Of a stretch of DNA of 64,000 nt, positions 1 to 64,000 are shown piece by piece. The notes below the pieces were generated by a model, which was not told the origin of the DNA, searched no databases, and saw nothing but the letters and a program-made list of their open reading frames with translations. Position 1 is the stretch's first letter; the number at the start of each line of letters is the position of its first letter. The position numbers and the translations under genes were made by a program. The DNA comes from Longimicrobiales bacterium. Its GTDB lineage: Bacteria > Gemmatimonadota > Gemmatimonadetes > Longimicrobiales > Gaopeijiaceae. The stretch spans positions 124,001-188,000 of the forward strand of contig JAQWPM010000012.1 in assembly GCA_029245345.1 (NCBI GenBank), given 5' to 3'.

Positions 1-99
1 GGTCGCTCTTTCAAGCGCCATCTGGATAAGTAGGGCGTGGTCATCGTTGTCCTCGGCAAGGAGAACGTTCCATTGCTCGCGCACGCGTCGTCGGCTCAT
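1..99 (-). CDS. Response regulator receiver domain, N-terminal fragment cut by window edge
   Basis: Only the first 33 codons are inside the window, beginning at ATG 99-97. The peptide has a short basic leader and then VLLAEDNDDHALLIQMALER, the usual first beta strand and acidic pocket (E-D-N) of a CheY-type receiver domain. The aspartate that takes the phosphate would lie outside the window. The ATG follows the TAA stop of the SPOR gene (102-100) without a gap, so the two are probably co-transcribed. What output domain it carries, if any, cannot be seen. Confidence 0.7.
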   Translation of the reverse strand, partial: MSRRRVREQWNVLLAEDNDDHALLIQMALERAT

Positions 100-945
100 T
101 TAACGTGCATACTCCTCTTTGTCGGCGTCACGAACGACCGCCGCAGTAAATCCTAGATCAGTCAAGCTTCGGGAAAAGACACTCGCTTCTCCCGACGAAT
201 CAAACCTACCAACACGCACGTGAAGCAAGCGACTACCCTGCACCTTAACAATCCGGACATCCAATCCGGTGTCCTTGGCGCGCTTCCGGAGACTCTCTGC
301 GCGCTCGACACCCGAAAAGGCGCCCAGTTGCACAGAATATCGGCCCGCAGTCCTCGGAGGGTCCACTCGTGTCGGACGCTCCGGGGACGCTTGAACGGTA
401 TCTCTTTCGACTTCTTCCACGGGGGGCTGAGTCGCCCGAGCTTCGGCGCCCGCCGCCACTTCAACCTTAATGGCCCTCGTTTCGCCGCGTGTCGCAGGAG
501 CCGGCAGTGGGCCCGCCCCGACCAGCCACGCCTCGGCCTCACGACGTACGACCGAGTTCGGAAAGTCCCGGACCAGCGAAGCCATGTAGCCGCGGGCACG
601 CTCTTCGTCCCCCACGGCGTGCGCTCCCTGAGTGAGCCGGAAGAGTGCGGCGTCCGTATACGCACCCCCTGGATATTCGACGACCAGGCGCCTGAAATCT
701 CGGGAGGCTTGGTTCGGCTCCACGGTAAGGCACCCACGAAGCCACAGACCACGTTGAAGGTCGATCCGGGACGCATCGTCTCTCTCGACCTCCCACCACT
801 CAATCAACATGTCTCGGGCCTCATCGGCGCGACCCGCCGCTACGAGCTGCTCGACCTCATCGAGCTCCGCCTGGCCTCGAACGGAGATAGGGAGGGTGAC
901 GAGCGCCACTGCCAAAAACAGCGTGCGATAGACGTGGTGTCTCAT
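100..945 (-). CDS. Secreted SPOR-domain protein with TPR-like N-terminal half
   Basis: The 281-residue product has a Sec signal peptide (hydrophobic core LFLAVALVTLPISV, cleavage near RGQA). Residues about 28-145 are helical and repeat-like, resembling tetratricopeptides (Leu/Ala-rich, with 'FRRLVVEYPGGAYTDAALFR'). A Pro/Glu/Thr-rich linker follows. A SPOR domain occupies about 201-275, starting at RYSVQLGAF and ending with FTAAVV. SPOR domains bind denuded glycan strands of septal peptidoglycan, so a periplasmic, cell-wall-linked role is likely. Its ATG overlaps the holA stop by 4 bases (ATGA), so it is translationally coupled to holA. The specific partner is unknown. Confidence 0.8.
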   Translation of the reverse strand: MRHHVYRTLFLAVALVTLPISVRGQAELDEVEQLVAAGRADEARDMLIEWWEVERDDASRIDLQRGLWLRGCLTVEPNQASRDFRRLVVEYPGGAYTDAALFRLTQGAHAVGDEERARGYMASLVRDFPNSVVRREAEAWLVGAGPLPAPATRGETRAIKVEVAAGAEARATQPPVEEVERDTVQASPERPTRVDPPRTAGRYSVQLGAFSGVERAESLRKRAKDTGLDVRIVKVQGSRLLHVRVGRFDSSGEASVFSRSLTDLGFTAAVVRDADKEEYAR

Positions 946-1943
946 GCCAATTCAGCTCGGGCCATGAGGGCGAGAAGCCACTCCTCTACGAAGTGATGGT
1001 CTGTGTGAGGGCTCGCCTTCAGAAGCCGATCCGCCCGAAGAAGCCCATCCAGCGCTGCTTCCAGCTCACGCCGCGGCCATCGCTTGGCCTGAGACCCGAT
1101 CCTCTTCGCGAGCCACTTCTGGTGGGGTGGCAGGACACCTTCTAGCTCGCGCGAACCCCCTTCGGAAGCTACTCCGAGACGCAGGAACTGCGTGCTGAGA
1201 CCAATGACCAGGCTAACGCCCGACTCCCCCTGCCCCATAAGGATCCCAAGGCCTTCGACGGCGTCCCTGAATTTCCGATCTCCTACCATGTCGAACCAAC
1301 GCCATCGGTCCTGAGTGGGGAGCTTCGTCCCCGCGGCCTCCACGTCGGCGACTGTAACGACCGCAGCGTCACCTACGAATCCTGCCAACTTCTCCAGTTC
1401 CTGAGAGAGGACGCCCAAGTTGGTGCCTATGGCAGCTCCCAGTGCTTGCGCGGCAGCAATCTCGAACTCGACGGAATGCACCTCCCGCGCGCGGTCCATA
1501 ATCCACCCTGGAACATCCGCTTCACTGAACTCCGGGAATTCCAAGGACTGGGCTGTTCTTGCCAGCTCCTTGTAAAACTTCGCACGGGAACCTTGGGGGA
1601 CGGTCCCGCTCATGATGAGAGCGAGTCCGGGCGGAGGGGAGGCGACCACCTTCATCAAGGCTTCTCGCGCGTGCTTCCCAGAAGCGAGTCCCTCGACTTC
1701 CCGTAGCACGACACAGCGCCACTCGGCCATCATAGGAGGCGTCGCCAGCACGGACGCCAGCGTCTCCGCATCGACATCAGTCCCTCGGAGCGGGTCGAGG
1801 TTGAAGTCCTTCGTCGCGGGGTCCAGATGATTGGCGATCAACGCCCGCACGGCTTCCTCTTTTCGAAAGAGGTCGTCACCATGCAGGTAGAACGCGCCGC
1901 CGCGAGCGCGGGCGAGAGCGGAGGGAAGTACGGAATCGGTCAC
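942..1943 (-). CDS. holA: DNA polymerase III subunit delta (HolA)
   Basis: This is the clamp-loader delta subunit, which opens the beta clamp during replication. The 333-residue protein starts ARGGAFYLHGDDLFRKEEAVRAL, the typical HolA opening with the Walker-like region and an F-x-R-K-E motif. The middle carries the HolA-style segments LASVLATPPMMAEWRCVVLREVEGL and LEKLAGFV; the C-terminal helical collar ends FVEEWLLALMARAELA. I chose GTG 1943 because the length then matches the family. The frame stays open upstream to 2102 but that part overlaps the anti-sigma gene and is not HolA-like. It lies between an anti-sigma gene and a SPOR gene on the same strand. Confidence 0.85.
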   Translation of the reverse strand: MTDSVLPSALARARGGAFYLHGDDLFRKEEAVRALIANHLDPATKDFNLDPLRGTDVDAETLASVLATPPMMAEWRCVVLREVEGLASGKHAREALMKVVASPPPGLALIMSGTVPQGSRAKFYKELARTAQSLEFPEFSEADVPGWIMDRAREVHSVEFEIAAAQALGAAIGTNLGVLSQELEKLAGFVGDAAVVTVADVEAAGTKLPTQDRWRWFDMVGDRKFRDAVEGLGILMGQGESGVSLVIGLSTQFLRLGVASEGGSRELEGVLPPHQKWLAKRIGSQAKRWPRRELEAALDGLLRADRLLKASPHTDHHFVEEWLLALMARAELA

Positions 1944-1999
1944 ACTAAGAATGTCGGGGGTTCCGGTTTCAAGCGAAACTCCCAGCCGCCCATGAGTGG

Positions 2000-2578
2000 C
2001 TAACGGTCTCGCTCCAGTCCGGTGCGGCGAACCGACGCCCGTTGGCGATACCGCTGGGAGAGCGGTGAATACTCGTACATGAGCGCCTGGGCATCGTCCC
2101 ACAGCCCGCCCTCCAAGTCCGGGAGCGGCTCACGTGGACGCTGAGAGAACTCACCAGGCATCGCCATGGCGGGCCGAACAGGAAGCGTGCGTGACGTACG
2201 ACGCGGCGCCTGGTCCACGACAATGGGCTCCAAGGAGATCTGCGGGGCGTTCGGCCACAGTGTGGGCGACCAGGCGATCGCGGTGAGAAGAAGTGCCATC
2301 CCCACAACCGTCATCGCGGACGTAGCCGATGCACCGTGCGCGAGTGCCAAGGAGTCGTCCACATGGTACAAGCGGTGTTGCAGTCGCGGACCGAAATCTT
2401 CAGTCAGTTCGGGCCATGGAAGAGCCCTCAGTACCTCTGAGCCCTGCTCGACAACCTGACGATACCGACGACACGCATCACACTCGGCGAGGTGAGCTTC
2501 GAAATCTCGAAGCTCGTCCTCGGGCGCATTCCCGTCGAGAAAAATGGAAAAGTCAGCTACATACCTAGAGCAGTTCAT
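2000..2578 (-). CDS. Anti-sigma factor with zinc-finger (zf-HC2) domain
   Basis: The 192-residue protein begins with an anti-sigma zinc finger: a cysteine near residue 3 and HLAECDAC around 30-37, the H-x3-C-x2-C pattern of ZAS domains. A single membrane span follows at about 87-106 (SAMTVVGMALLLTAIAW), then an approximately 85-residue periplasmic tail rich in Pro and Arg. The topology is cytoplasmic sigma binding with an outside sensor. The ECF sigma gene lies upstream on the same strand, 118 bases away, and is its likely target. A strong hairpin sits in the gap between them. Confidence 0.8.
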   Translation of the reverse strand: MNCSRYVADFSIFLDGNAPEDELRDFEAHLAECDACRRYRQVVEQGSEVLRALPWPELTEDFGPRLQHRLYHVDDSLALAHGASATSAMTVVGMALLLTAIAWSPTLWPNAPQISLEPIVVDQAPRRTSRTLPVRPAMAMPGEFSQRPREPLPDLEGGLWDDAQALMYEYSPLSQRYRQRASVRRTGLERDR

Positions 2579-2625
2579 GGGACTTCATACTTCGGACAGA
2601 GCAGGCGGGTTCCATGCATACACGT

Positions 2626-2655
2626 AGGCCCCGCCGAGCGTACCCGGCGGGGCCT
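2626..2655. terminator. Perfect GC-rich hairpin between sigma and anti-sigma genes
   Basis: An 11-base perfect stem (2626-2636 with 2645-2655, AGGCCCCGCCG) closes an 8-base loop. No T-run follows on either strand, so it is not a textbook intrinsic terminator. It lies between the end of the sigma gene and the start of the anti-sigma gene and could attenuate or protect the transcript. Confidence 0.5.
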
Positions 2656-2696
2656 CCACCCATCCCTCTCCCCCAGCGCTTCGGGGCGACGCCAAC

Positions 2697-3350
2697 TCAG
2701 TCGATCATTGGGGCGACAATCTGTGCAAAGTTGTTGCGTGCCCGGTTCAGCCGACTCTTCACCGTGCCCAAGTTGCACCCGGTGATGTCCGCGATTTCTT
2801 CGTACGTCTTGCCTTCCATCTCACGCAGCACGAACACGATGCGGTGATCCTCGGGAAGCTGTTTCACCGCTTCCTCGACCTTCGCACGGAGATGCCGCTT
2901 GCGATAAAGATCATCCGGCTTGTACTGCGTGTCTTCCCATTCCAGCGGCCTGTGGTCGGCGTCCCAGTTCTTTTTGATGGTCTGAAACAGTACCAGAGGA
3001 TTCCGCGACCGATTCCGCAGTTCGTTCTTGGCCAGGTTGCTCGCGATGGTATAGATCCATGTCGAGAACTTCTTGGCCTGCTCGAAGCGATGGAGATGTC
3101 GGTAGACCCTGACGAACGTCTCTTGGACCAGGTCCTGACCGCGTTCGCGATCACCAATCGTCCGGTAGACGAAATTCAGAAGGCGCTGATCGTAGCGCCG
3201 AGTGAGTTCCCCGAACGCCCGTGAGTCACCGTCTAGCGAAGCTTGCACGACGTCAGAGTCCGAGAGGTCCCGGAGCATCAGTCGATGTTCGCGTGCCTCG
3301 CCCGTTCCCCGACGAATCTCGATGACTTTCTTCTTTTTTGCCCTGGCCAC
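2697..3350 (-). CDS. ECF-type RNA polymerase sigma factor (RpoE-like)
   Basis: The 217-residue product carries sigma region 2 (LTRRYDQRLLNFVYRTIGDR, then DLVQETFVRVYRHLHRFE and KFSTWIYTIASNLAKNELRN) and region 4 (VKQLPEDHRIVFVLREMEG, YEEIADITGCNLGTVKSRLNRAR). GTG 3350 is the best start because GGAGG lies 5 bases upstream. The frame is open further upstream, but that part has no sigma homology. The N-terminus is unusually basic (ARAKKKKVIEIRRGTGEAREHR). It probably directs RNA polymerase to a stress or envelope regulon and is held by the anti-sigma factor encoded next to it. Confidence 0.88.
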   Translation of the reverse strand: MARAKKKKVIEIRRGTGEAREHRLMLRDLSDSDVVQASLDGDSRAFGELTRRYDQRLLNFVYRTIGDRERGQDLVQETFVRVYRHLHRFEQAKKFSTWIYTIASNLAKNELRNRSRNPLVLFQTIKKNWDADHRPLEWEDTQYKPDDLYRKRHLRAKVEEAVKQLPEDHRIVFVLREMEGKTYEEIADITGCNLGTVKSRLNRARNNFAQIVAPMID

Positions 3351-3537
3351 ATCCGCCTCCACGTTCGCGGTTGTCCCGCCACACTGGCAGGAACGCAACC
3401 CGCACCGTCCCCTATGGTGCAGGCACCATGCCAGACCTGAAACCGCGTGGTTTATCAGGCCTCGGCTCCCCTCCGTCCACTTCTTGTGACGCATCGTTCG
3501 GCGGAAAGGTGACACACCCGCCTGGGGCCTCTTAAGC

Positions 3538-4122
3538 CTACGTCGTCTGAGGCTTCCCGATTACGAACTGCGCCGCATACAGGATCGTAGCAATGCTCTT
3601 GCAGTCGACGATCTCACTGGTGCGTACCATTTCCAGGACTTCTGAGAAGCGGAACCGGCACACCTCGACGAACTCGTCCACGTCTAGGTTGACTTCACCT
3701 GCGGTCAAATCGGTTGCCGCGTAGAGGTGGATGATCTCATCGGTAAAGCCCGGCGTGGTGTAGATGGGCGTGAGAGGGATGAGCGTGCCCGCTCGGTATC
3801 CGGTCTCTTCTTCGAGTTCTCGGTGTGCACACGCTTCCCAAGGCTCCCCCTCGTAGTCTGGGACGCCGGCGGGGACCTCGTAGATGTATCCGTCGGTTGC
3901 ATACCGGTATTGCCGAATCAGTACGACCTCGGGGTCCTTATCCTCCACCGAGTCCAGAATCGGCAAGATGGCGGCCGCCCCCGGGTGTCGGATCATCTCC
4001 AACTCACCCTCAGAGGCATCCGGAAAGCACACCCGATCCATGCTTACCCTGAGCCGGGGACCCTCGTGAACGACCCTGCTCTCGATCATGCCGACACGGG
4101 TGCCGGAATCCTCAATGGACAT
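3538..4122 (-). CDS. Nudix hydrolase, ADP-ribose pyrophosphatase-like
   Basis: The 194-residue protein has the Nudix box GEPWEACAHRELEEETGY (consensus G-x5-E-x7-R-E-x2-E-E-x-G) at about residues 92-111, preceded by AVALI-like strands (VVLIRQYRYATDGYIYEVPAG). The RQYR and EVPAG segments are typical of ADP-ribose and GDP-sugar pyrophosphatases (NudF type), which cleave nucleoside diphosphate sugars in the cytoplasm with Mg2+. ATG 4122 was chosen because GGGAG lies 6 bases upstream. An in-frame ATG at 4137 lacks this. The exact substrate cannot be told from sequence alone. Confidence 0.85.
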   Translation of the reverse strand: MSIEDSGTRVGMIESRVVHEGPRLRVSMDRVCFPDASEGELEMIRHPGAAAILPILDSVEDKDPEVVLIRQYRYATDGYIYEVPAGVPDYEGEPWEACAHRELEEETGYRAGTLIPLTPIYTTPGFTDEIIHLYAATDLTAGEVNLDVDEFVEVCRFRFSEVLEMVRTSEIVDCKSIATILYAAQFVIGKPQTT

Positions 4123-4147
4123 CAACGTCTCCCACAAAAATGTGCAG

Positions 4148-5500
4148 CTAGACGACGGTTACGGAGCCGACACCCAAATCTTGGAGCGAGCCCACGACTG
4201 CCTCCGCATCGCCAACGACGACGATCTGAACTTCGTCAGGGCGCATATGCGCGCGGACCGCGGCAGAAACCTGCTCCGTCGTCACGCCTCGCACGTTGTC
4301 GCGATAGCGGTGGTAGTAATCGTCATCCAACCCATGCATCAAGATCTGTGACAGGCGCGAGCCGATCTGCCCGGCCGTCTCGAGTTGGAGGCCAAAGATC
4401 CCGGCCAAGTAGTCTCGGGCCGCGGCGACCTCGTCCTCCGTCGCGCCCCCTTCCACGAGATGCTGCATCTCGAAGAGGGTCTCCCTGACGGCATCAGCAG
4501 TGACCTCGGACCCGACGGCCGTGGAGACTTGGAACGGACCCGGCCGCGATCGGAATCCGAAGCTGGACCGAACCCCATACGTGAATCCGTTCTTCTCGCG
4601 CAGGTTGAGATTCAGCCGACTCGTGAACGTCCCCCCCAGCAGCATGTTCCCGATCGAGAGCGCGAAGTAGTCCGGAGTGGACCGTGACGCCCCAACATGG
4701 CCGACCCGAATCTCAGACTGGACCGAGCCAGGCCGGTCCACGACAAAAATGGCGCGCTCCTGCTTCGGAGGCCGTGGGTCGAAGTCCACGACCGCAGGCG
4801 GCGCTCCTCTCCATTCGCTGAGATAACGCTCGGCAAGAACCTCTACCTCATCGGGATCGAGGTCGCCGACTACGACGAGCCCGCCACCCTCGGGCCGGTA
4901 GTTCGATTCGACGTAACCTCTCATCGCATCGGTGGTGGCCGCACCCACCGATTCCTCAGTCCCTCCCTGACCACGCGCGTAGGGCTGGCCGGCGGCGAAG
5001 TAACGGCGAGTCGCTTCGTCTGAGGCCAGGGCACCCGGATCCATCTTCCGTTGGCGAAGGGCGGCCAGTTGCTGCTCCCGGACCCGATCGACTTCGTCTT
5101 CCGGAAAGTCAGGCTCGCGCATCGTCTCGATCAGAAGCGGCATGGCCTCCTCGAGACGGTCCGCGAGGCAGGACAACGCGACGCTGGTCCCCTCCCACCC
5201 CGTGGTGACCCCTGTTCGTGCACCGATGCTCTCTAGCGCCTCAGCCAACGCAGACCCACTGCGGCGCTTCGTGCCACCCTCTAGTGCGTCGCCTGTCAGG
5301 ACAGCAAGCCCCGCCCACTCGTCAGATAGTCCGGCCTCGCCGGCACGAAAGAAGAGGTTCACGCTGACCATCGGTAACCGGGAGAGTCGGGCGACCCTCA
5401 GATCCAACCCCTGACTGAGCGGCCGGCGCTCGACTTCCGGGAAGTCAAAATGCCGGATGGCACCTCTGGCTGGCTGGAGCGTCCTATCCAGGGGGCTCAT
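4148..5500 (-). CDS. M16 family peptidase homologue, non-catalytic partner
   Basis: This 450-residue protein has the two-domain M16 fold. The N-terminal domain begins PLSQGLDLRVARLSRLPMVSVNLFFRAGEA, and the C-terminal half carries REKNGFTYGVRSSF, the conserved R/Y substrate-binding motif. The zinc site is missing: where active enzymes have H-x-x-E-H it reads GLAVLTGDAL, with V, G and D replacing H, E and H. Its ATG overlaps the stop of the catalytic M16 gene by 4 bases, so the two are made together. By analogy with mitochondrial processing peptidase and bacterial M16B pairs, I infer a heterodimer in which this subunit supplies the R/Y pair. No signal peptide is visible. Confidence 0.88.
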   Translation of the reverse strand: MSPLDRTLQPARGAIRHFDFPEVERRPLSQGLDLRVARLSRLPMVSVNLFFRAGEAGLSDEWAGLAVLTGDALEGGTKRRSGSALAEALESIGARTGVTTGWEGTSVALSCLADRLEEAMPLLIETMREPDFPEDEVDRVREQQLAALRQRKMDPGALASDEATRRYFAAGQPYARGQGGTEESVGAATTDAMRGYVESNYRPEGGGLVVVGDLDPDEVEVLAERYLSEWRGAPPAVVDFDPRPPKQERAIFVVDRPGSVQSEIRVGHVGASRSTPDYFALSIGNMLLGGTFTSRLNLNLREKNGFTYGVRSSFGFRSRPGPFQVSTAVGSEVTADAVRETLFEMQHLVEGGATEDEVAAARDYLAGIFGLQLETAGQIGSRLSQILMHGLDDDYYHRYRDNVRGVTTEQVSAAVRAHMRPDEVQIVVVGDAEAVVGSLQDLGVGSVTVV

Positions 5501-6813
5501 GACGACTCCTTCGGGTCATAGATCAAAACGGCCCGATTATCCGGACCCAGATGTGAATCGGCAAAGGCACGGATCTGATCAACAGACACGGCCCTAAGAC
5601 GATCCAATTCTCGATTCACGCGATCAGGGTCATCGAAATGCAACTCGAACGCTGACAACAAGTCCGCACGTTCCGAGACACGCTCTAGCCCCCGAACCAA
5701 GTCTGTCTCGGTCAGTGCGATCGCCCGCTCGACCTCAGCGGTCTCAGCATTTCTGAGGTCCTCGACTTCCTCCGCGATCGCGGCCTCAAGGGCCTGATGC
5801 TCCATGCCGGGATACCCCGTGGCCCACACGAGTAGCATCGAAGCTCCCGACAAGAGCGGGAACGCATAGGACACCACGCTCTTAGCGACTCTGCGCTCAC
5901 GAACCAGGCGCCGGTACAACCGGGCAGCCCTGCCCTGGCCGAGTAGCGCCTGCGCGACCTCGGCAACGGCGAAGTCATCCGAAGAAAAGGGCGGGATCCG
6001 GAACGCCATGATGACGCGGGGGAGAGGCACATCACTCACCACGACCTGGCGAACTGTCTCCCCAATGAGCGGCGCCACAGTGGGGTCTTTCGCGAGCGGG
6101 GGTACGTCCGCACCTCGCGGGATGTCCGCGAAATACTGATTGATGAGGCCAAGTGCTTCCCCGCTGTCAAAGTCACCAGCTAAGGTGATGACAGCATTGT
6201 TGGGCACGTAGAAGGTCTCGAAGAAGGAGGCGACGTCTTCGAGCGTAGCCGCGTCGATGTCCTCCATGGATCCGATCACCGGATGGTGATAGGGGTGCCC
6301 CTTCGGGTAGACCAACGCCTGCAGTCGCTCATCCCAGTCCCCATAGGGCTGATTGTCGTAGCGCTGACGCTTCTCGTTCTTCACCACGTCCTTCTGATTG
6401 TCGAGCTTGTCCTGATCCATCGCGGGAAGCATGAAGCCCAACCGGTCCGACTCGAGCCAGAGGGCGAGTTCCAGTTCGTGGGACGGGAGCGTCTCGTAGT
6501 AGTTGGTCCGGTCGAACCACGTGCTGCCATTCAGCGAACCACCGGCGCGCTCGACCATCTCGAAGTGCCCGTTCTTTGAAACGTGCTGCGAGCCTTGAAA
6601 CATCATGTGCTCGAACAAGTGAGCGAATCCGGTCTTGCCCTCGGTCTCGTTCCGGGAGCCCACGCCGTACCAGAGGTTCACGGCGACAACCGGCACGGTC
6701 CGATCCTGAGAAAGGACGACCTTCAGTCCGTTGTCCAACCTGTGCCGCTCTATGGGGATGGTAAGTCGGCTCACACCAGGTTCCTTAGGATCGAGTTGGA
6801 TCGCTCCGACCAT
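5497..6813 (-). CDS. M16 family zinc metallopeptidase, catalytic subunit
   Basis: The 438-residue protein contains the inverted zinc motif HLFEH within GFAHLFEHMMFQGSQHV (residues about 64-80) and a downstream glutamate in VVKNEKRQRYDNQPYG that completes the metal site. The rest matches the M16 fold, including ITLAGDFD and a C-terminal domain. It is the upstream partner of the non-catalytic M16 protein with a 4-base overlap. The product likely cleaves peptides or leader peptides. No signal peptide is evident: the N-terminus is MVGAIQLDPKEPGVSRLTIP, so either it is cytoplasmic or the true start differs. Confidence 0.9.
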   Translation of the reverse strand: MVGAIQLDPKEPGVSRLTIPIERHRLDNGLKVVLSQDRTVPVVAVNLWYGVGSRNETEGKTGFAHLFEHMMFQGSQHVSKNGHFEMVERAGGSLNGSTWFDRTNYYETLPSHELELALWLESDRLGFMLPAMDQDKLDNQKDVVKNEKRQRYDNQPYGDWDERLQALVYPKGHPYHHPVIGSMEDIDAATLEDVASFFETFYVPNNAVITLAGDFDSGEALGLINQYFADIPRGADVPPLAKDPTVAPLIGETVRQVVVSDVPLPRVIMAFRIPPFSSDDFAVAEVAQALLGQGRAARLYRRLVRERRVAKSVVSYAFPLLSGASMLLVWATGYPGMEHQALEAAIAEEVEDLRNAETAEVERAIALTETDLVRGLERVSERADLLSAFELHFDDPDRVNRELDRLRAVSVDQIRAFADSHLGPDNRAVLIYDPKESS

Positions 6814-6837
6814 CGCGGGCGGAGGACAGTTGGAACG

Positions 6838-7686
6838 TCAGGGACGTTCCTGTAATCGGGCGCGAAGCGAGTCCGGCGCGAGGTCTTCCTTCAGAAGTGC
6901 CTCGGAAGCCTCAGTTCCGGAATCCACGTGCTCTTCTACCGAAGCCACGAGCGCGAGGTCACCCTCTGCCGCCCGCATGCGAGCCCGCTCCACCATCTCG
7001 TACGCAGTTCCTTCTTCTCCGGTTGCTGCTGCTGCCAGAGCGGCCAATAACTGCGCCTCAACGTCCTCGGGCAGCAAGCGTGCGCCCTCGGTGAGTTCCC
7101 CCGACGCCTCCACGGGCTGTCCGTCCTCCAACAACAAGAGGCCGAACACGAGGCGAGTCCATCCGTCCTCCGGATCGAGTCGGACCGAGTCGGACAATGC
7201 GTCCACCGCAGCTTCCACTGCACCGGAAAGAGCATGCGCCACGCCCAGCTCATACGCGATCTGGGGATCTTCCGCATCAAGGACCCACGCGGCCGCCAGC
7301 TGCTCGATGGCCCATTCGTGAAAGCCCTCTCGCGCCAAATAGGCCCCATAGAGCAGGCGGGTAACTGGCACGTCGGGAGCCAGCAGCGCGGCGTTCTTGA
7401 GCGCATCCATCGCATCCGGATCATCGAAGGCCGCGATGCCGTTCCCTGCGGTAGCCATCACATAGGGATCGTCCGGCTCTAGGGAGAGTGTCTTCTTGAA
7501 GAGCTCATACGCGATGCCCTCGTGACCCAGTTCGCGCTCGGCCACACCCAAGGCGCAGTGCACCGCCGGCTCTTGTTCGAAGTCCTCGAGATGGCGCCGG
7601 AGGAACTCCATCGCCGACTGCCAGTCCCCGTCGTCCGCATAGGTGAGTGCTTGTCCCAAGAGGGATTCGAGTTCAATCACGCTCAT
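6838..7686 (-). CDS. Tetratricopeptide repeat protein
   Basis: The 282-residue protein is built of TPR-like helix pairs across its length, for example AVHCALGVAERELGHEGIAY, VTRLLYGAYLAREGFHEWAI and PQIAYELGVAHALSGAVEAA. It is acidic, with no signal peptide or membrane span. TPR proteins serve as scaffolds; no enzyme domain is present and the partner is unknown. Its ATG (7686) overlaps the stop of gpmI by 4 bases, so it is coupled to glycolytic gpmI, though no functional link can be deduced. Confidence 0.75.
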   Translation of the reverse strand: MSVIELESLLGQALTYADDGDWQSAMEFLRRHLEDFEQEPAVHCALGVAERELGHEGIAYELFKKTLSLEPDDPYVMATAGNGIAAFDDPDAMDALKNAALLAPDVPVTRLLYGAYLAREGFHEWAIEQLAAAWVLDAEDPQIAYELGVAHALSGAVEAAVDALSDSVRLDPEDGWTRLVFGLLLLEDGQPVEASGELTEGARLLPEDVEAQLLAALAAAATGEEGTAYEMVERARMRAAEGDLALVASVEEHVDSGTEASEALLKEDLAPDSLRARLQERP

Positions 7687-9227
7687 ACAGATTCCGCGTC
7701 AGAGACCAAGCTGGAGCCGGTCATTTGGGTCGGTTGTGGGACCTCCATCAAGGCGAGCACCGTCGGTGCGACGTCAGCAAGGCGCCCCTGTGCGCGAACA
7801 GCACGCCTGGGGTCTCGTGGGTCCACGACGATGAAGTCTACCGGCTCGGTTGTGTGAGCAGTGTGCACTGCTCCGTCCTCGGTCAGCATCTTCTCGCAGT
7901 TGCCATGATCCGCCGTTACGAGCGCCACCCATTCGGGCTTGTCATGAACGAGGTCAACCAGCCCCCCGAGCAGCTCGTCCACCGCCTCTACCGCTTGTGA
8001 TGCCGCCGGGATCGAACCGGTGTGACCGACCATGTCCGGGTTGGCAAAGTTCACGAGGATAAAGTCGTAGTCATCGCTGTTCATGCCTCGGGCAACGGCT
8101 GCACTTACACCCGCTGCACTCATCTCAGGCTGGAGGTCGTACGTAGCGACCTTCGGCGAAGGGACCAGGTCTCGGTCCTCGCCGGTGTACGGAGTCTCTT
8201 CACCGCCATTGAAGAAGTAGGTCACGTGCGCATACTTCTCAGTCTCCGCGACCTTGAGTTGCTTCTTGCCGGCCTCCGAAAGCACTTCCGCCAAGCAGGC
8301 TTCGATGGGCAGGGGTGGGAACACGACCTGAACCGGCAGTCCCGCCATGTACTCGGTGAGGGTGACGACCTGTGCGGGCATCGAACCGCCCCGGGCGAAT
8401 CCGTCGAAGTCGGAAACACTCAGCGCTGACGCGAACTGCCGCATGCGATCCGATCTGAAGTTGAGAAGCAGGACCGTGTCCTGGGCACTGACGCCCTCTT
8501 CTCCCACGCCCCGGATGCCGGTGGGCTCAATGAACTCGTCCGTGACCCCGGCTTCATAATTCGAGTTCAGAACCTCGACTGAATCAGCCCAAGTCTCGGC
8601 GACACCGTTCACGATCAGATCGTACCCACGCTTTGTCCGTTCCCAGCGTTTGTCCCGGTCCATAATCCAGTAGCGCCCGATCACCGAGGCGATGGCCCAT
8701 GATTCACTCTGGGCACACAAATCCTCGAGCGCACCCACAAACCCTGAGCCACCCGTCGGAGACGTGTCACGCCCGTCTGTGATGCAGTGAAGGCGGACGG
8801 GAAGGTCCTCAGGGAGTAAGTCCATGAGGGCCTGAAAGTGCCGGAGGTGACTGTGGACGCCGCCATCCGAAACGAGGCCCGTCACGTGTAGCGTGCCGCC
8901 CCGTTCTCGCAGTCCAGCCACCAAAGAATCGAGCTCCAGACGGTCCGCGAACGATCCGTCTTCCACCGCCCCGTCTACACGCGCGATGGCCTGATACACG
9001 ATCCGCCCGGCCCCGAGGTTGAGATGCCCGACCTCAGAATTCCCCATCTGACCGTCCGGAAGACCAACGTCCTGGCCCGAACACGCGAGCCGCGTGCGAG
9101 AGAATTCCTCGAACAGCTTCCGGAACCGAGGCGCATCAGCGAGTTCAACCGCATTCGCGTGGTTTGGTGGATCGCCGAAGTCAGAGTGGCCCCAGCCATC
9201 TAGGATCACGAGCAGCACGTTTCTCAT
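7683..9227 (-). CDS. gpmI: 2,3-bisphosphoglycerate-independent phosphoglycerate mutase
   Basis: This enzyme interconverts 3- and 2-phosphoglycerate in glycolysis and gluconeogenesis using two Mn2+ ions and a phosphoserine. The 514-residue length fits the family. The N-terminal metal site is LLVILDGWGHSDF, and the catalytic serine is in GQMGNSEVGHLNLGAGR. Further family signatures are HCITDGRDTSPTGG, LLNFRSDRMRQ, VNFANPDMVGHTG and VTADHGNCEKM. ATG 9227 gives the usual start just ahead of NVLLVILDGWG; an upstream ATG at 9251 would add eight residues. Confidence 0.95.
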   Translation of the reverse strand: MRNVLLVILDGWGHSDFGDPPNHANAVELADAPRFRKLFEEFSRTRLACSGQDVGLPDGQMGNSEVGHLNLGAGRIVYQAIARVDGAVEDGSFADRLELDSLVAGLRERGGTLHVTGLVSDGGVHSHLRHFQALMDLLPEDLPVRLHCITDGRDTSPTGGSGFVGALEDLCAQSESWAIASVIGRYWIMDRDKRWERTKRGYDLIVNGVAETWADSVEVLNSNYEAGVTDEFIEPTGIRGVGEEGVSAQDTVLLLNFRSDRMRQFASALSVSDFDGFARGGSMPAQVVTLTEYMAGLPVQVVFPPLPIEACLAEVLSEAGKKQLKVAETEKYAHVTYFFNGGEETPYTGEDRDLVPSPKVATYDLQPEMSAAGVSAAVARGMNSDDYDFILVNFANPDMVGHTGSIPAASQAVEAVDELLGGLVDLVHDKPEWVALVTADHGNCEKMLTEDGAVHTAHTTEPVDFIVVDPRDPRRAVRAQGRLADVAPTVLALMEVPQPTQMTGSSLVSDAESV

Positions 9228-9271
9228 ACGGGGAATCTTAACAGCTTGCATTCGGTTGGGTCTCGCCTAGG

Positions 9272-9535
9272 ATGGTCAAAATGGAAGCGTTAACCCTACA
9301 ATCCAGGGCGTCACGCCCGACCTCGCCACAGCCGATGGACCGAGACGATTGGGATGATGTCGAAGGCAATCGATTCCGGATAAAGTACGCTCACCGATAC
9401 GCCGACTACGTCGACGGCGGACGGGACTTCTTCGTGAAAGACATCTACGGCAAGGACGAGGCCGAGTATGTTCTCGCCGTTGTGACCCACACTGCTAAAT
9501 CAACAGGGCTGACCCAGTCGGCGGCCCTCCTCTAG
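9272..9535 (+). CDS. Small acidic protein of unknown function
   Basis: I do not recognise this 87-residue product. It has no signal peptide or membrane span. The second half (DRDDWDDVEGNRFRIKYAHRYADYVDGGRDFFVKDIYG) is rich in Asp, Tyr and Arg and looks like a compact folded segment. The start is uncertain: ATG 9272, 9281 and 9335 are all in frame and none has a clear ribosome-binding site. Its TAG stop (9533-9535) overlaps the AGGAG of the next gene, which supports co-transcription with the aminotransferase. It lies divergent from gpmI. Confidence 0.5.
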   Translation: MVKMEALTLQSRASRPTSPQPMDRDDWDDVEGNRFRIKYAHRYADYVDGGRDFFVKDIYGKDEAEYVLAVVTHTAKSTGLTQSAALL

Positions 9536-9545
9536 GAGATAAAAC

Positions 9546-10664
9546 TTGCGCTTCACGCCATTCACAATGGAGCGGTACCAGTCCACATTCGAGCACCGCG
9601 TGCGCATCAACTTGTCAGAGAGCGGTGTGCATCCGCTCACCGTAGACGAACTCCTCGAGATCGCGGGCACAGACGCGGGCGTCGGTGGCATCCGACTCGG
9701 GTACGGTCAGTCGAACGGATCCGATGAGCTACGCCACAAGGTCGCCGCACAGTACGAGGGCGCGACGGAGAACAACGTGCTTGTTACGGTGGGTGGTGCC
9801 GAGGCCAATTTCACGTGCTTCTGGCATCTGTTCGAAACCGAGGAGAAGGCCGCAGTCATCCTGCCCACCTACGGGCAGGTCCCCGGCCTGATCGACTCGT
9901 TCGAAGGCCGCATCATGCCGGTGCATCTGGTCGAGGAGAACGATTGGCAGCCCGACCTGGAGGCGCTGGAGGCAGCACTCGAGGCCGGCGCACGTTTCGT
10001 CCTCATCACCAACCCGAACAACCCGACCGGCGCGGCACTCTCGGACGCATCGATGGATGCGATCGCCGAAATGACTGCACGCCATGGCGCATGGATCATG
10101 GCAGACGAGGTGTACGCGGGGGCAGAGACAGGCGTGGAGAAGACCCGGTCGTTCTGGGGATGCCACGACAAGGTGCTGGTGACGAACTCGCTCTCGAAGG
10201 CGTACGGGCTTCCAGGCCTAAGGCTCGGATGGATCCTTGGGCCGAGCGAGCTCATCGAGAAATTGTGGGGGCACACCGATTACACGACGATCGCGGTTGC
10301 ATCCGTGTCCGACGCTCTGGCGTGCGTGGCGCTCGAGCCGGAGACGCGAGACCGGATCATGGCGCGGACCCGCGGAATCGTGCGGGCAAACCTTCAGTTG
10401 GTCGAGGACTGGATGGCAGCCCAGGAAGGGCGCTTCAGCTATCGACCGCCGGATGCCGGGGCGATCTGTTATACCGCCTATGACGCCCAGGTGAACTCAA
10501 CGGACTTCGCGGAGAAGTTGCGGACTGAGAAGTCTGTGTTGGTCGTTCCAGGGGATCACTTCGGGATGGATCGATACCTGCGGATCGGGTTCGGAAACCC
10601 GGAAAGCGAATTGATGGAAGGGCTTGGATTGGTGCGAGACGCGTTTGACGAGATCGCGATGTAG
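9546..10664 (+). CDS. PLP-dependent aminotransferase, class I/II fold type I
   Basis: The 372-residue protein shows the class I/II signatures: LGYGQSNGSDELRHKVA near the N-terminus, ITNPNNPTGAALS, MADEVYAGAE and the PLP-binding TNSLSKAYGLPGLRLGWI with the Schiff-base lysine. It transfers an amino group between an amino acid and a 2-oxo acid in the cytoplasm; the substrate cannot be named. I chose the TTG start at 9546 because AGGAG lies 7 bases upstream. The first ATG (9567) would place that site too far away. The amidohydrolase gene begins 49 bases downstream. Confidence 0.88.
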   Translation: MRFTPFTMERYQSTFEHRVRINLSESGVHPLTVDELLEIAGTDAGVGGIRLGYGQSNGSDELRHKVAAQYEGATENNVLVTVGGAEANFTCFWHLFETEEKAAVILPTYGQVPGLIDSFEGRIMPVHLVEENDWQPDLEALEAALEAGARFVLITNPNNPTGAALSDASMDAIAEMTARHGAWIMADEVYAGAETGVEKTRSFWGCHDKVLVTNSLSKAYGLPGLRLGWILGPSELIEKLWGHTDYTTIAVASVSDALACVALEPETRDRIMARTRGIVRANLQLVEDWMAAQEGRFSYRPPDAGAICYTAYDAQVNSTDFAEKLRTEKSVLVVPGDHFGMDRYLRIGFGNPESELMEGLGLVRDAFDEIAM

Positions 10665-10713
10665 GCCTGCCCCACCTAGCTTCACCTGCTTCACACTCCA
10701 ATTGAGGTCGCCC

Positions 10714-12129
10714 GTGCTCCGTCGAATCATACACTCCGCTTTTGTCATCACCCTGACTGCGGTCGCCGCCTGCAGCCCAGCAGACCCGCCAGCCGACCTC
10801 GCCATCACAAACGTCACTGTCATCGACGCCGTGAACGGGGTGCGCGCCGGGCAGAACGTCGTCATGAACAACGGAACGATCGTGACGGTCGCGGAGCCTG
10901 GGAGTCCAGTAAACGCAGAGCAAGTCGTGGACGGGACGGGTAAGTATCTCATACCCGGCTTGTGGGACTTCCACGTTCACCTCACCTACGATGATGCGTT
11001 CACCGACGCGATGGCAGGGCTCTTCCTCAGCTACGGGATCACGAGCGTACGCGACACCGGCGGGCCACTCGCTCTCCTGAAGCCGGTCGTCGATCGACTC
11101 GAAGCCGAGGGGGCAATCGCACCTCGCGTCTTCTTCGCGGGACCGCTTCTCGACGGTGAGTACGTGGTCTATGACGGCGTGAACCGACCCGAACTCGGGA
11201 TCGGCAATCCCGACGTCGAGACCGCCCGAGAAAATGTCGCGATGCTCGCCGAGGCGGGCGTGGACTTTGTGAAGATCTACGAGATGATCTCGCCGGAAGT
11301 ATTCGAGGCGCTCGTTTCAGCAGCGAACGAACATGGTCTGCCCATGGACGGTCACGTGCCGCTTTCAATGCGGGCCCGCAACGTCGGACCACGAGTGAAC
11401 TCGCTCGAACATCTACGCAACATCGAGATGGACTGCGCCGAGGAACCCGCCGCACTTCTGGAGCAGCGCCGCGCGATCCTGCAGAACACCGATGCTGTCC
11501 CGGGCGCATCACTGCGGTCCCGCCTCCACAGCTCGCAGCGCCTGCCCGCGATCGAGGCGTACGACGCGGCGGAATGCGCGGCCGTGATCGCCGCGATGGC
11601 GACGACGATCCAGGTCCCCACGCTCCGTCTGAACGCGATGAGTCTCGTGCCCCCGTTCGCCCGGGATGACTGGGCTGACGCATTGAGTCGTCTACCCGAA
11701 GCCGCCGCTGCACCGTGGACTGAGATGTCGACCGAGCGCGAGCAACGGACCGCTACGACGGATATGACATTCCCGGAATGGAGCCTCTCCCTCATCGGTC
11801 AGATGCACGAGGCTGGCGTCCCCATCGGGGCCGGCACCGACACCCCGATCGGCTTCGCCGTTCCGGGCTACAGCCTTCACAATGAGCTCGAGATGCTCGT
11901 CAGAGCTGGCCTCTCACCGATCGAAGCTCTCCGTTCCGCGACGCTCCGCCCTGCAGAGTTCTTCGGGCTGGAAAACGAGATGGGCACGGTCGACGTCGGA
12001 CGGCTCGCAGACCTCGTACTTCTGAACGCCAATCCCCTGGAAGACATCCACAACACCCGGACGGTGCATGCGGTTGTGACGAAGGGCCAACTGCTCACGA
12101 GCGAGGCGTTGGCGGCTCTCATCAGGTAA
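10714..12129 (+). CDS. Amidohydrolase-superfamily lipoprotein
   Basis: The 471-residue protein starts at GTG 10714 with a lipoprotein signal peptide (IIHSAFVITLTAVAAC, lipobox VAAC) and so is likely membrane-anchored outside the cytoplasm. It has the imidazolonepropionase-like amidohydrolase layout: a small beta domain (LAITNVTVIDAVNGV), the HxH metal motif in LIPGLWDFHVHLTYDD, a KIYE region, and later PIGAGTDTPIGF with the conserved Asp, closing with a second beta-domain strand (ADLVLLNANPLEDI). It hydrolyses an amide or cyclic amide, probably of a peptide or amino-acid derivative. It lies downstream of the aminotransferase on the same strand. Confidence 0.85.
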   Translation: MLRRIIHSAFVITLTAVAACSPADPPADLAITNVTVIDAVNGVRAGQNVVMNNGTIVTVAEPGSPVNAEQVVDGTGKYLIPGLWDFHVHLTYDDAFTDAMAGLFLSYGITSVRDTGGPLALLKPVVDRLEAEGAIAPRVFFAGPLLDGEYVVYDGVNRPELGIGNPDVETARENVAMLAEAGVDFVKIYEMISPEVFEALVSAANEHGLPMDGHVPLSMRARNVGPRVNSLEHLRNIEMDCAEEPAALLEQRRAILQNTDAVPGASLRSRLHSSQRLPAIEAYDAAECAAVIAAMATTIQVPTLRLNAMSLVPPFARDDWADALSRLPEAAAAPWTEMSTEREQRTATTDMTFPEWSLSLIGQMHEAGVPIGAGTDTPIGFAVPGYSLHNELEMLVRAGLSPIEALRSATLRPAEFFGLENEMGTVDVGRLADLVLLNANPLEDIHNTRTVHAVVTKGQLLTSEALAALIR

Positions 12130-12204
12130 CGCGCTCGTGAGCTACGCTGCATGTGACATGCACTGGACGCGCTAACCCGGACCCTACAACTGAGCCGTGA
12201 GCCC

Positions 12205-12459
12205 GTGAATAGCCGCTCCGTCTCTCGCATTCTTGCCTCACTCTTCGCCGTCTTGGTCATGTCCGTCCCGCTTGCGGCACAGGCCACGACGGAGCAAGTC
12301 CTGGAGCCGTTCCAGTGGCGCAACATCGGACCGGCCAACATGGGCGGTCGGATCGTGGACATAGAGAGCTTGGACACCGACTTCACCACGGTGTACATGG
12401 CGACTGCGTCCGGCGGCGTGTGAAAATCAGAGAGTGCGGGCTCCGGTTGGGATCCGATC
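12205..12459 (+). pseudogene. Relic of a VPS10/sortilin-like beta-propeller protein
   Basis: The first 72 codons encode a signal peptide (ASLFAVLVMSVPLAAQA) and the opening of the large secreted beta-propeller proteins typed as VPS10 or BNR glycosyl hydrolase-like: LEPFQWRNIGPANMGGR and VYMATASGGV. The family normally continues W-K-S. Here the Trp codon is TGA (12421-12423), followed in frame by KSESAGSGWDPI, and after about 12459 the similarity ends. The intact family has roughly 1000 residues, so this is a nonsense-mutated, truncated remnant. It ends where an opposite-strand relic begins, which marks a rearrangement point. Confidence 0.7.
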
Positions 12460-12479
12460 CGCTGGTGCGGCGGGACGAA

Positions 12480-13036
12480 CGAGGACCGTTCTTCCGGACC
12501 CAGCGCTTCCCTCCGAGAATGCGGAGCGCCCATCGGTTCTCCGGATTCCAACCCACTACGAGAACGAAGTACGCAAGAACAGCGGTCATCATACCCCATG
12601 GCAACGGAATACCCTCGGCAACCGTCTCCTCCAAGATGTTTCCGTCGCCCGTCACGAGCTGGCGAGTGTAGAGATAGAACGGCAGCGGAAGGTCGAGGCT
12701 GCCTTGAGCCCTCTCGGCGCCAGGCGGGAGATTCGCTTCGATGTTGGGCTCTTCGAACGAATACGTGGAGATCACCACGGGATCTCCAGACACCGCTGCG
12801 AGCGTTGATCCAACAAGAAACCTCGTCCACAGCCATCGCATCCGATTCGGGGCGAGCGGCAACTCCCCATACGAGATCTCAGGGATGAACTCCCTACGCC
12901 ACACGTTGATCACAACACCGATCAGTACAACGAAGGAGGTCGCCTACATGACTTTCCCCGCGAACAGAATCGGAGTGATATCCTGCGGAAGCGCCAAGGG
13001 GCATTGCAACATGGCGAGTGACTTGGCGAATGACAT
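12480..13036 (-). pseudogene. Relic of a multi-span membrane protein interrupted by an amber codon
   Basis: Starting at ATG 13036, the frame reads MSFAKSLAMLQCPLALPQDI and continues TPILFAGKVM, then TAG (12946-12944), then in the same frame ATSFVVLIGVVINVWRREF and RMRWLWTRFLVGSTLAAVSG and PWGMMTAVLAYFVLVVGW. The hydrophobic segments on both sides of the stop are in one frame, so one membrane protein was split by a nonsense change. Downstream the frame runs into the VPS10-like relic, so the natural C-terminus is lost. The family is not recognised. Confidence 0.55.
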
Positions 13037-13231
13037 CGTAGACAGCCGCTGGAGGTGAATGGGGGCGGCCCGAAGACCGCGCGCGGTTTCTGGCCTAGGG
13101 ACCGAGGGTACGCACCGGTGTTTCACCGAGGAAGATCTGAAGGCCGTGGCGGCCGCGGGACCAACCACTGGCCCGCTACCCCACTGCCCCCCACACTAGC
13201 CGACAATCACAACCCACATCCGAGTCGATCC

Positions 13232-14953
13232 ATGCTCAAGCGTACGCTATTCGCTGGCCTCATCGCCCTAGCCACTGCTGCCCTTCCCGCATCGGCCCAA
13301 GACACAGGCCCCTTCGACCTGCTGGTCACCGGCGGCCGAGTCCTCGACGGCACGGGCAACCCGTGGTTCCGCGCGGACATTGGCGTCCGCGACGGGCGTA
13401 TTGTCGCGGTTGGTGACCTAAGCGCGGCCCAGGCCACACGCACCGTAGACGCCACAGGCCGCTACGTGTCACCGGGATTCATCGACATCCACTCGCATGC
13501 GGATGACGGCTCTTCACGCATCGGGCGGAATACGATTCGGACGGATTCGATCCACCGAAAGGCGGCACCCAACATCGTATCTCAGGGCGTGACATCGGTC
13601 GTCGTGAATCACGACGGGCGCTCACCGTGGCCCATCCGGGACCAGCGGGCGCTCCTCGAAAGCCAGGGCATTGGGCCGAACGTGATGATGATGGTCGGGC
13701 ACGGAACGGTGCGCGGTTTGGTTATGGAGGACGACTTCCAGCGGCTGTCCACGCCGGAGGAGCAAGAGCGCATGCGCGCCCTGGTCCGCCAGGCTCTGGA
13801 AGAAGGTGCCGTCGGCATGTCGGCAGGGCTCGAGTACTCGCCCGGGCGTTGGAGCGAGACGGCCGAGGTCGCCCAGATGGCTCAGGAACTGGTTCCGTAC
13901 GATGGCGTCTACATATCACACGAACGGGCGGAAGGCTCGGACCCCATGTGGTACTGGCCTAGCCAGGACGAACCGGGACCGCCCACTCTTCAGGACGCGG
14001 TCATGGAGACGATCGAGATTGGGCGTGTGACGGGAGCCCGCGTCGTCGCTTCGCACATCAAGGCTAAGGGTGCGCACTTCTGGGGATCGAGCGGATCCGC
14101 AATTCAGCTGATCCAGCGAGCTCGCGACGAAGGTGTGCGTGTATTCGCGGACCAGTACCCGTATGCGACAAGCGGTTCGGACGGCAACACGGTGTTGATC
14201 CCGCGTTGGGCGCTCAACGACCCCGAGGCACGTCGCCCACAGGACCGACGGCCACCGGGAGAGATGTTCCGGGTCGCGATGGAGAATGCCGAGAACGAAG
14301 CCGACATTCGCATGGACATCGCACATGAGATCCGTCGCAGAGGTGGCGCCGAGCGGGTCATGATCATGGATTACCCGGACGAATCAACCGTTGGGCAGAC
14401 AATCCAGGACGTGTCCGTGGCGCGCGGGACGGATCCCGTGCAAACCGCGATCGATCTCCAGCTCCAGGGCAACCCGGATCGGGCGGGCGGCGGCCGCTTC
14501 CGCGGCTTCTCAATGTCCGAGATCGACGTGGAGAACTATGCGGCCCAGCCTTGGGTCGCGACGGCATCAGACGGCGGCATCGCTGTGGAGTCAGACGGTT
14601 CGGTGCACCCGCGTTTCTACGGCACCTTCCCACGCAAGATCCGGCACTACGCGATGACGGCTGGCGCTCTCTCCGTGGAGGCCGCGATCCGTTCGCAGAC
14701 ATCCCTGCCCGCCCGCATCATGGGGCTACGCGATCGGGGTGAGATTCGCGAGGGGTACTTCGCCGACCTCGTCGTGTTCGACCTGGAAACGATCGCTGAC
14801 AAGGCGACGTTCTTCGAGCCGCATCAACACGCCGAGGGTATCGATCACGTGATCGTGAACGGCGAGTTCGTGGTCGAGGATGGAGAGATCCTCTACACAC
14901 TCCCCGGAAAGGTGATTACGTCACGGAAAGGCGGGCCGCCCGAGATTTCCTAG
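13232..14953 (+). CDS. Secreted D-aminoacylase-like amidohydrolase
   Basis: The 573-residue protein has a Sec signal peptide (TLFAGLIALATAALPASAQ) and the N-acyl-D-amino-acid deacylase organisation: FDLLVTGGRVLDGTGNPWF, then the metal motif PGFIDIHSHADD with intact HxH, QGVTSVVVNHDGRS, AVGMSAGLEYSPGRW, ASHIKAKG, and a C-terminal YFADLVVFDLETI strand. Such enzymes release D-amino acids or act on related amides. ATG 13232 is preferred because the signal peptide starts there. The frame stays open back to 13055 without homology. A second, more divergent member of the family lies at 30609-32312. Confidence 0.88.
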   Translation: MLKRTLFAGLIALATAALPASAQDTGPFDLLVTGGRVLDGTGNPWFRADIGVRDGRIVAVGDLSAAQATRTVDATGRYVSPGFIDIHSHADDGSSRIGRNTIRTDSIHRKAAPNIVSQGVTSVVVNHDGRSPWPIRDQRALLESQGIGPNVMMMVGHGTVRGLVMEDDFQRLSTPEEQERMRALVRQALEEGAVGMSAGLEYSPGRWSETAEVAQMAQELVPYDGVYISHERAEGSDPMWYWPSQDEPGPPTLQDAVMETIEIGRVTGARVVASHIKAKGAHFWGSSGSAIQLIQRARDEGVRVFADQYPYATSGSDGNTVLIPRWALNDPEARRPQDRRPPGEMFRVAMENAENEADIRMDIAHEIRRRGGAERVMIMDYPDESTVGQTIQDVSVARGTDPVQTAIDLQLQGNPDRAGGGRFRGFSMSEIDVENYAAQPWVATASDGGIAVESDGSVHPRFYGTFPRKIRHYAMTAGALSVEAAIRSQTSLPARIMGLRDRGEIREGYFADLVVFDLETIADKATFFEPHQHAEGIDHVIVNGEFVVEDGEILYTLPGKVITSRKGGPPEIS

Positions 14954-14959
14954 GGGGGG

Positions 14960-15100
14960 CTAGGCACGCTTGAACCTGGTGTCGTGTCCAGCCTCTCTGA
15001 CGGTAGCCTCTCGAACCGAATCAACGAGCTTGTCGCGTGGGTTTGCACCGCTGGGAGTCTGAGTAAAGACCATAATGCCGAGGTCGTTCTCCGCATCGGC
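14960..15100 (-). pseudogene. Possible C-terminal relic of a serine hydrolase
   Basis: A minus-strand frame ends at TAG 14962-14960 and reads AENDLGIMVFTQTPSGANPR followed by DKLVDSVREATVREAG. This resembles the last strand and helix of beta-lactamase-family serine hydrolases (pattern DLVVVVFTQTP). No start and no upstream domain are present, and the frame breaks up beyond about 15100. The similarity is short, so the call is tentative. The rest of 15101-15180 shows nothing recognisable. Confidence 0.35.
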
Positions 15101-15180
15101 CCGAGGCGCAGGAGATTGTTCTCCTCACTCTTACGCAGGTAGCCCAACCGACCGATCTTATTCCCGACCGAGCGTGGTCG

Positions 15181-15852
15181 CTACTCTACGAAGACAGCGA
15201 TCTCGTCGATGGACTTCTTGGTGATATCGGGCACTGTCGCAGCTTCGTCCGGATACCCACACACCAGGATCAGAAAGGCCCGCTCATTGGCTGGCCTTTC
15301 GAGCACCTCGTTCAGAAACTTCATGGGCGACGGCGTGTGAGTGAGCGTCACCAAACCCGCATGATGGCAGGCGGTGACAAGCATCCCTGTCGCGATCCCC
15401 ACCGACTCCGACACGTAGTAGTTCTTCGCCTTCGTTCCGTCGTCCATGAGTTCGTAGCTCTCGGCGAAAATCACGATCAACCACGGCGCGGTTTCCAAGA
15501 ACGGTTTGTGCTCATCCGTCCCAAGGTGCTCAAGCGCCTCGATCCATTCCGGCGGCGCCTTACCACTGTAGAATTCGCGTTCTTCTTCTTCGGCTTCTTC
15601 ACGGATGCGAGTCTTGATCGTGGGATCCCCAACAACCACAAACCGCCACGGCTGGCGATTGGCTCCGTTGGGCGCCGTGCCCGCTGCAAGGAGGCAGCTC
15701 TCGATGACTTCCCGAGGAACGGGTCGGTCCGAAAAGTCACGCACTGTGCGCCGACGCTGCATCGTCGCCAAGAAGTCGTCCGCCGCCTGCTGCATCTCTT
15801 CTTCGGAGAGCTCGTGGTAGGTCGAAAGGGGTACGAAGTCGGCGCGAGCCAT
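15181..15852 (-). CDS. Nitroreductase-family flavoprotein
   Basis: The 223-residue protein fits the FMN-dependent nitroreductase fold. The segments are [20 protein letters not shown] (FMN phosphate-binding Arg region), [50 protein letters not shown] and [11 protein letters not shown]. The SVGIATGML to THTPSP region resembles the BluB/iodotyrosine deiodinase-like branch, so reductive dehalogenation or flavin chemistry is possible. Start ATG 15852 follows the secreted-protein gene by 7 bases, and the two are likely one transcript. Confidence 0.85.
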
Positions 15853-15859
15853 GGGACTC

Positions 15860-16399
15860 CTAGCTGATCAGTTCGCCGTACAATTCGACGAACGAGGTCG
15901 ACGTGCCCGCGCGTGCCAAGATCTCCGCGGGCGGAACTCCGAGAGTCTGGGACAGAAGTCGAACATTCACCAGAGCTATGACATCGTCTCCCGTGAGCAC
16001 GATTTCACTCCAATTCTCCAGGGGGAGGCTCCGGAACTGGCGGTAGGCAGCCTCGAGGCGCCCCGCGTCCGCCGAATCAGAGATGGGGAGATGAAGGGCC
16101 TCGCCACCCACGCCGTAGCGTCGGGCCAGGTCGCCCCAACCGTCCCCAGCTCGTCGGAGCGCATCAAGCGCCTCTGGCGAGACACCGGCGCGTTCAGCGA
16201 TGAAAAGGACCGCGGGAATCTCATGCGCTGGCAAGGCCGAGTCGCGCATGATCGAAATCTCAGATGCGGGCAGGCGGAAAAACTCGGCGACGGCGCGGAA
16301 ATAGGCGTCCTCCGTAGAGGGCCGATCCTGGGCTTCGGCCCCATGAGCCAGCAAGCCCACCGCGATCCCCGCCCACGCGATCCCACGAATCCAATCCAT
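15860..16399 (-). CDS. Secreted protein of unknown function
   Basis: The 179-residue product begins with a Sec signal peptide ([19 protein letters not shown]). The mature part is mostly helical, with [37 protein letters not shown] and [11 protein letters not shown]. It has no cysteines or recognisable catalytic motif. Repeated phrases around '[13 protein letters not shown]' and '[20 protein letters not shown]' suggest a small helical repeat that may bind peptides or wall material. It is 7 bases upstream of the nitroreductase gene. Family not recognised. Confidence 0.7.
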
Positions 16400-16599
16400 A
16401 CGTCCCCCCCCCGAGTGTTCCTGACCGTTCGAATCTTCTACAGATACACGTTTCGGGCCAGGGTAGGGTTCTGGGTGGCTAAAGCCCCGAGGCGCTCTGT
16501 CACGATGGCAGCATTAACGCCTTGTCCGTGGCACGACTCTTGAGATATAGACACCTGCAGTCTCGGATGACGAGGGGACACTGACGATGGGAGGCAGCC

Positions 16600-16899
16600 A
16601 TGAACGCCAAAGGAAACAACAAAAGAAGCGGTCGAGAACGTGACCTCGGCCGCGCGATGCGTGAGGTCGATGAGCGGAGTGACGCTTCGATTGCGGAACG
16701 CCACGTCGTATTCGATTTCACAGGCCTACATCGGCCTGACGTCGCAGATTTGGCACTAATCCTTACGGCTCGGCTGCAAACACCTCCACATGAGAGCGTC
16801 TGGGTCCGGGCCATCGACCCCAGAACCGACTTCATCTTGAGGGCCCTAGGGCTGGATCATCTCTTCCGGCACTATCCCGGCACCGGCGTGATGCACTGA
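16600..16899 (+). CDS. Small STAS-like protein
   Basis: The 99-residue protein starts at ATG 16600 with GGGAGG 5 bases upstream, a strong ribosome-binding site. After a basic 25-residue lead it reads HVVFDFTGLHRPDVADLALI and VWVRAIDPRTDFILRALGLDHLF, matching the strand-helix pattern of STAS domains (FDLSGL, later ALGLDHLF). It lacks the usual phosphorylatable Ser/Thr in a D-S-S/T motif at the start of the first long helix (R-P-D-V), so it may be an unregulated or scaffold STAS protein. A good terminator follows. No kinase or phosphatase partner lies nearby. Confidence 0.65.
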   Translation: MNAKGNNKRSGRERDLGRAMREVDERSDASIAERHVVFDFTGLHRPDVADLALILTARLQTPPHESVWVRAIDPRTDFILRALGLDHLFRHYPGTGVMH

Positions 16900-16926
16900 C
16901 GGTCCGAGGGCATCAAGCGAAAGAAA

Positions 16927-16963
16927 GCCCCGGTGCGCCAAGCGCATCGGGGCTCTTTGTTTT
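16927..16963 (+). terminator. Intrinsic terminator after the STAS-like gene
   Basis: A 13-base stem pairs 16927-16939 with 16943-16955 (one G-T wobble) around a 3-base loop, followed by CTTTGTTTT. It lies 28 bases after the stop of the STAS-like gene. Confidence 0.85.
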
Positions 16964-17039
16964 CAGCAACTCCGTCCTTCAAAGAGGACAGGGGCAACTG
17001 GGCCACAGTCCCTCGCTGCAGAACACGCTTGACCCTTCT

Positions 17040-17600
17040 CATGGCGGCATGCATCGGGGATTCACTCTTCTCGGTCGCTTCTGGGAAGACCTCGCCCAGC
17101 GAGATCAATCCGAAAGCCAGCGCGTACACGTCCCAGATAAAAGACGTGCCCGCCGCCCTGCGGGATGAGTCGTGCGAGTGATCCACCGACATCTCCCACG
17201 CCCTGGATCAAAACCGTGCTCCCCATGACCGAGTCGGTGCCATATACATGCTCCAGCGCTGCACGAATCTCTTCATACACACCGAGCGCCGTATACGGAC
17301 CGGGATCTGTCGGGCGTCCCGGGATGCCATGCACCTGACGGATTTGCCTCCGCCCACCGGGAGCCCCGTTGCCGCCCACTTGTGGGTCATGCCACGAGCC
17401 AACCGCATCGCATCGCCCAGACCCTCTTCCGGCCGGTCGTAGACCTTCATCCGACAGCCACCCGTAGCAGGCCCCAGGGTATCGTCGTGGTTCGCCACGA
17501 CGATCCAACTTCCGGTGGGGTGGTCTTTAGCGTACGACGACCCCGGCGCCATCCCAGTCCTCAGATCAGTTCAAGGAACGTCTCTTCGCCGAAGGCCCCC
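17040..17600 (-). pseudogene. Relic of a Leu/Glu-type amino-acid dehydrogenase
   Basis: Pieces of a leucine-dehydrogenase-like enzyme occur in order in three frames: GEETFLELI (about 17600-17562), then TGSWIVVANHDDTLGPATGG and RPEEGLGDAMRLARGMTHKW with VGGGKS, then PYTALGVYEEIRAALEHVYG and VLIQGVGDVGGSLARL, then AGTSFIWDVYA. These are the substrate domain, the catalytic GGGK lysine region and the NAD-binding Rossmann start. A TGA after FLELI and at least three frame changes break it, and the C-terminal third is absent. The intact enzyme (about 350 residues) deaminates branched-chain amino acids. Confidence 0.85.
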
Positions 17601-17620
17601 GGCCTAGAAGGCCACGAAGG

Positions 17621-19156
17621 TCAGCGGTCTGATACGATGCGCGAGTAACTCTCAGGATTCCATTTCGGGCGTTCCGCAGCATTTGCGATATCGACCCCTA
17701 AGTAGAAAACCAAGCGAGCGATGCGCGCTGCCTTTTCCGTATCGATCCGGTCCGGCTCGTCGTCCCGTCCGTGATAGTCGTCGTGGGTACCGTTGAAGAA
17801 GAAGAGCACCGGCACACCCTTGCGAGCGAAGTTGTAATGGTCCGAACGGAAGTAGAACCGCTCTTCCGGCCATACATCGTCAATCGCAGTCATGCGTAGC
17901 TCGGGATGGTCTCCGTTCACACGATTGAGCGTCTCGCCCAGATCCGAGTGTTCTTTCCCGATCGCCACGATCGTATCCGTCCAATTCCGACCAACCATAT
18001 CAGTGTTCAGGTCGGCAACCATGGATTCGATTGGCACCGTTGGATTCTCCGCGAACCACTCGGAACCCCATAGTCCCTTCTCTTCACCACTCACGAGGAT
18101 GAAGAGGGTCGAACGCTTGGGTGCGACCGGGAGAGAGGCCATCGCTTCGGCCACTTCGATGACGGCGACCGTTCCCGATGCGTCATCGTCCGCTCCATTA
18201 AAGATGGAGTCACCGTTCGCATCCGGTGCACCCATCCCGACGTGGTCCATGTGACCGGAAAAGACCACGTACTCGTTCTTGAGTTCGGGGTCACTGCCTT
18301 CCAGGACCGCAACGACGTTTGGTGCGTCAATCATCTCCGAGCGCATGCTCTGGGAAACGGTGACCTGAAGGTCTTCCACAACCAAGATCTCGACGTCCCC
18401 CTCCGCACGGGCCTGAAGCGGAATCATGTTCACGCCGTGCTCTCGCAAGACTTCCTGGAGTGACTGCGTCCGTACCTGGAGAAGTGGCTCAAACGCATCC
18501 GAGCCACCACCGTTCTCGCCTCCCCATCCTTTCTGAACGCCGGACCCCATAGAACGGCGAGCGTTACTCGCCCAACGCTCATCCTCAGTGGAGTTCGTGA
18601 TGATCACTGAAAGGGCACCTGCCTCCCGCATCTGTCCGAGCGTCTCGAACATTGAACGATCGATGCCCTGGGCATCAGCAGAGAGCACCCAAACCACGTG
18701 AGCGCCCGCAAGCGCGTTGCCGGCGAAGGCGCCATCCATTCCTAGCGATCCCGAGACGAGAGCAAGCCGCCCGGTGGCCTCTCCTTCAGCGGAAGCACCA
18801 AACAGCGGGAGCAGATCCTCTCCGAACGAGAGGCGTGCGCCGCCCACGTCCATGCCCGAGGCTTCCGCGTCAACCGTCACTGACCGCAGCGGATAGCGCT
18901 GAATGAAGCCACCGTCCTCGACACCCCCGCGGAGCCCCATGCGGCGGAACTCTGATGCGGCCCATTCAGCGGTCTTGCTCAAACCGGGGCTCGGAGTGTC
19001 TCGTCCCTGCATGGAGTCGTGCGCGATCACTCCAATGCGGTACGCGTAGTCGTCCTGCGTGATGGTCGCGACTGCCTCTTCGAGTCCTGCCTGCTGGGCC
19101 GATAGTGCTGCCGGGGCCAGAAGGGCGACGGCAATCGCCCGGAAAGTCTTCGTCAT
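17621..19156 (-). CDS. Secreted M28-family zinc aminopeptidase with PA-like insert
   Basis: The 511-residue protein has a signal peptide (FRAIAVALLAPAALSAQQ). The C-terminal half carries the M28 metal ligands in order: VVFSGHMDHVGMG, FNGADDDASGTVAVIEVAEA, VSGEEKGLWGSEWF, VADLNTDMVGRN and DDYH. Between signal peptide and catalytic domain lies an approximately 200-residue region with a PA-like insert (GAHVVWVLSADAQGI). It removes N-terminal amino acids from peptides outside the cytoplasm. ATG 19156 was chosen because the signal peptide begins there; the frame is open further up without homology. Confidence 0.9.
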   Translation of the reverse strand: MTKTFRAIAVALLAPAALSAQQAGLEEAVATITQDDYAYRIGVIAHDSMQGRDTPSPGLSKTAEWAASEFRRMGLRGGVEDGGFIQRYPLRSVTVDAEASGMDVGGARLSFGEDLLPLFGASAEGEATGRLALVSGSLGMDGAFAGNALAGAHVVWVLSADAQGIDRSMFETLGQMREAGALSVIITNSTEDERWASNARRSMGSGVQKGWGGENGGGSDAFEPLLQVRTQSLQEVLREHGVNMIPLQARAEGDVEILVVEDLQVTVSQSMRSEMIDAPNVVAVLEGSDPELKNEYVVFSGHMDHVGMGAPDANGDSIFNGADDDASGTVAVIEVAEAMASLPVAPKRSTLFILVSGEEKGLWGSEWFAENPTVPIESMVADLNTDMVGRNWTDTIVAIGKEHSDLGETLNRVNGDHPELRMTAIDDVWPEERFYFRSDHYNFARKGVPVLFFFNGTHDDYHGRDDEPDRIDTEKAARIARLVFYLGVDIANAAERPKWNPESYSRIVSDR

Positions 19157-19194
19157 CGAGGTGCTCTGTGTTGAACGCTTTAGGAGCGTGAAGT

Positions 19195-19238
19195 CTGAAC
19201 AAAAAAGCGGCGGCACACCAGTGTTGGTGCGCCGCCGC
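19195..19238 (-). terminator. Intrinsic terminator after the VIT-sigma-anti-sigma operon
   Basis: A 14-base stem pairs 19207-19220 with 19225-19238 (one A-C mismatch) around a 4-base loop. On the minus strand it is followed by six T residues (19206-19201). It lies 22 bases after the anti-sigma stop and ends the three-gene operon. Confidence 0.85.
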
Positions 19239-19260
19239 ATATCCTGCGAATCGCCTGCTG

Positions 19261-20433
19261 TTACGAGGCGCCATCCAGTCGTTCGAGGAGCGCCTGCAGC
19301 TCTTCGACGGTGCGGTTGGCGCGCATGATGAGCCACCCACCATCGCGGGGAGTGATCACACCCGCCTTCCCATCCTCCGGGAACGGATCCAAGTCATCTG
19401 GATCCACACCCTCGGGAAGGTGCAGCAACTCGAGTATCTCCCCGTCCTCGAGCTCTTGAAGAACCCGGACGCCCCCGGCGGTCACACCTTCTGAAATCCA
19501 GGACATATCGATCAACTCGAGTCCGCTAATCACAAACGGGGGCGCATCCCCTACATGTCGATCAGGATCCTCTTCGTCTGAGTGGTTCGACGGGACCAGG
19601 GACAGGCCGGCCGTGGCCTTCCGGGCCGACGTAACCACGTCCGGCCGCCGGCCCTCAGCCCTCAGTACACTGGTGGCGGCGTAGCGCTCAGCCGCCGGTG
19701 CGAGCGCCACCAACTCTGATCCAGAGACTCCGAGCGGCTCTGGCGACTCCTCTGGCGCGGGTGGTCCAGACTGGTCCACGCCTGATTCCGCAGAGTCCAC
19801 AAACTGACGGAATACCGCAGGTGCCTCCGCCGTCATCTCCCGCAATCCGGTCCTCGGCAGTGCATCCGTCATCGATTCCTGGACGGGTGACGCGGCCCTC
19901 TCGACGTCCTCCCGGACTCGATCAGGTGCTGCCTGCGCCACAACATCAGAAGAGGTGGTGGCCGAGGTGGCCGCTGCGACCAAGTCCTCGTCGTCCGCCG
20001 TCACCTCGAGTCCCGCGAGCTCCTCAGAGAGAGACCGCAACGGAGCACGTGGGGCCGACGGAACCTCAATCGGATCCATCATGCCAAGCGGAATCACTTC
20101 TCCGCCTCGCAGCATCCAGCCTGCTCCTACCGCCAACACCACAGAGGCGGCCCAACCCATTCTGTAGAGACGACCACTGGTGCCGGTCGGCTCAACCCGC
20201 ACGGCAGCAGCTCGGGACCGGAGGTCCTCGAGCGGAGGCATATCCAACGGAGGCAAGATTCCGCCCAGAATCGCGATCGCCTCATCACGGACGGCCCCAG
20301 CCTCGCCCAACTGGATCGAACACTGTGTACATCTCGCAAGGTGGTCCCGAACCGAATCGGCCTCGCCACCGGGGAGTTGATCGAGAGCTCCATCCAAGTA
20401 GGCATGAAGGATCCCTTCGCTAACGTGCGACAT
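19261..20433 (-). CDS. Large transmembrane anti-sigma factor with zf-HC2 finger
   Basis: The 390-residue protein begins SEGILHAYLDGALDQLPGGE and carries HLARCTQC, the anti-sigma zinc finger that grips ECF sigma factors. One membrane span lies at about 101-120 (YRMGWAASVVLAVGAGWML). The periplasmic part is about 270 residues: a long Ala/Glu/Pro-rich linker and then a folded-looking C-terminal segment (VISGLELIDMSWISEGVTAG, GGWLIMRANRTVEELQALLERL). This outside domain is far larger than in most anti-sigma factors. ATG 20433 overlaps the sigma gene by 14 bases. It is the last gene of the operon. Confidence 0.85.
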   Translation of the reverse strand: MSHVSEGILHAYLDGALDQLPGGEADSVRDHLARCTQCSIQLGEAGAVRDEAIAILGGILPPLDMPPLEDLRSRAAAVRVEPTGTSGRLYRMGWAASVVLAVGAGWMLRGGEVIPLGMMDPIEVPSAPRAPLRSLSEELAGLEVTADDEDLVAAATSATTSSDVVAQAAPDRVREDVERAASPVQESMTDALPRTGLREMTAEAPAVFRQFVDSAESGVDQSGPPAPEESPEPLGVSGSELVALAPAAERYAATSVLRAEGRRPDVVTSARKATAGLSLVPSNHSDEEDPDRHVGDAPPFVISGLELIDMSWISEGVTAGGVRVLQELEDGEILELLHLPEGVDPDDLDPFPEDGKAGVITPRDGGWLIMRANRTVEELQALLERLDGAS

Positions 20434-20932
20434 TGGCCTTCTCCGTCTCCGTCTCGTGATATGCATCTGCTAGACGGCGGCGGGCACGTGCGAGCGTGGT
20501 CCCAATCGCCCCCACCGCCAGCCCCGCCTGCCTGGCAATTTCCGTGTAGCTCTGTCCGGCGTCCCACAAAAGGAGGACATCGCGGTCGCGGTCACTGAGT
20601 CCTTCCAAGGCCGCCTTCACACGGACCATCCTCTCTTGCTCGGACAACTGATCGTTCAAGTCGGGAGCTGAAGCTTGGAGGTCCTCGGTCTCACTCTTGA
20701 GAAGGGTGAGGTGTCGCTTGCGCCGTATTACAGTGCGGGCTTCGTCACGAGCTAGGTTGGCGGCAACTTGAAAGAGCCACGCCCGGGGTTTTTTGGGCTC
20801 GTGGCGCAGCGCGCGCACGAACGCCTCCTGCGCGAGATCCTGAGCCCGTTCGACATCCCACACCTTCCGGTGCAGAAAGCGCACGAGGTCGGGATAGGTG
20901 TTCCGATATACGTCGGTCCAGTCCACGCTCAT
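20420..20932 (-). CDS. ECF sigma factor of the VIT/vWA operon
   Basis: The 170-residue protein has region 2 (VYRNTYPDLVRFLHRKVWD, DLAQEAFVRALRHE, WLFQVAANLARDEART) and region 4 (LEGLSDRDRDVLLLWDAGQS, YTEIARQAGLAVGAIGTTLARARRRL). Its ATG (20932-20930) overlaps the stop of the VIT/vWA gene by 4 bases, and its end overlaps the anti-sigma start by 14 bases, so the three are translationally coupled. It likely recruits RNA polymerase to an operon-linked regulon; the target promoters are unknown. Confidence 0.88.
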   Translation of the reverse strand: MSVDWTDVYRNTYPDLVRFLHRKVWDVERAQDLAQEAFVRALRHEPKKPRAWLFQVAANLARDEARTVIRRKRHLTLLKSETEDLQASAPDLNDQLSEQERMVRVKAALEGLSDRDRDVLLLWDAGQSYTEIARQAGLAVGAIGTTLARARRRLADAYHETETEKANVAR

Positions 20933-23181
20933 CGCACCGCCTCCCCATTTCGAAATGCATCTACCAGCTCGGTGAGCCGATCGTTGTCGATCTCGTCGAG
21001 CCCCGTGTCAGAAATACTGATGCTCATCTGCTGCCCAGCAATGATCACACGATCCAATTCACCGAATACCGGTGCGAGTTCCGGAAGGGCGCGCACGAAT
21101 TCGAAGTACGCGGTGCTGAACGCTTTCACTTCGATCACTTCCAGAACATCGTCGTGCGTCGCATCCGTCCATACGCCACGCTCTAGCGTGAAGGTCCGCC
21201 CCGCCACCGCACGTACGGTCGCCGTCTCACCCCCAGCGTATTCCTCTTCCATTTGTCTGAGCTCGTCGAGCGTCGTCGCTTCCCTCCGCTTGCGTGCGGC
21301 GGACGCGTCTCGCACAGCACGCTGTCCGCTGGCCTGTGCAGGGGAGTTCAGCGTCCCGACGGCGGTGCGGGCGGCCCCTGTGACCATCAAGCGCTGCATA
21401 TCCGGCATGCCCGGCGTAGCAGCTACGATGTCCGGTTCCTGTACGAGGTAGGACGTGTACTTGCTCGGCAGACCGTACCGGAGCGCCACGCCACGTATCT
21501 CAGCGATCAACGACTCGGACGCACCTTCCGTCCAGATCTGGCGCTCGAGGTGTCCCAATTTTCTGGAGGCCCAGAGCCGAGGGATGTACCCGTTCGCTTC
21601 AGTCGCTTCCGGAAAACGAACTTCAGTCGTGAACGTCAGAGCCGCCCCAGCTCGGCTCCCGTCAACGCTCACCCGGCTTTGCCCATCTCCCTCATAACGC
21701 CCGAACAGCACCAACTCCTGCCCGACAAAGACGTCGGGGATTCGAACGGGAAAGACGTCGGTCAATCGCGTCGGGCCACCGGAGAGTGCGATGTCTGTGA
21801 GCACAGGGTGCCGGATCTTCGCAGTGAGGAGCCCGACGACCCTCTCCACATTCTCGCCCGGCTGCACGTAATCGGTGCTCCCCCGGCCAGCCTCGCCCAA
21901 ACGATCGAGCAGATGGGTGTTCACGTCGTGCCCCACACCAAAGGTGAACACACGTGCCCGACCAGCGACTTTCTCAGCCCGATCAGCCAACCGTTCGGGC
22001 GACTGCTCACCGACCGACGGGAGGCCATCTGTGAGGAACACCACGATCGGGAGCCGCTCCTCGGGGCTCTCGAGCCGGAAGGCCTCTTCAAGCGCCGACC
22101 CAATGTCGGTGCCGCCGTCCGCCACCAACCGCGAAACCCATTCCCGGGCCTCTGCCACTTCGTGCCCGGTCGCCAGAGACCAATCCACGCCACTCATTCT
22201 GACAGAGTTCGAGAACGCGATCAGGCGAAAGCGGTCATCGCGAGAGAGCGACCCCAGGAGCTGGTTCAGCGCCTGTCGCGCCTGGACGATCTTGTCGCCC
22301 GACATGGACCCGGACACGTCCAGCACGACTGTAACGTCCCTGGGCGCCGCTTCTATTCTGAGGCGCTCTGGAGACAACGTCAGCATGAAGTATCCGTCCT
22401 CACCAACAGGACGGTGCGTGGCGAGCGACAGTCCCACGTCCGCTCCCGCGAACGGAAAGAAGATCGATAGCCGACCGAGAACTTCGTCGTCGACGCTGAC
22501 ATCGAGTCCCTCTTCATGCCGACTGACCTCCAAGTCATGGGTCGGAGAGAACGGATCCAAGAAGTCGTGACCGTTCGCCACTTCTATCTCGAACGAGGCT
22601 TCAACCGGCTCAGGAACAGACCTGCCTTCCGGCGTATGGATCCCCGAGCGCCCCATGGTCCCCCGTACCGCGCCAGCATAGACCAGTTGAAGGGCATCAC
22701 CTGCGCGCTTCAGCACCTGCGTGTATCGGAGCGTCACCTTCCGCTCCTGACCGGGCTCGATAGGGAAGACACGTGCCCGCAAGAGTCCGTGTCCGGCCAA
22801 CTCGATGAGGGCAGGGTCGGCCCTGCGACGGACGATGTCTTCATAGATGCGCCGGGCCTGGCCTGCGTCCATGATCTCGCCGCGGAGTTCTGTGTCGCCC
22901 TGAAAGAGGGAAAAGCCCTCGAAGACAGCCTCACTCGGGAGCGGGTATAGATAGTCTCCCTCTGCGACCCGATTTCCGTCGTTCACGAACCATTCAGTCA
23001 CCTCGACCACAGCCACACGGCCATGGACGCGAACACGAACGTCACTGCGCACTTTCTCCACAGAGAACCCGCCCCGCAGAACGGGAAGTTCGACCCATCC
23101 CTGTGCCGACGCTGGAGCGGCCGCCCCCATAAGAGCCACCACCAATCCCATCGATACCATCCACCGGCCGGGTGTCCGCAT
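20929..23181 (-). CDS. Secreted VIT and von Willebrand A domain protein
   Basis: The 750-residue protein begins at ATG 23181 with AGGAGG a few bases upstream and a signal peptide (VSMGLVVALMGAAAPASAQG). The VIT domain covers about 25-150 (VEVTEWFVNDGNRVAEGDYL, ARRIYEDIVRRRADPALIE, RVFPIEPGQERKVTLRYTQV). The vWA domain starts near 280 with the MIDAS motif DVSGSMSG, so it likely binds a divalent metal and a protein partner. The C-terminal 200 residues include a helical stretch with GVALRYGLPSKYTSYL. It heads the VIT-sigma-anti-sigma operon. In animals VIT/vWA proteins are matrix ligands; here the role is not known. Confidence 0.88.
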   Translation of the reverse strand: MRTPGRWMVSMGLVVALMGAAAPASAQGWVELPVLRGGFSVEKVRSDVRVRVHGRVAVVEVTEWFVNDGNRVAEGDYLYPLPSEAVFEGFSLFQGDTELRGEIMDAGQARRIYEDIVRRRADPALIELAGHGLLRARVFPIEPGQERKVTLRYTQVLKRAGDALQLVYAGAVRGTMGRSGIHTPEGRSVPEPVEASFEIEVANGHDFLDPFSPTHDLEVSRHEEGLDVSVDDEVLGRLSIFFPFAGADVGLSLATHRPVGEDGYFMLTLSPERLRIEAAPRDVTVVLDVSGSMSGDKIVQARQALNQLLGSLSRDDRFRLIAFSNSVRMSGVDWSLATGHEVAEAREWVSRLVADGGTDIGSALEEAFRLESPEERLPIVVFLTDGLPSVGEQSPERLADRAEKVAGRARVFTFGVGHDVNTHLLDRLGEAGRGSTDYVQPGENVERVVGLLTAKIRHPVLTDIALSGGPTRLTDVFPVRIPDVFVGQELVLFGRYEGDGQSRVSVDGSRAGAALTFTTEVRFPEATEANGYIPRLWASRKLGHLERQIWTEGASESLIAEIRGVALRYGLPSKYTSYLVQEPDIVAATPGMPDMQRLMVTGAARTAVGTLNSPAQASGQRAVRDASAARKRREATTLDELRQMEEEYAGGETATVRAVAGRTFTLERGVWTDATHDDVLEVIEVKAFSTAYFEFVRALPELAPVFGELDRVIIAGQQMSISISDTGLDEIDNDRLTELVDAFRNGEAVR

Positions 23182-23306
23182 CACATTCCTCCTGTGTCTT
23201 TCCTCCATCGGCCTATATGACGCTCCGGGCGCACCCCCTTGCACAGGACGACCCTAATTGACTCATTCCAGGTCCGGAAATACGAACTGATTCGGAGAAT
23301 TTACCC

Positions 23307-24440
23307 CTGAAGATCGTGGTGTTGGGCGGCGGAAGAGTTGGAAACGCCATCGTGCGCGACCTCGCCGCCGAAGAGGACTTTTCAGTCCTCGTGGTCGACG
23401 TTGACCCTGTCGCTGTGGATCGTCTCACGGAGCACGGTGCCGACGGAGTCGTTGCAGATCTTTCAGATCTGAAGATGGTTTCGAAGGCGGTCGCGGACGC
23501 AGACCTCGTCGTCAGCGCCGTACCCGGTTTCATGGGCTACCAGACCGTGGAACGCGTTCTTCAAGAGGGACGACCCATTGTCGACATTTCGTTCTTCCCG
23601 GAAGACGCGTTCGGACTCGACGCGCTCGCGAAGGAACAAGGCGTACCATGCCTCGTCGACTGTGGCGTGGCTCCTGGCCTCAGCAACATGATGTTCGGAC
23701 GTCTCGAGGAGCACTTGGACGAGACCTACTCGTTCCACTGCTTGGTCGGCGGACTCCCCGTGGAGCGTTCGTGGCCCTGGGAGTACAAGGCGCCATTCTC
23801 CCCAAGAGACGTGATCGCGCTCTACATGCGCGAGGCTCGCATGAGGAAGGGTGGTGTTGAAGTCGCTCTTCCCGGCCTCTCCGAAGTCGAACTGGTGAAC
23901 TTCCCTGGGCTGGGGACCCTGGAGGCTTTCAACACAGACGGTCTGCGCTCGCTCCTGAAAACGTCGGACGTCCCGGAAATGGTCGAGAAGACCATGCGAT
24001 ACCCGGGGCACGCCGACAAAATGAAGGTGCTCCGCGACGCCGGCTTTTTCTCTTCGCAAGACATCTCAGCAGCATCGGGAATCGTTAAGCCAAGGGACGT
24101 CACTGAGGCCCTCCTGTTCGACGCTTGGACGTTTGACGAAGGCGAGCCGGACCTGACCGTCATGCGCATCACGATTGAAGGAGCGAAGGACGACAAAGCG
24201 CTCCTGCACACATACAACATGCTCGACTACTACAACCCGGACACTGAGACCTCATCCATAGCTCGGACGACGGGATACACATGCACCGGCATGGTACGAT
24301 TGGTCACGAGTGGACTCTGGAACGAGCCAGGCGTAGCACCGCCTGAGATCGTCGGCCGAAACGCGGAGTGTTTCGATTCCGTGATCAATCATTTGGAAGA
24401 CCGAGGCGTGCACATCTTCCAACGTGTAGACGAGCTCTAG
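23307..24440 (+). CDS. Saccharopine dehydrogenase-like oxidoreductase
   Basis: The protein of about 377 residues has a Rossmann nucleotide-binding N-terminus (KIVVLGGGRVGNAIVRDL and VLVVDVDPVAVDRL), then YQTVERVLQEGRPIVDISFF and VPCLVDCGVAPGLSNMMFG, as in the Lys9/saccharopine reductase family. It probably uses NAD(P) on an amino-acid adduct in the cytoplasm. A standard start is missing: the first beta strand needs a start at about 23307, which is CTG, with GGAG 9 bases upstream. The first GTG (23316) would cut off KIV. The gene is divergent from the VIT operon across a 125-base gap. Confidence 0.85.
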   Translation: MKIVVLGGGRVGNAIVRDLAAEEDFSVLVVDVDPVAVDRLTEHGADGVVADLSDLKMVSKAVADADLVVSAVPGFMGYQTVERVLQEGRPIVDISFFPEDAFGLDALAKEQGVPCLVDCGVAPGLSNMMFGRLEEHLDETYSFHCLVGGLPVERSWPWEYKAPFSPRDVIALYMREARMRKGGVEVALPGLSEVELVNFPGLGTLEAFNTDGLRSLLKTSDVPEMVEKTMRYPGHADKMKVLRDAGFFSSQDISAASGIVKPRDVTEALLFDAWTFDEGEPDLTVMRITIEGAKDDKALLHTYNMLDYYNPDTETSSIARTTGYTCTGMVRLVTSGLWNEPGVAPPEIVGRNAECFDSVINHLEDRGVHIFQRVDEL

Positions 24441-24459
24441 AGGGCCTCCCTCAGAGGGC

Positions 24460-26040
24460 CTATCTGCCTGGTGCAGCCACCCGCAGTACAGGTAGCTCAC
24501 CGGCTTCGATTTGCTCATCGAGGAGCGCCCACGCGACGAAGCCATCATCCGAACGCGGCTCCAGCAGCGTAAAGGCTAGCCGGCCAAGGGGCTGATCCAC
24601 CGACACGTACGCGGTCCCGGCCGGGAGAGTCTCGATGGTGGCGACCCAGTTGCCCCAAATCGTCCGCTCGTGGCGGCCCTGGAATTCGCGCGGGGCGACT
24701 GTGGTCGAGTCGATCACGAATCGCTCCACCGGGAGTTCTCTCTCGGTAGCGTATCGGATCACCGTGAGCCCGTGCGCTTCGATCTTGTCGATCGCCTCGT
24801 CCGCCTCTGGAAGGATGTAATACGCCGCCGGGGCAATTGCGGTCTCAGCGGGTTCGAAGGTGCCGTACTCGTACATCCGCGTGGGGTTCACCACATCCCG
24901 CCGGCGCAGAATAATCGAGCCGGTGTTCGGATGCCGTTCCTCATCGACTTCACCCATGAGGATCGTGACTTCCTGTTCGGACTGCTGGAACTGAGCGCGC
25001 GTGGCCAGGCTCGTGCCTACGACCGTCTGACGATCCGCAGCAGCAACGATATCCCTGATCTCTCCGGCATTCTGTTCCGCGAAATCCAGCACCTCTTCAA
25101 CGAACCACAACGTGCCACGCACTCGGTCCTCGAAGGTGGCATAGGCGTACGCCTCACTCAGGATCGCAAAGCGATTCCGAAGCCCGACGTAGTTGTTGTT
25201 GAAGCGCGGGCGGTGATCGAAGGTGTACCACCCGGGGCGCCGCGGATTCGCATTCCCATAGTAGTAGTAGTCCCACCCATGCTTCTCCTTCACGCGTGAC
25301 GTCACCTCAGGAAGCCATCGATCGCGAAGCATACGATCGATGGAAGAAGGCGTGTTCGGGTGCAAGGGCGGCGAATAGGTGAGGTGGTACGCGTGCCTCG
25401 TCCCGTTGGTGGTGTGCAAGTCGATACCAACGTGAGGGTCATAGGCGTTCATCATACCGACCAAGGATCGAGCCTCTGGAGAATCCAGCTTGGTATGATC
25501 TCGATTCAGATCGAGCCCTTGAGCGTTCGGACGCTGTCCCATCCCGCCAATAGGGCCGTGCTGCCGTGGTCGATTCCCCAGCGACACGCGCTCGTTCCCG
25601 TCGGCGTTGTAGATAGGGGCCACAAGGAGGACGAGATCGTTCGTCCATGTTGGGTAGTCACCAGTAGCAAATCGCCGTAACAACATGAGCAACGCTTCTT
25701 TGCCACAGACCTCACCGGCGTGGATGTTGCCTTGGATATAGACCCGGGTCTTCCCGGTTCCGAGCACCGACTCCGGTGTCGCATCGGGGGCCCCCACTAT
25801 CAGGAGCGGCAGCGCGCGGCCCTCGTTGGTATAACCGAACGTCGTCATGTGAATATCCTGCGACATCTCGGCAATGCGCGTCGCGAGTTCTACCACGTCC
25901 TCGTACGAGCTGGTCTCGGTGAACTCCGTCCGTTCGGCGCGCGTGAGCAGTTCGTCGAAACGCGCCTGTGCGGCAGAAGGCACGGGAGCGCCAATCGAGG
26001 CGAACCCGAAGACAATCAGAGCAATCGTAGTGCGGCGCAT
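24460..26040 (-). CDS. Secreted M14-family zinc carboxypeptidase
   Basis: The 526-residue protein has a signal peptide (IALIVFGFASIGAPVPSAAQ). The metal site is HAGEVCGKEALL, the HxxE of M14 peptidases, and the distal histidine lies in VGIDLHTTNGTRHAYHLTY. It also has SPEARSLVGMMNAYDP and the NNNYVGLRNRFAILSEAYAY catalytic-glutamate region typical of the family. A C-terminal 180-residue extension is beta-rich. It trims C-terminal residues from peptides outside the cytoplasm. ATG 26040 gives the signal peptide; the ATG at 26058 adds six residues. Confidence 0.88.
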   Translation of the reverse strand: MRRTTIALIVFGFASIGAPVPSAAQARFDELLTRAERTEFTETSSYEDVVELATRIAEMSQDIHMTTFGYTNEGRALPLLIVGAPDATPESVLGTGKTRVYIQGNIHAGEVCGKEALLMLLRRFATGDYPTWTNDLVLLVAPIYNADGNERVSLGNRPRQHGPIGGMGQRPNAQGLDLNRDHTKLDSPEARSLVGMMNAYDPHVGIDLHTTNGTRHAYHLTYSPPLHPNTPSSIDRMLRDRWLPEVTSRVKEKHGWDYYYYGNANPRRPGWYTFDHRPRFNNNYVGLRNRFAILSEAYAYATFEDRVRGTLWFVEEVLDFAEQNAGEIRDIVAAADRQTVVGTSLATRAQFQQSEQEVTILMGEVDEERHPNTGSIILRRRDVVNPTRMYEYGTFEPAETAIAPAAYYILPEADEAIDKIEAHGLTVIRYATERELPVERFVIDSTTVAPREFQGRHERTIWGNWVATIETLPAGTAYVSVDQPLGRLAFTLLEPRSDDGFVAWALLDEQIEAGELPVLRVAAPGR

Positions 26041-26185
26041 ATCCGTGATTCCAAGCAATTGGTTCGGGTCAGGGACGGCAAATTACCGTGGCTTCGAACG
26101 CATGGCCACGCCCCGACGTTTCCTAGTAGCTTCTGGCGCCACCAAAGAGTGGTGTACGCTCCAGCGACCCTCGCCGTCAGCGATT

Positions 26186-26602
26186 GTGGCAACCTCCCTT
26201 CCCCTCTTGTACGACTGTCACAACTGTCCGTCGTACTGCTGCACATACTCACGAATCGAGGTCACGGTTCGTGATGTGACACGTCTCGCGCGTCATTTTG
26301 GCGTCACAGAGTCTGAGGCACGAGAACGCTACACCAAGAAGGGCTGGGACGAGGGAGAACGCGTACTCAAGCATCAAAAGGACGAGGTATACGGGAGCGC
26401 CTGCAACCTGCTGGACCTCAAGACGCGGCTCTGCACGGTGCACAAGTCACGGCCCGAGGTGTGCCGTGGCCATCCCGCAGGGACGACGTGTGGGTACTAC
26501 GTCTTCCTAATGTCAGAGCGGGCGGACCACGACGATCCCGATGCCGTTGCCCGCGCGTACAACGTCCCGGGTGAATGGCCTGAGCTGGAGGCGGGGGACT
26601 AA
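26186..26602 (+). CDS. YkgJ-family cysteine-cluster protein
   Basis: The 138-residue protein opens with YDCHNCPSYCCTYSRIEVTV, a CxxCxxxCC metal-binding start, and has later cysteines in GSACNLLDLKTRLCTVHKSRPEVCRGHPAGTTCGYY. This matches the YkgJ/UPF0153 Fe-S or zinc cluster family, of unsettled function. I prefer GTG 26186, which puts the cysteine cluster near the N-terminus. ATG 26102 is in frame but adds 28 residues without family features. It overlaps no other gene and is closed by a strong hairpin terminator. Confidence 0.75.
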   Translation: MATSLPLLYDCHNCPSYCCTYSRIEVTVRDVTRLARHFGVTESEARERYTKKGWDEGERVLKHQKDEVYGSACNLLDLKTRLCTVHKSRPEVCRGHPAGTTCGYYVFLMSERADHDDPDAVARAYNVPGEWPELEAGD

Positions 26603-26627
26603 TCGAGGCCGCCGTCAGCTGGAAAGA

Positions 26628-26672
26628 AAGAAAAGAGGCCCGCGGGGAATCCCGCGGGCCTCTCTTTTCTTT
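26628..26672. terminator. Strong hairpin terminator after the YkgJ gene
   Basis: A 12-base GC-rich stem pairs 26635-26646 with 26651-26662 around a GAAT loop, flanked by A-rich (26623-26634) and T-rich (26663-26672) runs. The flanks let it work in both directions, for the YkgJ gene on plus and for the relic cluster on minus. Confidence 0.88.
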
Positions 26673-26703
26673 AGCCGCCTAATCGACGACGGAGCGAGAC
26701 GAC

Positions 26704-26893
26704 TCAGGTCGCGACGTCGAAACCCGATTCTTCGAGTGAGTGCATCTGCGCTTGATCTTCACTGACGGCCTGAGCACCGAAGAGATGGATCGAGCGGTCA
26801 GCCATGTGCGCATACCGCGGATCGTGTGTGACCATGCAGATCGGGGCGCCCTCTTTTGTGGAGTTCCAGCAACAGTTCCATGACCGGGTGCCC
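26704..26893 (-). pseudogene. C-terminal relic of a MacB/LolD-type ABC ATPase
   Basis: The minus strand reads PVMELLLELHK in one frame and then, shifted, EGAPICMVTHDPRYAHMADRS and IHLFGAQAVSEDQAQM up to a TGA at 26706-26704. This is the H-loop region and tail of exporter-type ABC ATPases (family pattern MVTHDPRYA-x-MA-R). The Walker A, signature motif and Walker B parts are absent and the frame is broken once. It sits downstream of the MarR gene, so an exporter operon once regulated by MarR is likely. Confidence 0.75.
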
Positions 26894-26976
26894 TTCCTTC
26901 GATTCCGAGTTTCTTGGGGAACGGAGTCGCTGAGTATCCGGACGTCACCATCCGCATCTCCTGCTGAGTGGCGTTC

Positions 26977-27447
26977 TTATGGATCCGATAGCGCGTCGAC
27001 GTGTTCGCGGCCGCTTCGGGTCAGAGCGTCGGCGGCTTCCGCGAGCAAGCCCAGTCCACGAAGAGCGAGTCGGCGCGATTCCGGATCGAGATGCTGAAGC
27101 ATCCGATGTACACGATCCGGGTCCAAGTCGGCCAGCCCCTCACGCATCCGCTCCCCGTGGTCTGTGAGCAGGACATTCATCACGCGCCGATCGGCAGCGT
27201 CCCTCTCCCGGAAAATGAAACCACCCACCTCGAGCCGTGACAGAGTCAGGGACATGGTGGACGCGGTGACCCCCAGGTGTTCTGCCAGTTCACCGACCAT
27301 CACCGGGTCTTTCGTGTCGAGGTGCCTCAGAATGCCCGCCTGATGTGCGGTAAGGCGCTTCCCCGACTCAGGGTCAGCCACGTGGCGCATCCGGCACGCA
27401 GATCGGATCCGTGGATAGGCGCTCAAGAAGGTATGGATGTCAGACAT
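26977..27447 (-). CDS. MarR-family transcriptional regulator
   Basis: The 156-residue protein contains the winged-helix core: LTAHQAGILRHLDTKDPVMVGELAEHLGVTASTMSLTLSRLEVGGFIFRERDAADRRVMNVLLTDHGERM. The wing D-R-R is intact, and there are helical dimerisation segments on both sides. It probably represses its own promoter and a neighbouring exporter operon, as MarR regulators do. Both neighbouring ABC genes are now relics, so the regulator may be orphaned. An inverted repeat and promoter-like elements lie 55-71 bases upstream. Confidence 0.88.
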   Translation of the reverse strand: MSDIHTFLSAYPRIRSACRMRHVADPESGKRLTAHQAGILRHLDTKDPVMVGELAEHLGVTASTMSLTLSRLEVGGFIFRERDAADRRVMNVLLTDHGERMREGLADLDPDRVHRMLQHLDPESRRLALRGLGLLAEAADALTRSGREHVDALSDP

Positions 27448-27483
27448 TTACAGAAAAACACCGAAAATATGAAAACCGTGATA

Positions 27484-27518
27484 CCTATAGAGTAATATAT
27501 TTTGATTCGTCAAATCAA
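27484..27518 (-). promoter_or_regulatory. Candidate MarR promoter overlapped by inverted-repeat operator
   Basis: Reading toward the MarR gene, a TTGACG -35 element (27513-27508) and a TATAGG -10 element (27489-27484) are separated by 18 bases in a strongly AT-rich stretch. A 6-base inverted repeat, TTGATT (27502-27507) and AATCAA (27513-27518), spaced by 5 bases, overlaps the -35 element. The arrangement fits autorepression by the MarR product, but binding is inferred. Confidence 0.5.
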
Positions 27519-27603
27519 TAGTCTTGTCACACACAATGACATGGATCTGTACATTTTGGGATTCCTGCGGGGTTTTTCGAGCTGATCGCTACCGAAAGCG
27601 CCG

Positions 27604-27834
27604 TCAGCGGCCTCCTCGCCAGCGTTTCATGAACCGCCTGGAAGCGCCTTTCTTGATCGGCTCGCCGTGCGTGAAGCAAGCGACACCAAAGTCGGGGGAG
27701 GCAAGCTTCTTCAAGCTCATCACGGCCTGACCGAAGTGCTCGTTGAGCGGCATCTCCCGGATTCCCCCAGCAATCTTCGCGGCCCAGTCCGTCCTACCGG
27801 CGTCGACTAGGCCCCCCATCATCGCCACCATCAA
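27604..27834 (-). pseudogene. Probable C-terminal relic of a metallo-beta-lactamase-fold hydrolase
   Basis: The 76-codon frame ends LKKLASPDFGVACFTHGEPI and KKGASRRFMKRWRGGR. This matches the end of MBL-fold hydrolases (pattern VACFGHGEPI, then a basic helix). Upstream in the same frame there is no HxHxDH metal motif, and the frame opens only from about 27834. It lies between the MarR gene and the permease relic. The match is short. Confidence 0.45.
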
Positions 27835-28012
27835 TCACGAACGCCTTCGTCCCCGGGAGGGATCTCTGGCAAAGGCCGTTTTTGATCTTGAATTTGGACG
27901 CGAGCTTGTCGCGGAGCGAGGCGTCGCCAGCCGCCATAGATGACTAAACAAGGGGCCCGACGCCAATGCCAGAGCCCTTTCCCTGATCCAGAGTCCGGTC
28001 TCGATCAGGCCA

Positions 28013-28530
28013 TCAATCGGAGCGGAGAGCCGTCTGGGGACTCACCGTGCTGGCCCCGGCGGGCTGGGAAGGCCAGGGCCACCCCCACCGTCAGGACAGC
28101 CGTCGCCGTCACTTAGGTGAGCGGGTCTCTCAGAGTCACCCCATAAAGCAAGCTCAAAAACACCTGCGCCGTAGCGAGCGCACTCAGCACGCCAATTGCG
28201 AACGAAAGCAGTATCAGAGCCAGGCCCTGGCCCACAACGATCTTTGCGATCGTGCCCTCTTCTGCATCCAGCGCCATTCGAATCCCGATCTCCTGTGTCC
28301 CCTGAGCCACCGAATACGACAGCACTCCGTATATGCCGACTACGGCAAGGAAGAGCGCCGCGGCAGGCGCCGAGCTCTTCGAAGGCCCGGCTCTATTCGC
28401 GGAAGTCAGCATATTCCGGCCAGGACGAGGGACATTCGTTGAGTCCCATGGTGGAAAACTGACTCCACACTACGGCCAGCCGATCAGGCTCTGGGAATGG
28501 GAACGGACGAAGGGGAGACTGCCAGGTCGT
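28013..28530 (-). pseudogene. Relic of an FtsX-domain ABC permease (ADOP type)
   Basis: Two ends of a long permease survive. From about 28530 the frame reads SPLRPFPFPEPDRLAVVWSQ and PSSWPEYADFRE, then TAG, then SRAFEELGA, so a Gln codon seems to have become amber. It then jumps to ALFLAVVGIYGVLSYSVAQG, TQEIGIRMALDAEEGTIAKI and LLYGVTLRDPLT, which is the last FtsX domain. After a stop and a frame change it ends ASTVSPQTALRSD and TGA (28015-28013). Several hundred residues between the ends are deleted. The intact family is about 800 residues. Confidence 0.85.
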
Positions 28531-28651
28531 TGGACGCCCCAGCAGACCCAAAGATTCAGACGGACCATCCAGGGTCTCGACGCACGATAGGAAACAGGCG
28601 AGCCACCACATAGCTTTTGCGCGCCGACTCATCTCAACAAGCCGCGCCTCG

Positions 28652-29419
28652 ATGGAATGGATCAACAGCCCTGAAGCCTGGGTCGCTTTGTTCACCCTCA
28701 CGATCCTAGAGATCGTGCTGGGGATCGACAACATCATCTTCATCGCGATCCTGGCCGATCGTGTGGAGAAAGACTCTCGAGCCAAGGCTCGACAAATCGG
28801 CCTCACACTCGCGATCGGGACCCGAATTCTCCTGCTGTTCTCCATCACGTGGATCATGCAGCTCACGAGCGAACTCTTCGCGCTCTTCGATCACAGCTTT
28901 TCTGGTCGCGACCTGATTCTCATTGCGGGTGGCATGTTCCTCCTCTTCAAGTCCACCCGTGAGATCCATCACAAGCTCGAGGGTGATGAAGCGAGTCAGG
29001 ATACGTCCCGTGGCGCTGCAGCATTGGGAGCCGTCATCGTTCAGATCGCTCTCCTCGACATCGTCTTTTCGTTGGACTCCGTCATCACGGCTGTCGGTGT
29101 AGCTGACGACATCCAGGTGATGGTCCTCGCGGTTCTGATCGCAGGCGGCTTCATGATTTGGGCCGCAAGCCCCGTGAGTCGCTTCGTCAGTCAGCACCCC
29201 ACTGTGAAAGTGCTCGCGCTGTCCTTCCTACTCCTGATCGGAATGTCCCTTGTCGCAGAAGGCATGGGGACCCACTTCCCGAAGGGGTACGTCTACTTCG
29301 CCATGGGTTTCTCGGTCTTCGTGGAGGTGCTCAACCTGTGCGTGAAGGGCACACAGGCACCGGTGCACCTGCGCGGGCCGACCCTCGAGGAAGCCGAGGC
29401 GCTGTCCAGCGACGACTAA
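28652..29419 (+). CDS. TerC-family integral membrane protein
   Basis: The 255-residue protein is hydrophobic with about seven spans. It carries the TerC signatures EIVLGIDNIIFIAILADRV near the N-terminus and LDIVFSLDSVITAVGVADD in the middle, each with acidic residues inside a helix. TerC proteins are linked to Mn2+ export and metallation of secreted proteins in other bacteria. It stands alone between relics and a convergent sulfocyanin-like gene, and has its own terminator. Confidence 0.92.
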   Translation: MEWINSPEAWVALFTLTILEIVLGIDNIIFIAILADRVEKDSRAKARQIGLTLAIGTRILLLFSITWIMQLTSELFALFDHSFSGRDLILIAGGMFLLFKSTREIHHKLEGDEASQDTSRGAAALGAVIVQIALLDIVFSLDSVITAVGVADDIQVMVLAVLIAGGFMIWAASPVSRFVSQHPTVKVLALSFLLLIGMSLVAEGMGTHFPKGYVYFAMGFSVFVEVLNLCVKGTQAPVHLRGPTLEEAEALSSDD

Positions 29420-29436
29420 GCGTCTCACCGGATCCA

Positions 29437-29480
29437 CAAAAAAGCGCCGCCCCGAAGAAATCGGAGCGGCGCTTCTTTGT
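29437..29480. terminator. Bidirectional terminator between terC-like and sulfocyanin-like genes
   Basis: The stem pairs 29442-29450 with 29466-29474 and extends through CCGA/TCGG. An A-run lies on the left and CTTTGTG on the right, so it can end both convergent transcripts. Confidence 0.8.
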
Positions 29481-29517
29481 GTCTTACTGCTGTGCTCTAC
29501 TGCGGGACGTTCCGCGC

Positions 29518-30114
29518 CTACATCGTGCTCTGGACGCCGGCCGAGCCGTCAGCCGAGACGACGAAGTAAATCCACATGCCCGTGGTACCGTGACCAGGGA
29601 TGTAGCAGACCAACGTGTAGGTGCCAGCGGCATCCGCCGTGAACGTGACCGTTTCAGTCTCGCCCGGCATGGTGCCATCGATCATCGACGTCGGGTTTTC
29701 AGTGACCGCACCCGTGAAGACAGGCGTTGGGTCGAGCATCGCACCAAACGACGACGCCTCCGCAGAGACCCCAACGCTGTGCGCCATGGCTGGATCTTTG
29801 TTGACCAGGTCGATTGTTACCGTGTAACCCACTGGAACAGTGATGGCCATGCTGCCTTTGGTGGCACCATTGTAGTTCCAATAGTTGTTGGCATTGGTCG
29901 CACCGGCGGTCAGGACGATGTGAGCAACCTGTGCATCCGCATCCACAGCGAACCACTCAGGAGTGGTCATTTCACCGCCGGGGAGCTTTGCTGTCGGAGC
30001 AGCCGCTTCCGCGGGCTCCGCGGAGGCGCTACTGGCAGCGCCGCTCTCGGCCGGCTCGCCACCACCACACGCGGCGAAAACGGCAAGAGCCGAGAGGATC
30101 GAAAAACGCTTCAT
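29518..30114 (-). CDS. Sulfocyanin-like cupredoxin lipoprotein
   Basis: The 198-residue protein has a lipoprotein signal (FSILSALAVFAAC) and an Ala/Glu-rich linker. The cupredoxin domain follows: NNYWNYNGATKGSMAITVPV, TIDLVNKDPAMAHSVGV (first copper His), and CYIPGHGTTGMWIYFVV, with Cys, His and Met ligands. The pattern matches the sulfocyanin group of blue copper proteins, which carry electrons near terminal oxidases in some archaea. Here no oxidase gene is near, so a general outer-face electron carrier role is inferred. Confidence 0.85.
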   Translation of the reverse strand: MKRFSILSALAVFAACGGGEPAESGAASSASAEPAEAAAPTAKLPGGEMTTPEWFAVDADAQVAHIVLTAGATNANNYWNYNGATKGSMAITVPVGYTVTIDLVNKDPAMAHSVGVSAEASSFGAMLDPTPVFTGAVTENPTSMIDGTMPGETETVTFTADAAGTYTLVCYIPGHGTTGMWIYFVVSADGSAGVQSTM

Positions 30115-30246
30115 CTAAGGCATTCCTGTCTGAGTTAGAAGCCCGCAGCCGTCCGGTGGACCGCAGCGGGAGCAGAAATGTAATTCGTTCGATCCCAACG
30201 GGAATCCGGGAAATAGCCTACAAGCACGTGGGGAATATCACGACTA

Positions 30247-30282
30247 AGAAAAGCCCGGCCGCCCAACGGGCGATCGGGCCTT
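30247..30282 (-). terminator. Terminator-like hairpin after a small minus-strand gene
   Basis: Paired arms around 30251-30257 and 30275-30281, with a second inner pair (CGCCC/GGGCG), are followed on the minus strand by CTTTTCTTAG. It lies 47 bases past the small gene ending at 30329, which supports transcription of that gene. Confidence 0.6.
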
Positions 30283-30328
30283 CGATACTGTGGCTCCACA
30301 CCGTCCCTGTCAGTGCAAACCCCCTAGC

Positions 30329-30475
30329 TCAGGGCCCTGCAGCGCTGAGAGCATGCTCCATGGGTCGCATGTCCTCCGCCACTCTACGAAATAACTGAGC
30401 GATCCGGAAATCACCCTTTCCCTCTGCTCGGACTGCCGCCCTCAGCAGAAATCGGATCCGCCCTTCCACGTTCAT
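30329..30475 (-). CDS. Small basic amphipathic protein, unknown function
   Basis: The predicted 48-residue product reads MNVEGRIRFLLRAAVRAEGK and then GDFRIAQLFRRVAEDMRPME, an amphipathic helix rich in Arg and Leu, ending HALSAAGP. Three consecutive ATG codons (30481, 30478, 30475) follow GAGAGGGG; I chose the third for spacing. A terminator-like hairpin lies downstream. The family is not recognised and a chance frame cannot be excluded. Confidence 0.45.
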   Translation of the reverse strand: MNVEGRIRFLLRAAVRAEGKGDFRIAQLFRRVAEDMRPMEHALSAAGP

Positions 30476-30608
30476 CATCATCCCCTCTCGGTCCGAAGCC
30501 CCAGTTCTCCCCAACCACCCATCGTCCACACCCACGAACCTTGCGTGTACCTGTATCACCGGCCTGCATGACTTGAGACGTTGTGACGGCTTGGGACGTT
30601 GCCTCAGG

Positions 30609-32312
30609 CTAACGGCGCCACTCCGTCCATCCGGGTCCACGGACTGGCACCCCTGGCATGGCTCCGGTGTGACGGCCTCTGTTTACGACCTCTATCCCAT
30701 TTACAAATACATGCTCGATACCGGTCGACAATTGGTGGGGCTCATCATACGTCGCACGATCTCCGACGGTCTCCGGATCGAAGACGACCACGTCTGCGAA
30801 GAAGCCTTCCTTGAGCAGTCCGCGGTCCTTGATGTGAAGTCGGGTGGCCACCGCAGACGACATTTTTCGGACGGCTTCCTCGAGCGTAGTCGCGCCCTCT
30901 TCTCGGACATACTTCCCGAGGATACGCGTGAATGTGCCATACGCCCGCGGGTGTGAGAGGCCTGTAGCGGTCTCCGGATCGATCCCGCCAGCATCCGTCC
31001 CAAACTTCATCCACGACTGACCGATCTGCATCGCGACGTTTTCTTCGCTCATCATGAAGTAGATCGTGCCAATTCTCTGCCGTTCGTCTAAGACCAAATC
31101 AAACGCGGTCTCGATCCAGTCCTTCCCGACCTCCGCTGCCACATCAGCGAGGTATCGGCCCATGTACTTGCGATTCTCGGCCTTGTTGAATCCGAGGAGC
31201 AGGACTCCCTCTGGAGTGGAGAGAGAGCACAGGTTCTCCCAGTCCTCCGTCTGGTTCTCGATCTCGGCGCGAATCCGGCCACGCATGTCGGCGTCCGCGA
31301 GGTTGTCGAAGAGCTTCCCATCTGCCGACGCCCAAGGGGGGAAACACGCGGTTAGACCCGTGCCACCGGCGGTGTACGGATACATGTTCGCTTGAATATC
31401 GACGCCGGCCGCACGAGCCGAGTCGATCTTGGCCACAGCCTGTGCGGCCTTGTGCCAATTCCGCTGGCCGCCCGCCTTGAGGTGGTAGATCTCGACCGGC
31501 ACCCCAGCCTCGGTCCCGATCTTGATCGCCTCATCGATGGCCTCGAGGAAATTGTCCGCCTCCGAACGCATGTGTGTGATGTACACGCCGCCGTAGGGTG
31601 CCGCCGCACTGTTGATCGCGATTAACTCTTCGGTGGAAGCGAAGTTTCCGGGAGGATAAATGAGTGCCGACCCGATTCCGAACGCACCGTCTTCCATGGA
31701 CTGACGGACTGCGTCCTGCATCGCGCTCACTTCGGGTCCCCCCGCCTTACCCATGGCCTCGCCCATACCAAGCACGCGGATCGTGGTCGCGCCGACGAAA
31801 GAGCCAAAGTTCACGCTCCCGCCGTGGGCTTCCATCGCGCTCATCCAATCTCCGAACGTCTCAAAGACCGAGCGACCAACAGCTCCGCCGGCGGCGGAAA
31901 GCATGGCAGCACTAGCAGGTCCATTCGTCGTGGACTCGCCCATGATCTCTGTGGTCACCCCCATGGTGACCTTGGAAACGACCCGGCCATCTCCGTTGCC
32001 CAAGAAGTTGAATCGTGAATGGCTTTGAATGTCGATGAAGCCGGGAGCCACTACCAAGCCCGTCGCATCGACCCGCCGGTTCGCCGGTTCTTCGGAGAGC
32101 ATGCCCGGGGGAGTAATCGCAGCGACGCGATCTCCGCGGAGCCCGACATCCGCCGGAAACGACGCATTCCCGGTTCCGTCCACGATGGTACCACCTGAGA
32201 TCACGACATCGAACGGCGAAGACGTCGGCTGGGGCAGGACGCCAGAGGGAGCACCCCCGCATCCAAATAAGAAGAGACCGAAAAGGAACGGAGCAAATAA
32301 GTGGCGATTCAC
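30609..32312 (-). CDS. D-aminoacylase-like amidohydrolase lipoprotein with altered HxH
   Basis: The 567-residue protein starts at GTG 32312 with GGAGG 5 bases upstream. It has a lipoprotein signal peptide (FAPFLFGLFLFGC). The D-aminoacylase layout is present: FDVVISGGTIVDGTGNASFP, QGVT-like MGVTTEIMGESTTNG, EIYHLKAGGQRNWHKA, MSEENV and FADVVVFDPETV. The metal motif reads PGFIDIQSHSRF, so the first His of HxH is Gln (CAA). Activity may differ from the canonical enzyme at 13232-14953. It lies apart from other enzymes of the pathway. Confidence 0.85.
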   Translation of the reverse strand: MNRHLFAPFLFGLFLFGCGGAPSGVLPQPTSSPFDVVISGGTIVDGTGNASFPADVGLRGDRVAAITPPGMLSEEPANRRVDATGLVVAPGFIDIQSHSRFNFLGNGDGRVVSKVTMGVTTEIMGESTTNGPASAAMLSAAGGAVGRSVFETFGDWMSAMEAHGGSVNFGSFVGATTIRVLGMGEAMGKAGGPEVSAMQDAVRQSMEDGAFGIGSALIYPPGNFASTEELIAINSAAAPYGGVYITHMRSEADNFLEAIDEAIKIGTEAGVPVEIYHLKAGGQRNWHKAAQAVAKIDSARAAGVDIQANMYPYTAGGTGLTACFPPWASADGKLFDNLADADMRGRIRAEIENQTEDWENLCSLSTPEGVLLLGFNKAENRKYMGRYLADVAAEVGKDWIETAFDLVLDERQRIGTIYFMMSEENVAMQIGQSWMKFGTDAGGIDPETATGLSHPRAYGTFTRILGKYVREEGATTLEEAVRKMSSAVATRLHIKDRGLLKEGFFADVVVFDPETVGDRATYDEPHQLSTGIEHVFVNGIEVVNRGRHTGAMPGVPVRGPGWTEWRR

Positions 32313-32452
32313 GAGAGCCTCCGGGCAATTGGCGCGCGGCCAAGCGGCCGGCCTATAACCGACCAATACCTACGGGAGGAGTGTTACGTCAAACTGCCGT
32401 GGGCTTCCTATTGGTTGGCTGCAGCTCTGAACCGATCGAGGTACTCAGTGAG

Positions 32453-32690
32453 TTAGGTCAATTCGGACGGTTCCAGCGCTACGCCGAGACTGTCGTCCAC
32501 GGCATTCAAGATGTCATCGAGTGAGTCGAGCAGGCCTAGTCCCTCCTGCGTAACTCGACACCACACACGGCGCCGGTCTTCTGTGCAACGCTTGCGAACG
32601 ACCCAACCTCGCTTCTCCATCCAATCAATCAGGCGGGTGACGCCAGGCGTCCGTTCGATCATCCGCTCGCCGATCATCCCTGATACGTGT
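32453..32690 (-). pseudogene. C-terminal relic of a MarR-family regulator
   Basis: The frame reads GERMIERTPGVTRLIDWMEKR and GWVVRKRCTEDRRRVWCRVT, then QEGLGLLDSLDDILNAVDDS and a stop. This is the recognition helix, wing (D-R-R) and last dimerisation helix of a MarR protein. The N-terminal half is missing, and upstream bases (32691-32983) show no matching frame or other recognisable gene. Confidence 0.65.
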
Positions 32691-32983
32691 CGGCGGCCGA
32701 CACCATGGCCTTTGAAACGCCCAAACCATGTCCATCGCTCCTTATGAAGTGAAAATCTTCTCGGTCATCACGCATGAGCCACGTGAGATCGATCTGACTA
32801 CTTACGGAGCATCCTGAACTCCGGGACACACTCCGCCACCGCGCGAGCGCGGCGATAAATACTCCGGCAGTACGACAGAACGCCGCCTGACTCAACCATC
32901 TCGACACTCCAAAGTGATCGCCTTCCGGCACATTCCACTTTAAGATGTGCCGAGCAACCCGATCGTCCAGAAGGAGTCGGATC

Positions 32984-33922
32984 ATGAAGCGTGTCCTGTT
33001 GTTCGCCGCCGCCGCTCTCGTCCTCACACCGTGCGGTACAGAAGCCCAACACACAGGGCTACCCGAGATCGTGAAGGTGAAGAACTACCTCCCACACATG
33101 ACTCGTCCCGAGGTGGAAGATCTCCTAACTCGAAGTGACATGGTGCTGATCCCCGTCGCTTCTCTTGAGCAACATGGGACGCACCTGCCCATTGGCACCG
33201 ACTACCTCAACGGTGTGGAACGAGCAAAACTCATCGCGCAACGTGTGGACATTTTGGTGGCGCCCATAATGATGCCGGGGCAGTCACCCTATCACATGGG
33301 GTTCGCCGGCACGGTGACGCTGCCTTCTGAGCTGATCCAAGAGGTCTACGTCGAGGCAGCGAAGAGCCTGATACAGCATGGGTTCAAGCGCTTTTTGTTC
33401 ATGAACGCCCACGGCGGAAACCGCGCAATCACGACATTCATCGTGGATCGTATCAACCAAGAGACCGCAGGGATCGCGGTGAGCCTGGACGCCGTAACGG
33501 GTCCCTTCAGAGACCGCACAGTCAGCCGAGACCTACCGCTTCCGGCCGAGCCCATGTTCGATCGGCACGGGGGCACGCCAGAAACATCAAGCTCACTCTA
33601 CATGATTCCTCAACTCGTCGACCTCGACGCTGCATACGCAGCCGAGCTCACACTTCCGCCACACATGGAAGAGATGCTGCCAGAAGTGGTCGCCGGAGAT
33701 GCGACGGCGCTCGCGGTATTCCTTGCCGAAGGCCTCAAGGACGAAGCGACCGGCAAGGGGACCTCTTCCGTGGAGATGTCGAGCACAGGGGTATGGGGCG
33801 TCAGAGACCCCGCAGAAGCCACGCTCGAGCGCGGGCGCGTGGGGACCGAGGCAGGCGTAGCCGCAGCCGTCGCGTTTATCGAGCGCTGGAATGAGCTGCG
33901 ACCGCCGGGGACGGGTCGCTAG
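32984..33922 (+). CDS. Secreted creatininase-family amidohydrolase
   Basis: The 312-residue protein begins with a signal peptide (VLLFAAAALVLTPCGTEAQ). The creatininase metal ligands are present: SLEQHGTHLPIGTDY (Glu, His, Asp), FMNAHGGNRAITTF and DRHGGTPETSSSLYM. Creatininase-family enzymes open small cyclic amides, though many bacterial members have unknown substrates. A secreted form fits extracellular scavenging. ATG 32984 has AAGGAG 9 bases upstream. Confidence 0.88.
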   Translation: MKRVLLFAAAALVLTPCGTEAQHTGLPEIVKVKNYLPHMTRPEVEDLLTRSDMVLIPVASLEQHGTHLPIGTDYLNGVERAKLIAQRVDILVAPIMMPGQSPYHMGFAGTVTLPSELIQEVYVEAAKSLIQHGFKRFLFMNAHGGNRAITTFIVDRINQETAGIAVSLDAVTGPFRDRTVSRDLPLPAEPMFDRHGGTPETSSSLYMIPQLVDLDAAYAAELTLPPHMEEMLPEVVAGDATALAVFLAEGLKDEATGKGTSSVEMSSTGVWGVRDPAEATLERGRVGTEAGVAAAVAFIERWNELRPPGTGR

Positions 33923-33953
33923 AGATCACGTGGGCCCGCTCAGGCCCCAACCG

Positions 33954-34153
33954 CTAAAACTCGAGGGTGATTCCCACAGCGGTGATGATTCCTACGGAGA
34001 CGGCAACCTTCATGGCTATTGCGGCCGTGCGGGCGAGTAGCACACCCCATCGCAATCACGACGATCAACCACAGGCCGGGGCAGGCCCAGGGGTATCAGC
34101 GCGAGGCACGCGAGCATCGCGAGAACGGCCAGGATAGAGATGAGAATGGCCAT
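33954..34153 (-). pseudogene. Relic of a DUF456 membrane protein
   Basis: The first frame reads MAILISILAVLAMLACLALI and PLGLP. Then the frame shifts to LWLIVVIAMG and again to VLLARTAAIAMKVAVSVGII with TAVGITLEF and a TAG. Joined, these make the first three spans of DUF456 proteins (PLGLPG motif). Two frameshifts and early truncation make it non-functional. Confidence 0.65.
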
Positions 34154-34254
34154 GGTCACCTACCCTACGAAGTGACGACAGGAAAGGTCCAGGGTGGAAT
34201 GCCGGGCCTGCGGCTCCTACCTTCGTGATCATTCCGGAGCCCATGGAGCTGAAG

Positions 34255-35373
34255 ATGAAGCACATCCGCGCGACGCTGTTCATGTGGGTCGCTCTCGTTG
34301 CATTTGGCGGACTGACCCCTGCCTCCACCGCCGCCCAGTGCGCGGACTGCGTCTTCCCCGGAGACGAGTGGACGATCCTGCGTGGGCCTGGCCTGGCCCA
34401 AGCCGGTTGGGACGTGCAGGCGCTCCGCGGCGTGACCCGCTTCCTGGCCGACTCCGCGAACTCGACCGGTGTCGTGGTCGCCCACAAAGGCCGGTTGGTT
34501 TACACCTTCGGCGATATCGAAGAGCTCTCGTATCTCGCGTCGGTGCGGAAGAGCATCCTCTCGATGCTCTACGGCTACTGGGTCGAGAACGGCACGATCG
34601 ATCTCAGCGCAACGATGGAGGACATTGGAGTCGATGACGTGGGCGGGCTCCTCCCCATCGAGAAGCAAGCGCAGATCGGGCACCTCATCACCGCGCGGTC
34701 AGGCGTCTACCACCCTGCCTCGAACGGTGGCGACAACCTGGGCGACGCCCCTGCCCGGGGTTCGCAGCAACCAGGCGAGTACATGCTGTACAGCAATTGG
34801 GACTTCAACGCCGCCGGCGGGGTCTTCGAGATGCTCACAGGGCGGGACCTCTACGACGAAACCCAAGCGCAGATCGGGATCCCGATCGGGTTCCAGGACT
34901 GGAATCGCCCCATCCACCAGAAGGGTGGCGACCTCTCACGATCTCGCTTCCCCTCCTATCACTTCCACCTCTCGACTCGTGACATGGCCAGGATCGGGCA
35001 CTTGATGCTGAATGAGGGGAGCTGGGATGGACGGCAGGTGATCTCCCGCGAGTGGGCCAAAGAGATCGTGTCCGTGGTGACCCCGCTTGAGGAGATGAAC
35101 CCGGTCGGCCGCCGTGACGGCTACTTCGGGTACGGGTACATGTGGTGGGTCTTCGATGGGCCCCTGGCTGTGGGCCCCTTTGCGGGCGCCTACACAGGGC
35201 GCGGAGCCATCGGACAGTGGATTACGGTCTTCCCTGCCGTCGATCTCGTGATCTCCCACAAAACCAACTCGGTGTACGGTCGAACCACGAGCTGGGACTC
35301 GTGGCATCGGATGATCGAGCTGCTCTTTGACGCGGGCAATGTGGAGATGTCCGGACCGTACCCGTGGGGGTGA
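34255..35373 (+). CDS. Secreted serine hydrolase of the beta-lactamase family
   Basis: The 372-residue protein has a signal peptide (ATLFMWVALVAFGGLTPAS). The nucleophile motif is SVRK in YLASVRKSILSMLYG (family S-x-x-K), followed by the second motif YSN in YMLYSNWDFNAAGG, and a late Gly-rich segment GRGAIGQWITVFP in place of K-T-G. Class C-like serine hydrolases cleave esters, amides or D-amino peptides. It differs from the other member (48572-50017) in motif context. The start is ATG 34255, with GGAG 9 bases upstream. Confidence 0.85.
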   Translation: MKHIRATLFMWVALVAFGGLTPASTAAQCADCVFPGDEWTILRGPGLAQAGWDVQALRGVTRFLADSANSTGVVVAHKGRLVYTFGDIEELSYLASVRKSILSMLYGYWVENGTIDLSATMEDIGVDDVGGLLPIEKQAQIGHLITARSGVYHPASNGGDNLGDAPARGSQQPGEYMLYSNWDFNAAGGVFEMLTGRDLYDETQAQIGIPIGFQDWNRPIHQKGGDLSRSRFPSYHFHLSTRDMARIGHLMLNEGSWDGRQVISREWAKEIVSVVTPLEEMNPVGRRDGYFGYGYMWWVFDGPLAVGPFAGAYTGRGAIGQWITVFPAVDLVISHKTNSVYGRTTSWDSWHRMIELLFDAGNVEMSGPYPWG

Positions 35374-35380
35374 GCCCGGC

Positions 35381-36997
35381 CTAGTCGTCCTCTGGCGCGG
35401 CGCTCGTGGGCGCTTCGCCCGCTCCGGGGACCTGGGCCATGATGTATTCGGCGAGTGCTGTGATGGTGAGGCTCGGATTTACGCCCAGGTTGGACGGCAC
35501 GACCGAGCCGTCCGCTACGTAGAGTCCGCGATGGCCGTGCACGCGCCCGGCCCGATCTACGACTCCGTCATCTGGGGTATCGCTCATTCGGCAGCCACCT
35601 AGGACGTGAGCAGTTGTGGGTGATCCGGCGAACGGGATCCACAGGCTCTGCCACACAGTACCGTTCATTTTCTCGGCCAAGCGGCGTGCGATCTCTCGAG
35701 CGACGGGGATTCGCACGGCAGGCGGCTTCTCACCGATCGGCAACTCGGATTTGAGAACAGCACGGCCCAATCCAAGCCAGCGTCGTTGGAGTACGAGACT
35801 GAGATGTCCTTCAGTCGGCTGCATGGCCAGTAGGATCGCTGACCGTGAGGCCCGTCCGAACGGCCACAGTCCGAGCAAGAATCTCGGAATACTCGAGAGC
35901 GCAGCGACGAGCGGAGCCACGGCTTGAGGAAGGCGTGACACACCAGCCAACGGGGCGGTCAGCCAGAACAGAACGTCCGACCCGCGGTTCAAACGCACCA
36001 TCTCCACGAACGTGTCCGCGTCCGCTTGAAGGCCGGACGTAATCGCCACGTGGTCGCCGAGATCCACCGTCCGATCTTTGCTCTCCACCACCAGAAGTTC
36101 TTCGGAGTTCGTGCGTACGAACTCACCGATGCGAGGAGAAAGATCGGGCAGCCATCCCTTGTCGCGGGAGCGGAGTAGCAAGTGGACAGAACCTAAGACC
36201 CCTCCTGCGACCACGACCTGCTTCGCACGCCAACTCCTCCTTCCCGGATCGCGACGGAGAGGGTCTCGGACGTGGACCGTGTAGCCTCCGTCACGAGGCT
36301 CGATTCCCGTGACTCGGGTTTCCGGTACGATCTCGACCCCGAGCCGTTCTGCGAACCACAGGTAGTTCCTATCGAGCGTGTTCTTCGCACCGACACGGCA
36401 TCCGATCATACACGCCCCACAGCGCGTGCACCCGGTGCGGCGTGGACCTTCCCCACCGAAGTACGGGTCGGCGACCTCGACGCCGGATTCGCCAAAGAAG
36501 ACTCCGACATCGCTGGCTCGGAGCGTTCCCGATCCAGGCATCTCCGCCGCCACTTGTTCAAGAAGCTCGTCGGTGCGGCCAAGGCCTTCGCACGGGCTGG
36601 CTCCGAGCATGCGGCGGGCTTCGGCGTAGTGAGGCTCCAAACGACCGACCCAGTCGGCCCTCCCCCATTCGTCCTCACCGAAGGCCTGTGCCGGTGGATG
36701 AATAAGGTTGTTCGCGTAGACCAGCGAACCGCCTCCCACCCCCGTCCCATGAAGCACCAGCATGTGGCGGAAGAAGCTGACCGCCTGGATGCCGCCCCAG
36801 CCGAAGCGGGGCATCCACAGGTACTTCTTCAGCCCCCAACTCGTCTCAGGGAAATCCGAGCGCTCGTATCGTTTGCCCTGCTCGAGTACGACGACTTTGT
36901 AGCCCTTCTCCGCGAGACGGAGCGCCGACACGGATCCGCCGAAGCCGGAGCCGATCACCACGAAGTCGGCGTCGTAGTGCTGGAGGTCGTCGGACAT
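35381..36997 (-). CDS. GMC-type FAD-dependent oxidoreductase (cholesterol-oxidase-like)
   Basis: The 538-residue protein opens with the FAD-binding DADFVVIGSGFGGSVSALRLAE, and has the GMC signature region HGTGVGGGSLVYANN. A cysteine-rich segment CTRCGACMIGCRVGAKNT resembles ferredoxin-like loops in cholesterol oxidase-type GMC proteins. The C-terminus has HVLGGCRMSDTPDDGVVD and DGSVVPSNLGVNPSLTI. It oxidises an alcohol, possibly a sterol or terpenoid, at the cost of FAD. It is divergent from a TauD-type dioxygenase gene across 49 bases. Confidence 0.9.
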   Translation of the reverse strand: MSDDLQHYDADFVVIGSGFGGSVSALRLAEKGYKVVVLEQGKRYERSDFPETSWGLKKYLWMPRFGWGGIQAVSFFRHMLVLHGTGVGGGSLVYANNLIHPPAQAFGEDEWGRADWVGRLEPHYAEARRMLGASPCEGLGRTDELLEQVAAEMPGSGTLRASDVGVFFGESGVEVADPYFGGEGPRRTGCTRCGACMIGCRVGAKNTLDRNYLWFAERLGVEIVPETRVTGIEPRDGGYTVHVRDPLRRDPGRRSWRAKQVVVAGGVLGSVHLLLRSRDKGWLPDLSPRIGEFVRTNSEELLVVESKDRTVDLGDHVAITSGLQADADTFVEMVRLNRGSDVLFWLTAPLAGVSRLPQAVAPLVAALSSIPRFLLGLWPFGRASRSAILLAMQPTEGHLSLVLQRRWLGLGRAVLKSELPIGEKPPAVRIPVAREIARRLAEKMNGTVWQSLWIPFAGSPTTAHVLGGCRMSDTPDDGVVDRAGRVHGHRGLYVADGSVVPSNLGVNPSLTITALAEYIMAQVPGAGEAPTSAAPEDD

Positions 36998-37046
36998 AGT
37001 AGTGTGGTCGCGGAAGTAGTTCGACACACGCTACGGAGATCATACC

Positions 37047-37889
37047 ATGAGCGACACTGCGGCGACCGATTCGGGACTCTTCATCCGACCGGTCACACCC
37101 ACGATTGGGGCGGAAGTACTCGGTGTGGACCTTGGTGATTTGTCGGACGAGAACTTCGCCACGATTCGCGAGGCTCTCACGGAGCACCAAGTAATTTTCT
37201 TCCGTGACCAGGACATTTCCGTGGAAGCCCATAAAGCCTTTGGAGCGCGCTTCGGCACCCTGGACATCCACCCCAACGACCCCGGGCTGGACGGACACCC
37301 CGAGGTCATGATCATTCATGCGGACAAAACCTCAAAGCGCGTAGCGGGGGAGATGTGGCACTCCGATGTGTCCTGCGGTGAAGAGCCCCCCATGGGATCG
37401 ATCCTGAGGATGTTTACCGTCCCGGAAAGTGGCGGTGACACGATGTTTGCCAGCATGTACGCCGCTTACGAAGCCCTGTCCGAGCGAATGAAGGAGATGC
37501 TCGAGGGCCTCACCGCGATCCACGACGGTGCTCCGTACTACCAGAGCGTGAACGCGATGATCGGGCGCGACGACACGCGGAAGGTCTACCCGAAGAGCGA
37601 ACATCCGGTGGTTCGAACCCATCCCGTGTCGGGGCGAAAGTGCCTCTATGTGAACTCGATGTTCACCACCCAGATCCTTGGACTCCCCATCCCGGAAAGT
37701 GATGCACTCCTCAACTTCCTGTTCGACCACGTGAAGAGCCCCGCTTTTCAGTGTCGCTTCAGGTGGCAGCAGCATTCGATCGCCTTCTGGGACAACAGGT
37801 GTACACAGCACTACGCGGTCTGGGATTACTCCCCGAACGTCCGCTCCGGGTACCGAGTAACCGTTCGAGGGGAGCGCCCCCAAGCGTAG
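37047..37889 (+). CDS. TauD/TfdA-family Fe(II)/2-oxoglutarate dioxygenase
   Basis: The 280-residue protein shows the metal triad: WHSDVSC (H-x-D) and NRCTQHYAVWDYSP (distal His), with RSGYRVTVRGERP carrying the 2-oxoglutarate-binding Arg. It begins FIRPVTPTIGAEVLGVDL, typical of taurine or 2,4-D dioxygenases. It hydroxylates a small organic acid or sulfonate, with substrate unknown. It starts 49 bases from the divergent GMC oxidase gene, so joint regulation is possible. Confidence 0.92.
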   Translation: MSDTAATDSGLFIRPVTPTIGAEVLGVDLGDLSDENFATIREALTEHQVIFFRDQDISVEAHKAFGARFGTLDIHPNDPGLDGHPEVMIIHADKTSKRVAGEMWHSDVSCGEEPPMGSILRMFTVPESGGDTMFASMYAAYEALSERMKEMLEGLTAIHDGAPYYQSVNAMIGRDDTRKVYPKSEHPVVRTHPVSGRKCLYVNSMFTTQILGLPIPESDALLNFLFDHVKSPAFQCRFRWQQHSIAFWDNRCTQHYAVWDYSPNVRSGYRVTVRGERPQA

Positions 37890-38165
37890 GACACGACCAT
37901 CTTCCGCACTACGCCGAGGGTGGCTCCCTACTCTGCCCGGCCCATGCGTCGTTACGCCGTCCTCACCTTGCTGTGCGTTTTCAGGGCGTCGTGTAGTCCC
38001 TAGTGTACGGGAGTTTCGCGCTTGAGATCGGATGGATGGCGTGGGGCTTAGTGCGAGGTGGCGAGACCACGTCAGTCACGGCCGAGTCGTCCGAACAACG
38101 ACCGAGCAGCCCTGTCGCCATGCATGATGTCGTGTTTTGGGCGGCTCTTTCGGCATGCGGAGCAC

Positions 38166-38315
38166 CTAGGGGGCGCTCCTAGTCCTCAGCGTCGGGGCCG
38201 CAGCGCTTTGAGCCGCCTCGACCAGGTCTTCAACGGAGACCTTCTTCATCGTGACCGCCCTAACCAAGGCGATCGCACCCGTGAGGACACCGAGAGCGAT
38301 CAAGACGAAGGTCAT
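38166..38315 (-). CDS. Small single-span membrane protein
   Basis: The 49-residue frame reads MTFVLIALGVLTGAIALVRA, a full membrane span, then VTMKKVSVEDLVEAAQSAAA, a charged helical tail. No ribosome-binding site is clear. Upstream sequence 37890-38165 has no recognisable gene. The composition (span plus amphipathic tail) looks real, but a chance frame is possible. Confidence 0.4.
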   Translation of the reverse strand: MTFVLIALGVLTGAIALVRAVTMKKVSVEDLVEAAQSAAAPTLRTRSAP

Positions 38316-38390
38316 GGGCGAATGTTAGGTGAGGCCGACGTTGTTCCTCCGACCGAATACCAAGGTCCAAGCGCGAGTGGGCAAGAGACG

Positions 38391-38429
38391 AAAAAAGGGG
38401 ACGGGCCCACTTTGGACCCGCCCCCCTTT
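38391..38429 (-). terminator. Terminator after the tandem NTF2-like gene
   Basis: Arms AAAGGGG-ACGGG and CCCGCCCCCCTTT around 38400-38429 form an imperfect stem, followed on the minus strand by six T residues (38396-38391). It lies 24 bases past the stop at 38453. Confidence 0.7.
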
Positions 38430-38452
38430 AGTGTCGCTCGAAGCGAGACAGA

Positions 38453-39367
38453 CTACATGTCGCCCGTCGGCCAAGCGTTGGACACCCCCCAATGAATCTG
38501 CCACGACCCATCATCCGCCTGCTTGAGCAGGTTGAGGTAACCGCCCGACTGGAACGGTGCATCCGCGCCGGCTTCCGTCGAAGCGAACCAGCCGCCGTCG
38601 AGCGCCCAGCCATCGCCGAGCTCCCACGTTTGCAGACTGTTGATGTCGACCGTCCTCCCCGGGCGCGCTTCCATCATGTCCGAAAGAGCGGTCGAGATCG
38701 CCTCGCGACCCATGACCTGCCCGCCGCGCGATAAGGATGCCATCGCGTCCTCGGTATAGTAGTCCGCGACCATCGAAGCGTGGCCCAAGTTGTAATGGGT
38801 CGCCCAGCCGCCTGTCAGCTCACCCATGGTCCCCTGGTTCTCCCCAGCCTCACCCTCAGGCGCCGAGAACTCAAAGCCTTCGAACGGGTCGTCCGTGAGG
38901 TTCCCAATATGCCCTGCGATCACCCAGGCACCATCGACCTTCACGTTGTGCGTCATGTAGGATCCGCCGTAGCTCACCGGCTCAGCCCCTTCCGGGCTTA
39001 GCGTCATCTCGTACATCCCCACGCCCACAGCCTGATCACCGAAGACCCTGACTTCGCCAGGCGTGATCACAACCTGCGGGTTCATCTCGGCCGTGCTTCC
39101 CAAGAAGGTCTCGATCGCTTCTGAACCTTCAGAAAGGGTTCCGTCCGAACTGAGCAACCAGGCTTCATCTGCATACTTGCCGGCAACCATACCGGGATGG
39201 CCCATGTTGTAATGCGTAGCCCAATACTCAGCGAGTTCGGTGACCGCCTGAGCGTCCGCGGATGCCTCGGGCGTAGCATCCGCCATCGCGTCGTCGGTGG
39301 CTTCTTCGGACGCGCAGGCGCCCAGCGCTAATGCCAGTGCCAGAGTGGCTATGGTACGGATCTTCAT
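38453..39367 (-). CDS. Lipoprotein with two tandem NTF2/DUF4440-like domains
   Basis: The 304-residue protein has a lipoprotein signal (IATLALALALGAC). It holds two copies of an NTF2-like domain: copy one starts EYWATHYNMGHPGMVAGKYA, copy two GGWATHYNLGHASMVADYYT, each continuing with a Gly- and acid-rich sheet pattern. The similarity between the copies shows an internal duplication. DUF4440 domains bind small ligands or act as hydrolases or isomerases; the ligand is unknown. ATG 39367 has GGGAG 9 bases upstream. Confidence 0.85.
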   Translation of the reverse strand: MKIRTIATLALALALGACASEEATDDAMADATPEASADAQAVTELAEYWATHYNMGHPGMVAGKYADEAWLLSSDGTLSEGSEAIETFLGSTAEMNPQVVITPGEVRVFGDQAVGVGMYEMTLSPEGAEPVSYGGSYMTHNVKVDGAWVIAGHIGNLTDDPFEGFEFSAPEGEAGENQGTMGELTGGWATHYNLGHASMVADYYTEDAMASLSRGGQVMGREAISTALSDMMEARPGRTVDINSLQTWELGDGWALDGGWFASTEAGADAPFQSGGYLNLLKQADDGSWQIHWGVSNAWPTGDM

Positions 39368-39629
39368 AGAGTTATCTCCCGGAGTGTCCAGCACGCGACT
39401 ACGGATATGCCGCGGAGGAAAATCTGCGCGGCGCCGGACAGGATCGCAACCGATCCCGCATTTGATGGCAGGCGGACAGGGCCAGGCAGCCCGGCGGATG
39501 GATGGATGCACGGAGCTTCGCTCCGTGGTCTCGCGAAACATCACATAGGTCATCACTAGCGGCCTGACCGCTTGACTCGAACCAGCGCTGATCTTGCTGC
39601 CCACGAGGTCACAGGTTCGGATTCAAAGC

Positions 39630-39665
39630 ACAAACGCCGTCAGACCCTAGCGGGATCTGACGGCG
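39630..39665 (-). terminator. Intrinsic terminator after the tRNA-Arg gene
   Basis: A perfect 9-base stem (39637-39645 with 39657-39665, GCCGTCAGA) surrounds an 11-base loop and is followed on the minus strand by GTTTGTGCTTT. It lies 14 bases beyond the 3' end of the tRNA. Confidence 0.85.
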
Positions 39666-39678
39666 CTCATGATCACAG

Positions 39679-39752
39679 TGCGCCCGGCAGGATTCGACCC
39701 TGCGACCTCGTGCTCCGGAGGCACGCGCTCTATCCAACTGAGCTACGGGCGC
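39679..39752 (-). tRNA. tRNA-Arg (anticodon CCG)
   Basis: The 74-base gene folds into the standard cloverleaf: acceptor GCGCCCG/CGGGCGC, D arm GCTC/GAGC, anticodon stem CGTGC/GCACG with loop CTCCGGA (anticodon CCG, reads CGG), variable AGGTC, T arm GCAGG/CCTGC. The T loop reads GTCGAAT rather than the usual TTCGAAT. CCA is not encoded. Confidence 0.95.
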
Positions 39753-39810
39753 TTTGTGGAGGATCAATCTCGCCAAACGGGGGTCCGGGTCAAGCGAGGG
39801 GCAAGGAGTC

Positions 39811-39838
39811 GGCGCCCGCCGCTTTCGCGACGGGCGCC
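39811..39838 (-). terminator. Hairpin after RNase P RNA
   Basis: A 12-base arm pair (39811-39822 with 39827-39838, one mismatch) sits 7 bases past the rnpB 3' end. There is no long T-run, so it may be a processing or termination structure. Confidence 0.5.
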
Positions 39839-39845
39839 GTCAGTT

Positions 39846-40207
39846 GAACGCGCGGAATAAGCCGAGTTCTGTCCCCTTACGGGGGAGGATCATTCATCTA
39901 GGACTGCTGTTACCAACAGCCTCGTGCAGCCTACCCGGAACTCAAATGGAGCGGGCCACTCCTCGTTCCCTATTTGGCCTTGCTGCGGGTGGGGTTTACC
40001 AGCGACTCACTGTTACCAGGAGCCCGGTGCGCTCTTACCGCACCGTTTCACCCTTGCCTGTGCCGCCTAAGCGGCCATCGGCGGTCTGTTCTCTGTTGCA
40101 CTTTCCGTCGCCTTTCGACGCCCGGGCGTTACCCGGCACCCTTGCCCTGAGCAGCTCGGACTTTCCTCCAGCAGCCTAAGCTACCGGCGATCCTCACTCG
40201 CACGCTC
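39846..40207 (-). ncRNA. rnpB: RNase P RNA, bacterial type A
   Basis: This is the catalytic RNA that trims tRNA 5' ends. On the minus strand it has the conserved GAGGAAAGTCCG near the 5' end, GGTAAACCCC in the middle and ACAGAACTCGGCTTA near the 3' end. The ends pair as helix P1: GAGCGTGCG (40207-40199) with CGCGCGTTC (39854-39846), using G-T wobbles. Total length 362 bases fits type A. It is followed on the same strand by the tRNA-Arg gene, so a shared transcript is possible. Confidence 0.93.
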
Positions 40208-40296
40208 ATCCCCATGGTAACGTCCTGGCTCACTTGCATCTACAGGCGGCCGGTCAGGCCTCGCCTTGCCTCTCCCCCACCCATATCCTCTGAGCC

Positions 40297-41442
40297 ATGA
40301 CTTCTCCCGCATACGACCTCGACTCGGTCAGGGCGCAGATCCCGATCCTGGGATCGTTGATCCCCATGAACAATTGCTCACAAGCGCCGCAATGCAGCGT
40401 GACGCGAGCTGCAGCTGACGCCTATTTGGCCTCATGGAACGAGGCTGGAATGGACTGGGACAGCTGGATGGCCGAGACGGATGCGGCCCGAGCTGAATTC
40501 GCGGCCCTTATCAATGCGGACCCGAATGACGTCTCGGTGGCCACCTCGGTGTCTCAAGCAACAGCGAGCGTCGCCACCGGACTCGACTACACGGGGACGC
40601 GGCACCGCGTTGTAGCAAGCGGCGGCGAATTCCCCACGGTAGGCCACGTGTGGCTCGCCCAGGAACGCATGGGAGCCGAAGTGGACTGGGTCCCCGTACG
40701 TGACGGCTGCATCGAACTCGAGGACTACGAGGCCGCGATCGACGAACAGACCGCGATCGTGTCGGCATGCCAGGGTTATTACCAAACCGGCTTCAAGCAG
40801 GACATCGGGGCGATCGCGGAACTCGCTCATGCCAAGGGTGCCCTGCTCTACGTAGACGCCTACCAGACTTTGGGTACGGAGTCTTTCGATGCCCCAAAGT
40901 GCGGAGCCGATTTCGTGGCATCGGGGAACCTCAAGTTCCTGATGGGCATCCCAGGCATCGCCTTCGTGTGGGTACGGCCTGGCCTAGCGGATCAGCTCAA
41001 ACCCACCATCACCGGCTGGTTCGGAAGGGCGAATCCATACTCCTTCGAAGCCGACCGGCTCGACTGGGGAGAAGGCGCGAGACGGCTGGATACGGGCACA
41101 CCACCCATCATGGAAGCGTATGTCGCCAGGGCCGGGATGGCATGGCTGCGAGAGATCGGGATGGATCATATCGGCGCATGGAACCGGGCCCTTGGCCGGA
41201 GAGCGGCCGAGGGGGCGGCAGAGCGCGGCCTGGAGGTCCTGGGCTCAGCAGAGGCGGCCCGTAGGGCTCCGACGACAGCGATCGCGTGTGAAGACAGTCA
41301 CACCGTCGAGGCCAAGATGCGCGCACGAGGGATCATCGCCTCGGCGCGAGGGCCCGCGATTCGCATCGCCCCACACTTCTACAACACGATGGACGACGTC
41401 GACCAGGCCCTGGATGCTTTAGCCGCAGTAATGGCGACATGA
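40297..41442 (+). CDS. Class V aminotransferase / cysteine desulfurase-like PLP enzyme
   Basis: The 381-residue protein fits class V fold type I enzymes: VRAQIPILGSLIPMNNCSQA near the N-terminus, ATSVSQATASVATGLDY, LLYVDAYQTLGTESFDA (Asp and Gln that contact PLP) and ADFVASGNLKFLMGIPGIAF with the Schiff-base lysine. It resembles kynureninase- and Csd-like proteins. The actual reaction is unknown. An NSS amino-acid transporter gene follows 31 bases later, so a role in amino-acid use is likely. Confidence 0.87.
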   Translation: MTSPAYDLDSVRAQIPILGSLIPMNNCSQAPQCSVTRAAADAYLASWNEAGMDWDSWMAETDAARAEFAALINADPNDVSVATSVSQATASVATGLDYTGTRHRVVASGGEFPTVGHVWLAQERMGAEVDWVPVRDGCIELEDYEAAIDEQTAIVSACQGYYQTGFKQDIGAIAELAHAKGALLYVDAYQTLGTESFDAPKCGADFVASGNLKFLMGIPGIAFVWVRPGLADQLKPTITGWFGRANPYSFEADRLDWGEGARRLDTGTPPIMEAYVARAGMAWLREIGMDHIGAWNRALGRRAAEGAAERGLEVLGSAEAARRAPTTAIACEDSHTVEAKMRARGIIASARGPAIRIAPHFYNTMDDVDQALDALAAVMAT

Positions 41443-41473
41443 TCGGCATGGCGAACCGCACGGCGGCGCCAGA

Positions 41474-42799
41474 ATGACCCGCGAGAGGTTCGGGAGCCGA
41501 CTCGGGGTCTTAGCCACGATGGTCGGTCTGGCGGTCGGCCTGGGAAACGTGTGGCGCTTCCCCTACATGGTCGGACAATTCGGCGGGGCAGCATTCATCG
41601 TGCTCTACCTGCTGATCGCAGCACTCGTGGCCGTTCCGGCTCTTATGGGCGAGTGGTCGTTGGGTCGTCACACGCGGCACGGGACCCTGGGGGCGTACCA
41701 GGCCATTGGAATGCCGGGCGGGCGGTACATCGGGTGGCTCCTCATGGGCATCACGTGGGCGGCCGTTGCCTACTACACCAATGCGATCGGGTGGGTGGTC
41801 TACCACGCCTTGGCCGAGATCACGGCCCCGTTCGGACGCCCCATCGATCCGTCTCGCATTCTTCCGCCTGAGCAGGGTTTTTCAGCCACGTCGATGGGCC
41901 TTCAAGTCGGCTTCACGGCTTTAGTGCTGCTCGCGGAAGCGAGGATCGTGCTCCGGGGGGTTCAGCGCGGAATCGAACGGGCGTCCAAGATCATCACGCC
42001 CATCCTCTTCGTGACGCTCCTGATTGTGATTGTACGGTCCGTCACGCTCCCAGGCGCCGATGAGGGGATTCGTTGGCTCCTCGCGTTCGAGCCCAGTCAG
42101 ATCACACCTACCGTGGCGATCGCGGCACTAGGCCAGGTGGTGTTCTCCATAGGGCTCGGCGGCACGCTCATGCTCGTCTACGGGTCGTACCTCGGCGACG
42201 ACGTTGACATCCGGGCCAACGCCATCTGGACCGTGATCGGTGACACGGGAGCGGGGCTACTCGCAGGACTCGCAATATTCCCGGCGGTATTCGCCTTCGG
42301 CCTCGAGCCGGGGTCGGGGCCAGGCCTCCTGTTCGCCACTCTTCCCCAAGTCTTCGAGCAACTCCCGGCAGGTTGGATCTTCGGAAGCCTTTTCTTCGGG
42401 GGACTGTCCGGTGCGGCGCTACTCTCGGGAATCGCCGCTTACGAGGTACTCGTCGCGGGCTTCTCAGATTCCCTCGGGTGGACGCGGAAGAAAGCGGTCT
42501 GGACGGTCTACGGAGTGTCGATGCTCCTAGCACTCCCTCCCATGATCAACCTTGAGATCTTCGTGCCCTGGGACCTCACGTTCGGCTCGGGAGGCCAGAC
42601 CATGGGCGCCCTAATCGCAGTGGTGACGGTCGGTTGGGTCATGAGCCGCGCGACGCTTCTTGAGCAAGTCGCGGGAGCGAACCCTTCGAGCACGGATCGG
42701 GCCCTCATCCACTGGCTCCGGTGGGTCGTGCCGACAGCGGTCCTGGCCGCCTCCGGATGGTGGCTCGTCACTGACGTCCTAGGTCTGGTGCAACTGTAG
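41474..42799 (+). CDS. Sodium-dependent NSS-family (SNF) transporter
   Basis: The 441-residue protein has about 11 membrane spans. The start, SRLGVLATMVGLAVGLGNVWRFPYMVGQFGGAAF, holds the family's G-L-G-N-x-W-R-F-P motif in span 1 with Na+ ligands. It imports an amino acid or related solute with Na+ across the inner membrane. Bacterial members such as LeuT carry amino acids. It follows the class V PLP enzyme on the same strand. Confidence 0.9.
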   Translation: MTRERFGSRLGVLATMVGLAVGLGNVWRFPYMVGQFGGAAFIVLYLLIAALVAVPALMGEWSLGRHTRHGTLGAYQAIGMPGGRYIGWLLMGITWAAVAYYTNAIGWVVYHALAEITAPFGRPIDPSRILPPEQGFSATSMGLQVGFTALVLLAEARIVLRGVQRGIERASKIITPILFVTLLIVIVRSVTLPGADEGIRWLLAFEPSQITPTVAIAALGQVVFSIGLGGTLMLVYGSYLGDDVDIRANAIWTVIGDTGAGLLAGLAIFPAVFAFGLEPGSGPGLLFATLPQVFEQLPAGWIFGSLFFGGLSGAALLSGIAAYEVLVAGFSDSLGWTRKKAVWTVYGVSMLLALPPMINLEIFVPWDLTFGSGGQTMGALIAVVTVGWVMSRATLLEQVAGANPSSTDRALIHWLRWVVPTAVLAASGWWLVTDVLGLVQL

Positions 42800-42859
42800 C
42801 CACCTGGGTGGGATCGCAAGTAGGTTGGTGCGTTGCGAACCACCCTAAGGGAGTCATCC

Positions 42860-43372
42860 ATGCGTCGTCGTGCTTTTCTCGCGCTTTTCGCGCTCTTTCT
42901 TGCGGCACCGACCGTCCTACAGGCCCAAGAAGAGACAGTCGTCGTCTACCTGGTTCGCCACGCGGAGCGCGCTGAGGACGGGAGCAACGACCCGCCGATC
43001 TCCGAAGCAGGTTGGGAGCGGTCTCGCCTCGTGGGAACGATGCTCGCAGATGCGGGGCTCACAAGAATCCACTCGACGGATTTCAAGCGAACGCGATCCA
43101 CAGGACAGCCGACAGCGGAAGGGGCCGGTATCGAGATCGAGTCCTACGACTCGCGCGACTTACCTGGATTCGCAGCTCAACTCAAGACGATGCCCGGTCG
43201 GCATTTGGTCCTGGGGCACAGCAATACGACGCCGCAGCTCGTCGAGGCGCTTGGGGGTGACCCTGGGGGTGACATCGAAGAAATGGAATACGACCGTTTC
43301 TACATCGTGACGATCATTGGGGGCCAGGTGAGCACTGTCATGCTCCGATTCGGCGAGCTGTACGAAGGCTGA
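42860..43372 (+). CDS. Secreted histidine phosphatase-family protein
   Basis: The 170-residue protein has a signal peptide (AFLALFALFLAAPTVLQAQ) and the phosphohistidine motif YLVRHAERAEDG, then SDFKRTRST-like region IHSTDFKRTRSTGQPTA and the second His in HLVLGHSNTTPQLVEAL. It probably removes phosphate from a small molecule outside the cytoplasm. TAAGGGAG lies 6 bases upstream of ATG 42860. Confidence 0.87.
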   Translation: MRRRAFLALFALFLAAPTVLQAQEETVVVYLVRHAERAEDGSNDPPISEAGWERSRLVGTMLADAGLTRIHSTDFKRTRSTGQPTAEGAGIEIESYDSRDLPGFAAQLKTMPGRHLVLGHSNTTPQLVEALGGDPGGDIEEMEYDRFYIVTIIGGQVSTVMLRFGELYEG

Positions 43373-43390
43373 CACGAATCGGGGGTAGCC

Positions 43391-44245
43391 TCAGCAGCCC
43401 CCGAACCGAGTACCGAACAGGACGGTGACCCCCAGGTCGGGGCTCGTCGACGTCCATCCTCGCGCAGCCATGATCCGGAGCCATTGCTGTCCCCCGACCT
43501 GCACGCCGACGCGAACCTCTCCCACATTCTCGTTTCCGCGGCGGTCGCGCTCCGACCGAGGGTCGTGCTGGCCTGTAAACTCGAGGAACGGATCGACGCT
43601 CCCCGCGTCATAGACTGCCGCACCCGAAAACAGGATCGGGTCGATCTGCTCGTGTTGGGGATCCCGCGTGCCGTTTATGCCCGCGCCACCCTCCGCGGAG
43701 AGGTCCCACGGCCCATCGCGTAGCCGGACTCCGACCGTGGTGAAGAAATCTGCCTGGTCACGACCCAGCCCTTCCTTGTTGTCGGTGGTCGGAAGACGAG
43801 ACCCGAAACGAAACGCAAAGCTCACGCGGTCCTTCGGGTTCGTGAGCCAAATCAGCGTAGAGACGCGGATGTCACCCGAGTCCTTCCGTAACGTGCCGTC
43901 CGGGGCACGAGTCCCGGTGACTGGGTCGTCGTAGACGCCCTGACCGTCGAAGAGCCGGTACAACGTACCGCCGATTCGTACAGCCACCCGCTCGTAACTC
44001 CACGTAGCCTGGAAGACACCCAACTCGTAGAGCCGACCATGCGCACCCGCCAACGAAATGCGCTGGTCCACGTGGGCCGCCACACCCATGAGAAAAACCC
44101 CACCAGGTCGATCAAACGTCGACCACCCGATCGGGTCCAGTGGGCGGAGCTGGGCACACGCGTCACTATGCACCACGAGTCCAACGGCCAAGACGAGGCC
44201 GATGCGGAAAGTGCGAAACAGTTGGGAGCGGCGGAGTGCGGGCAT
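43391..44245 (-). CDS. Predicted outer-membrane beta-barrel protein
   Basis: The 284-residue protein has a signal peptide (IGLVLAVGLVVHSDACAQ) and then alternating amphipathic strands with aromatic girdles: LYELGVFQATWSYERVAVRI, VSFAFRFGSRLPTTDN, FTTVGVRLRDGPWDLSAEGG, ending LGVTVLFGTRFGGC. This pattern is usual for small outer-membrane barrels. It is not clearly assigned to a family. It converges on the histidine phosphatase gene. Confidence 0.65.
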   Translation of the reverse strand: MPALRRSQLFRTFRIGLVLAVGLVVHSDACAQLRPLDPIGWSTFDRPGGVFLMGVAAHVDQRISLAGAHGRLYELGVFQATWSYERVAVRIGGTLYRLFDGQGVYDDPVTGTRAPDGTLRKDSGDIRVSTLIWLTNPKDRVSFAFRFGSRLPTTDNKEGLGRDQADFFTTVGVRLRDGPWDLSAEGGAGINGTRDPQHEQIDPILFSGAAVYDAGSVDPFLEFTGQHDPRSERDRRGNENVGEVRVGVQVGGQQWLRIMAARGWTSTSPDLGVTVLFGTRFGGC

Positions 44246-44273
44246 CAGGCCTGCAATATGAACGGGGACACCG

Positions 44274-44720
44274 CTAGGAGTAAGGCCAGAATCGAATCAG
44301 GCGCCGATCATACGGAATCGACTGCTCACCGCCTGCCTGTAGATGCGCGCGCATGCCCGATCCGAGCTCCGCCGCCAACGACCCTGGAATCTCTTACACC
44401 GCAGCCCATTCGGTCAGCGCCATCTGCAGATCGATCGCGTCTTCGTTCCCAAGCGCGATCGACGCCTTTCCCTGGACCGTGACTGCGCACCCAAACTCCA
44501 GCCGCGTGGCTCTGTCGAACTCGCGTTGGGCCCCATCGGCGTCCCCTGACCAGAGCAGAATCCGGCCCAACTCCCTTTCGATGGCCGGTGACAGGCGATC
44601 TAGGTCGACGGTCTGAAGAGCATCGGCCATCGCGTCCGGGACGCCTGCCCATCTCGGCCAAGACGTTGGCACGCCAGTGGCGAGCCGGCCCCCGAGACAG
44701 CTCTAATTCTTGTCCTCGCT
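44274..44720 (-). pseudogene. Relic of a TPR-rich protein
   Basis: The frame reads LDRLSPAIERELGRILLWSG, DADGAQREFDRATRLEFGCA and TVQGKASIALGNEDAIDLQM, TPR-like helix pairs, then ALTEWAAV, TAA, and in the same frame EIPGSLAAELGSGMRAHLQA up to TAG 44276-44274. The upstream reading is broken by frame changes. The remaining bases to 44876 show nothing else recognisable. Confidence 0.4.
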
Positions 44721-44876
44721 CATGTCGACGAACGGCCCTTCTTCTCGAGTCTTCGGAGCACTCGACACATCGCACTCTCCTCGGCACGGAATTCCGCTCC
44801 GGTCGTCTCACGAATCCAGCGTGATACGCCGTATCCGTGCAGCGGTGCGCGGCTAAGCGTCTTTGGAAGCCAACTT

Positions 44877-45893
44877 CTAGGGCATACCGCTGGTGGAGTG
44901 TATCTCGCCGTCCTTCGTGACTAGAAGACCCTCAACTCCAGCCATACCATCCAACAATGGCAACGCTTTTCCAGGCCCGAGAACCAAGGAGGCCGTCGAG
45001 AGTGCATCCGCCTCCATCGCACTCTCTGCCACTACCGAAACGCCCGCAGTCTCCTCTGGGGATACGCCGGTTCTTGGATCGATGATGTGGTGATGGCTCC
45101 GATCTTCGGTAAATGACTGCATAGAGTCGCCCGAGGTAGCCACGGATCGTCCAGCCAGGTCGACGACCCCAACGAGCCGAGCCGTACGAGGATGCTGCAA
45201 CCCGATTCTCCAGGGGTCCTCTTTGGAGCGTTCACCACCTGACGCGATATCTCCTCCGGCGTCGACCAGGACCCGTTCGGCTCCGGCGCGAACTAGAGCC
45301 TGGACGGTTCGGTCCACGACGTACCCTTTGCCGATGCCGTCCAGAGTGACCCCCATGTCCGGTCGCATCAGTGCCACGCGCTCCTCCGAGACGACGACGT
45401 TCTGATGTCCTACGCGCTGGACCGTCCGGCGAAGGACATCCGGCTCGGGTGGGCGACCTGACACTGAGAAGCTGGAGGCGTGCACTTCGAGCAATGGCAG
45501 CACCGTCGGGTCGAACGCACCATCCGTCATGCGTGCGATGTGTAACGCCGATTCGAGTACGGTGACCAGATCATGAGACGGCGTCATCACCTCGCCCGCG
45601 CGGTTCAGTATCGACAGCGCCGAGTCCGTCCGATGTCGACTGAGAATCGACTCAAGGCGATCGATCTCGGCAAAGGCCCCACGGATCATCTCGTGCGCTC
45701 CATCTCGATCCGGGTGCACGACGTCGATCTCGACCAGCGTGCCGAGTCGGGCTTTTGACACACTCACCCGGTGGAGTCCAGCACGGCGGATGATTTCCAT
45801 GGCCGTGTGCCCACCCGCGACAGCAGCGATGCCCACCGCCGCAGTGATCCTCAAAGCATCTCGGCGGCTGACCGACGGCGGATCAAACGACAT
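44877..45893 (-). CDS. apbE: FAD:protein FMN transferase (ApbE)
   Basis: The 338-residue protein attaches FMN from FAD to a Thr or Ser in target proteins outside the cytoplasm. It carries a Tat-type signal (SRRDALRITAAVGIAAVAGG). Family motifs are KARLGTLVEIDVVHPD, LDGIGKGYVVDRTVQALV, VLVDAGGDIASGG and DRSHHHIIDPRTGVSPEE with the metal-binding Asp. Its start overlaps the end of the NosR-like gene by 11 bases, so the neighbour is the likely substrate. Confidence 0.93.
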   Translation of the reverse strand: MSFDPPSVSRRDALRITAAVGIAAVAGGHTAMEIIRRAGLHRVSVSKARLGTLVEIDVVHPDRDGAHEMIRGAFAEIDRLESILSRHRTDSALSILNRAGEVMTPSHDLVTVLESALHIARMTDGAFDPTVLPLLEVHASSFSVSGRPPEPDVLRRTVQRVGHQNVVVSEERVALMRPDMGVTLDGIGKGYVVDRTVQALVRAGAERVLVDAGGDIASGGERSKEDPWRIGLQHPRTARLVGVVDLAGRSVATSGDSMQSFTEDRSHHHIIDPRTGVSPEETAGVSVVAESAMEADALSTASLVLGPGKALPLLDGMAGVEGLLVTKDGEIHSTSGMP

Positions 45894-48009
45894 CGCCAGC
45901 CTCCTGCGTAGACTCGGTCTGAATCTGAATGAGACGCTCGTTGACGTCGCTCATCTCGTGACGACACACGCCAGCCTTTTCGATCAGTTTGATCTCGCAG
46001 ACATTGCAGCGAACACATTCCTTGAAGTCGACCGTGCTTTTTTCGATCGCCCCGGTCGGGCACTTCTGTTCGCACACGTTGCAGTGACCGCATTGCGGCA
46101 CGCGTGCGATGCGCTTCAACGAGATGAGTGACCCGACGGCAAGGGCTGCACCCAACGGACAGGCGTACCGGCAGTAGAAGCGCGGGATCACTGCAGAGGC
46201 GGCCAGAATCAGACCGGCGATCAGCCACAGAATTCTAGACGGTGACCCGAAGAAGATCGTGGCAAATGGCTCGAAGTACTGGTAGAGACTGACTCGGCTT
46301 CCCGCGATGGCCGGAACCAGAATCACGGCCAAGATTCCATACTTCAGGTAGAGACCTGGGCGGTGAATTCGCTTCGGGACGGCAATCTGGAATCGCTTGG
46401 GGACAATCCGGTCCAGGAGGTCCTGAAGCGCCCCAAATGGGCATAGGTACCCGCAGAAGACACGTCCCCAGAACAGGGTCGTCAGGAGCGTGAACGACAC
46501 GATGATCAGGAGCGGGATGTCGCTCAGGAAGACAGACGGGCCCCTCCAGATGGCTGCGGTGATGTGCGACACCGAGAGGAACCCACCGTCGACGAAGCCG
46601 AGGTAGACCAACGTCACGGTGAGCGAGGCTCCACGAAGCAGCATTCGCTTCGAAAAGAACGCGGCCATGGCGAGAAGGATCGTGATCACCATGCCGATGA
46701 GGCGCGGCCAAGAGATGTCTAACAAGGTCCGTTCGAGGACGGTCTCTTCTTGTACGACGGTGAAGTCGAGGACGGGAGCGGCGGGGACCGCTGGGACATC
46801 GTCAATCAACACAGGCGCTGCTACGGCCGGCACCACGTCTTCCACTGGCACCTCCGCAACCGTCACCGGTGGCACGTCCGGAGCGGCCTCATCCGCAGCA
46901 ACCTCCGCCACGTCTTCCTGGGCCTCAGGGGCCTCCGCCGCCGCCTCCGCGGCTTCCACGAGCGTGGCCTCTTCCAGAGCGAGTTGCGCAGTGCCAGTCA
47001 GGAATTCGACCTCGACAGGCTCCTCGAATGCCTCGTGGTCATAGATGATCGTGAAAGGCTTCGACACATCCACCGAACCATCGATGATCATGGCGCCGCT
47101 GATGACAACCTGACCGTCGAGCAGGCCGGCCGCGGCAAGGCCGAAGGGCCTTACCTCTCCCTCACTCAGCTCGATCGTGTCCGCCCCCTGAACCACCGAC
47201 CAACCCTCTCGTTCGAAGAGGCGCAGCCGAGCCCCATCGACGCCGTAGATCAGGAGATGATCGTCGTCACCCCTGGATGCGAGCGCTCTGCGCGCACTGT
47301 TCATGGCGGTCTCACCCACGAGATACTCGCCAAATGGCTCACTCTCGATGTGAACCAAATTGATCTCCGCCGCACCCATAGCGTCCTGAATCAGGAAGGT
47401 CTCGACCATGCCCAGCTGCCGCATTTCGAGCCAGCTCAGCTGCCCGTCGCCATCGTCTGGATTCGAGACGACCTCTGTGGAGAGGTGGGCGATGGCAACC
47501 CGGCGTGCGGCGTCGCGAACCCCGCGCGCGAGCGCCCGAACGCTGATGGTGGCCCGTGATATGCCTTCAACGTCCTGGTAAGGCTTGAAGGCGTCCCCGA
47601 TGTGTTTTCCCGCGAAGTGCTCCTGGAAGCCACGCGCGCGCAAGAAGTCACCCATGCTGCTTTGGATCGACTCCCAATAATACGTGACCCGGACGCCGGT
47701 GATGTGACCTGTGAGGTCCATCCCCACGACCGCCTCGATCGGGCCGCTGTACCCGATCTGTTCGGGAGGAAGATCCGACGTATGGAACGCATACCCGATC
47801 AAGACTTCCTGGCCGGTAGCCGGATCGGTCCGAAACGCCTGCATGACAAGAGGCTCACCGGCGCGGTCCGAGAATCGCTCCGCCTGTGGCATCACCGCCT
47901 GCAGCAGAGTCGGATCGATATCGCGGAGACGTTGTGCCGAGCTATGACTGGGGCACAGAGCCAATGCGAGCAGGAGCACCGCGAAAACGGGCGAGAGGAC
48001 ACGATTCAT
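45883..48009 (-). CDS. NosR-like FMN-binding polyferredoxin membrane protein
   Basis: The 708-residue protein has a signal peptide (VLSPVFAVLLLALALC), then an FMN-binding domain with IEAVVGMDLTGHITGVRVTYY and the attachment region GISRATISVRAL (Thr likely flavinylated). A periplasmic unit and an acidic Ala/Val/Pro-rich linker follow at about 340-415. Several membrane spans then hold WGRVFCGYLCPFGAL and FYCRYACPLGAALAV. The C-terminus has CGHCNVCEQKCPTGAI and CVRCNVCEIKL with a displaced fourth Cys. This is the NosR/NirI layout, moving electrons across the inner membrane to the outside flavin. No nosZ is near. Confidence 0.88.
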   Translation of the reverse strand: MNRVLSPVFAVLLLALALCPSHSSAQRLRDIDPTLLQAVMPQAERFSDRAGEPLVMQAFRTDPATGQEVLIGYAFHTSDLPPEQIGYSGPIEAVVGMDLTGHITGVRVTYYWESIQSSMGDFLRARGFQEHFAGKHIGDAFKPYQDVEGISRATISVRALARGVRDAARRVAIAHLSTEVVSNPDDGDGQLSWLEMRQLGMVETFLIQDAMGAAEINLVHIESEPFGEYLVGETAMNSARRALASRGDDDHLLIYGVDGARLRLFEREGWSVVQGADTIELSEGEVRPFGLAAAGLLDGQVVISGAMIIDGSVDVSKPFTIIYDHEAFEEPVEVEFLTGTAQLALEEATLVEAAEAAAEAPEAQEDVAEVAADEAAPDVPPVTVAEVPVEDVVPAVAAPVLIDDVPAVPAAPVLDFTVVQEETVLERTLLDISWPRLIGMVITILLAMAAFFSKRMLLRGASLTVTLVYLGFVDGGFLSVSHITAAIWRGPSVFLSDIPLLIIVSFTLLTTLFWGRVFCGYLCPFGALQDLLDRIVPKRFQIAVPKRIHRPGLYLKYGILAVILVPAIAGSRVSLYQYFEPFATIFFGSPSRILWLIAGLILAASAVIPRFYCRYACPLGAALAVGSLISLKRIARVPQCGHCNVCEQKCPTGAIEKSTVDFKECVRCNVCEIKLIEKAGVCRHEMSDVNERLIQIQTESTQEAGDVV

Positions 48010-48164
48010 GCGGCGGAGCATAGGTGCCACCCCCCGGCCCCGCAAACGGTGCGAGGGAAGAGAAAACGGAACGAGAAAAGGCGAAAATCACTGCGGGTGA
48101 TGGAGTATCTTTGGGCGAAGAGCGCGCCGTTCGATGCGCTCCCACAGCCTCGTGCTTGGATGCC

Positions 48165-48568
48165 GCAACGGGACGCCGTAACGCGTTCGCGCTGCCTGAC
48201 GGCTTGACCTACGTGACCCGGGGCATCTTGGCACAGTTCGAGTCGGAAGCCGAGTTGGTGGGCGTGCTCGGCCGATGAGATCGGACACGTCACAGCCCGT
48301 CACGGAGTGTCCCAGATCAGTCGGCGGAGATCTCGGACCTCATCGCGGCTGGCGGCCCGAGTACGGGCGGGACGGTGAACCGCGACACCTATTTAGATCG
48401 ACTCAACGGAATGGTCTATGGCCCTTACCCACGAGAGGGTCTCTTTCTGGAAGAACGCTTCGTGCAGCCTGCACTCGCGTTCGACCTGTCATTCTCTCCC
48501 GGATGAGCCGCGTCGACCCCTACGATGTCCTGCCGGCGGACCGGCGGATCAAGCGGGTCTTCGAGTAA
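48165..48568 (+). pseudogene. Relic of an M48-type metallopeptidase with TPR tail
   Basis: The frame reads NAFALPDGLTYVTRGILAQF and ESEAELVGVLG, then a base insertion in the His codon of HExxH (CGAT in place of CAT near 48274), and then EIGHVTARHGVSQI in the shifted frame. After a large internal deletion, C-terminal pieces follow: DTYLDRLNGMVYGPYPREGL and LEERFVQPALAFDLSFSPG, then VDPYDVLPADRRIKRVFE and a stop at 48568. The intact family has about 450 residues or more. Confidence 0.8.
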
Positions 48569-48571
48569 ACC

Positions 48572-50017
48572 TCAGCGCTCGTCCGTCGCCGGACGGAACG
48601 CCTTCAAGACCTCGCGCGTCAAGTCCCAACGGTTGAATCCCTGCCGTCCGTAATCCAAGCCGCGGCGGACAATCACGAGGTCGTGCGTGGGCACAACGAT
48701 GGTGAACTGACCCCGGTTTCCAGCGGTTGAATACGCGTTCGCCGGGACGTCCGTCCGGTCGTTGGGGACCAACCACCACTGCCCACCATACTGCTGCCCG
48801 CGATCTACTGTGGCAGGGGCCGGGGTCCGCGTGAAGTCGATCCAATCTTCGGAGATCAAACGCTCCCCATTCCACACGCCACCGTTCAGGTATAAGAGGC
48901 CAAAGCGCGCAAGGTCTCGTGCGTTCGTGTAGACCTGACTGCTGAGAATGAAGTCGCCGAAGCGGTCCGTGCTCAGGAGCGTGTTACGCATGCCGAGCTT
49001 GTCCAGCAACCGGCGACGCGGGAAAGTCAGATACTCTTCGTCGTCCCCAATCGCGAGCTTCATCGCGAGCACGCCGAGGAGCGTATCGTAGTTCTCGTAA
49101 TCCCAGCTCGTGCCGGGCTCACGGATGGCCGCACGGGACAGGGCACCCTCCACCGAACTCATACCTGCCCAGTACGACAGCCCTGAACCGGTCGCGTACT
49201 CCATGCCCCCGTTGTCCACGGTCTCGAGACCGCTCGACATGTTGAGCAGGTGCCGAAGCGTGATCTGGTTCCTCGGATCTCCTTCAGGAGCTTGCTGCTG
49301 AGGGAGCCACTCCAGCCCAATGGGATCGTCCAAGGACATCTTCCCCTCGTCCACCAACATCCCCACCAGAGTCACTGCAATGCTCTTAGCCGTCGACCAC
49401 GTGCGGGTGCGGGTCGTCATGTCTACGCCCGGCGCATACCGCTCGTGCACGATCTGTCCCTTATGCACGACCATGAGGCTGAGCGTTACCTGCTCGGGTG
49501 ATTCCCGGTCGAAAGCCCAATCAGACGCGCCCATGAGGGCCTCCCAATCCACGCCTGTGGCGCTCGTCGCGCCCCCGATGAGGTCACCGTCCGGCCAAGC
49601 AATCTGCGAAGCGTCGCCGGCCATGGGCGGCATGGGATGGATCGGCAGACCGTCGATGTCTTCCCAAGTCTGGTCCGGGGGCATGATCACGCACCCAATC
49701 CCGTCCCTGAACGCAGCTCTCATGACGGGGACACCATCTTCAGTCCCGATGGCTACCGCTTTGCGATCCCAGTCCACCTCGAAGTCACCCGCCTCTGGCG
49801 TGCCAACATCCCGATTCACGTAGGCGAGTTCCTGGTCGAAGACCTGTTCGAGCGTCCGGTTCGACGTAAAGAGACCGTTGCACTGCAGGATCGCTTGGAC
49901 CCCTCGCTGCACCATCTCACGTTGGGGTCCCCAGTAGTCGAAACCGCCCCTCTGGGCCGAAGCGTCAGACGGAGCGAGAAGGAGGACTGCGATGATCGCG
50001 AATAGGATTCGTTTCAT
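48572..50017 (-). CDS. Secreted class C beta-lactamase-family serine hydrolase
   Basis: The 481-residue protein has a signal peptide (ILFAIIAVLLLAPSDASAQ), an N-terminal extension of about 150 residues, and then the catalytic domain. The S-x-x-K motif is STAK in RTWSTAKSIAVTLVGML, the second Tyr motif is YENYD in SWDYENYDTLLGVLA, and the C-terminal part holds STAGNRGQFTIVVP and ends VIVRRGLDYGRQGFN. This suggests an esterase or D-amino-peptidase role. It converges on the M48 relic. Confidence 0.87.
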   Translation of the reverse strand: MKRILFAIIAVLLLAPSDASAQRGGFDYWGPQREMVQRGVQAILQCNGLFTSNRTLEQVFDQELAYVNRDVGTPEAGDFEVDWDRKAVAIGTEDGVPVMRAAFRDGIGCVIMPPDQTWEDIDGLPIHPMPPMAGDASQIAWPDGDLIGGATSATGVDWEALMGASDWAFDRESPEQVTLSLMVVHKGQIVHERYAPGVDMTTRTRTWSTAKSIAVTLVGMLVDEGKMSLDDPIGLEWLPQQQAPEGDPRNQITLRHLLNMSSGLETVDNGGMEYATGSGLSYWAGMSSVEGALSRAAIREPGTSWDYENYDTLLGVLAMKLAIGDDEEYLTFPRRRLLDKLGMRNTLLSTDRFGDFILSSQVYTNARDLARFGLLYLNGGVWNGERLISEDWIDFTRTPAPATVDRGQQYGGQWWLVPNDRTDVPANAYSTAGNRGQFTIVVPTHDLVIVRRGLDYGRQGFNRWDLTREVLKAFRPATDER

Positions 50018-50104
50018 TGTGCGGGCCGGTGCGCGGACTGGTCAGATGGAGTGCGCATGATACGCCGACCTCTTGAGACGCGCGACCATCTCTAGGACGG
50101 TTCA

Positions 50105-50800
50105 TCCTGGGCCCGACGATTGAATAGCTTGGCCGGGATCCGTGTCCCCAATCAGCCGATCCACATCCTCTTCGGCTTCCAGACGAATGGTCTCGTGTGT
50201 GAGTCTCTCAAGCTCTTCGTCTCGGCCCTACACGGTTTCGAGCCATTCCGAGATGTCCTCGCGGGCGAGTTCTAGAATTCTGGCAGTCCGTCCCGAAACG
50301 CAGAGATCTCGCCTAGCACACCGAGGGCTCTCCTCACGCTCACCCACTCGCGGATCCTGATCAGCGTGAACGCCAAGCTGACCACAGACGCTTTGAGCGA
50401 ACGCACCTTGTTGTCGAACAGGCCTTCGTACCCGGGGATGCCGTTCTCCCAGCGCTTGTTCAGCGCGGAACCCAACCGGGTGTGACGCGAGAGTTCCTTG
50501 TCGAGCTGAGACATCACCTTGTCGCTCAGACCTTCCTTCCTGAGCTGTAGTACCGTCGGCGCCCACCCGTCCTGCCACTGGGCGACCTCAATCTCCTTAG
50601 AGCCGTGCCAAACCCGGCTTCGCCTTTCGGGCGAGGAACGTCTTCCCCTTATACGAGTGCTGCCTTCTGAGCGTCGATCAGCGTGGGGTTGTGTCGTCCG
50701 GTGAGGTCGCCTTCGACCGCAGCGATCTTCGCCCGCTCGTCCCGGGCGCTATTGATTACCCCTCACGCCTCGCGCTCAGCCTCGCGTAGGTTCGGATGGC
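50105..50800 (-). pseudogene. Decayed gene of unrecognised family with coiled-coil end
   Basis: Several frames connect in order: RDERAKIAAVEGDLTGRHNP, TLIDAQKAALV, YKGKTFLARKAKPG, WHGSKEIEVAQWQDGWAPTV, LQLRKEGLSDKVMSQLDKEL, TRLGSALNKRWENGIPGYEG, VRSLKASVVSLAFTLIRIRE, then RILELAREDISEWLETV, TAG and GRDEELERLTHETIRLEAEE with DVDRLIGDT. Frameshifts and stops show decay. The family is not recognised. The rest, to 50882, shows nothing clear. Confidence 0.5.
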
Positions 50801-50882
50801 GTCCAGCGAGTCGTAGGTGCGTGAGCAGCCAGTAGTACTGTCTTACATTTATCCGATCCCACTGCTTGAACACTGAGACATC

Positions 50883-52187
50883 ATGAAAGCCCGACTCTCT
50901 CTTTCCGGTCTGCTGACGATCGCGCTCGTCACTCCCTTGATGGGGCAGAGCCTCTCTGACGTCGAACGGCGTATCGCGTCTGAGGTAGACGCGGCTGCCG
51001 AAGAGGCCATCGCGTTGCTCGAACGAACCGTGAACCTCAACAGTGGCTCCATGAACTTCGACGGTGTGCGCGAAATCGGCGTGCTCTTCCGGGAGGAGTT
51101 CGACCGGTTAGGCTTCGAAACTGAGTGGATCGACGGCGCATCGTTTGAGCGAGCGGGACACTTGGTCGCGCGACGGGAGGGATCAGGTCCGAAGCTTCTT
51201 CTGATTGGACATTTGGACACGGTCTTCGAGCCGACCAGCCCGTTCCAGAGCTTCGTGCGCGATGGTGACCGCGCCACCGGACCGGGCGTGGTCGACATGA
51301 AAGGCGGCAACGTCGTGATCGTTCATGCGCTCAAAGCTCTTCAGGTCAGCGGACAGTTGGACCGGATGAGCATCACCATCGTGATGACCGGCGACGAAGA
51401 GCGCAGCGGCCGACCGCTCGACCTCGCCCGCGCAGACTTGATCGCCGCGGCCGAGTGGGCCGACATCGCGATTGCGTTCGAAAACGGCGACGGCAATCCT
51501 GCGACGGCGGTCGTGGCCCGCCGGGGATCGACCGGGTGGAGGCTCGAGGTTGGAGGCAACCCCGCGCATTCTTCTCAAATCTTCCAGCCCGAAGTGGGCG
51601 CCGGAGCGATCTACGAGGCGTCTCGGATCCTCACCGCCTTTTATGACCGACTCGCCGGGCAGCCGCTGCTCACATTCAACCCAGGCGTCATCCTAGGCGG
51701 GACCGATGTGGAATACGATGCGTTCACGTCAGGCGGCTCCGCCTTCGGGAAGAGCAACGTGGTCGCCGAAGGCGTGGTGGTGACGGGTGACCTCCGAACG
51801 ATCACGCTCGACCAACTGGAAGAAGCACGCGCGACAATGCGGGTGGCCACGACGGAGAACCTGCCGAGCACCTCAGCGTCGATCACGTTCAGCGACGGCT
51901 ACCCGCCACTCGCACCGACCGATGGCAACCACGCCCTGCTCGCGCGGTTCAGTCAGGTAAGTCAGGACCTGAGTATGGGCGAAGTAGCAGCAGTGGATCC
52001 CCGCAACGCGGGCGCGGCCGACGTCTCGTTCACAGCCGGCCTCGTCGACATGGCCTTGGACGGGCTAGGCCCGGGTGGCGGCAACGCGCACACAGTCGAA
52101 GAGTGGATCGATTTGCCGACGTTGGCGATCCAGACCAAACGGGCGGCCGTGCTGATGCATCGGCTCACGTTACGACCGGGTGCCTAA
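50883..52187 (+). CDS. Secreted M20-family metallopeptidase (glutamate carboxypeptidase-like)
   Basis: The 434-residue protein has a signal peptide (ARLSLSGLLTIALVTPLMGQ). Metal ligands lie in KLLLIGHLDTVFEP (His, Asp), GPGVVDMKGGNVVIVHALKA (bridging Asp) and VMTGDEERSGRPLDLARADL (Glu-Glu), and the late GPGGGNAHTVEEWIDL has His. The middle is the dimerisation domain (RRGSTGWRLEVGGNPAHSSQ). It removes C-terminal Glu-type residues or dipeptides. It ends 5 bases before the convergent DUF4105 gene. Confidence 0.92.
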   Translation: MKARLSLSGLLTIALVTPLMGQSLSDVERRIASEVDAAAEEAIALLERTVNLNSGSMNFDGVREIGVLFREEFDRLGFETEWIDGASFERAGHLVARREGSGPKLLLIGHLDTVFEPTSPFQSFVRDGDRATGPGVVDMKGGNVVIVHALKALQVSGQLDRMSITIVMTGDEERSGRPLDLARADLIAAAEWADIAIAFENGDGNPATAVVARRGSTGWRLEVGGNPAHSSQIFQPEVGAGAIYEASRILTAFYDRLAGQPLLTFNPGVILGGTDVEYDAFTSGGSAFGKSNVVAEGVVVTGDLRTITLDQLEEARATMRVATTENLPSTSASITFSDGYPPLAPTDGNHALLARFSQVSQDLSMGEVAAVDPRNAGAADVSFTAGLVDMALDGLGPGGGNAHTVEEWIDLPTLAIQTKRAAVLMHRLTLRPGA

Positions 52188-52192
52188 GTCCG

Positions 52193-53464
52193 TCAGCTGG
52201 AGGTAGCGGTCCGGGCGAGGCGGTGCAGCCCGAACGCCACGCCCAGGTGAATCGGAAGGAAGAACGCGATCAGCATCCACGTCGATTGCGGGGTGGACGG
52301 CATGACTTGGGCGACCAATCCGACCAACGCGATCCCGGCTACGACCTTGCTCAGCAAGGCAGCCCGGACACCCGCCTTCGTCCGGCCCATGGCGGCGAAC
52401 GGCGCCAGGAACACGAGTCCAAGTGACACGGGGTTCAGGAGCAGTACGGTCTCGTTCCAGGTCATCGACCAGTGATCGGTCAGCAGCACCAGAACGAGCA
52501 CGAGACCAAAAATCCCGGCCAGTAAGCTCCAGGCCGCGGCCATCGTCCCGAACAGTGCGCTCAGAGGCTTCGACCCCGACGCTGCCTTGGTACCGGACCA
52601 AGCCAAGAGGCCACCAAGGCCGACCCCGACCAACAAAAAGCGGAGGAACCACGAGTCGGCCCGAGCGGGCTCTGGGGTCCGCGTTGACGACACAACCACC
52701 TCTTCACTAAGGACCAGCGGAATCACGTTCCCGTCCGCATCCGTCGTCGTCGCATCTCGGATCGCATCTCGGAGCACCATAGGGAGGAACATCTCCTCCC
52801 ACTGGAAGATCGGGACATCCCCCGGACTGCCGAGCAGAACGTCCATCCCCGTGAACACGATGGGATCGATCTGGGTGAGTCGACGCGTATGCGTGCGGTA
52901 GGTGAGGTCATTGTCCACAGTACCGATCTGTTCAAACAGTGAACCGCCCAACACTTCGTCGAGCAGGTCACGGATACGCGTCGAGCAGTTATCGCGGAAA
53001 TAGTCGTAGAAGTACTCCCGGTTCTCGGGGAGCGAGTTGACGTTGGCGAGGTCGCGGAGGCTCAGTTTCTGAGCGGAAGTCATCGCGAGTTCTTGCATGA
53101 TCACTTGGCGGTCCGTCTCCCGATACGAGTCGATCATCGGCTCGGTCTGGTACGGGGCCATCATGTACAGCATCTCGCCCTTGAGGAACCGCGGCACGAA
53201 GCCCGGTTGATTGAAGTCAAAGATGCCCCAGTTGTACGACGCGTCCCATCCGGTCTCCGTATCGAGCACACGAATCGCGTTGTGGCCGAAGCGTTCCCAG
53301 ACGGCATCCCCTGGCGCGGCAGTGATCAGCCACACGCGGAGTTGGGACCCCGGCTCCCGCGGCTGCACGGTGCCCTCGGCTGGTGGTCCCTCTGGCGCCG
53401 CTTGAGCAACGGCTCCTGGTGCCCCCACGGAGAGCATGAAAAGACTCAAGAGCACCCTCTTCAC
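52193..53464 (-). CDS. DUF4105 (Lnb N-terminal-like) periplasmic and membrane protein
   Basis: The 423-residue protein begins with GTG 53464, giving a clean signal peptide (RVLLSLFMLSVGAPGAVAQ); ATG 53491 is an alternative. The N-terminal half is the DUF4105 domain: LRVWLITAAPGDAVWERFGH with a conserved His, YNWGIFDFNQPGFVPRFLKG and YDYFRDNCSTRIRDLLDEVL with Cys and Ser in a papain-like NCST motif. The C-terminal third has about four membrane spans. It is likely a membrane-anchored hydrolase facing the periplasm; its substrate is unknown. Confidence 0.82.
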   Translation of the reverse strand: MKRVLLSLFMLSVGAPGAVAQAAPEGPPAEGTVQPREPGSQLRVWLITAAPGDAVWERFGHNAIRVLDTETGWDASYNWGIFDFNQPGFVPRFLKGEMLYMMAPYQTEPMIDSYRETDRQVIMQELAMTSAQKLSLRDLANVNSLPENREYFYDYFRDNCSTRIRDLLDEVLGGSLFEQIGTVDNDLTYRTHTRRLTQIDPIVFTGMDVLLGSPGDVPIFQWEEMFLPMVLRDAIRDATTTDADGNVIPLVLSEEVVVSSTRTPEPARADSWFLRFLLVGVGLGGLLAWSGTKAASGSKPLSALFGTMAAAWSLLAGIFGLVLVLVLLTDHWSMTWNETVLLLNPVSLGLVFLAPFAAMGRTKAGVRAALLSKVVAGIALVGLVAQVMPSTPQSTWMLIAFFLPIHLGVAFGLHRLARTATSS

Positions 53465-54019
53465 GAATCCGCCCTGGCCGATGCATCGCATGGAATTACT
53501 TAGCTCCTTCAAATTCGAACACTGGCTCTGGCTGGCCCGGTCCCAGCGGTTCAATGGGCACCTCCCCCGAGGCATGTGTACGTCGTCATAGTCGGGGAAA
53601 CACGAGGCTCCCTAACCTGGTTTCACATAGTGCTACGCATACAGTGCGATCATAGAACGGCGTAGCCGCGAGGCACAACCTGTCCTGCGGCTGCACTATT
53701 GATTGTCAGGTGAACGATCAGGGCTCACCACACGCCCCGACCTCTTTAGGTCAAAATCAGTTCTACAACCCTGGCACGTCGAACGGATCGTAGTGAGTTG
53801 CGAAGATCCGATCTCCGCCTGGCGCGATATCTCCAACTTCCTCAGGCAGAAGTAGATCATTATATCCGATTTGATCCGGCCCCCCACTCCGCCCAGCCTC
53901 CCCTGCGATTTCGGTGTCCATCCACACATGCCCCTGACCCATCCCACTATCCCTCGTGCAGCCAGGCAGCAGGCCCCATGTTTGCCCCCTTGGGCTCACC
54001 TAATTTGGCCAGGCAGCAT
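53465..54019. other. Intergenic region without a clear gene
   Basis: This 555-base stretch separates the DUF4105 gene and the amidase gene, divergent from each other. A minus-strand frame (53763-53999) ends GDRIFATHYDPFDVPGL but has no recognised domain or ribosome-binding site. The plus frame upstream of the amidase is open without homology. Promoters for both genes are expected here; no clear boxes were assigned. Confidence 0.4.
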
Positions 54020-55678
54020 ATGAAAACGATGACGCTCCCCTACCTACGACGGCTGACATTATTCGGCATGGTCGTCCTCGGGCTTGCCGCGTGTGAACCG
54101 GCGTTCGTCGTCGAAGAGACCACGATCGCCGACATCCACACGGCCATGGAAGACGGACGCATTACCGCGGAGGCCTTGGTGCAGGCTTACCTCGATCGCA
54201 TCGAGGCTTACGACAAGAACGGACCGTCGATCAACGCACTCATTACCGTCAACGACCAGGCGCTGGCGCGGGCACGTGAGTTGGACTCGATCTACGCCTC
54301 TTCCGGCTTCGTGGGATCTCTCCACGGGATCCCAGTCATCGTAAAGGACAACTACGACACGTACGATCTGCCGACCACGAACGGGATCCTGGCGCTCAAA
54401 CACTCGGTACCGCCAGACGACGCATACCAGGTGCGAATGATCCGTGAGGCCGGGGCAATCATTTTGGCTAAGGCCAACCTGGCCGAATTCGCGACCAGCG
54501 GGGCCTACACAGTGAGTTCGGTCCTGCCGGGGCACTCGCGAAATCCGTACGACACTCGCCGTGTGACTGCTGGCTCAAGCGGAGGGACAGCGGCAGCCGT
54601 AGCCGCAAATCTCGGGACCGTCGGCCTCGGCACTGACACGGGCAGCTCCATCCGGGGTCCTGCGTCACATCAGGCGCTCGTGGGCTTTCGGCTGACTCAA
54701 GGCCTGGCCAGCCGCGACGGCATAGCGCCGCTGAACTCGGCCCGTGACGTGGGAGGGCCCATCGCGCGAACCGTCGAAGACGCCGTCACGGTTCTGCAAG
54801 TGATCGCAGGGCACGACCCAGCCGATTCGATCACCGCATTGAGCGAGGGGAACATCCCAGACTCCTACGACGCGTTCCTGGACAGCGCGGGGCTGTCAGG
54901 GACACGGATCGGCGTGCTCCGCGACTTCTTCGAGGTAGCCGACGCAGAGGAGACCGGCCCGGAGCCGACACCCTTCGAACGCGACACGACCGAAGCGGAG
55001 CAGGAGGAGCAAGACGACGATCCGCCAGAGCCCCGCACGGTGCACCCGGAGATTCTCGGGCTCATCGAACAAGCGCTCTTGGACATGGAAGCCGCGGGTG
55101 CCGTCATCGTCGACTCCGTGGAGATCCCACATCTGGACAGCCTACGTCGAGCGATTCCGGGAATCGGACGGTGGCGCCACGACTTCGACACGTATATGGC
55201 GACGCGGCCGGAGTCTCCCGTGAAGACCATGAGGGACGTGCTCGACTCGGGAGACTTCTACCCGCCCCTTCGAGCCAGCCTGGCTCGCGCCGTCGAGCAG
55301 GAGGGCGCACCCGAGGAGGACGAGGAATGGGCAGAATACTGGACGGCCACCGAAGCGCTCCAAGCCGCGGTCATCGCAGCAATGGACGAGGCCGATATCG
55401 ATGTCCTCGTTTATCCGACCTACAACTATCCGCCTCGCCTGATCGGCGATCAGAACACGACGTACGGTGCCAACAGCGGGACGCTCTCGCCCCCGACCGG
55501 GTTCCCAGCGTTCAACGTTCCCATGGGCTTCTCATTCGGAACGCTTCCGGCTGGGCTGCAGCTGCTTGGGCGACCGTTCGGTGAACCTGCCCTGATCCGA
55601 ATCAGTTACGCGTACGAGCAGGCGACGAGGCACCGACGTCCCCCACCATCGACTCCCCCTCTGACCGGCACACGGTAG
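54020..55678 (+). CDS. Amidase-signature lipoprotein
   Basis: The 552-residue protein has a lipoprotein signal peptide (LTLFGMVVLGLAAC). The amidase-signature triad is present: Lys in LHGIPVIVKDNYDT, the cis-Ser in RRVTAGSSGGTAAAVAANLG and the nucleophile Ser in GLGTDTGSSIRGPASHQALV. It hydrolyses amides of carboxylic acids, perhaps peptide amides, outside the cytoplasm. A charged insertion (about 310-340) is rich in Glu. ATG 54020 gives the lipobox; the frame is open upstream without family features. Confidence 0.9.
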   Translation: MKTMTLPYLRRLTLFGMVVLGLAACEPAFVVEETTIADIHTAMEDGRITAEALVQAYLDRIEAYDKNGPSINALITVNDQALARARELDSIYASSGFVGSLHGIPVIVKDNYDTYDLPTTNGILALKHSVPPDDAYQVRMIREAGAIILAKANLAEFATSGAYTVSSVLPGHSRNPYDTRRVTAGSSGGTAAAVAANLGTVGLGTDTGSSIRGPASHQALVGFRLTQGLASRDGIAPLNSARDVGGPIARTVEDAVTVLQVIAGHDPADSITALSEGNIPDSYDAFLDSAGLSGTRIGVLRDFFEVADAEETGPEPTPFERDTTEAEQEEQDDDPPEPRTVHPEILGLIEQALLDMEAAGAVIVDSVEIPHLDSLRRAIPGIGRWRHDFDTYMATRPESPVKTMRDVLDSGDFYPPLRASLARAVEQEGAPEEDEEWAEYWTATEALQAAVIAAMDEADIDVLVYPTYNYPPRLIGDQNTTYGANSGTLSPPTGFPAFNVPMGFSFGTLPAGLQLLGRPFGEPALIRISYAYEQATRHRRPPPSTPPLTGTR

Positions 55679-55700
55679 TCCACGAAATCCGACAGACGTT

Positions 55701-56186
55701 ATGAACAGACTCAGGCTCGCATTCCTCTTAGCGGTGACATTGGCTCCACTGTCTCCTCAGTCGACGGATGCACAATCACTCGAGGCCACAGCGTTCATGG
55801 AGAGCTGCTTGGTGCAGGACCGCGGTGGAGTGCGGTCCAAAGAGATCTGGCTGGCCCCAGCCGGAGGGATCATGCTCGGCATGGCCCGCGTCGTTCGTAC
55901 AGGCCGACCTGCGTCGTGGGAATCAGGGCTCGTCCACATTGCAGACGGGACTCTCGTGCTTTCCGAGTCACCCTCTGGTCAGCCGACACCCGACTTCACT
56001 AGTGCAGAGGCGACGGCGCCGACTCTTCGATTTGAGAATCGCACACACAATGTTCCGCAAACCATCGAATATCGACCGGAAGGACCCGATGCGGGGCACG
56101 CCAGAGCGTTCAGGGCCTACCAAGATGTGGAACCCGCCTTCGTTGTTACTTTCGAACGCGCGGCCTGCCCCGGACTGAGTACCTGA
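55701..56186 (+). CDS. Secreted DUF6265-like protein
   Basis: The 161-residue protein has a signal peptide (LRLAFLLAVTLAPLSPQS). The mature part follows the DUF6265 pattern: EIWLAPAGGIMLGMARVVRT, ESGLVHIADGTLVLSESPSG, then LRFENRTHNVPQTIEYRPEG. The family is a small beta barrel of unknown role. It lies between the amidase and the spermidine-synthase-like gene and ends 1 base before the latter, so the three are likely co-transcribed. Confidence 0.75.
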   Translation: MNRLRLAFLLAVTLAPLSPQSTDAQSLEATAFMESCLVQDRGGVRSKEIWLAPAGGIMLGMARVVRTGRPASWESGLVHIADGTLVLSESPSGQPTPDFTSAEATAPTLRFENRTHNVPQTIEYRPEGPDAGHARAFRAYQDVEPAFVVTFERAACPGLST

Positions 56187-56187
56187 C

Positions 56188-56892
56188 ATGTGCGCACAGA
56201 ACCTAGAAGTCCTCGCCTACGAGAAGACCCCGTTGGGCGACCTGTGCCTGCGAAGGCGGGAACTCCTTTCGCGACCCGGTACGGTCATCACCGAGATCAC
56301 ACTCGATCTCCAGCTGCTGATGAGTAGCTACATCACCGTATCCGAGCGGGCCCTCTCCAACGAGGCGATCGAGCGGCATCCTGGGAACGAATTGTCCGTC
56401 CTCGTAGGCGGGCTGGGTCTAGGGTACACCGCCGCGGAGGCGCTGAAGTCGGACCGTGTCGACCGCGTCGCCGTTGTCGAGCTCTTCCCGGAGGTGGTCG
56501 GCTTCACACGGGACGGCCTGATCCCGTTGTCTGACGAGCTCAACTCTGACGAGCGCCTAAGCGTCCGCCAGGGAGATGTCTACGCGACCCTGCACGACGC
56601 CGCGACCGAGCACTGGGACCTAATCCTCATTGATGTGGACCATGCGCCCGACGACCACCTCGGAGCCGGCAACGAGTCGTTCTACACGCGTCCCGGGCTA
56701 CTCAGGGCGAAGCCTCACCTGGAGCCCGGAGGAATCCTCGCGGTGTGGTCGTATGCCGAGAGTTCACCCTTCGTGGACGCGCTGCGCGCCAGCTTCGACG
56801 TCGTGGAGGTCGTGCCGGTCACGTACGAGAACGACTTAGTGGCTGAAGAGCACACCGACTGGTTGTTCGTCGCGTGGGACAAGACGGACTAG
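56188..56892 (+). CDS. Spermidine-synthase-like methyltransferase-fold protein
   Basis: The 234-residue protein has the polyamine synthase/Rossmann core: LSVLVGGLGLGYTAAEALKS (nucleotide-binding Gly loop), VAVVELFPEVVGFTRDGLIP (acidic end of strand 2), VRQGDVYATL and DLILIDVDHAPDDHL (catalytic Asp region). It lacks the N-terminal domain of true spermidine synthases. It may transfer an aminopropyl or methyl group; the real substrate is unknown. It overlaps none but starts 1 base after the DUF6265 gene. Confidence 0.8.
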   Translation: MCAQNLEVLAYEKTPLGDLCLRRRELLSRPGTVITEITLDLQLLMSSYITVSERALSNEAIERHPGNELSVLVGGLGLGYTAAEALKSDRVDRVAVVELFPEVVGFTRDGLIPLSDELNSDERLSVRQGDVYATLHDAATEHWDLILIDVDHAPDDHLGAGNESFYTRPGLLRAKPHLEPGGILAVWSYAESSPFVDALRASFDVVEVVPVTYENDLVAEEHTDWLFVAWDKTD

Positions 56893-56905
56893 CCGCCCGG
56901 CCCCA

Positions 56906-59218
56906 CTATAGAATCAGCGTGTGCGTGTACTTCATGGTCAGCGTCCGCGCCGAAGTCCGGGGGAGCCGAGGCACACCCAACACGTTCCGCTCGATGTTCA
57001 GCCCCTCGTTCCAAACCAGCCAGAGGTCCTGGCCTTCGCGGAAGTTGTACCTGAGTCGTGCGTTGGTCGTGGCCTGTTCCGTGAGCGAGTTGTACTGGAC
57101 GAACATGTCGACTGATAGGTGCGTGTCGAGCGCCCCGCGTGCGGTGAGGCGCAGCAGATTCGAGTCGAAACTCTGACTCCGTTCGTCGAAACGGATCCGA
57201 TTCCAATCCCACCCAAAACGAAGGTCTACGTACCGGTTCACGGCCCAGCCTAGTCCCGTGTTCAGGCCGACCCTCGTCCCGTCGAAGAAATCTCCGGCAG
57301 TCGCTGTCACACTCGGCTGGATGGTCCAACCACGAGGAGACATGAATCGGACCGCACCCTCATGAGCCCAATAACTCCCAGCCGGGATATCCGCCTCGTC
57401 CGACAACACGAACGGCGTCGGCACGTCCTCATACGCGGAGTTGGTCGAGACTCGCAGCGTCGCCCCAGGCTTGGTCTCGAGTGTGAGGAACGGCTGGAAC
57501 TGACCGGTGTCCACGCGGTCGTCCACATTGCGCCACCAGACGTTGCTCTGAACCCCCATCCACACGCGCCGGAATTCCGACTCTTCGCCCGGGAACCACT
57601 GGTAGTTCCAGTCGCTCTGCCCGCGACTGAAGTTCTCGCGAGTTTCGAAACCGACTCCGGGGTCGTAAGACTCCCCCGACCAAACGAAGCTCTGTTTGTA
57701 GCTGAAGCCTTCGACGCGTCTACGGGTCCAATCCACCACGATCCGGCCTGCATCGAGTCCGGTAGCGGCAGCATCACTCAAAGCGTCTCCGCCCTGCATG
57801 GTCTGCAGCCATTTGAGCGTCACGAATTCGTCCCCGGCTATGCGGAACTGCCCGTCCACTCCATAGGTGACGTTGTATACGCCGGCTGTATTCACGCGGC
57901 TCGTCACCATGCCGCCCATGAAGGAATTCGGGTTGAACACGCTCCGGCGTACGCGGAGCACGCCGAAGTTCTCGGAGGCGAGCGCAGCGGTCTTCTGCGT
58001 CTGCATTTGGATCAGACCTACGTCCCAACTGCCGACCCGACCTACAAGTCGAGCCCCGCCGAGAATGCGAAGCGGTTGTCCGTCAGATAGACCGATGCGC
58101 CGAGAGTAAAAGAGTACCCCTTGGTCTGCCCCAGTCTCGAACGCGAAGATCCCGGCACGCTCTTGAAAGAACGGGCGCTTTTCATCGAAGAACAGCGAAA
58201 AGCGAGTCAGGTTCACCTGTTGCTGATCCGCCTCGACCGCGGCGAAATCTGTGTTGACGGTCAGATCGAGAGTCAGATTCGAAGTCGGCGTGACCTTCAA
58301 ATCACCGCCGAACTCGTAGCTCCGCTCCGTCGTCGCCAAGTAGGCGCTCCCACCCTCAGGCAGCGACGTGCTCATGACCGAGCCCCCGAGTACATAAGGT
58401 GCTAGATAGGCCGGGCTACTCGGTTCGACACCCTGCAGCCGCACATCCTGCCAAGCCGAAACTTGAGTATAGGGCCGGCTTCGGGGGATAGCCGGGAAGG
58501 TCCAGCGCGCCCCCGCCGCCGGCTCATAGGCATAAGCCATCAACCCCATGACGACTGAGCCGTCAGGCCCCTCTTCGAAACGAAGACTCGAAAAAGGGAT
58601 GCGCATCTCTCCCTCCCAGCCGTCCTCGGTGATGCGGGTCTTCATGTCCCAAAACGTGTTCCACGAAGAACCGCTCGGTCCGCCCGCTCTCCCCCCGCCA
58701 CCTTCCCGCTGACCGTCCCCTGTGATGCTCATGTCCATCTTGCCGCCCAACGGGAGTCCAACGAAACGGAGCGCGTTCTCGTTGTCGTTGAACGTGTCGA
58801 GTAGCAACCCGAAGCCGTCGTCACCGGACCAGCGGTCCCGGGTGACCGAAAAAGCGCGGATGTCGGAAGGATCCTCGTGATGGAAGCGCGCGGCGAGGAA
58901 GATGCCGTCGTCATCGTAGGCGAGGCGCAAGTCGATGCGCCGGTCGCTGCTTCCACGGAACGAGGGCTCGTACATGGTGAGCGCGAGCGGCTCGATACCG
59001 GCCCAGGCCGACTCATCGACCACTCCGTCCACGACGATCGGCCCAGAGAGACGCGGCAGGTCCAACACGCCCCTTGGCTCAGGCGCCTGGACCCCGGCCT
59101 CAAGCCCAATGACGGCAGGCAACGACTGTGCGCTGAGAAGTCCCCCTCCGACGAGGGCGGGCGACGACAAAACAGCTACCGAGAATCCGACAGCCGTGAG
59201 GAGATTTCGTGAATGCAT
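56906..59218 (-). CDS. DUF5916 protein: CBM9-like domain plus outer-membrane barrel
   Basis: The 770-residue protein has a signal peptide (LLTAVGFSVAVLSSPALVG). The N-terminal third is CBM9-like: RLSGPIVVDGVVDESAWAGI, EPSFRGSSDRRIDLRLAYDD, FLAARFHHEDPSDIRAF and DGFGLLLDTFNDNENALRF. The remainder is the DUF5916 beta barrel (LTLDLTVNTDFAAVEADQQQ, FSLFFDEKRPFFQERAGIFA, DLRFGWDWNRIRF). Such proteins are thought to sit in the outer membrane, but the role is unknown. A Gly-rich insertion (REGGGGRAGGPSG) occurs near residue 190. Confidence 0.9.
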   Translation of the reverse strand: MHSRNLLTAVGFSVAVLSSPALVGGGLLSAQSLPAVIGLEAGVQAPEPRGVLDLPRLSGPIVVDGVVDESAWAGIEPLALTMYEPSFRGSSDRRIDLRLAYDDDGIFLAARFHHEDPSDIRAFSVTRDRWSGDDGFGLLLDTFNDNENALRFVGLPLGGKMDMSITGDGQREGGGGRAGGPSGSSWNTFWDMKTRITEDGWEGEMRIPFSSLRFEEGPDGSVVMGLMAYAYEPAAGARWTFPAIPRSRPYTQVSAWQDVRLQGVEPSSPAYLAPYVLGGSVMSTSLPEGGSAYLATTERSYEFGGDLKVTPTSNLTLDLTVNTDFAAVEADQQQVNLTRFSLFFDEKRPFFQERAGIFAFETGADQGVLFYSRRIGLSDGQPLRILGGARLVGRVGSWDVGLIQMQTQKTAALASENFGVLRVRRSVFNPNSFMGGMVTSRVNTAGVYNVTYGVDGQFRIAGDEFVTLKWLQTMQGGDALSDAAATGLDAGRIVVDWTRRRVEGFSYKQSFVWSGESYDPGVGFETRENFSRGQSDWNYQWFPGEESEFRRVWMGVQSNVWWRNVDDRVDTGQFQPFLTLETKPGATLRVSTNSAYEDVPTPFVLSDEADIPAGSYWAHEGAVRFMSPRGWTIQPSVTATAGDFFDGTRVGLNTGLGWAVNRYVDLRFGWDWNRIRFDERSQSFDSNLLRLTARGALDTHLSVDMFVQYNSLTEQATTNARLRYNFREGQDLWLVWNEGLNIERNVLGVPRLPRTSARTLTMKYTHTLIL

Positions 59219-59324
59219 GTGAAGGTGATGACAGTCGTTGAGGGGACCTAAAACCACCGGCCGGGACACACTGCGGACACACAAGCCAACAATAGCGTTA
59301 TCCCGCAAGGGATTCCGGCCGTCC

Positions 59325-60434
59325 CTACACGTTGAAGCGGAAGAGCATGATGTCGCCGTCCACCACGGTGTAGCCCTTCCCTTCTGACCGAAGCACACCG
59401 GTGTCGCGCGCGGCCTTCCACGACCCCACCGTCTCGAACTCGTTCACGTGGATCGTCTCCGCGCGAATGAAGCCACGCTCGAAATCCGAGTGGATGGTCC
59501 CGGCCGCCTGAGGTGCGCTGCTGCCCGTGCGGACGGTCCAAGCACGGCTCTCCTGCTCACCCGTGGTGAAGAAGGTGAGGAGCCCAAGCAGTTCGTATGC
59601 CGCTCGGATCAGGGAGGTCAGTCCAGACTCCACGACCCCGATGTCCTCCAAGAACATCTGCCGGTCCTCGGGCTCCATCTCAGACAGCTCGGATTCAAGC
59701 GTGCTGCAGACCGTCACAACCGCCTCTTCCAAACCCTCCGCGACGTCCTTGGCCACGGCTTCGCGCAACGCACGAGTCCAGTCGTTTTCTGCCTCGGGCA
59801 AGTCGCCCTCGGCGACGTTGGCCACGTAAAGAACCGGCTTAGCCGTCAGGAGTTGGAAGCCCTTCAAAATGAGCGCGTCTTCCGGGCTCAAACGGAGAGA
59901 CCGCACCGGCTTCCCTGCGGAAAGTGCATCGAGGGCCGCATCGAGAACGACCTTCTCCCTTATCGCCTCCTTTTCACCCGATTTCGCCTTCTTTTCGACC
60001 TTCTCGAGCCGACGCTGCACGGTATCGAGATCGGACAAGGCCAGCTCCGTCTCTACGATCTCACGATCCGTGACCGGGTTCACGTCGCCAAGCACATGGG
60101 TGACGTCAGGGTCATCGAAGCAGCGCAACACATGGGCGATAGCGTCCACCTCACGAATGTTGCCGAGAAACTTGTTGCCGAGGCCTTCGCCTTCAGAGGC
60201 ACCTTCGACCAAGCCCGCGATATCCACGAACTGGATGACGGTTGGAACGCGACGCTTCGAGCCACCGATGTCGTGGATCGAATCGAGCCGAATGTCCGGG
60301 ACCTCGACGGTGCCAATGTTCGGATCGACCGTACAGAACGGGTAGTTCTCGGAGGGCGCACCGGCAGCGGTGAGCGCGTTGAAGAGCGACGACTTCCCAA
60401 CGTTCGGGAGGCCTACAATTCCAACCTTGAGCAT
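59325..60434 (-). CDS. ychF: Ribosome-binding ATPase YchF (Obg-like)
   Basis: The 369-residue protein starts MLKVGIVGLPNVGKSSLFNA, with the P-loop, then NYPFCTVDPNIGTVEVPD (switch I), FVDIAGLVEGASEGEGLGNK (switch II), and the ATP-selective NVAE-type motif in VLYVANVAEGDLP. The C-terminal TGS domain ends GKGYTVVDGDIMLFRFNV. YchF is a conserved ATPase associated with ribosomes and oxidative stress regulation. ATG 60434 is the family start; the open frame upstream has no homology. Confidence 0.96.
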   Translation of the reverse strand: MLKVGIVGLPNVGKSSLFNALTAAGAPSENYPFCTVDPNIGTVEVPDIRLDSIHDIGGSKRRVPTVIQFVDIAGLVEGASEGEGLGNKFLGNIREVDAIAHVLRCFDDPDVTHVLGDVNPVTDREIVETELALSDLDTVQRRLEKVEKKAKSGEKEAIREKVVLDAALDALSAGKPVRSLRLSPEDALILKGFQLLTAKPVLYVANVAEGDLPEAENDWTRALREAVAKDVAEGLEEAVVTVCSTLESELSEMEPEDRQMFLEDIGVVESGLTSLIRAAYELLGLLTFFTTGEQESRAWTVRTGSSAPQAAGTIHSDFERGFIRAETIHVNEFETVGSWKAARDTGVLRSEGKGYTVVDGDIMLFRFNV

Positions 60435-60531
60435 TCTACGGAGGGGTGAGGATCTATGAGTGCGGCAGAGGTCGACTTTCTGCGAAAGAAGGAGGCTAGT
60501 AAGAAGCGGGGTGGTCACCAATGGGACCGAC

Positions 60532-61689
60532 CTACCTCCAGTTGGGCCCAGAGCCTCCGTATCCGGTGAGCTCCACATATCCACGGCCCGCAACAGCTCC
60601 TGTGGGACCCGACCCCGTGACACGCACGGCACCTTCCCAATAACGAAAGGCCAAACGCAGCTCCTGGTCCTCCAAGAAGGGTTCTACTTCCAACTCGAGT
60701 TGCTCTTCCGGGATTCTGACGATCCACCTGGAAGGGTATTCAGCCTTCCCATCTGGGGCCTTCCAGGAGGAAAGCTCCTCGACTTGGATGTCCGTCCCCC
60801 AGGCAAGCCGAGTCGTCCGTGCGTCCGCATGAATGAGGACACCTTCGCTCTCCGCAGCTGCAGATCCGTCCGCGCGTCGAATGCGAAACACCATGAGCTC
60901 GCGTCCATCATCTAACTGAAGCGAGAACCAATCCCACCCAACCTGTGAGTCGCCGAGCAACGACGTGCTCCACTCGCGGTCGAGCCACGACTCTCCAACC
61001 ACGTCGAATTTCTCGGAGCCGACCCGAACGGAGCCGGTCGTGGGCATTCGGGGGAGGGAGTAGTAATACGACGCGTTCCCCGGCTCAGGGCCCTTCTGGC
61101 TCAACCCTCTATCGCCATTGAGGACGATGCCCTTGCCCTCCGAGAGCACGAGGTCGATGGCTATCGAGTCGTCCTCCGCGACCAGGGTGAATGGGAAGCC
61201 ATCCCCGGATCCGGAGCCGTCCAAAGCCCAGCCCTCGAGCCACACCTTCAACGGCTCGGCCCGCGCTCCTGCAAGCCCAGCCGCACCCCGAGCGAACCGC
61301 TCCCGAGCGACGAAGCCCGACCCATCGATATCTGAAATCGCGAAGTGTCCCATGTACGCCTGTTTCGTCGCCCAGGCAGACGGGGAGTCGACAGCTCCGG
61401 GGGCCAACGCGCTTCGGAAGAGCGTGAACTGGTATCCGAAACGCCTACCGGCCTCTGACTCCAGATGGCCCGTCGCGTACCACCATTCGGTGCGGAATTC
61501 TGGGTGGGGCCCGTGGTCACCCGGGAACACGAAAGTCCTGACCTCCGTGGCGCGGGCGTATCCAGCGGTGTCAGCGCCCCCCAACGTGGCGGCAAGCGTG
61601 AGCCCGGTATCACCGTCATCGGGTGGTCGCACACAGGATACCACGCTTAGCAACGCACTCCCGATCAGCAGCGACCTAAACACCGTCAT
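60532..61689 (-). CDS. AttH/CrtC-like lipocalin lipoprotein
   Basis: The 385-residue protein has a lipoprotein signal (RSLLIGSALLSVVSC). It fits the AttH/carotenoid 1,2-hydratase fold: FPGDHGPHPEFRTEWWYATG, RFGYQFTLFRSALAPG, SYYYSLPRMPTTGSVRVGSE and ESWLDREWSTSLLGDSQVGW, with DWFSLQLDDGRELMVFRIRR. It probably binds or modifies a hydrophobic ligand at the membrane face. ATG 61689 overlaps the stop of the permease gene by 4 bases. The combination resembles AttEFGH-type ABC loci. Confidence 0.85.
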   Translation of the reverse strand: MTVFRSLLIGSALLSVVSCVRPPDDGDTGLTLAATLGGADTAGYARATEVRTFVFPGDHGPHPEFRTEWWYATGHLESEAGRRFGYQFTLFRSALAPGAVDSPSAWATKQAYMGHFAISDIDGSGFVARERFARGAAGLAGARAEPLKVWLEGWALDGSGSGDGFPFTLVAEDDSIAIDLVLSEGKGIVLNGDRGLSQKGPEPGNASYYYSLPRMPTTGSVRVGSEKFDVVGESWLDREWSTSLLGDSQVGWDWFSLQLDDGRELMVFRIRRADGSAAAESEGVLIHADARTTRLAWGTDIQVEELSSWKAPDGKAEYPSRWIVRIPEEQLELEVEPFLEDQELRLAFRYWEGAVRVTGSGPTGAVAGRGYVELTGYGGSGPNWR

Positions 61690-64000
61690 TCCTCTCTCAG
61701 GCCCAACGCCGGAAGCGTGCGGGACATCTTCCAGGCCGGGTAGAGTCCGGCTAGAAGAGCCCCCGCAAGGGCGAGGCCGAGGGACTGGAACACGACGTCT
61801 CCTCCCAGTTCCATTTGGAGGGTCCACCCAAAGGAACGTCGATTCACGACATGGATCATCACCACAGCGAGGAGCACCCCAACCGGGAGCGCCAAAACAC
61901 CCGCGACCAAGCCCATGAGCCCCGTTTGAGTGGTGACCAATCCCCACACCTGACGGGGGGTCAGTCCATTGGCGCGGAGCACCGCGAGTTCCCGGGCACG
62001 CTCGAGTTGAAGAGCCATCAGAGCTCCGAGCACACCGACAAACGCTACGATTAGAGAAATGACGCGCAGGACAGCAGTGACCTGGAACGTCCGATCGAAG
62101 ACTTCCAATGAGCCCTCGCGCAACGTGCGGTTGGACCGGACCGATACGATGAGGTCCTCGGGTCGGATCGTGGCCTGTAACTCGCGGGCGACCCTGTCCG
62201 GGTCGACTCCGTCGCCCAGGAAGAGGCCGAGTGAGGTCACGTCGCGATCCAGCCAGTACCGGTCAAAGGTGGACCGGCTCATCATCATCACCCCCTGATC
62301 CGAGGCGTAGTCATAGAATACGCCGGCCACCTGGAATTGGTGCGGGCCTGTCTCGGTCCGCAGCGACACGCTGGAGCCAACCTCCAGCCTGTGTCGGAAT
62401 GCGAGCGGCTCGGAGACGATGACCGCACCCCCATCGCGAAAGGCCTCCATCGCTTGGACTGGATCACCTTCGATGAAGTCGAAGGCGCTCTCCCCTCGTG
62501 GATCCAGCTCCAGCGCAACCAATCGGAGAGAGCCCCACGGTGCGGCCACATTCGCCCCTCGGTAGGTGCTTCGCCCGACCACCGCAGGATGACCGACAAA
62601 GTCAGCCACTAGATCAGGCGGGAGGGAGCCACTCGCCTGTGAGGTGACTTCAGACGGCAGGGACACATACACGTCGGCCTGCAGCGTGTGATCGAGCCAA
62701 CTCACGAGGGTGCCCCTGAAGCTCTGAATCATTGTGCCGAGGCCCACTGAGACTGCCACGGCGATCACAAGCGCAGAAACGGCGGGAGCGGTCCGACTCA
62801 GCGAGGTCTGAACGGACCGCACAGCGAGGACCCCCAGGATACCTCCCACCTTACCAACAATAGGGGAGATCAAGCGCAGGCCCCACAACATGCCGAGCGG
62901 CGCGACGAGCGCTAGGCCGATCATGATGAAGAACAAGCCCAACAAGCTGATCATCACGCTTCGAGCAGACAAAGTCAGCACGAGGGCACCCAGGCTCATC
63001 GAGATGACTCCGGCTGCCGCGACCTTCGGGGTCACTTCGCGGGCGCTCTCCTCCACGATGGAGCGAGTCTGCGCCAAACGCGGAGGCGCCTCCGCCGCCA
63101 GTCGCGCGGCCGGAATCGCCGTGAGCAGTGTCGTCCCCAGTCCAAGCAGGACCCCCTTCGCGAGGCCCCAGGGTTGGACCGAGAGCCCCTCTACTGAGAC
63201 CACGAAGTACAGGTCGTTGATCGTCTGGGTCACAAGCCCGACCAAACCTCGGCCCAGACCGATTCCGACGACCAACCCCAACGCCGTACCGAGCGATGCG
63301 ATCGCCACGGCCTCCCAGAGGACGGTGGCGTAAACATCCCTCTTCGTGACCCCGAGCGTACGCATCCGACCAAATAGTTCGCGCCGCTGAATCACTGAGA
63401 AGTTCAAGGCGTTGTAGATCAAAAACATCCCGAAGACCATCGCCAGAAGACTCAACGCTCGAAGATTGAGGTCGAACGAAGCAATCATGCCGGCCATCGC
63501 CGCGGTCCGGGTACCGGTCGACTCGAGCGTCGCAGACGCCGGCATGACCCCCCTGATCCGTGCCGCGAGTTCGACCCCCTCCTGACCTGCGGGCAAGATC
63601 AGATCGATGCGGTCCAGGACGCCGGGGCGCGCTAGAGCGACCTGCGCAGCAGCGATGTCCATGACGAGCACGTCACGCAGTCCGGAGCGGACGGATTCGT
63701 CGTCCACCTCAATGAGCCCCACCACCGTGAGCGACACCGGCCGGCCGGCGATACGAACCAGAAGCGTGTCCGACTCTTCGACTCCGGCTTCACGCGCCGC
63801 GTCTCCCAATAGAGCGACCGCGCCCGGGACAGTGAGCAGACGACTGACATCGATACCGACGCGCCCTCCCGACGAGAAGCTCCTGAACGGTGCCTCAGAG
63901 AGCGGGTCGACACCCAACAGCCTCAGCGCGGCGCCTGGGAACATGTCGGAGCGCCCATATCCTTCCACAATCGGCGCAGATCCGCGCACGCCTAGACCAA
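61686..64000 (-). CDS. FtsX-like ABC transporter permease, N-terminus outside window
   Basis: The visible 771 codons encode two FtsX-type permease domains. Repeated spans occur: LSLLAMVFGMFLIYNALNFS, then LGVLAVRSVQTSLSRTAPAV, VISLIVAFVGVLGALMALQL and GLALAGALLAGLYPAWKMSR, with periplasmic beta regions between. The frame is open at the window edge, so the N-terminus (about 80 residues by comparison with the family) is missing. A separate ATPase gene is expected upstream. The downstream AttH-like lipoprotein overlaps it by 4 bases. It likely extrudes or loads a lipid or lipoprotein. Confidence 0.88.
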   Translation of the reverse strand, partial: GLGVRGSAPIVEGYGRSDMFPGAALRLLGVDPLSEAPFRSFSSGGRVGIDVSRLLTVPGAVALLGDAAREAGVEESDTLLVRIAGRPVSLTVVGLIEVDDESVRSGLRDVLVMDIAAAQVALARPGVLDRIDLILPAGQEGVELAARIRGVMPASATLESTGTRTAAMAGMIASFDLNLRALSLLAMVFGMFLIYNALNFSVIQRRELFGRMRTLGVTKRDVYATVLWEAVAIASLGTALGLVVGIGLGRGLVGLVTQTINDLYFVVSVEGLSVQPWGLAKGVLLGLGTTLLTAIPAARLAAEAPPRLAQTRSIVEESAREVTPKVAAAGVISMSLGALVLTLSARSVMISLLGLFFIMIGLALVAPLGMLWGLRLISPIVGKVGGILGVLAVRSVQTSLSRTAPAVSALVIAVAVSVGLGTMIQSFRGTLVSWLDHTLQADVYVSLPSEVTSQASGSLPPDLVADFVGHPAVVGRSTYRGANVAAPWGSLRLVALELDPRGESAFDFIEGDPVQAMEAFRDGGAVIVSEPLAFRHRLEVGSSVSLRTETGPHQFQVAGVFYDYASDQGVMMMSRSTFDRYWLDRDVTSLGLFLGDGVDPDRVARELQATIRPEDLIVSVRSNRTLREGSLEVFDRTFQVTAVLRVISLIVAFVGVLGALMALQLERARELAVLRANGLTPRQVWGLVTTQTGLMGLVAGVLALPVGVLLAVVMIHVVNRRSFGWTLQMELGGDVVFQSLGLALAGALLAGLYPAWKMSRTLPALGLREE

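What the first reader, a model, noticed from the sequence alone, without database searches (positions are those of the whole stretch)
19261..23181. Coupled VIT/vWA, ECF sigma and large anti-sigma operon
A secreted VIT/vWA protein, an ECF sigma factor and a transmembrane anti-sigma factor are joined by 4- and 14-base overlaps and closed by an intrinsic terminator. The anti-sigma factor has about 270 periplasmic residues with a folded C-terminal segment. I infer an outside-in signalling unit in which the VIT/vWA protein, with an intact MIDAS motif, binds the periplasmic part of the anti-sigma factor. I know of no described mechanism of this type.
Basis: partly seen in the sequence, partly recalled or inferred. 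Interest (0 to 1): 0.55.

Follow-up and report, generated by a model that had tools for sequence, protein, structure and literature searches.

The report
vWA-protein-linked sigma/anti-sigma switch
A secreted von Willebrand-type protein, a gene-switching sigma factor and the membrane protein thought to restrain it form one self-activating unit across a bacterial phylum, and in some relatives a vWA protein and the restrainer are one molecule, which suggests that the vWA part helps the switch read the cell surface.

Summary
The operon is real: VIT/vWA, ECF sigma and zinc-finger anti-sigma, overlaps of 4 and 14 bases, terminator. Sigma follows VIT in 29 of 29 loci of relatives, anti-sigma follows in 28. 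New: a promoter, TGTGCAA-N16-CGTC, precedes 45 of 45 operons examined (38 exact), and in other genomes YfbK-type vWA, DUF4139, SIMPL and other envelope genes, mostly where the sigma ortholog exists. The vWA gene is thus an output of this sigma. Of 28 sigma-bearing genomes 18 lack VIT; 16 of these 18 have a YfbK-type vWA gene. In genus g64 (probably Gemmatimonas) anti-sigma and YfbK-vWA are one polypeptide in 7 of 7 genomes with YfbK_C, which supports a vWA/anti-sigma link. The anti-sigma C-terminal domain resembles that of RseB/MucB (weak) and persists where VIT is lost. Binding, ligand and direction are untested. The mechanism class has precedents (FoxA/FoxR, RseB/RseA, PbpP/RsiP); a vWA partner I found in no paper searched.

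The parts
23219..23245 (-). ECF-type promoter TGTGCAA-N16-CGTC (-35 at 23239-23245, -10 at 23219-23222), 37 bases before the VIT/vWA ATG
   Evidence: conserved in 45 of 45 operon promoters examined, 38 without mismatch, spacer 16 in all although 15-17 was allowed; only exact copy in this genome
20929..23181 (-). VIT/vWA protein, 750 aa, secreted, ITIH-heavy-chain-like
   Evidence: PDB profile hits ITIH4 and ITIH1; model vs ITIH1 Foldseek E 2.7e-38
22723..23043 (-). VIT domain
   Evidence: Pfam PF08487
21877..22338 (-). vWA domain with invariant MIDAS
   Evidence: Pfam PF00092/PF13768; invariant columns
20947..21216 (-). C-terminal beta/alpha domain of the VIT/vWA protein (residues 656-745)
   Evidence: AlphaFold2 model, mean pLDDT about 80-90 there; no fold search of this domain alone
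20420..20932 (-). ECF sigma factor, 170 aa
   Evidence: alignment A1
19261..20433 (-). membrane anti-sigma factor, 390 aa
20254..20433 (-). anti-sigma zinc-binding domain, Hx3Cx2C
   Evidence: zf-HC2 hit; H31, C35, C38 invariant
20098..20172 (-). transmembrane helix, conserved WAASVVLA-GxGW
   Evidence: alignment; read by eye
19264..19521 (-). periplasmic C-terminal domain, resembling the RseB/MucB C-terminal domain
   Evidence: model pLDDT 80, pTM 0.71; VIA Z 7.1-7.9 to five RseB/MucB entries, residues 211-316; Foldseek E only 0.1-0.5
19207..19238 (-). intrinsic terminator

Best explanation
It is an autoregulated ECF sigma/anti-sigma switch whose extracytoplasmic arm involves a vWA protein. 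The zinc-binding anti-sigma factor holds the sigma factor at the membrane. When its periplasmic part is released or cut, sigma is freed and fires TGTGCAA-N16-CGTC promoters: its own operon first, which makes more VIT/vWA, sigma and anti-sigma. The vWA protein is both product and regulator of the switch: it acts on the anti-sigma factor's periplasmic part, in trans as a secreted VIT/vWA (here) or in cis as a fused YfbK-type vWA (genus g64), and its MIDAS site is the likely ligand-binding site. Shown: the operon, its conservation, the conserved promoter element and its distribution, the fusion. Inferred: that this sigma recognises the element, that anti-sigma inhibits sigma, that vWA acts on anti-sigma. 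Guessed: the ligand, and whether vWA keeps the switch off (as FoxA does for FoxR) or turns it on (as PbpP does for RsiP).
For: VIT-sigma order in 29 of 29 loci, anti-sigma next in 28. VIT and sigma distances correlate, r 0.90 over 27 loci (near copies inflate it). Promoter in 45 of 45 operons, and upstream of YfbK-vWA genes in 15 of 19 tested in sigma-bearing genomes against 0 of 11 in sigma-less ones; DUF4139 5 of 5 against 0 of 2. Stand-alone divergent VIT genes of family f3: motif upstream in the 2 genomes with sigma, in none of 6 without. Anti-sigma::vWA fusion directly after sigma in 7 of 7 g64 genomes with YfbK_C. A Rhizobium plasmid has an ECF sigma gene overlapping by 4 bases a gene for a protein with a short N-terminus, a TM helix and a YfbK-type vWA. 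One anti-sigma factor (G030) carries the CarboxypepD_reg-like domain of the vWA proteins. MIDAS invariant in 25 of 25.
Against: The pair exists without VIT in 18 of 28 sigma-bearing genomes, and two of these (G001, G006) lack YfbK too. The anti-sigma C-terminal domain is conserved without VIT. Regulon members such as DUF4139, SIMPL and fasciclin proteins show that being driven by this promoter does not make a protein a regulator. No contact between VIT/vWA and anti-sigma was modelled. The profile comparison of the two shows no shared domain. The VIT/YfbK exclusion is not shown to be independent of phylogeny: 2 usable pairs, sign test inconclusive.
Confidence: 0.52

Rival explanations
1. The vWA protein is only an effector of an envelope-stress regulon; the signal reaches the anti-sigma factor some other way (for example through its RseB-like C-terminal domain and a site-1 protease), and the operon merely co-expresses an important target.
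For: The same promoter drives unrelated envelope genes: DUF4139, SIMPL, fasciclin, an alpha-2-macroglobulin-like protein. The pair is kept without VIT in 18 of 28 genomes. The C-terminal domain is kept in G001 without VIT.
Against: Does not explain why anti-sigma and vWA are one polypeptide in g64 nor the sigma plus TM-anchored vWA pair on the Rhizobium plasmid. In the window's genome no other copy of the element clearly stands before a gene, so the regulon would be one effector plus its regulators.
Confidence: 0.36
2. The anti-sigma factor senses through its zinc site (redox or metal), and the periplasmic part is a passive anchor.
For: Hx3Cx2C is invariant in 23 of 23 aligned anti-sigma factors.
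Against: PMC7406223 (passages read) reports zinc motifs in about half of membrane-bound class I anti-sigma factors and argues for a structural role. G013's anti-sigma has lost the zinc ligands but sigma, promoter and motif-bearing targets are there.
Confidence: 0.06
3. Adjacency is neutral: VIT/vWA happens to be co-transcribed and has its own unrelated role.
For: VIT is gained or lost repeatedly (at least 5 changes forced by well-supported branches of the sigma tree).
Against: In the 29 loci it is always the first gene of this operon, and elsewhere a YfbK-vWA gene stands under the same promoter.
Confidence: 0.06

Closest known systems
Cell-surface signalling: FoxA TonB-dependent transducer / FoxR anti-sigma / FoxI sigma (PMC11637429, abstract and outline read)
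   Same: ECF sigma, membrane anti-sigma, and an extracytoplasmic partner that is itself a target of the sigma and contacts the anti-sigma C-terminal domain
   Different: Partner is an outer-membrane receptor with a signalling domain, not a secreted vWA protein; contact is shown there, not here
RpoE/RseA/RseB (E. coli) and AlgU/MucA/MucB (PMC8103513, passages read)
   Same: Membrane anti-sigma; the periplasmic domain here resembles the RseB/MucB C-terminal domain of that pathway
   Different: RseB is a separate protein; here a similar small domain sits at the end of the anti-sigma itself. No vWA protein belongs to the rpoE operons (recalled)
PbpP/RsiP/SigP of Bacillus thuringiensis (PMC8092216, outline read)
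   Same: A separate extracytoplasmic sensor protein needed to switch an ECF sigma through its anti-sigma
   Different: The sensor is a penicillin-binding protein
RsgI anti-sigma factors of Clostridium thermocellum (PMC12203970, abstract and outline read)
   Same: Anti-sigma factors that sense outside the cell and signal by intramembrane proteolysis; compare the cis anti-sigma::vWA form
   Different: Substrate-sensing domains of other kinds and SigI-type sigma factors (recalled)
Inter-alpha-trypsin inhibitor heavy chains H1/H4 and 'marine proteobacterial sortase target' VIT/vWA proteins
   Same: VIT plus vWA core over about 540-565 residues
   Different: 271.9 bits against a cut-off of 551.65 for the sortase-target family; extra C-terminal domain; no sigma linkage known to me

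Membership tests
ECF sigma factor with class I (ASDI/zinc) anti-sigma | sigma with regions 2 and 4 only | tested here: met
   Sigma70_r2 and Sigma70_r4_2 over cut-off, 170 aa
ECF sigma factor with class I (ASDI/zinc) anti-sigma | adjacent anti-sigma with Hx3Cx2C domain and TM helix | tested here: met
ECF sigma factor with class I (ASDI/zinc) anti-sigma | autoregulated promoter | tested here: met
   conserved element in 45 of 45 operons; dependence on sigma itself not tested
ECF sigma factor with class I (ASDI/zinc) anti-sigma | assignment to a numbered ECF group | not testable with these tools
   classification paper not held; its group models are not in the libraries
Cell-surface signalling (FecA/FoxA type) | TonB-dependent outer-membrane transducer with signalling domain as partner | tested here: not met
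   the partner gene is VIT/vWA
RseA/RseB (MucA/MucB) system | separate periplasmic RseB protein encoded in the operon | tested here: not met
   the operon has three genes, none RseB; only a C-terminal-domain-like part, fused to the anti-sigma
RseB/MucB C-terminal domain | shared fold | tested here: inconclusive
   VIA Z 7.1-7.9 for five entries of the family, next unrelated row 5.0, but Z under 8, Foldseek E 0.1 and top row TM1622 at Z 8.0
VIT/vWA (ITIH-like) | VIT followed by vWA with MIDAS | tested here: met
Marine proteobacterial sortase target (TIGR03788) | score over the equivalog cut-off | tested here: not met
   271.9 of 551.65 bits

The most novel reading that the evidence does not exclude
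Secreted vWA proteins of two families (VIT/vWA and YfbK) are interchangeable extracytoplasmic signalling subunits of ECF switches, working in trans or fused to the anti-sigma factor, in Gemmatimonadota and, with another sigma, in Rhizobium; MIDAS-dependent binding of a surface ligand sets anti-sigma stability. YfbK, uncharacterised since it was named in E. coli, would then belong to an anti-sigma sensor family.
Probability: 0.35. Interest if true: 0.75.

Novelty: new variant of a known kind. Interest (0 to 1): 0.6.

Why it matters
VIT/vWA and YfbK proteins are widespread and of unknown function in bacteria. A conserved promoter, a regulon and a natural fusion give them a concrete, testable role in transmembrane signalling, and the defined promoter lets the regulon be read from any Gemmatimonadota genome. 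A genome that is probably a cultured Gemmatimonas (G075, by recalled size) carries the fused form, so the question could be tested now.

Tried and rejected
A sequence link between VIT/vWA and the anti-sigma C-terminal domain: none. A wider regulon in the window's own genome: with one mismatch in 12 bases, 7 sites against 38 of the reversed control, none of the other six clearly before a gene. A phylogeny-corrected test of VIT/YfbK exclusion: inconclusive. My first idea that sigma had been lost beside the f3 VIT genes was wrong: they are divergent paralogs, two of them with the promoter element. The M28 peptidase downstream was considered as a fourth part and left out: a terminator lies between and it was not found beside the sigma in several relatives.

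Dropped rows and limits: L020 and L021 were left out of the promoter count (5' end missing, broken frame). Motif distances of 814 and 923 bp (G035, G041) are doubtful, and the start of L060's VIT gene was mis-set. In one search G050's divergent YfbK gene was not tested (placeholder locus name in my script); the motif there is seen. G009 and G054 could hardly be searched (broken or cut frame), and G048 and G050 each have a second YfbK gene without the motif. In one search the six sigma-less f3 stretches were scanned at up to one mismatch; one (G036) had a one-mismatch site, but downstream of VIT. The f4 distances (40 of 61 sigma-bearing f4 genomes; 27 at 2185-2377 bp, 13 at 36-81 bp; typed into) come from a motif list that was cut short, and the 27 gaps were not checked to be VIT genes. 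Fisher values ignore relatedness.
Full report
Observation. The window is part of a 3.79 Mb Gemmatimonadota-like genome (G000:C12:124001-188000; the named relatives are all Gemmatimonadota MAGs). On the - strand lie a VIT/vWA gene (20929-23181), an ECF sigma gene (20420-20932) and an anti-sigma gene (19261-20433) with 4- and 14-base overlaps, closed by a 14-pair terminator. Domain matches are; the zinc finger of the window's own anti-sigma is just under its cut-off, but all 23 aligned anti-sigma factors match the family.

Conservation. A scan of the species-genome collection with the VIT/vWA protein gave 19 loci, and a search of 59 genomes (the window's own and 58 relatives) gave ten strong full-length loci. 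In all 29 the sigma gene follows, and in 28 the anti-sigma gene follows that (the other contig ends). Sigma and anti-sigma overlap by 14, 17 or 23 bases in 26 of 28; VIT and sigma overlap by 4 bases in 6 of 29 and are otherwise 3 to 107 bases apart, once 292. The anti-sigma factor evolves fastest: 22-42% identity to the window's, against 59-80% for sigma and 45-65% for VIT/vWA.

Promoter. Upstream of the VIT start in 27 of 27 loci with a usable 5' end there is TGTGCAA-N16-CGTC with at most two mismatches, 25 of them exact. The sigma profile separates cleanly: 28 of 59 genomes have an ortholog at 215-292 bits, the next match has 154. Ten of the 28 have VIT in the operon. In the other 18 the same element lies upstream of sigma (13 exact, 5 with one mismatch; two of them 814 and 923 bp away and doubtful), and anti-sigma follows. 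Exact copies against a reversed control: 67 to 24 in sigma-bearing genomes, 10 to 16 in the rest (counted by hand; test). In the window's genome the only exact copy is the operon's own, and no one-mismatch copy clearly stands before a gene.

Regulon. Many of the other exact copies are inside genes, as chance predicts. Those between genes in sigma-bearing genomes mostly precede envelope genes: YfbK-type vWA proteins, often with a CarboxypepD_reg domain; DUF4139 proteins; SIMPL proteins (G038, G075); a fasciclin protein (G006); an alpha-2-macroglobulin-like protein (G053); a beta-propeller protein (G048). For YfbK genes the element (at most one mismatch) was found in 15 of 19 tested in sigma-bearing genomes and 0 of 11 in sigma-less ones; for DUF4139 in 5 of 5 and 0 of 2. 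YfbK genes occur in 16 of the 18 sigma-bearing genomes without VIT, but in 1 of the 10 with VIT. This swap is suggestive, not phylogenetically proven.

Loss of VIT. In G001, of the same genus, the neighbourhood is syntenic (M14-like peptidase, saccharopine dehydrogenase-like gene, promoter, sigma, anti-sigma, M28 peptidase; the first two names are by eye) and VIT is missing between promoter and sigma. Its anti-sigma C-terminal domain is still 57 of 86 identical to the window's, about as much as the zinc domain (38 of 60) and TM helix (17 of 25) and far above the linker (66 of 183). The domain therefore has a job that does not need VIT.

Fusion. In family f5 the same promoter precedes two arrangements. 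One is VIT-sigma in G083, G263, G281 and G224 (sigma about 41% identical to the window's), with anti-sigma seen in full in G224. The other is sigma followed by one polypeptide: Hx3Cx2C domain, TM helix, linker, CarboxypepD_reg, vWF_A, VWA, YfbK_C. The second form occurs in 7 of 7 genus-g64 genomes with YfbK_C (G075, G092, G118, G105, G216, G127, G122; three are single-contig genomes), with the exact promoter in 6 of 7 (full Pfam check on G075 only). The five other f5 genomes with YfbK_C have no zinc motif in that frame. G075 has 4,636,964 bases; that it is Gemmatimonas aurantiaca T-27 is my recollection, not a call. On a Rhizobium plasmid an ECF sigma gene overlaps by 4 bases the gene of a 703-aa protein with a short N-terminus, a TM helix and a YfbK-type vWA. 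Only this one of 113 matching Rhizobium records was inspected, and the Bernardetia, Nostoc and Bacteroides records inspected showed no such pair.

Structure. The anti-sigma C-terminal domain models as five strands and a helix (pLDDT 80, pTM 0.71). Foldseek ranks RseB first, with a weak E-value of 0.1. VIA-align gives five RseB/MucB entries Z 7.1-7.9 (85-90 residues, rmsd 3.3-3.6) over residues 211-316 of RseB/MucB; the first row is TM1622 at 8.0 and the next unrelated row 5.0. I read this as a lead, since Z under 8 can be a common arrangement. The VIT/vWA model matches ITIH1 (E 2.7e-38).

Mechanism. Three facts point the same way: a vWA gene is the usual companion of the switch, it stands under the switch's own promoter, and it is physically joined to the anti-sigma factor in one genus. 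The simplest reading is that vWA acts on the anti-sigma factor outside the membrane, in cis or in trans. M50 site-2-type protease genes exist in this genome, as in all 14 control genomes, so release by proteolysis is possible but not specifically supported. The main rival is that vWA is only an effector; the fusion is the argument against it.

Known or new. Anti-sigma factors controlled by a co-encoded extracytoplasmic partner are known (PMC11637429, PMC8092216, PMC8103513). A vWA partner or a vWA-fused anti-sigma factor was not found in eight searches of the held library, which does not hold the ECF reclassification paper I tried, so it may have been listed there.

Noticed in passing
window 17621-19156 (-): An M28-type peptidase gene follows the operon after the terminator and is also found downstream of the sigma/anti-sigma pair in G001, G004, G006, G007, G011, G018, G029; in G009 the anti-sigma frame runs on into it, perhaps a frame error.
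   Followed up: partly
L163 (G013): An anti-sigma ortholog has lost the Hx3Cx2C ligands while sigma, promoter and motif-bearing targets are present.
   Followed up: no
L169 (G041): The anti-sigma candidate ends in what reads like a TonB C-terminal domain instead of the usual domain (by eye).
   Followed up: no
L162:6757-8184 (+) (G030): Anti-sigma factor with a CarbopepD_reg_2 domain in its periplasmic part, the domain otherwise found in vWA targets of the same promoter.
   Followed up: partly
L064, L068 (G048, G050): A divergent VIT/vWA paralog (35-40% identity) stands alone with the promoter element in the two f3 genomes that have the sigma, and without it in six that do not.
   Followed up: yes
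L319 (Rhizobium sp. NXC14 plasmid pRspNXC14b): ECF sigma gene overlapping a TM-anchored YfbK-type vWA gene by 4 bases, an untested sigma/anti-sigma-like pair.
   Followed up: partly
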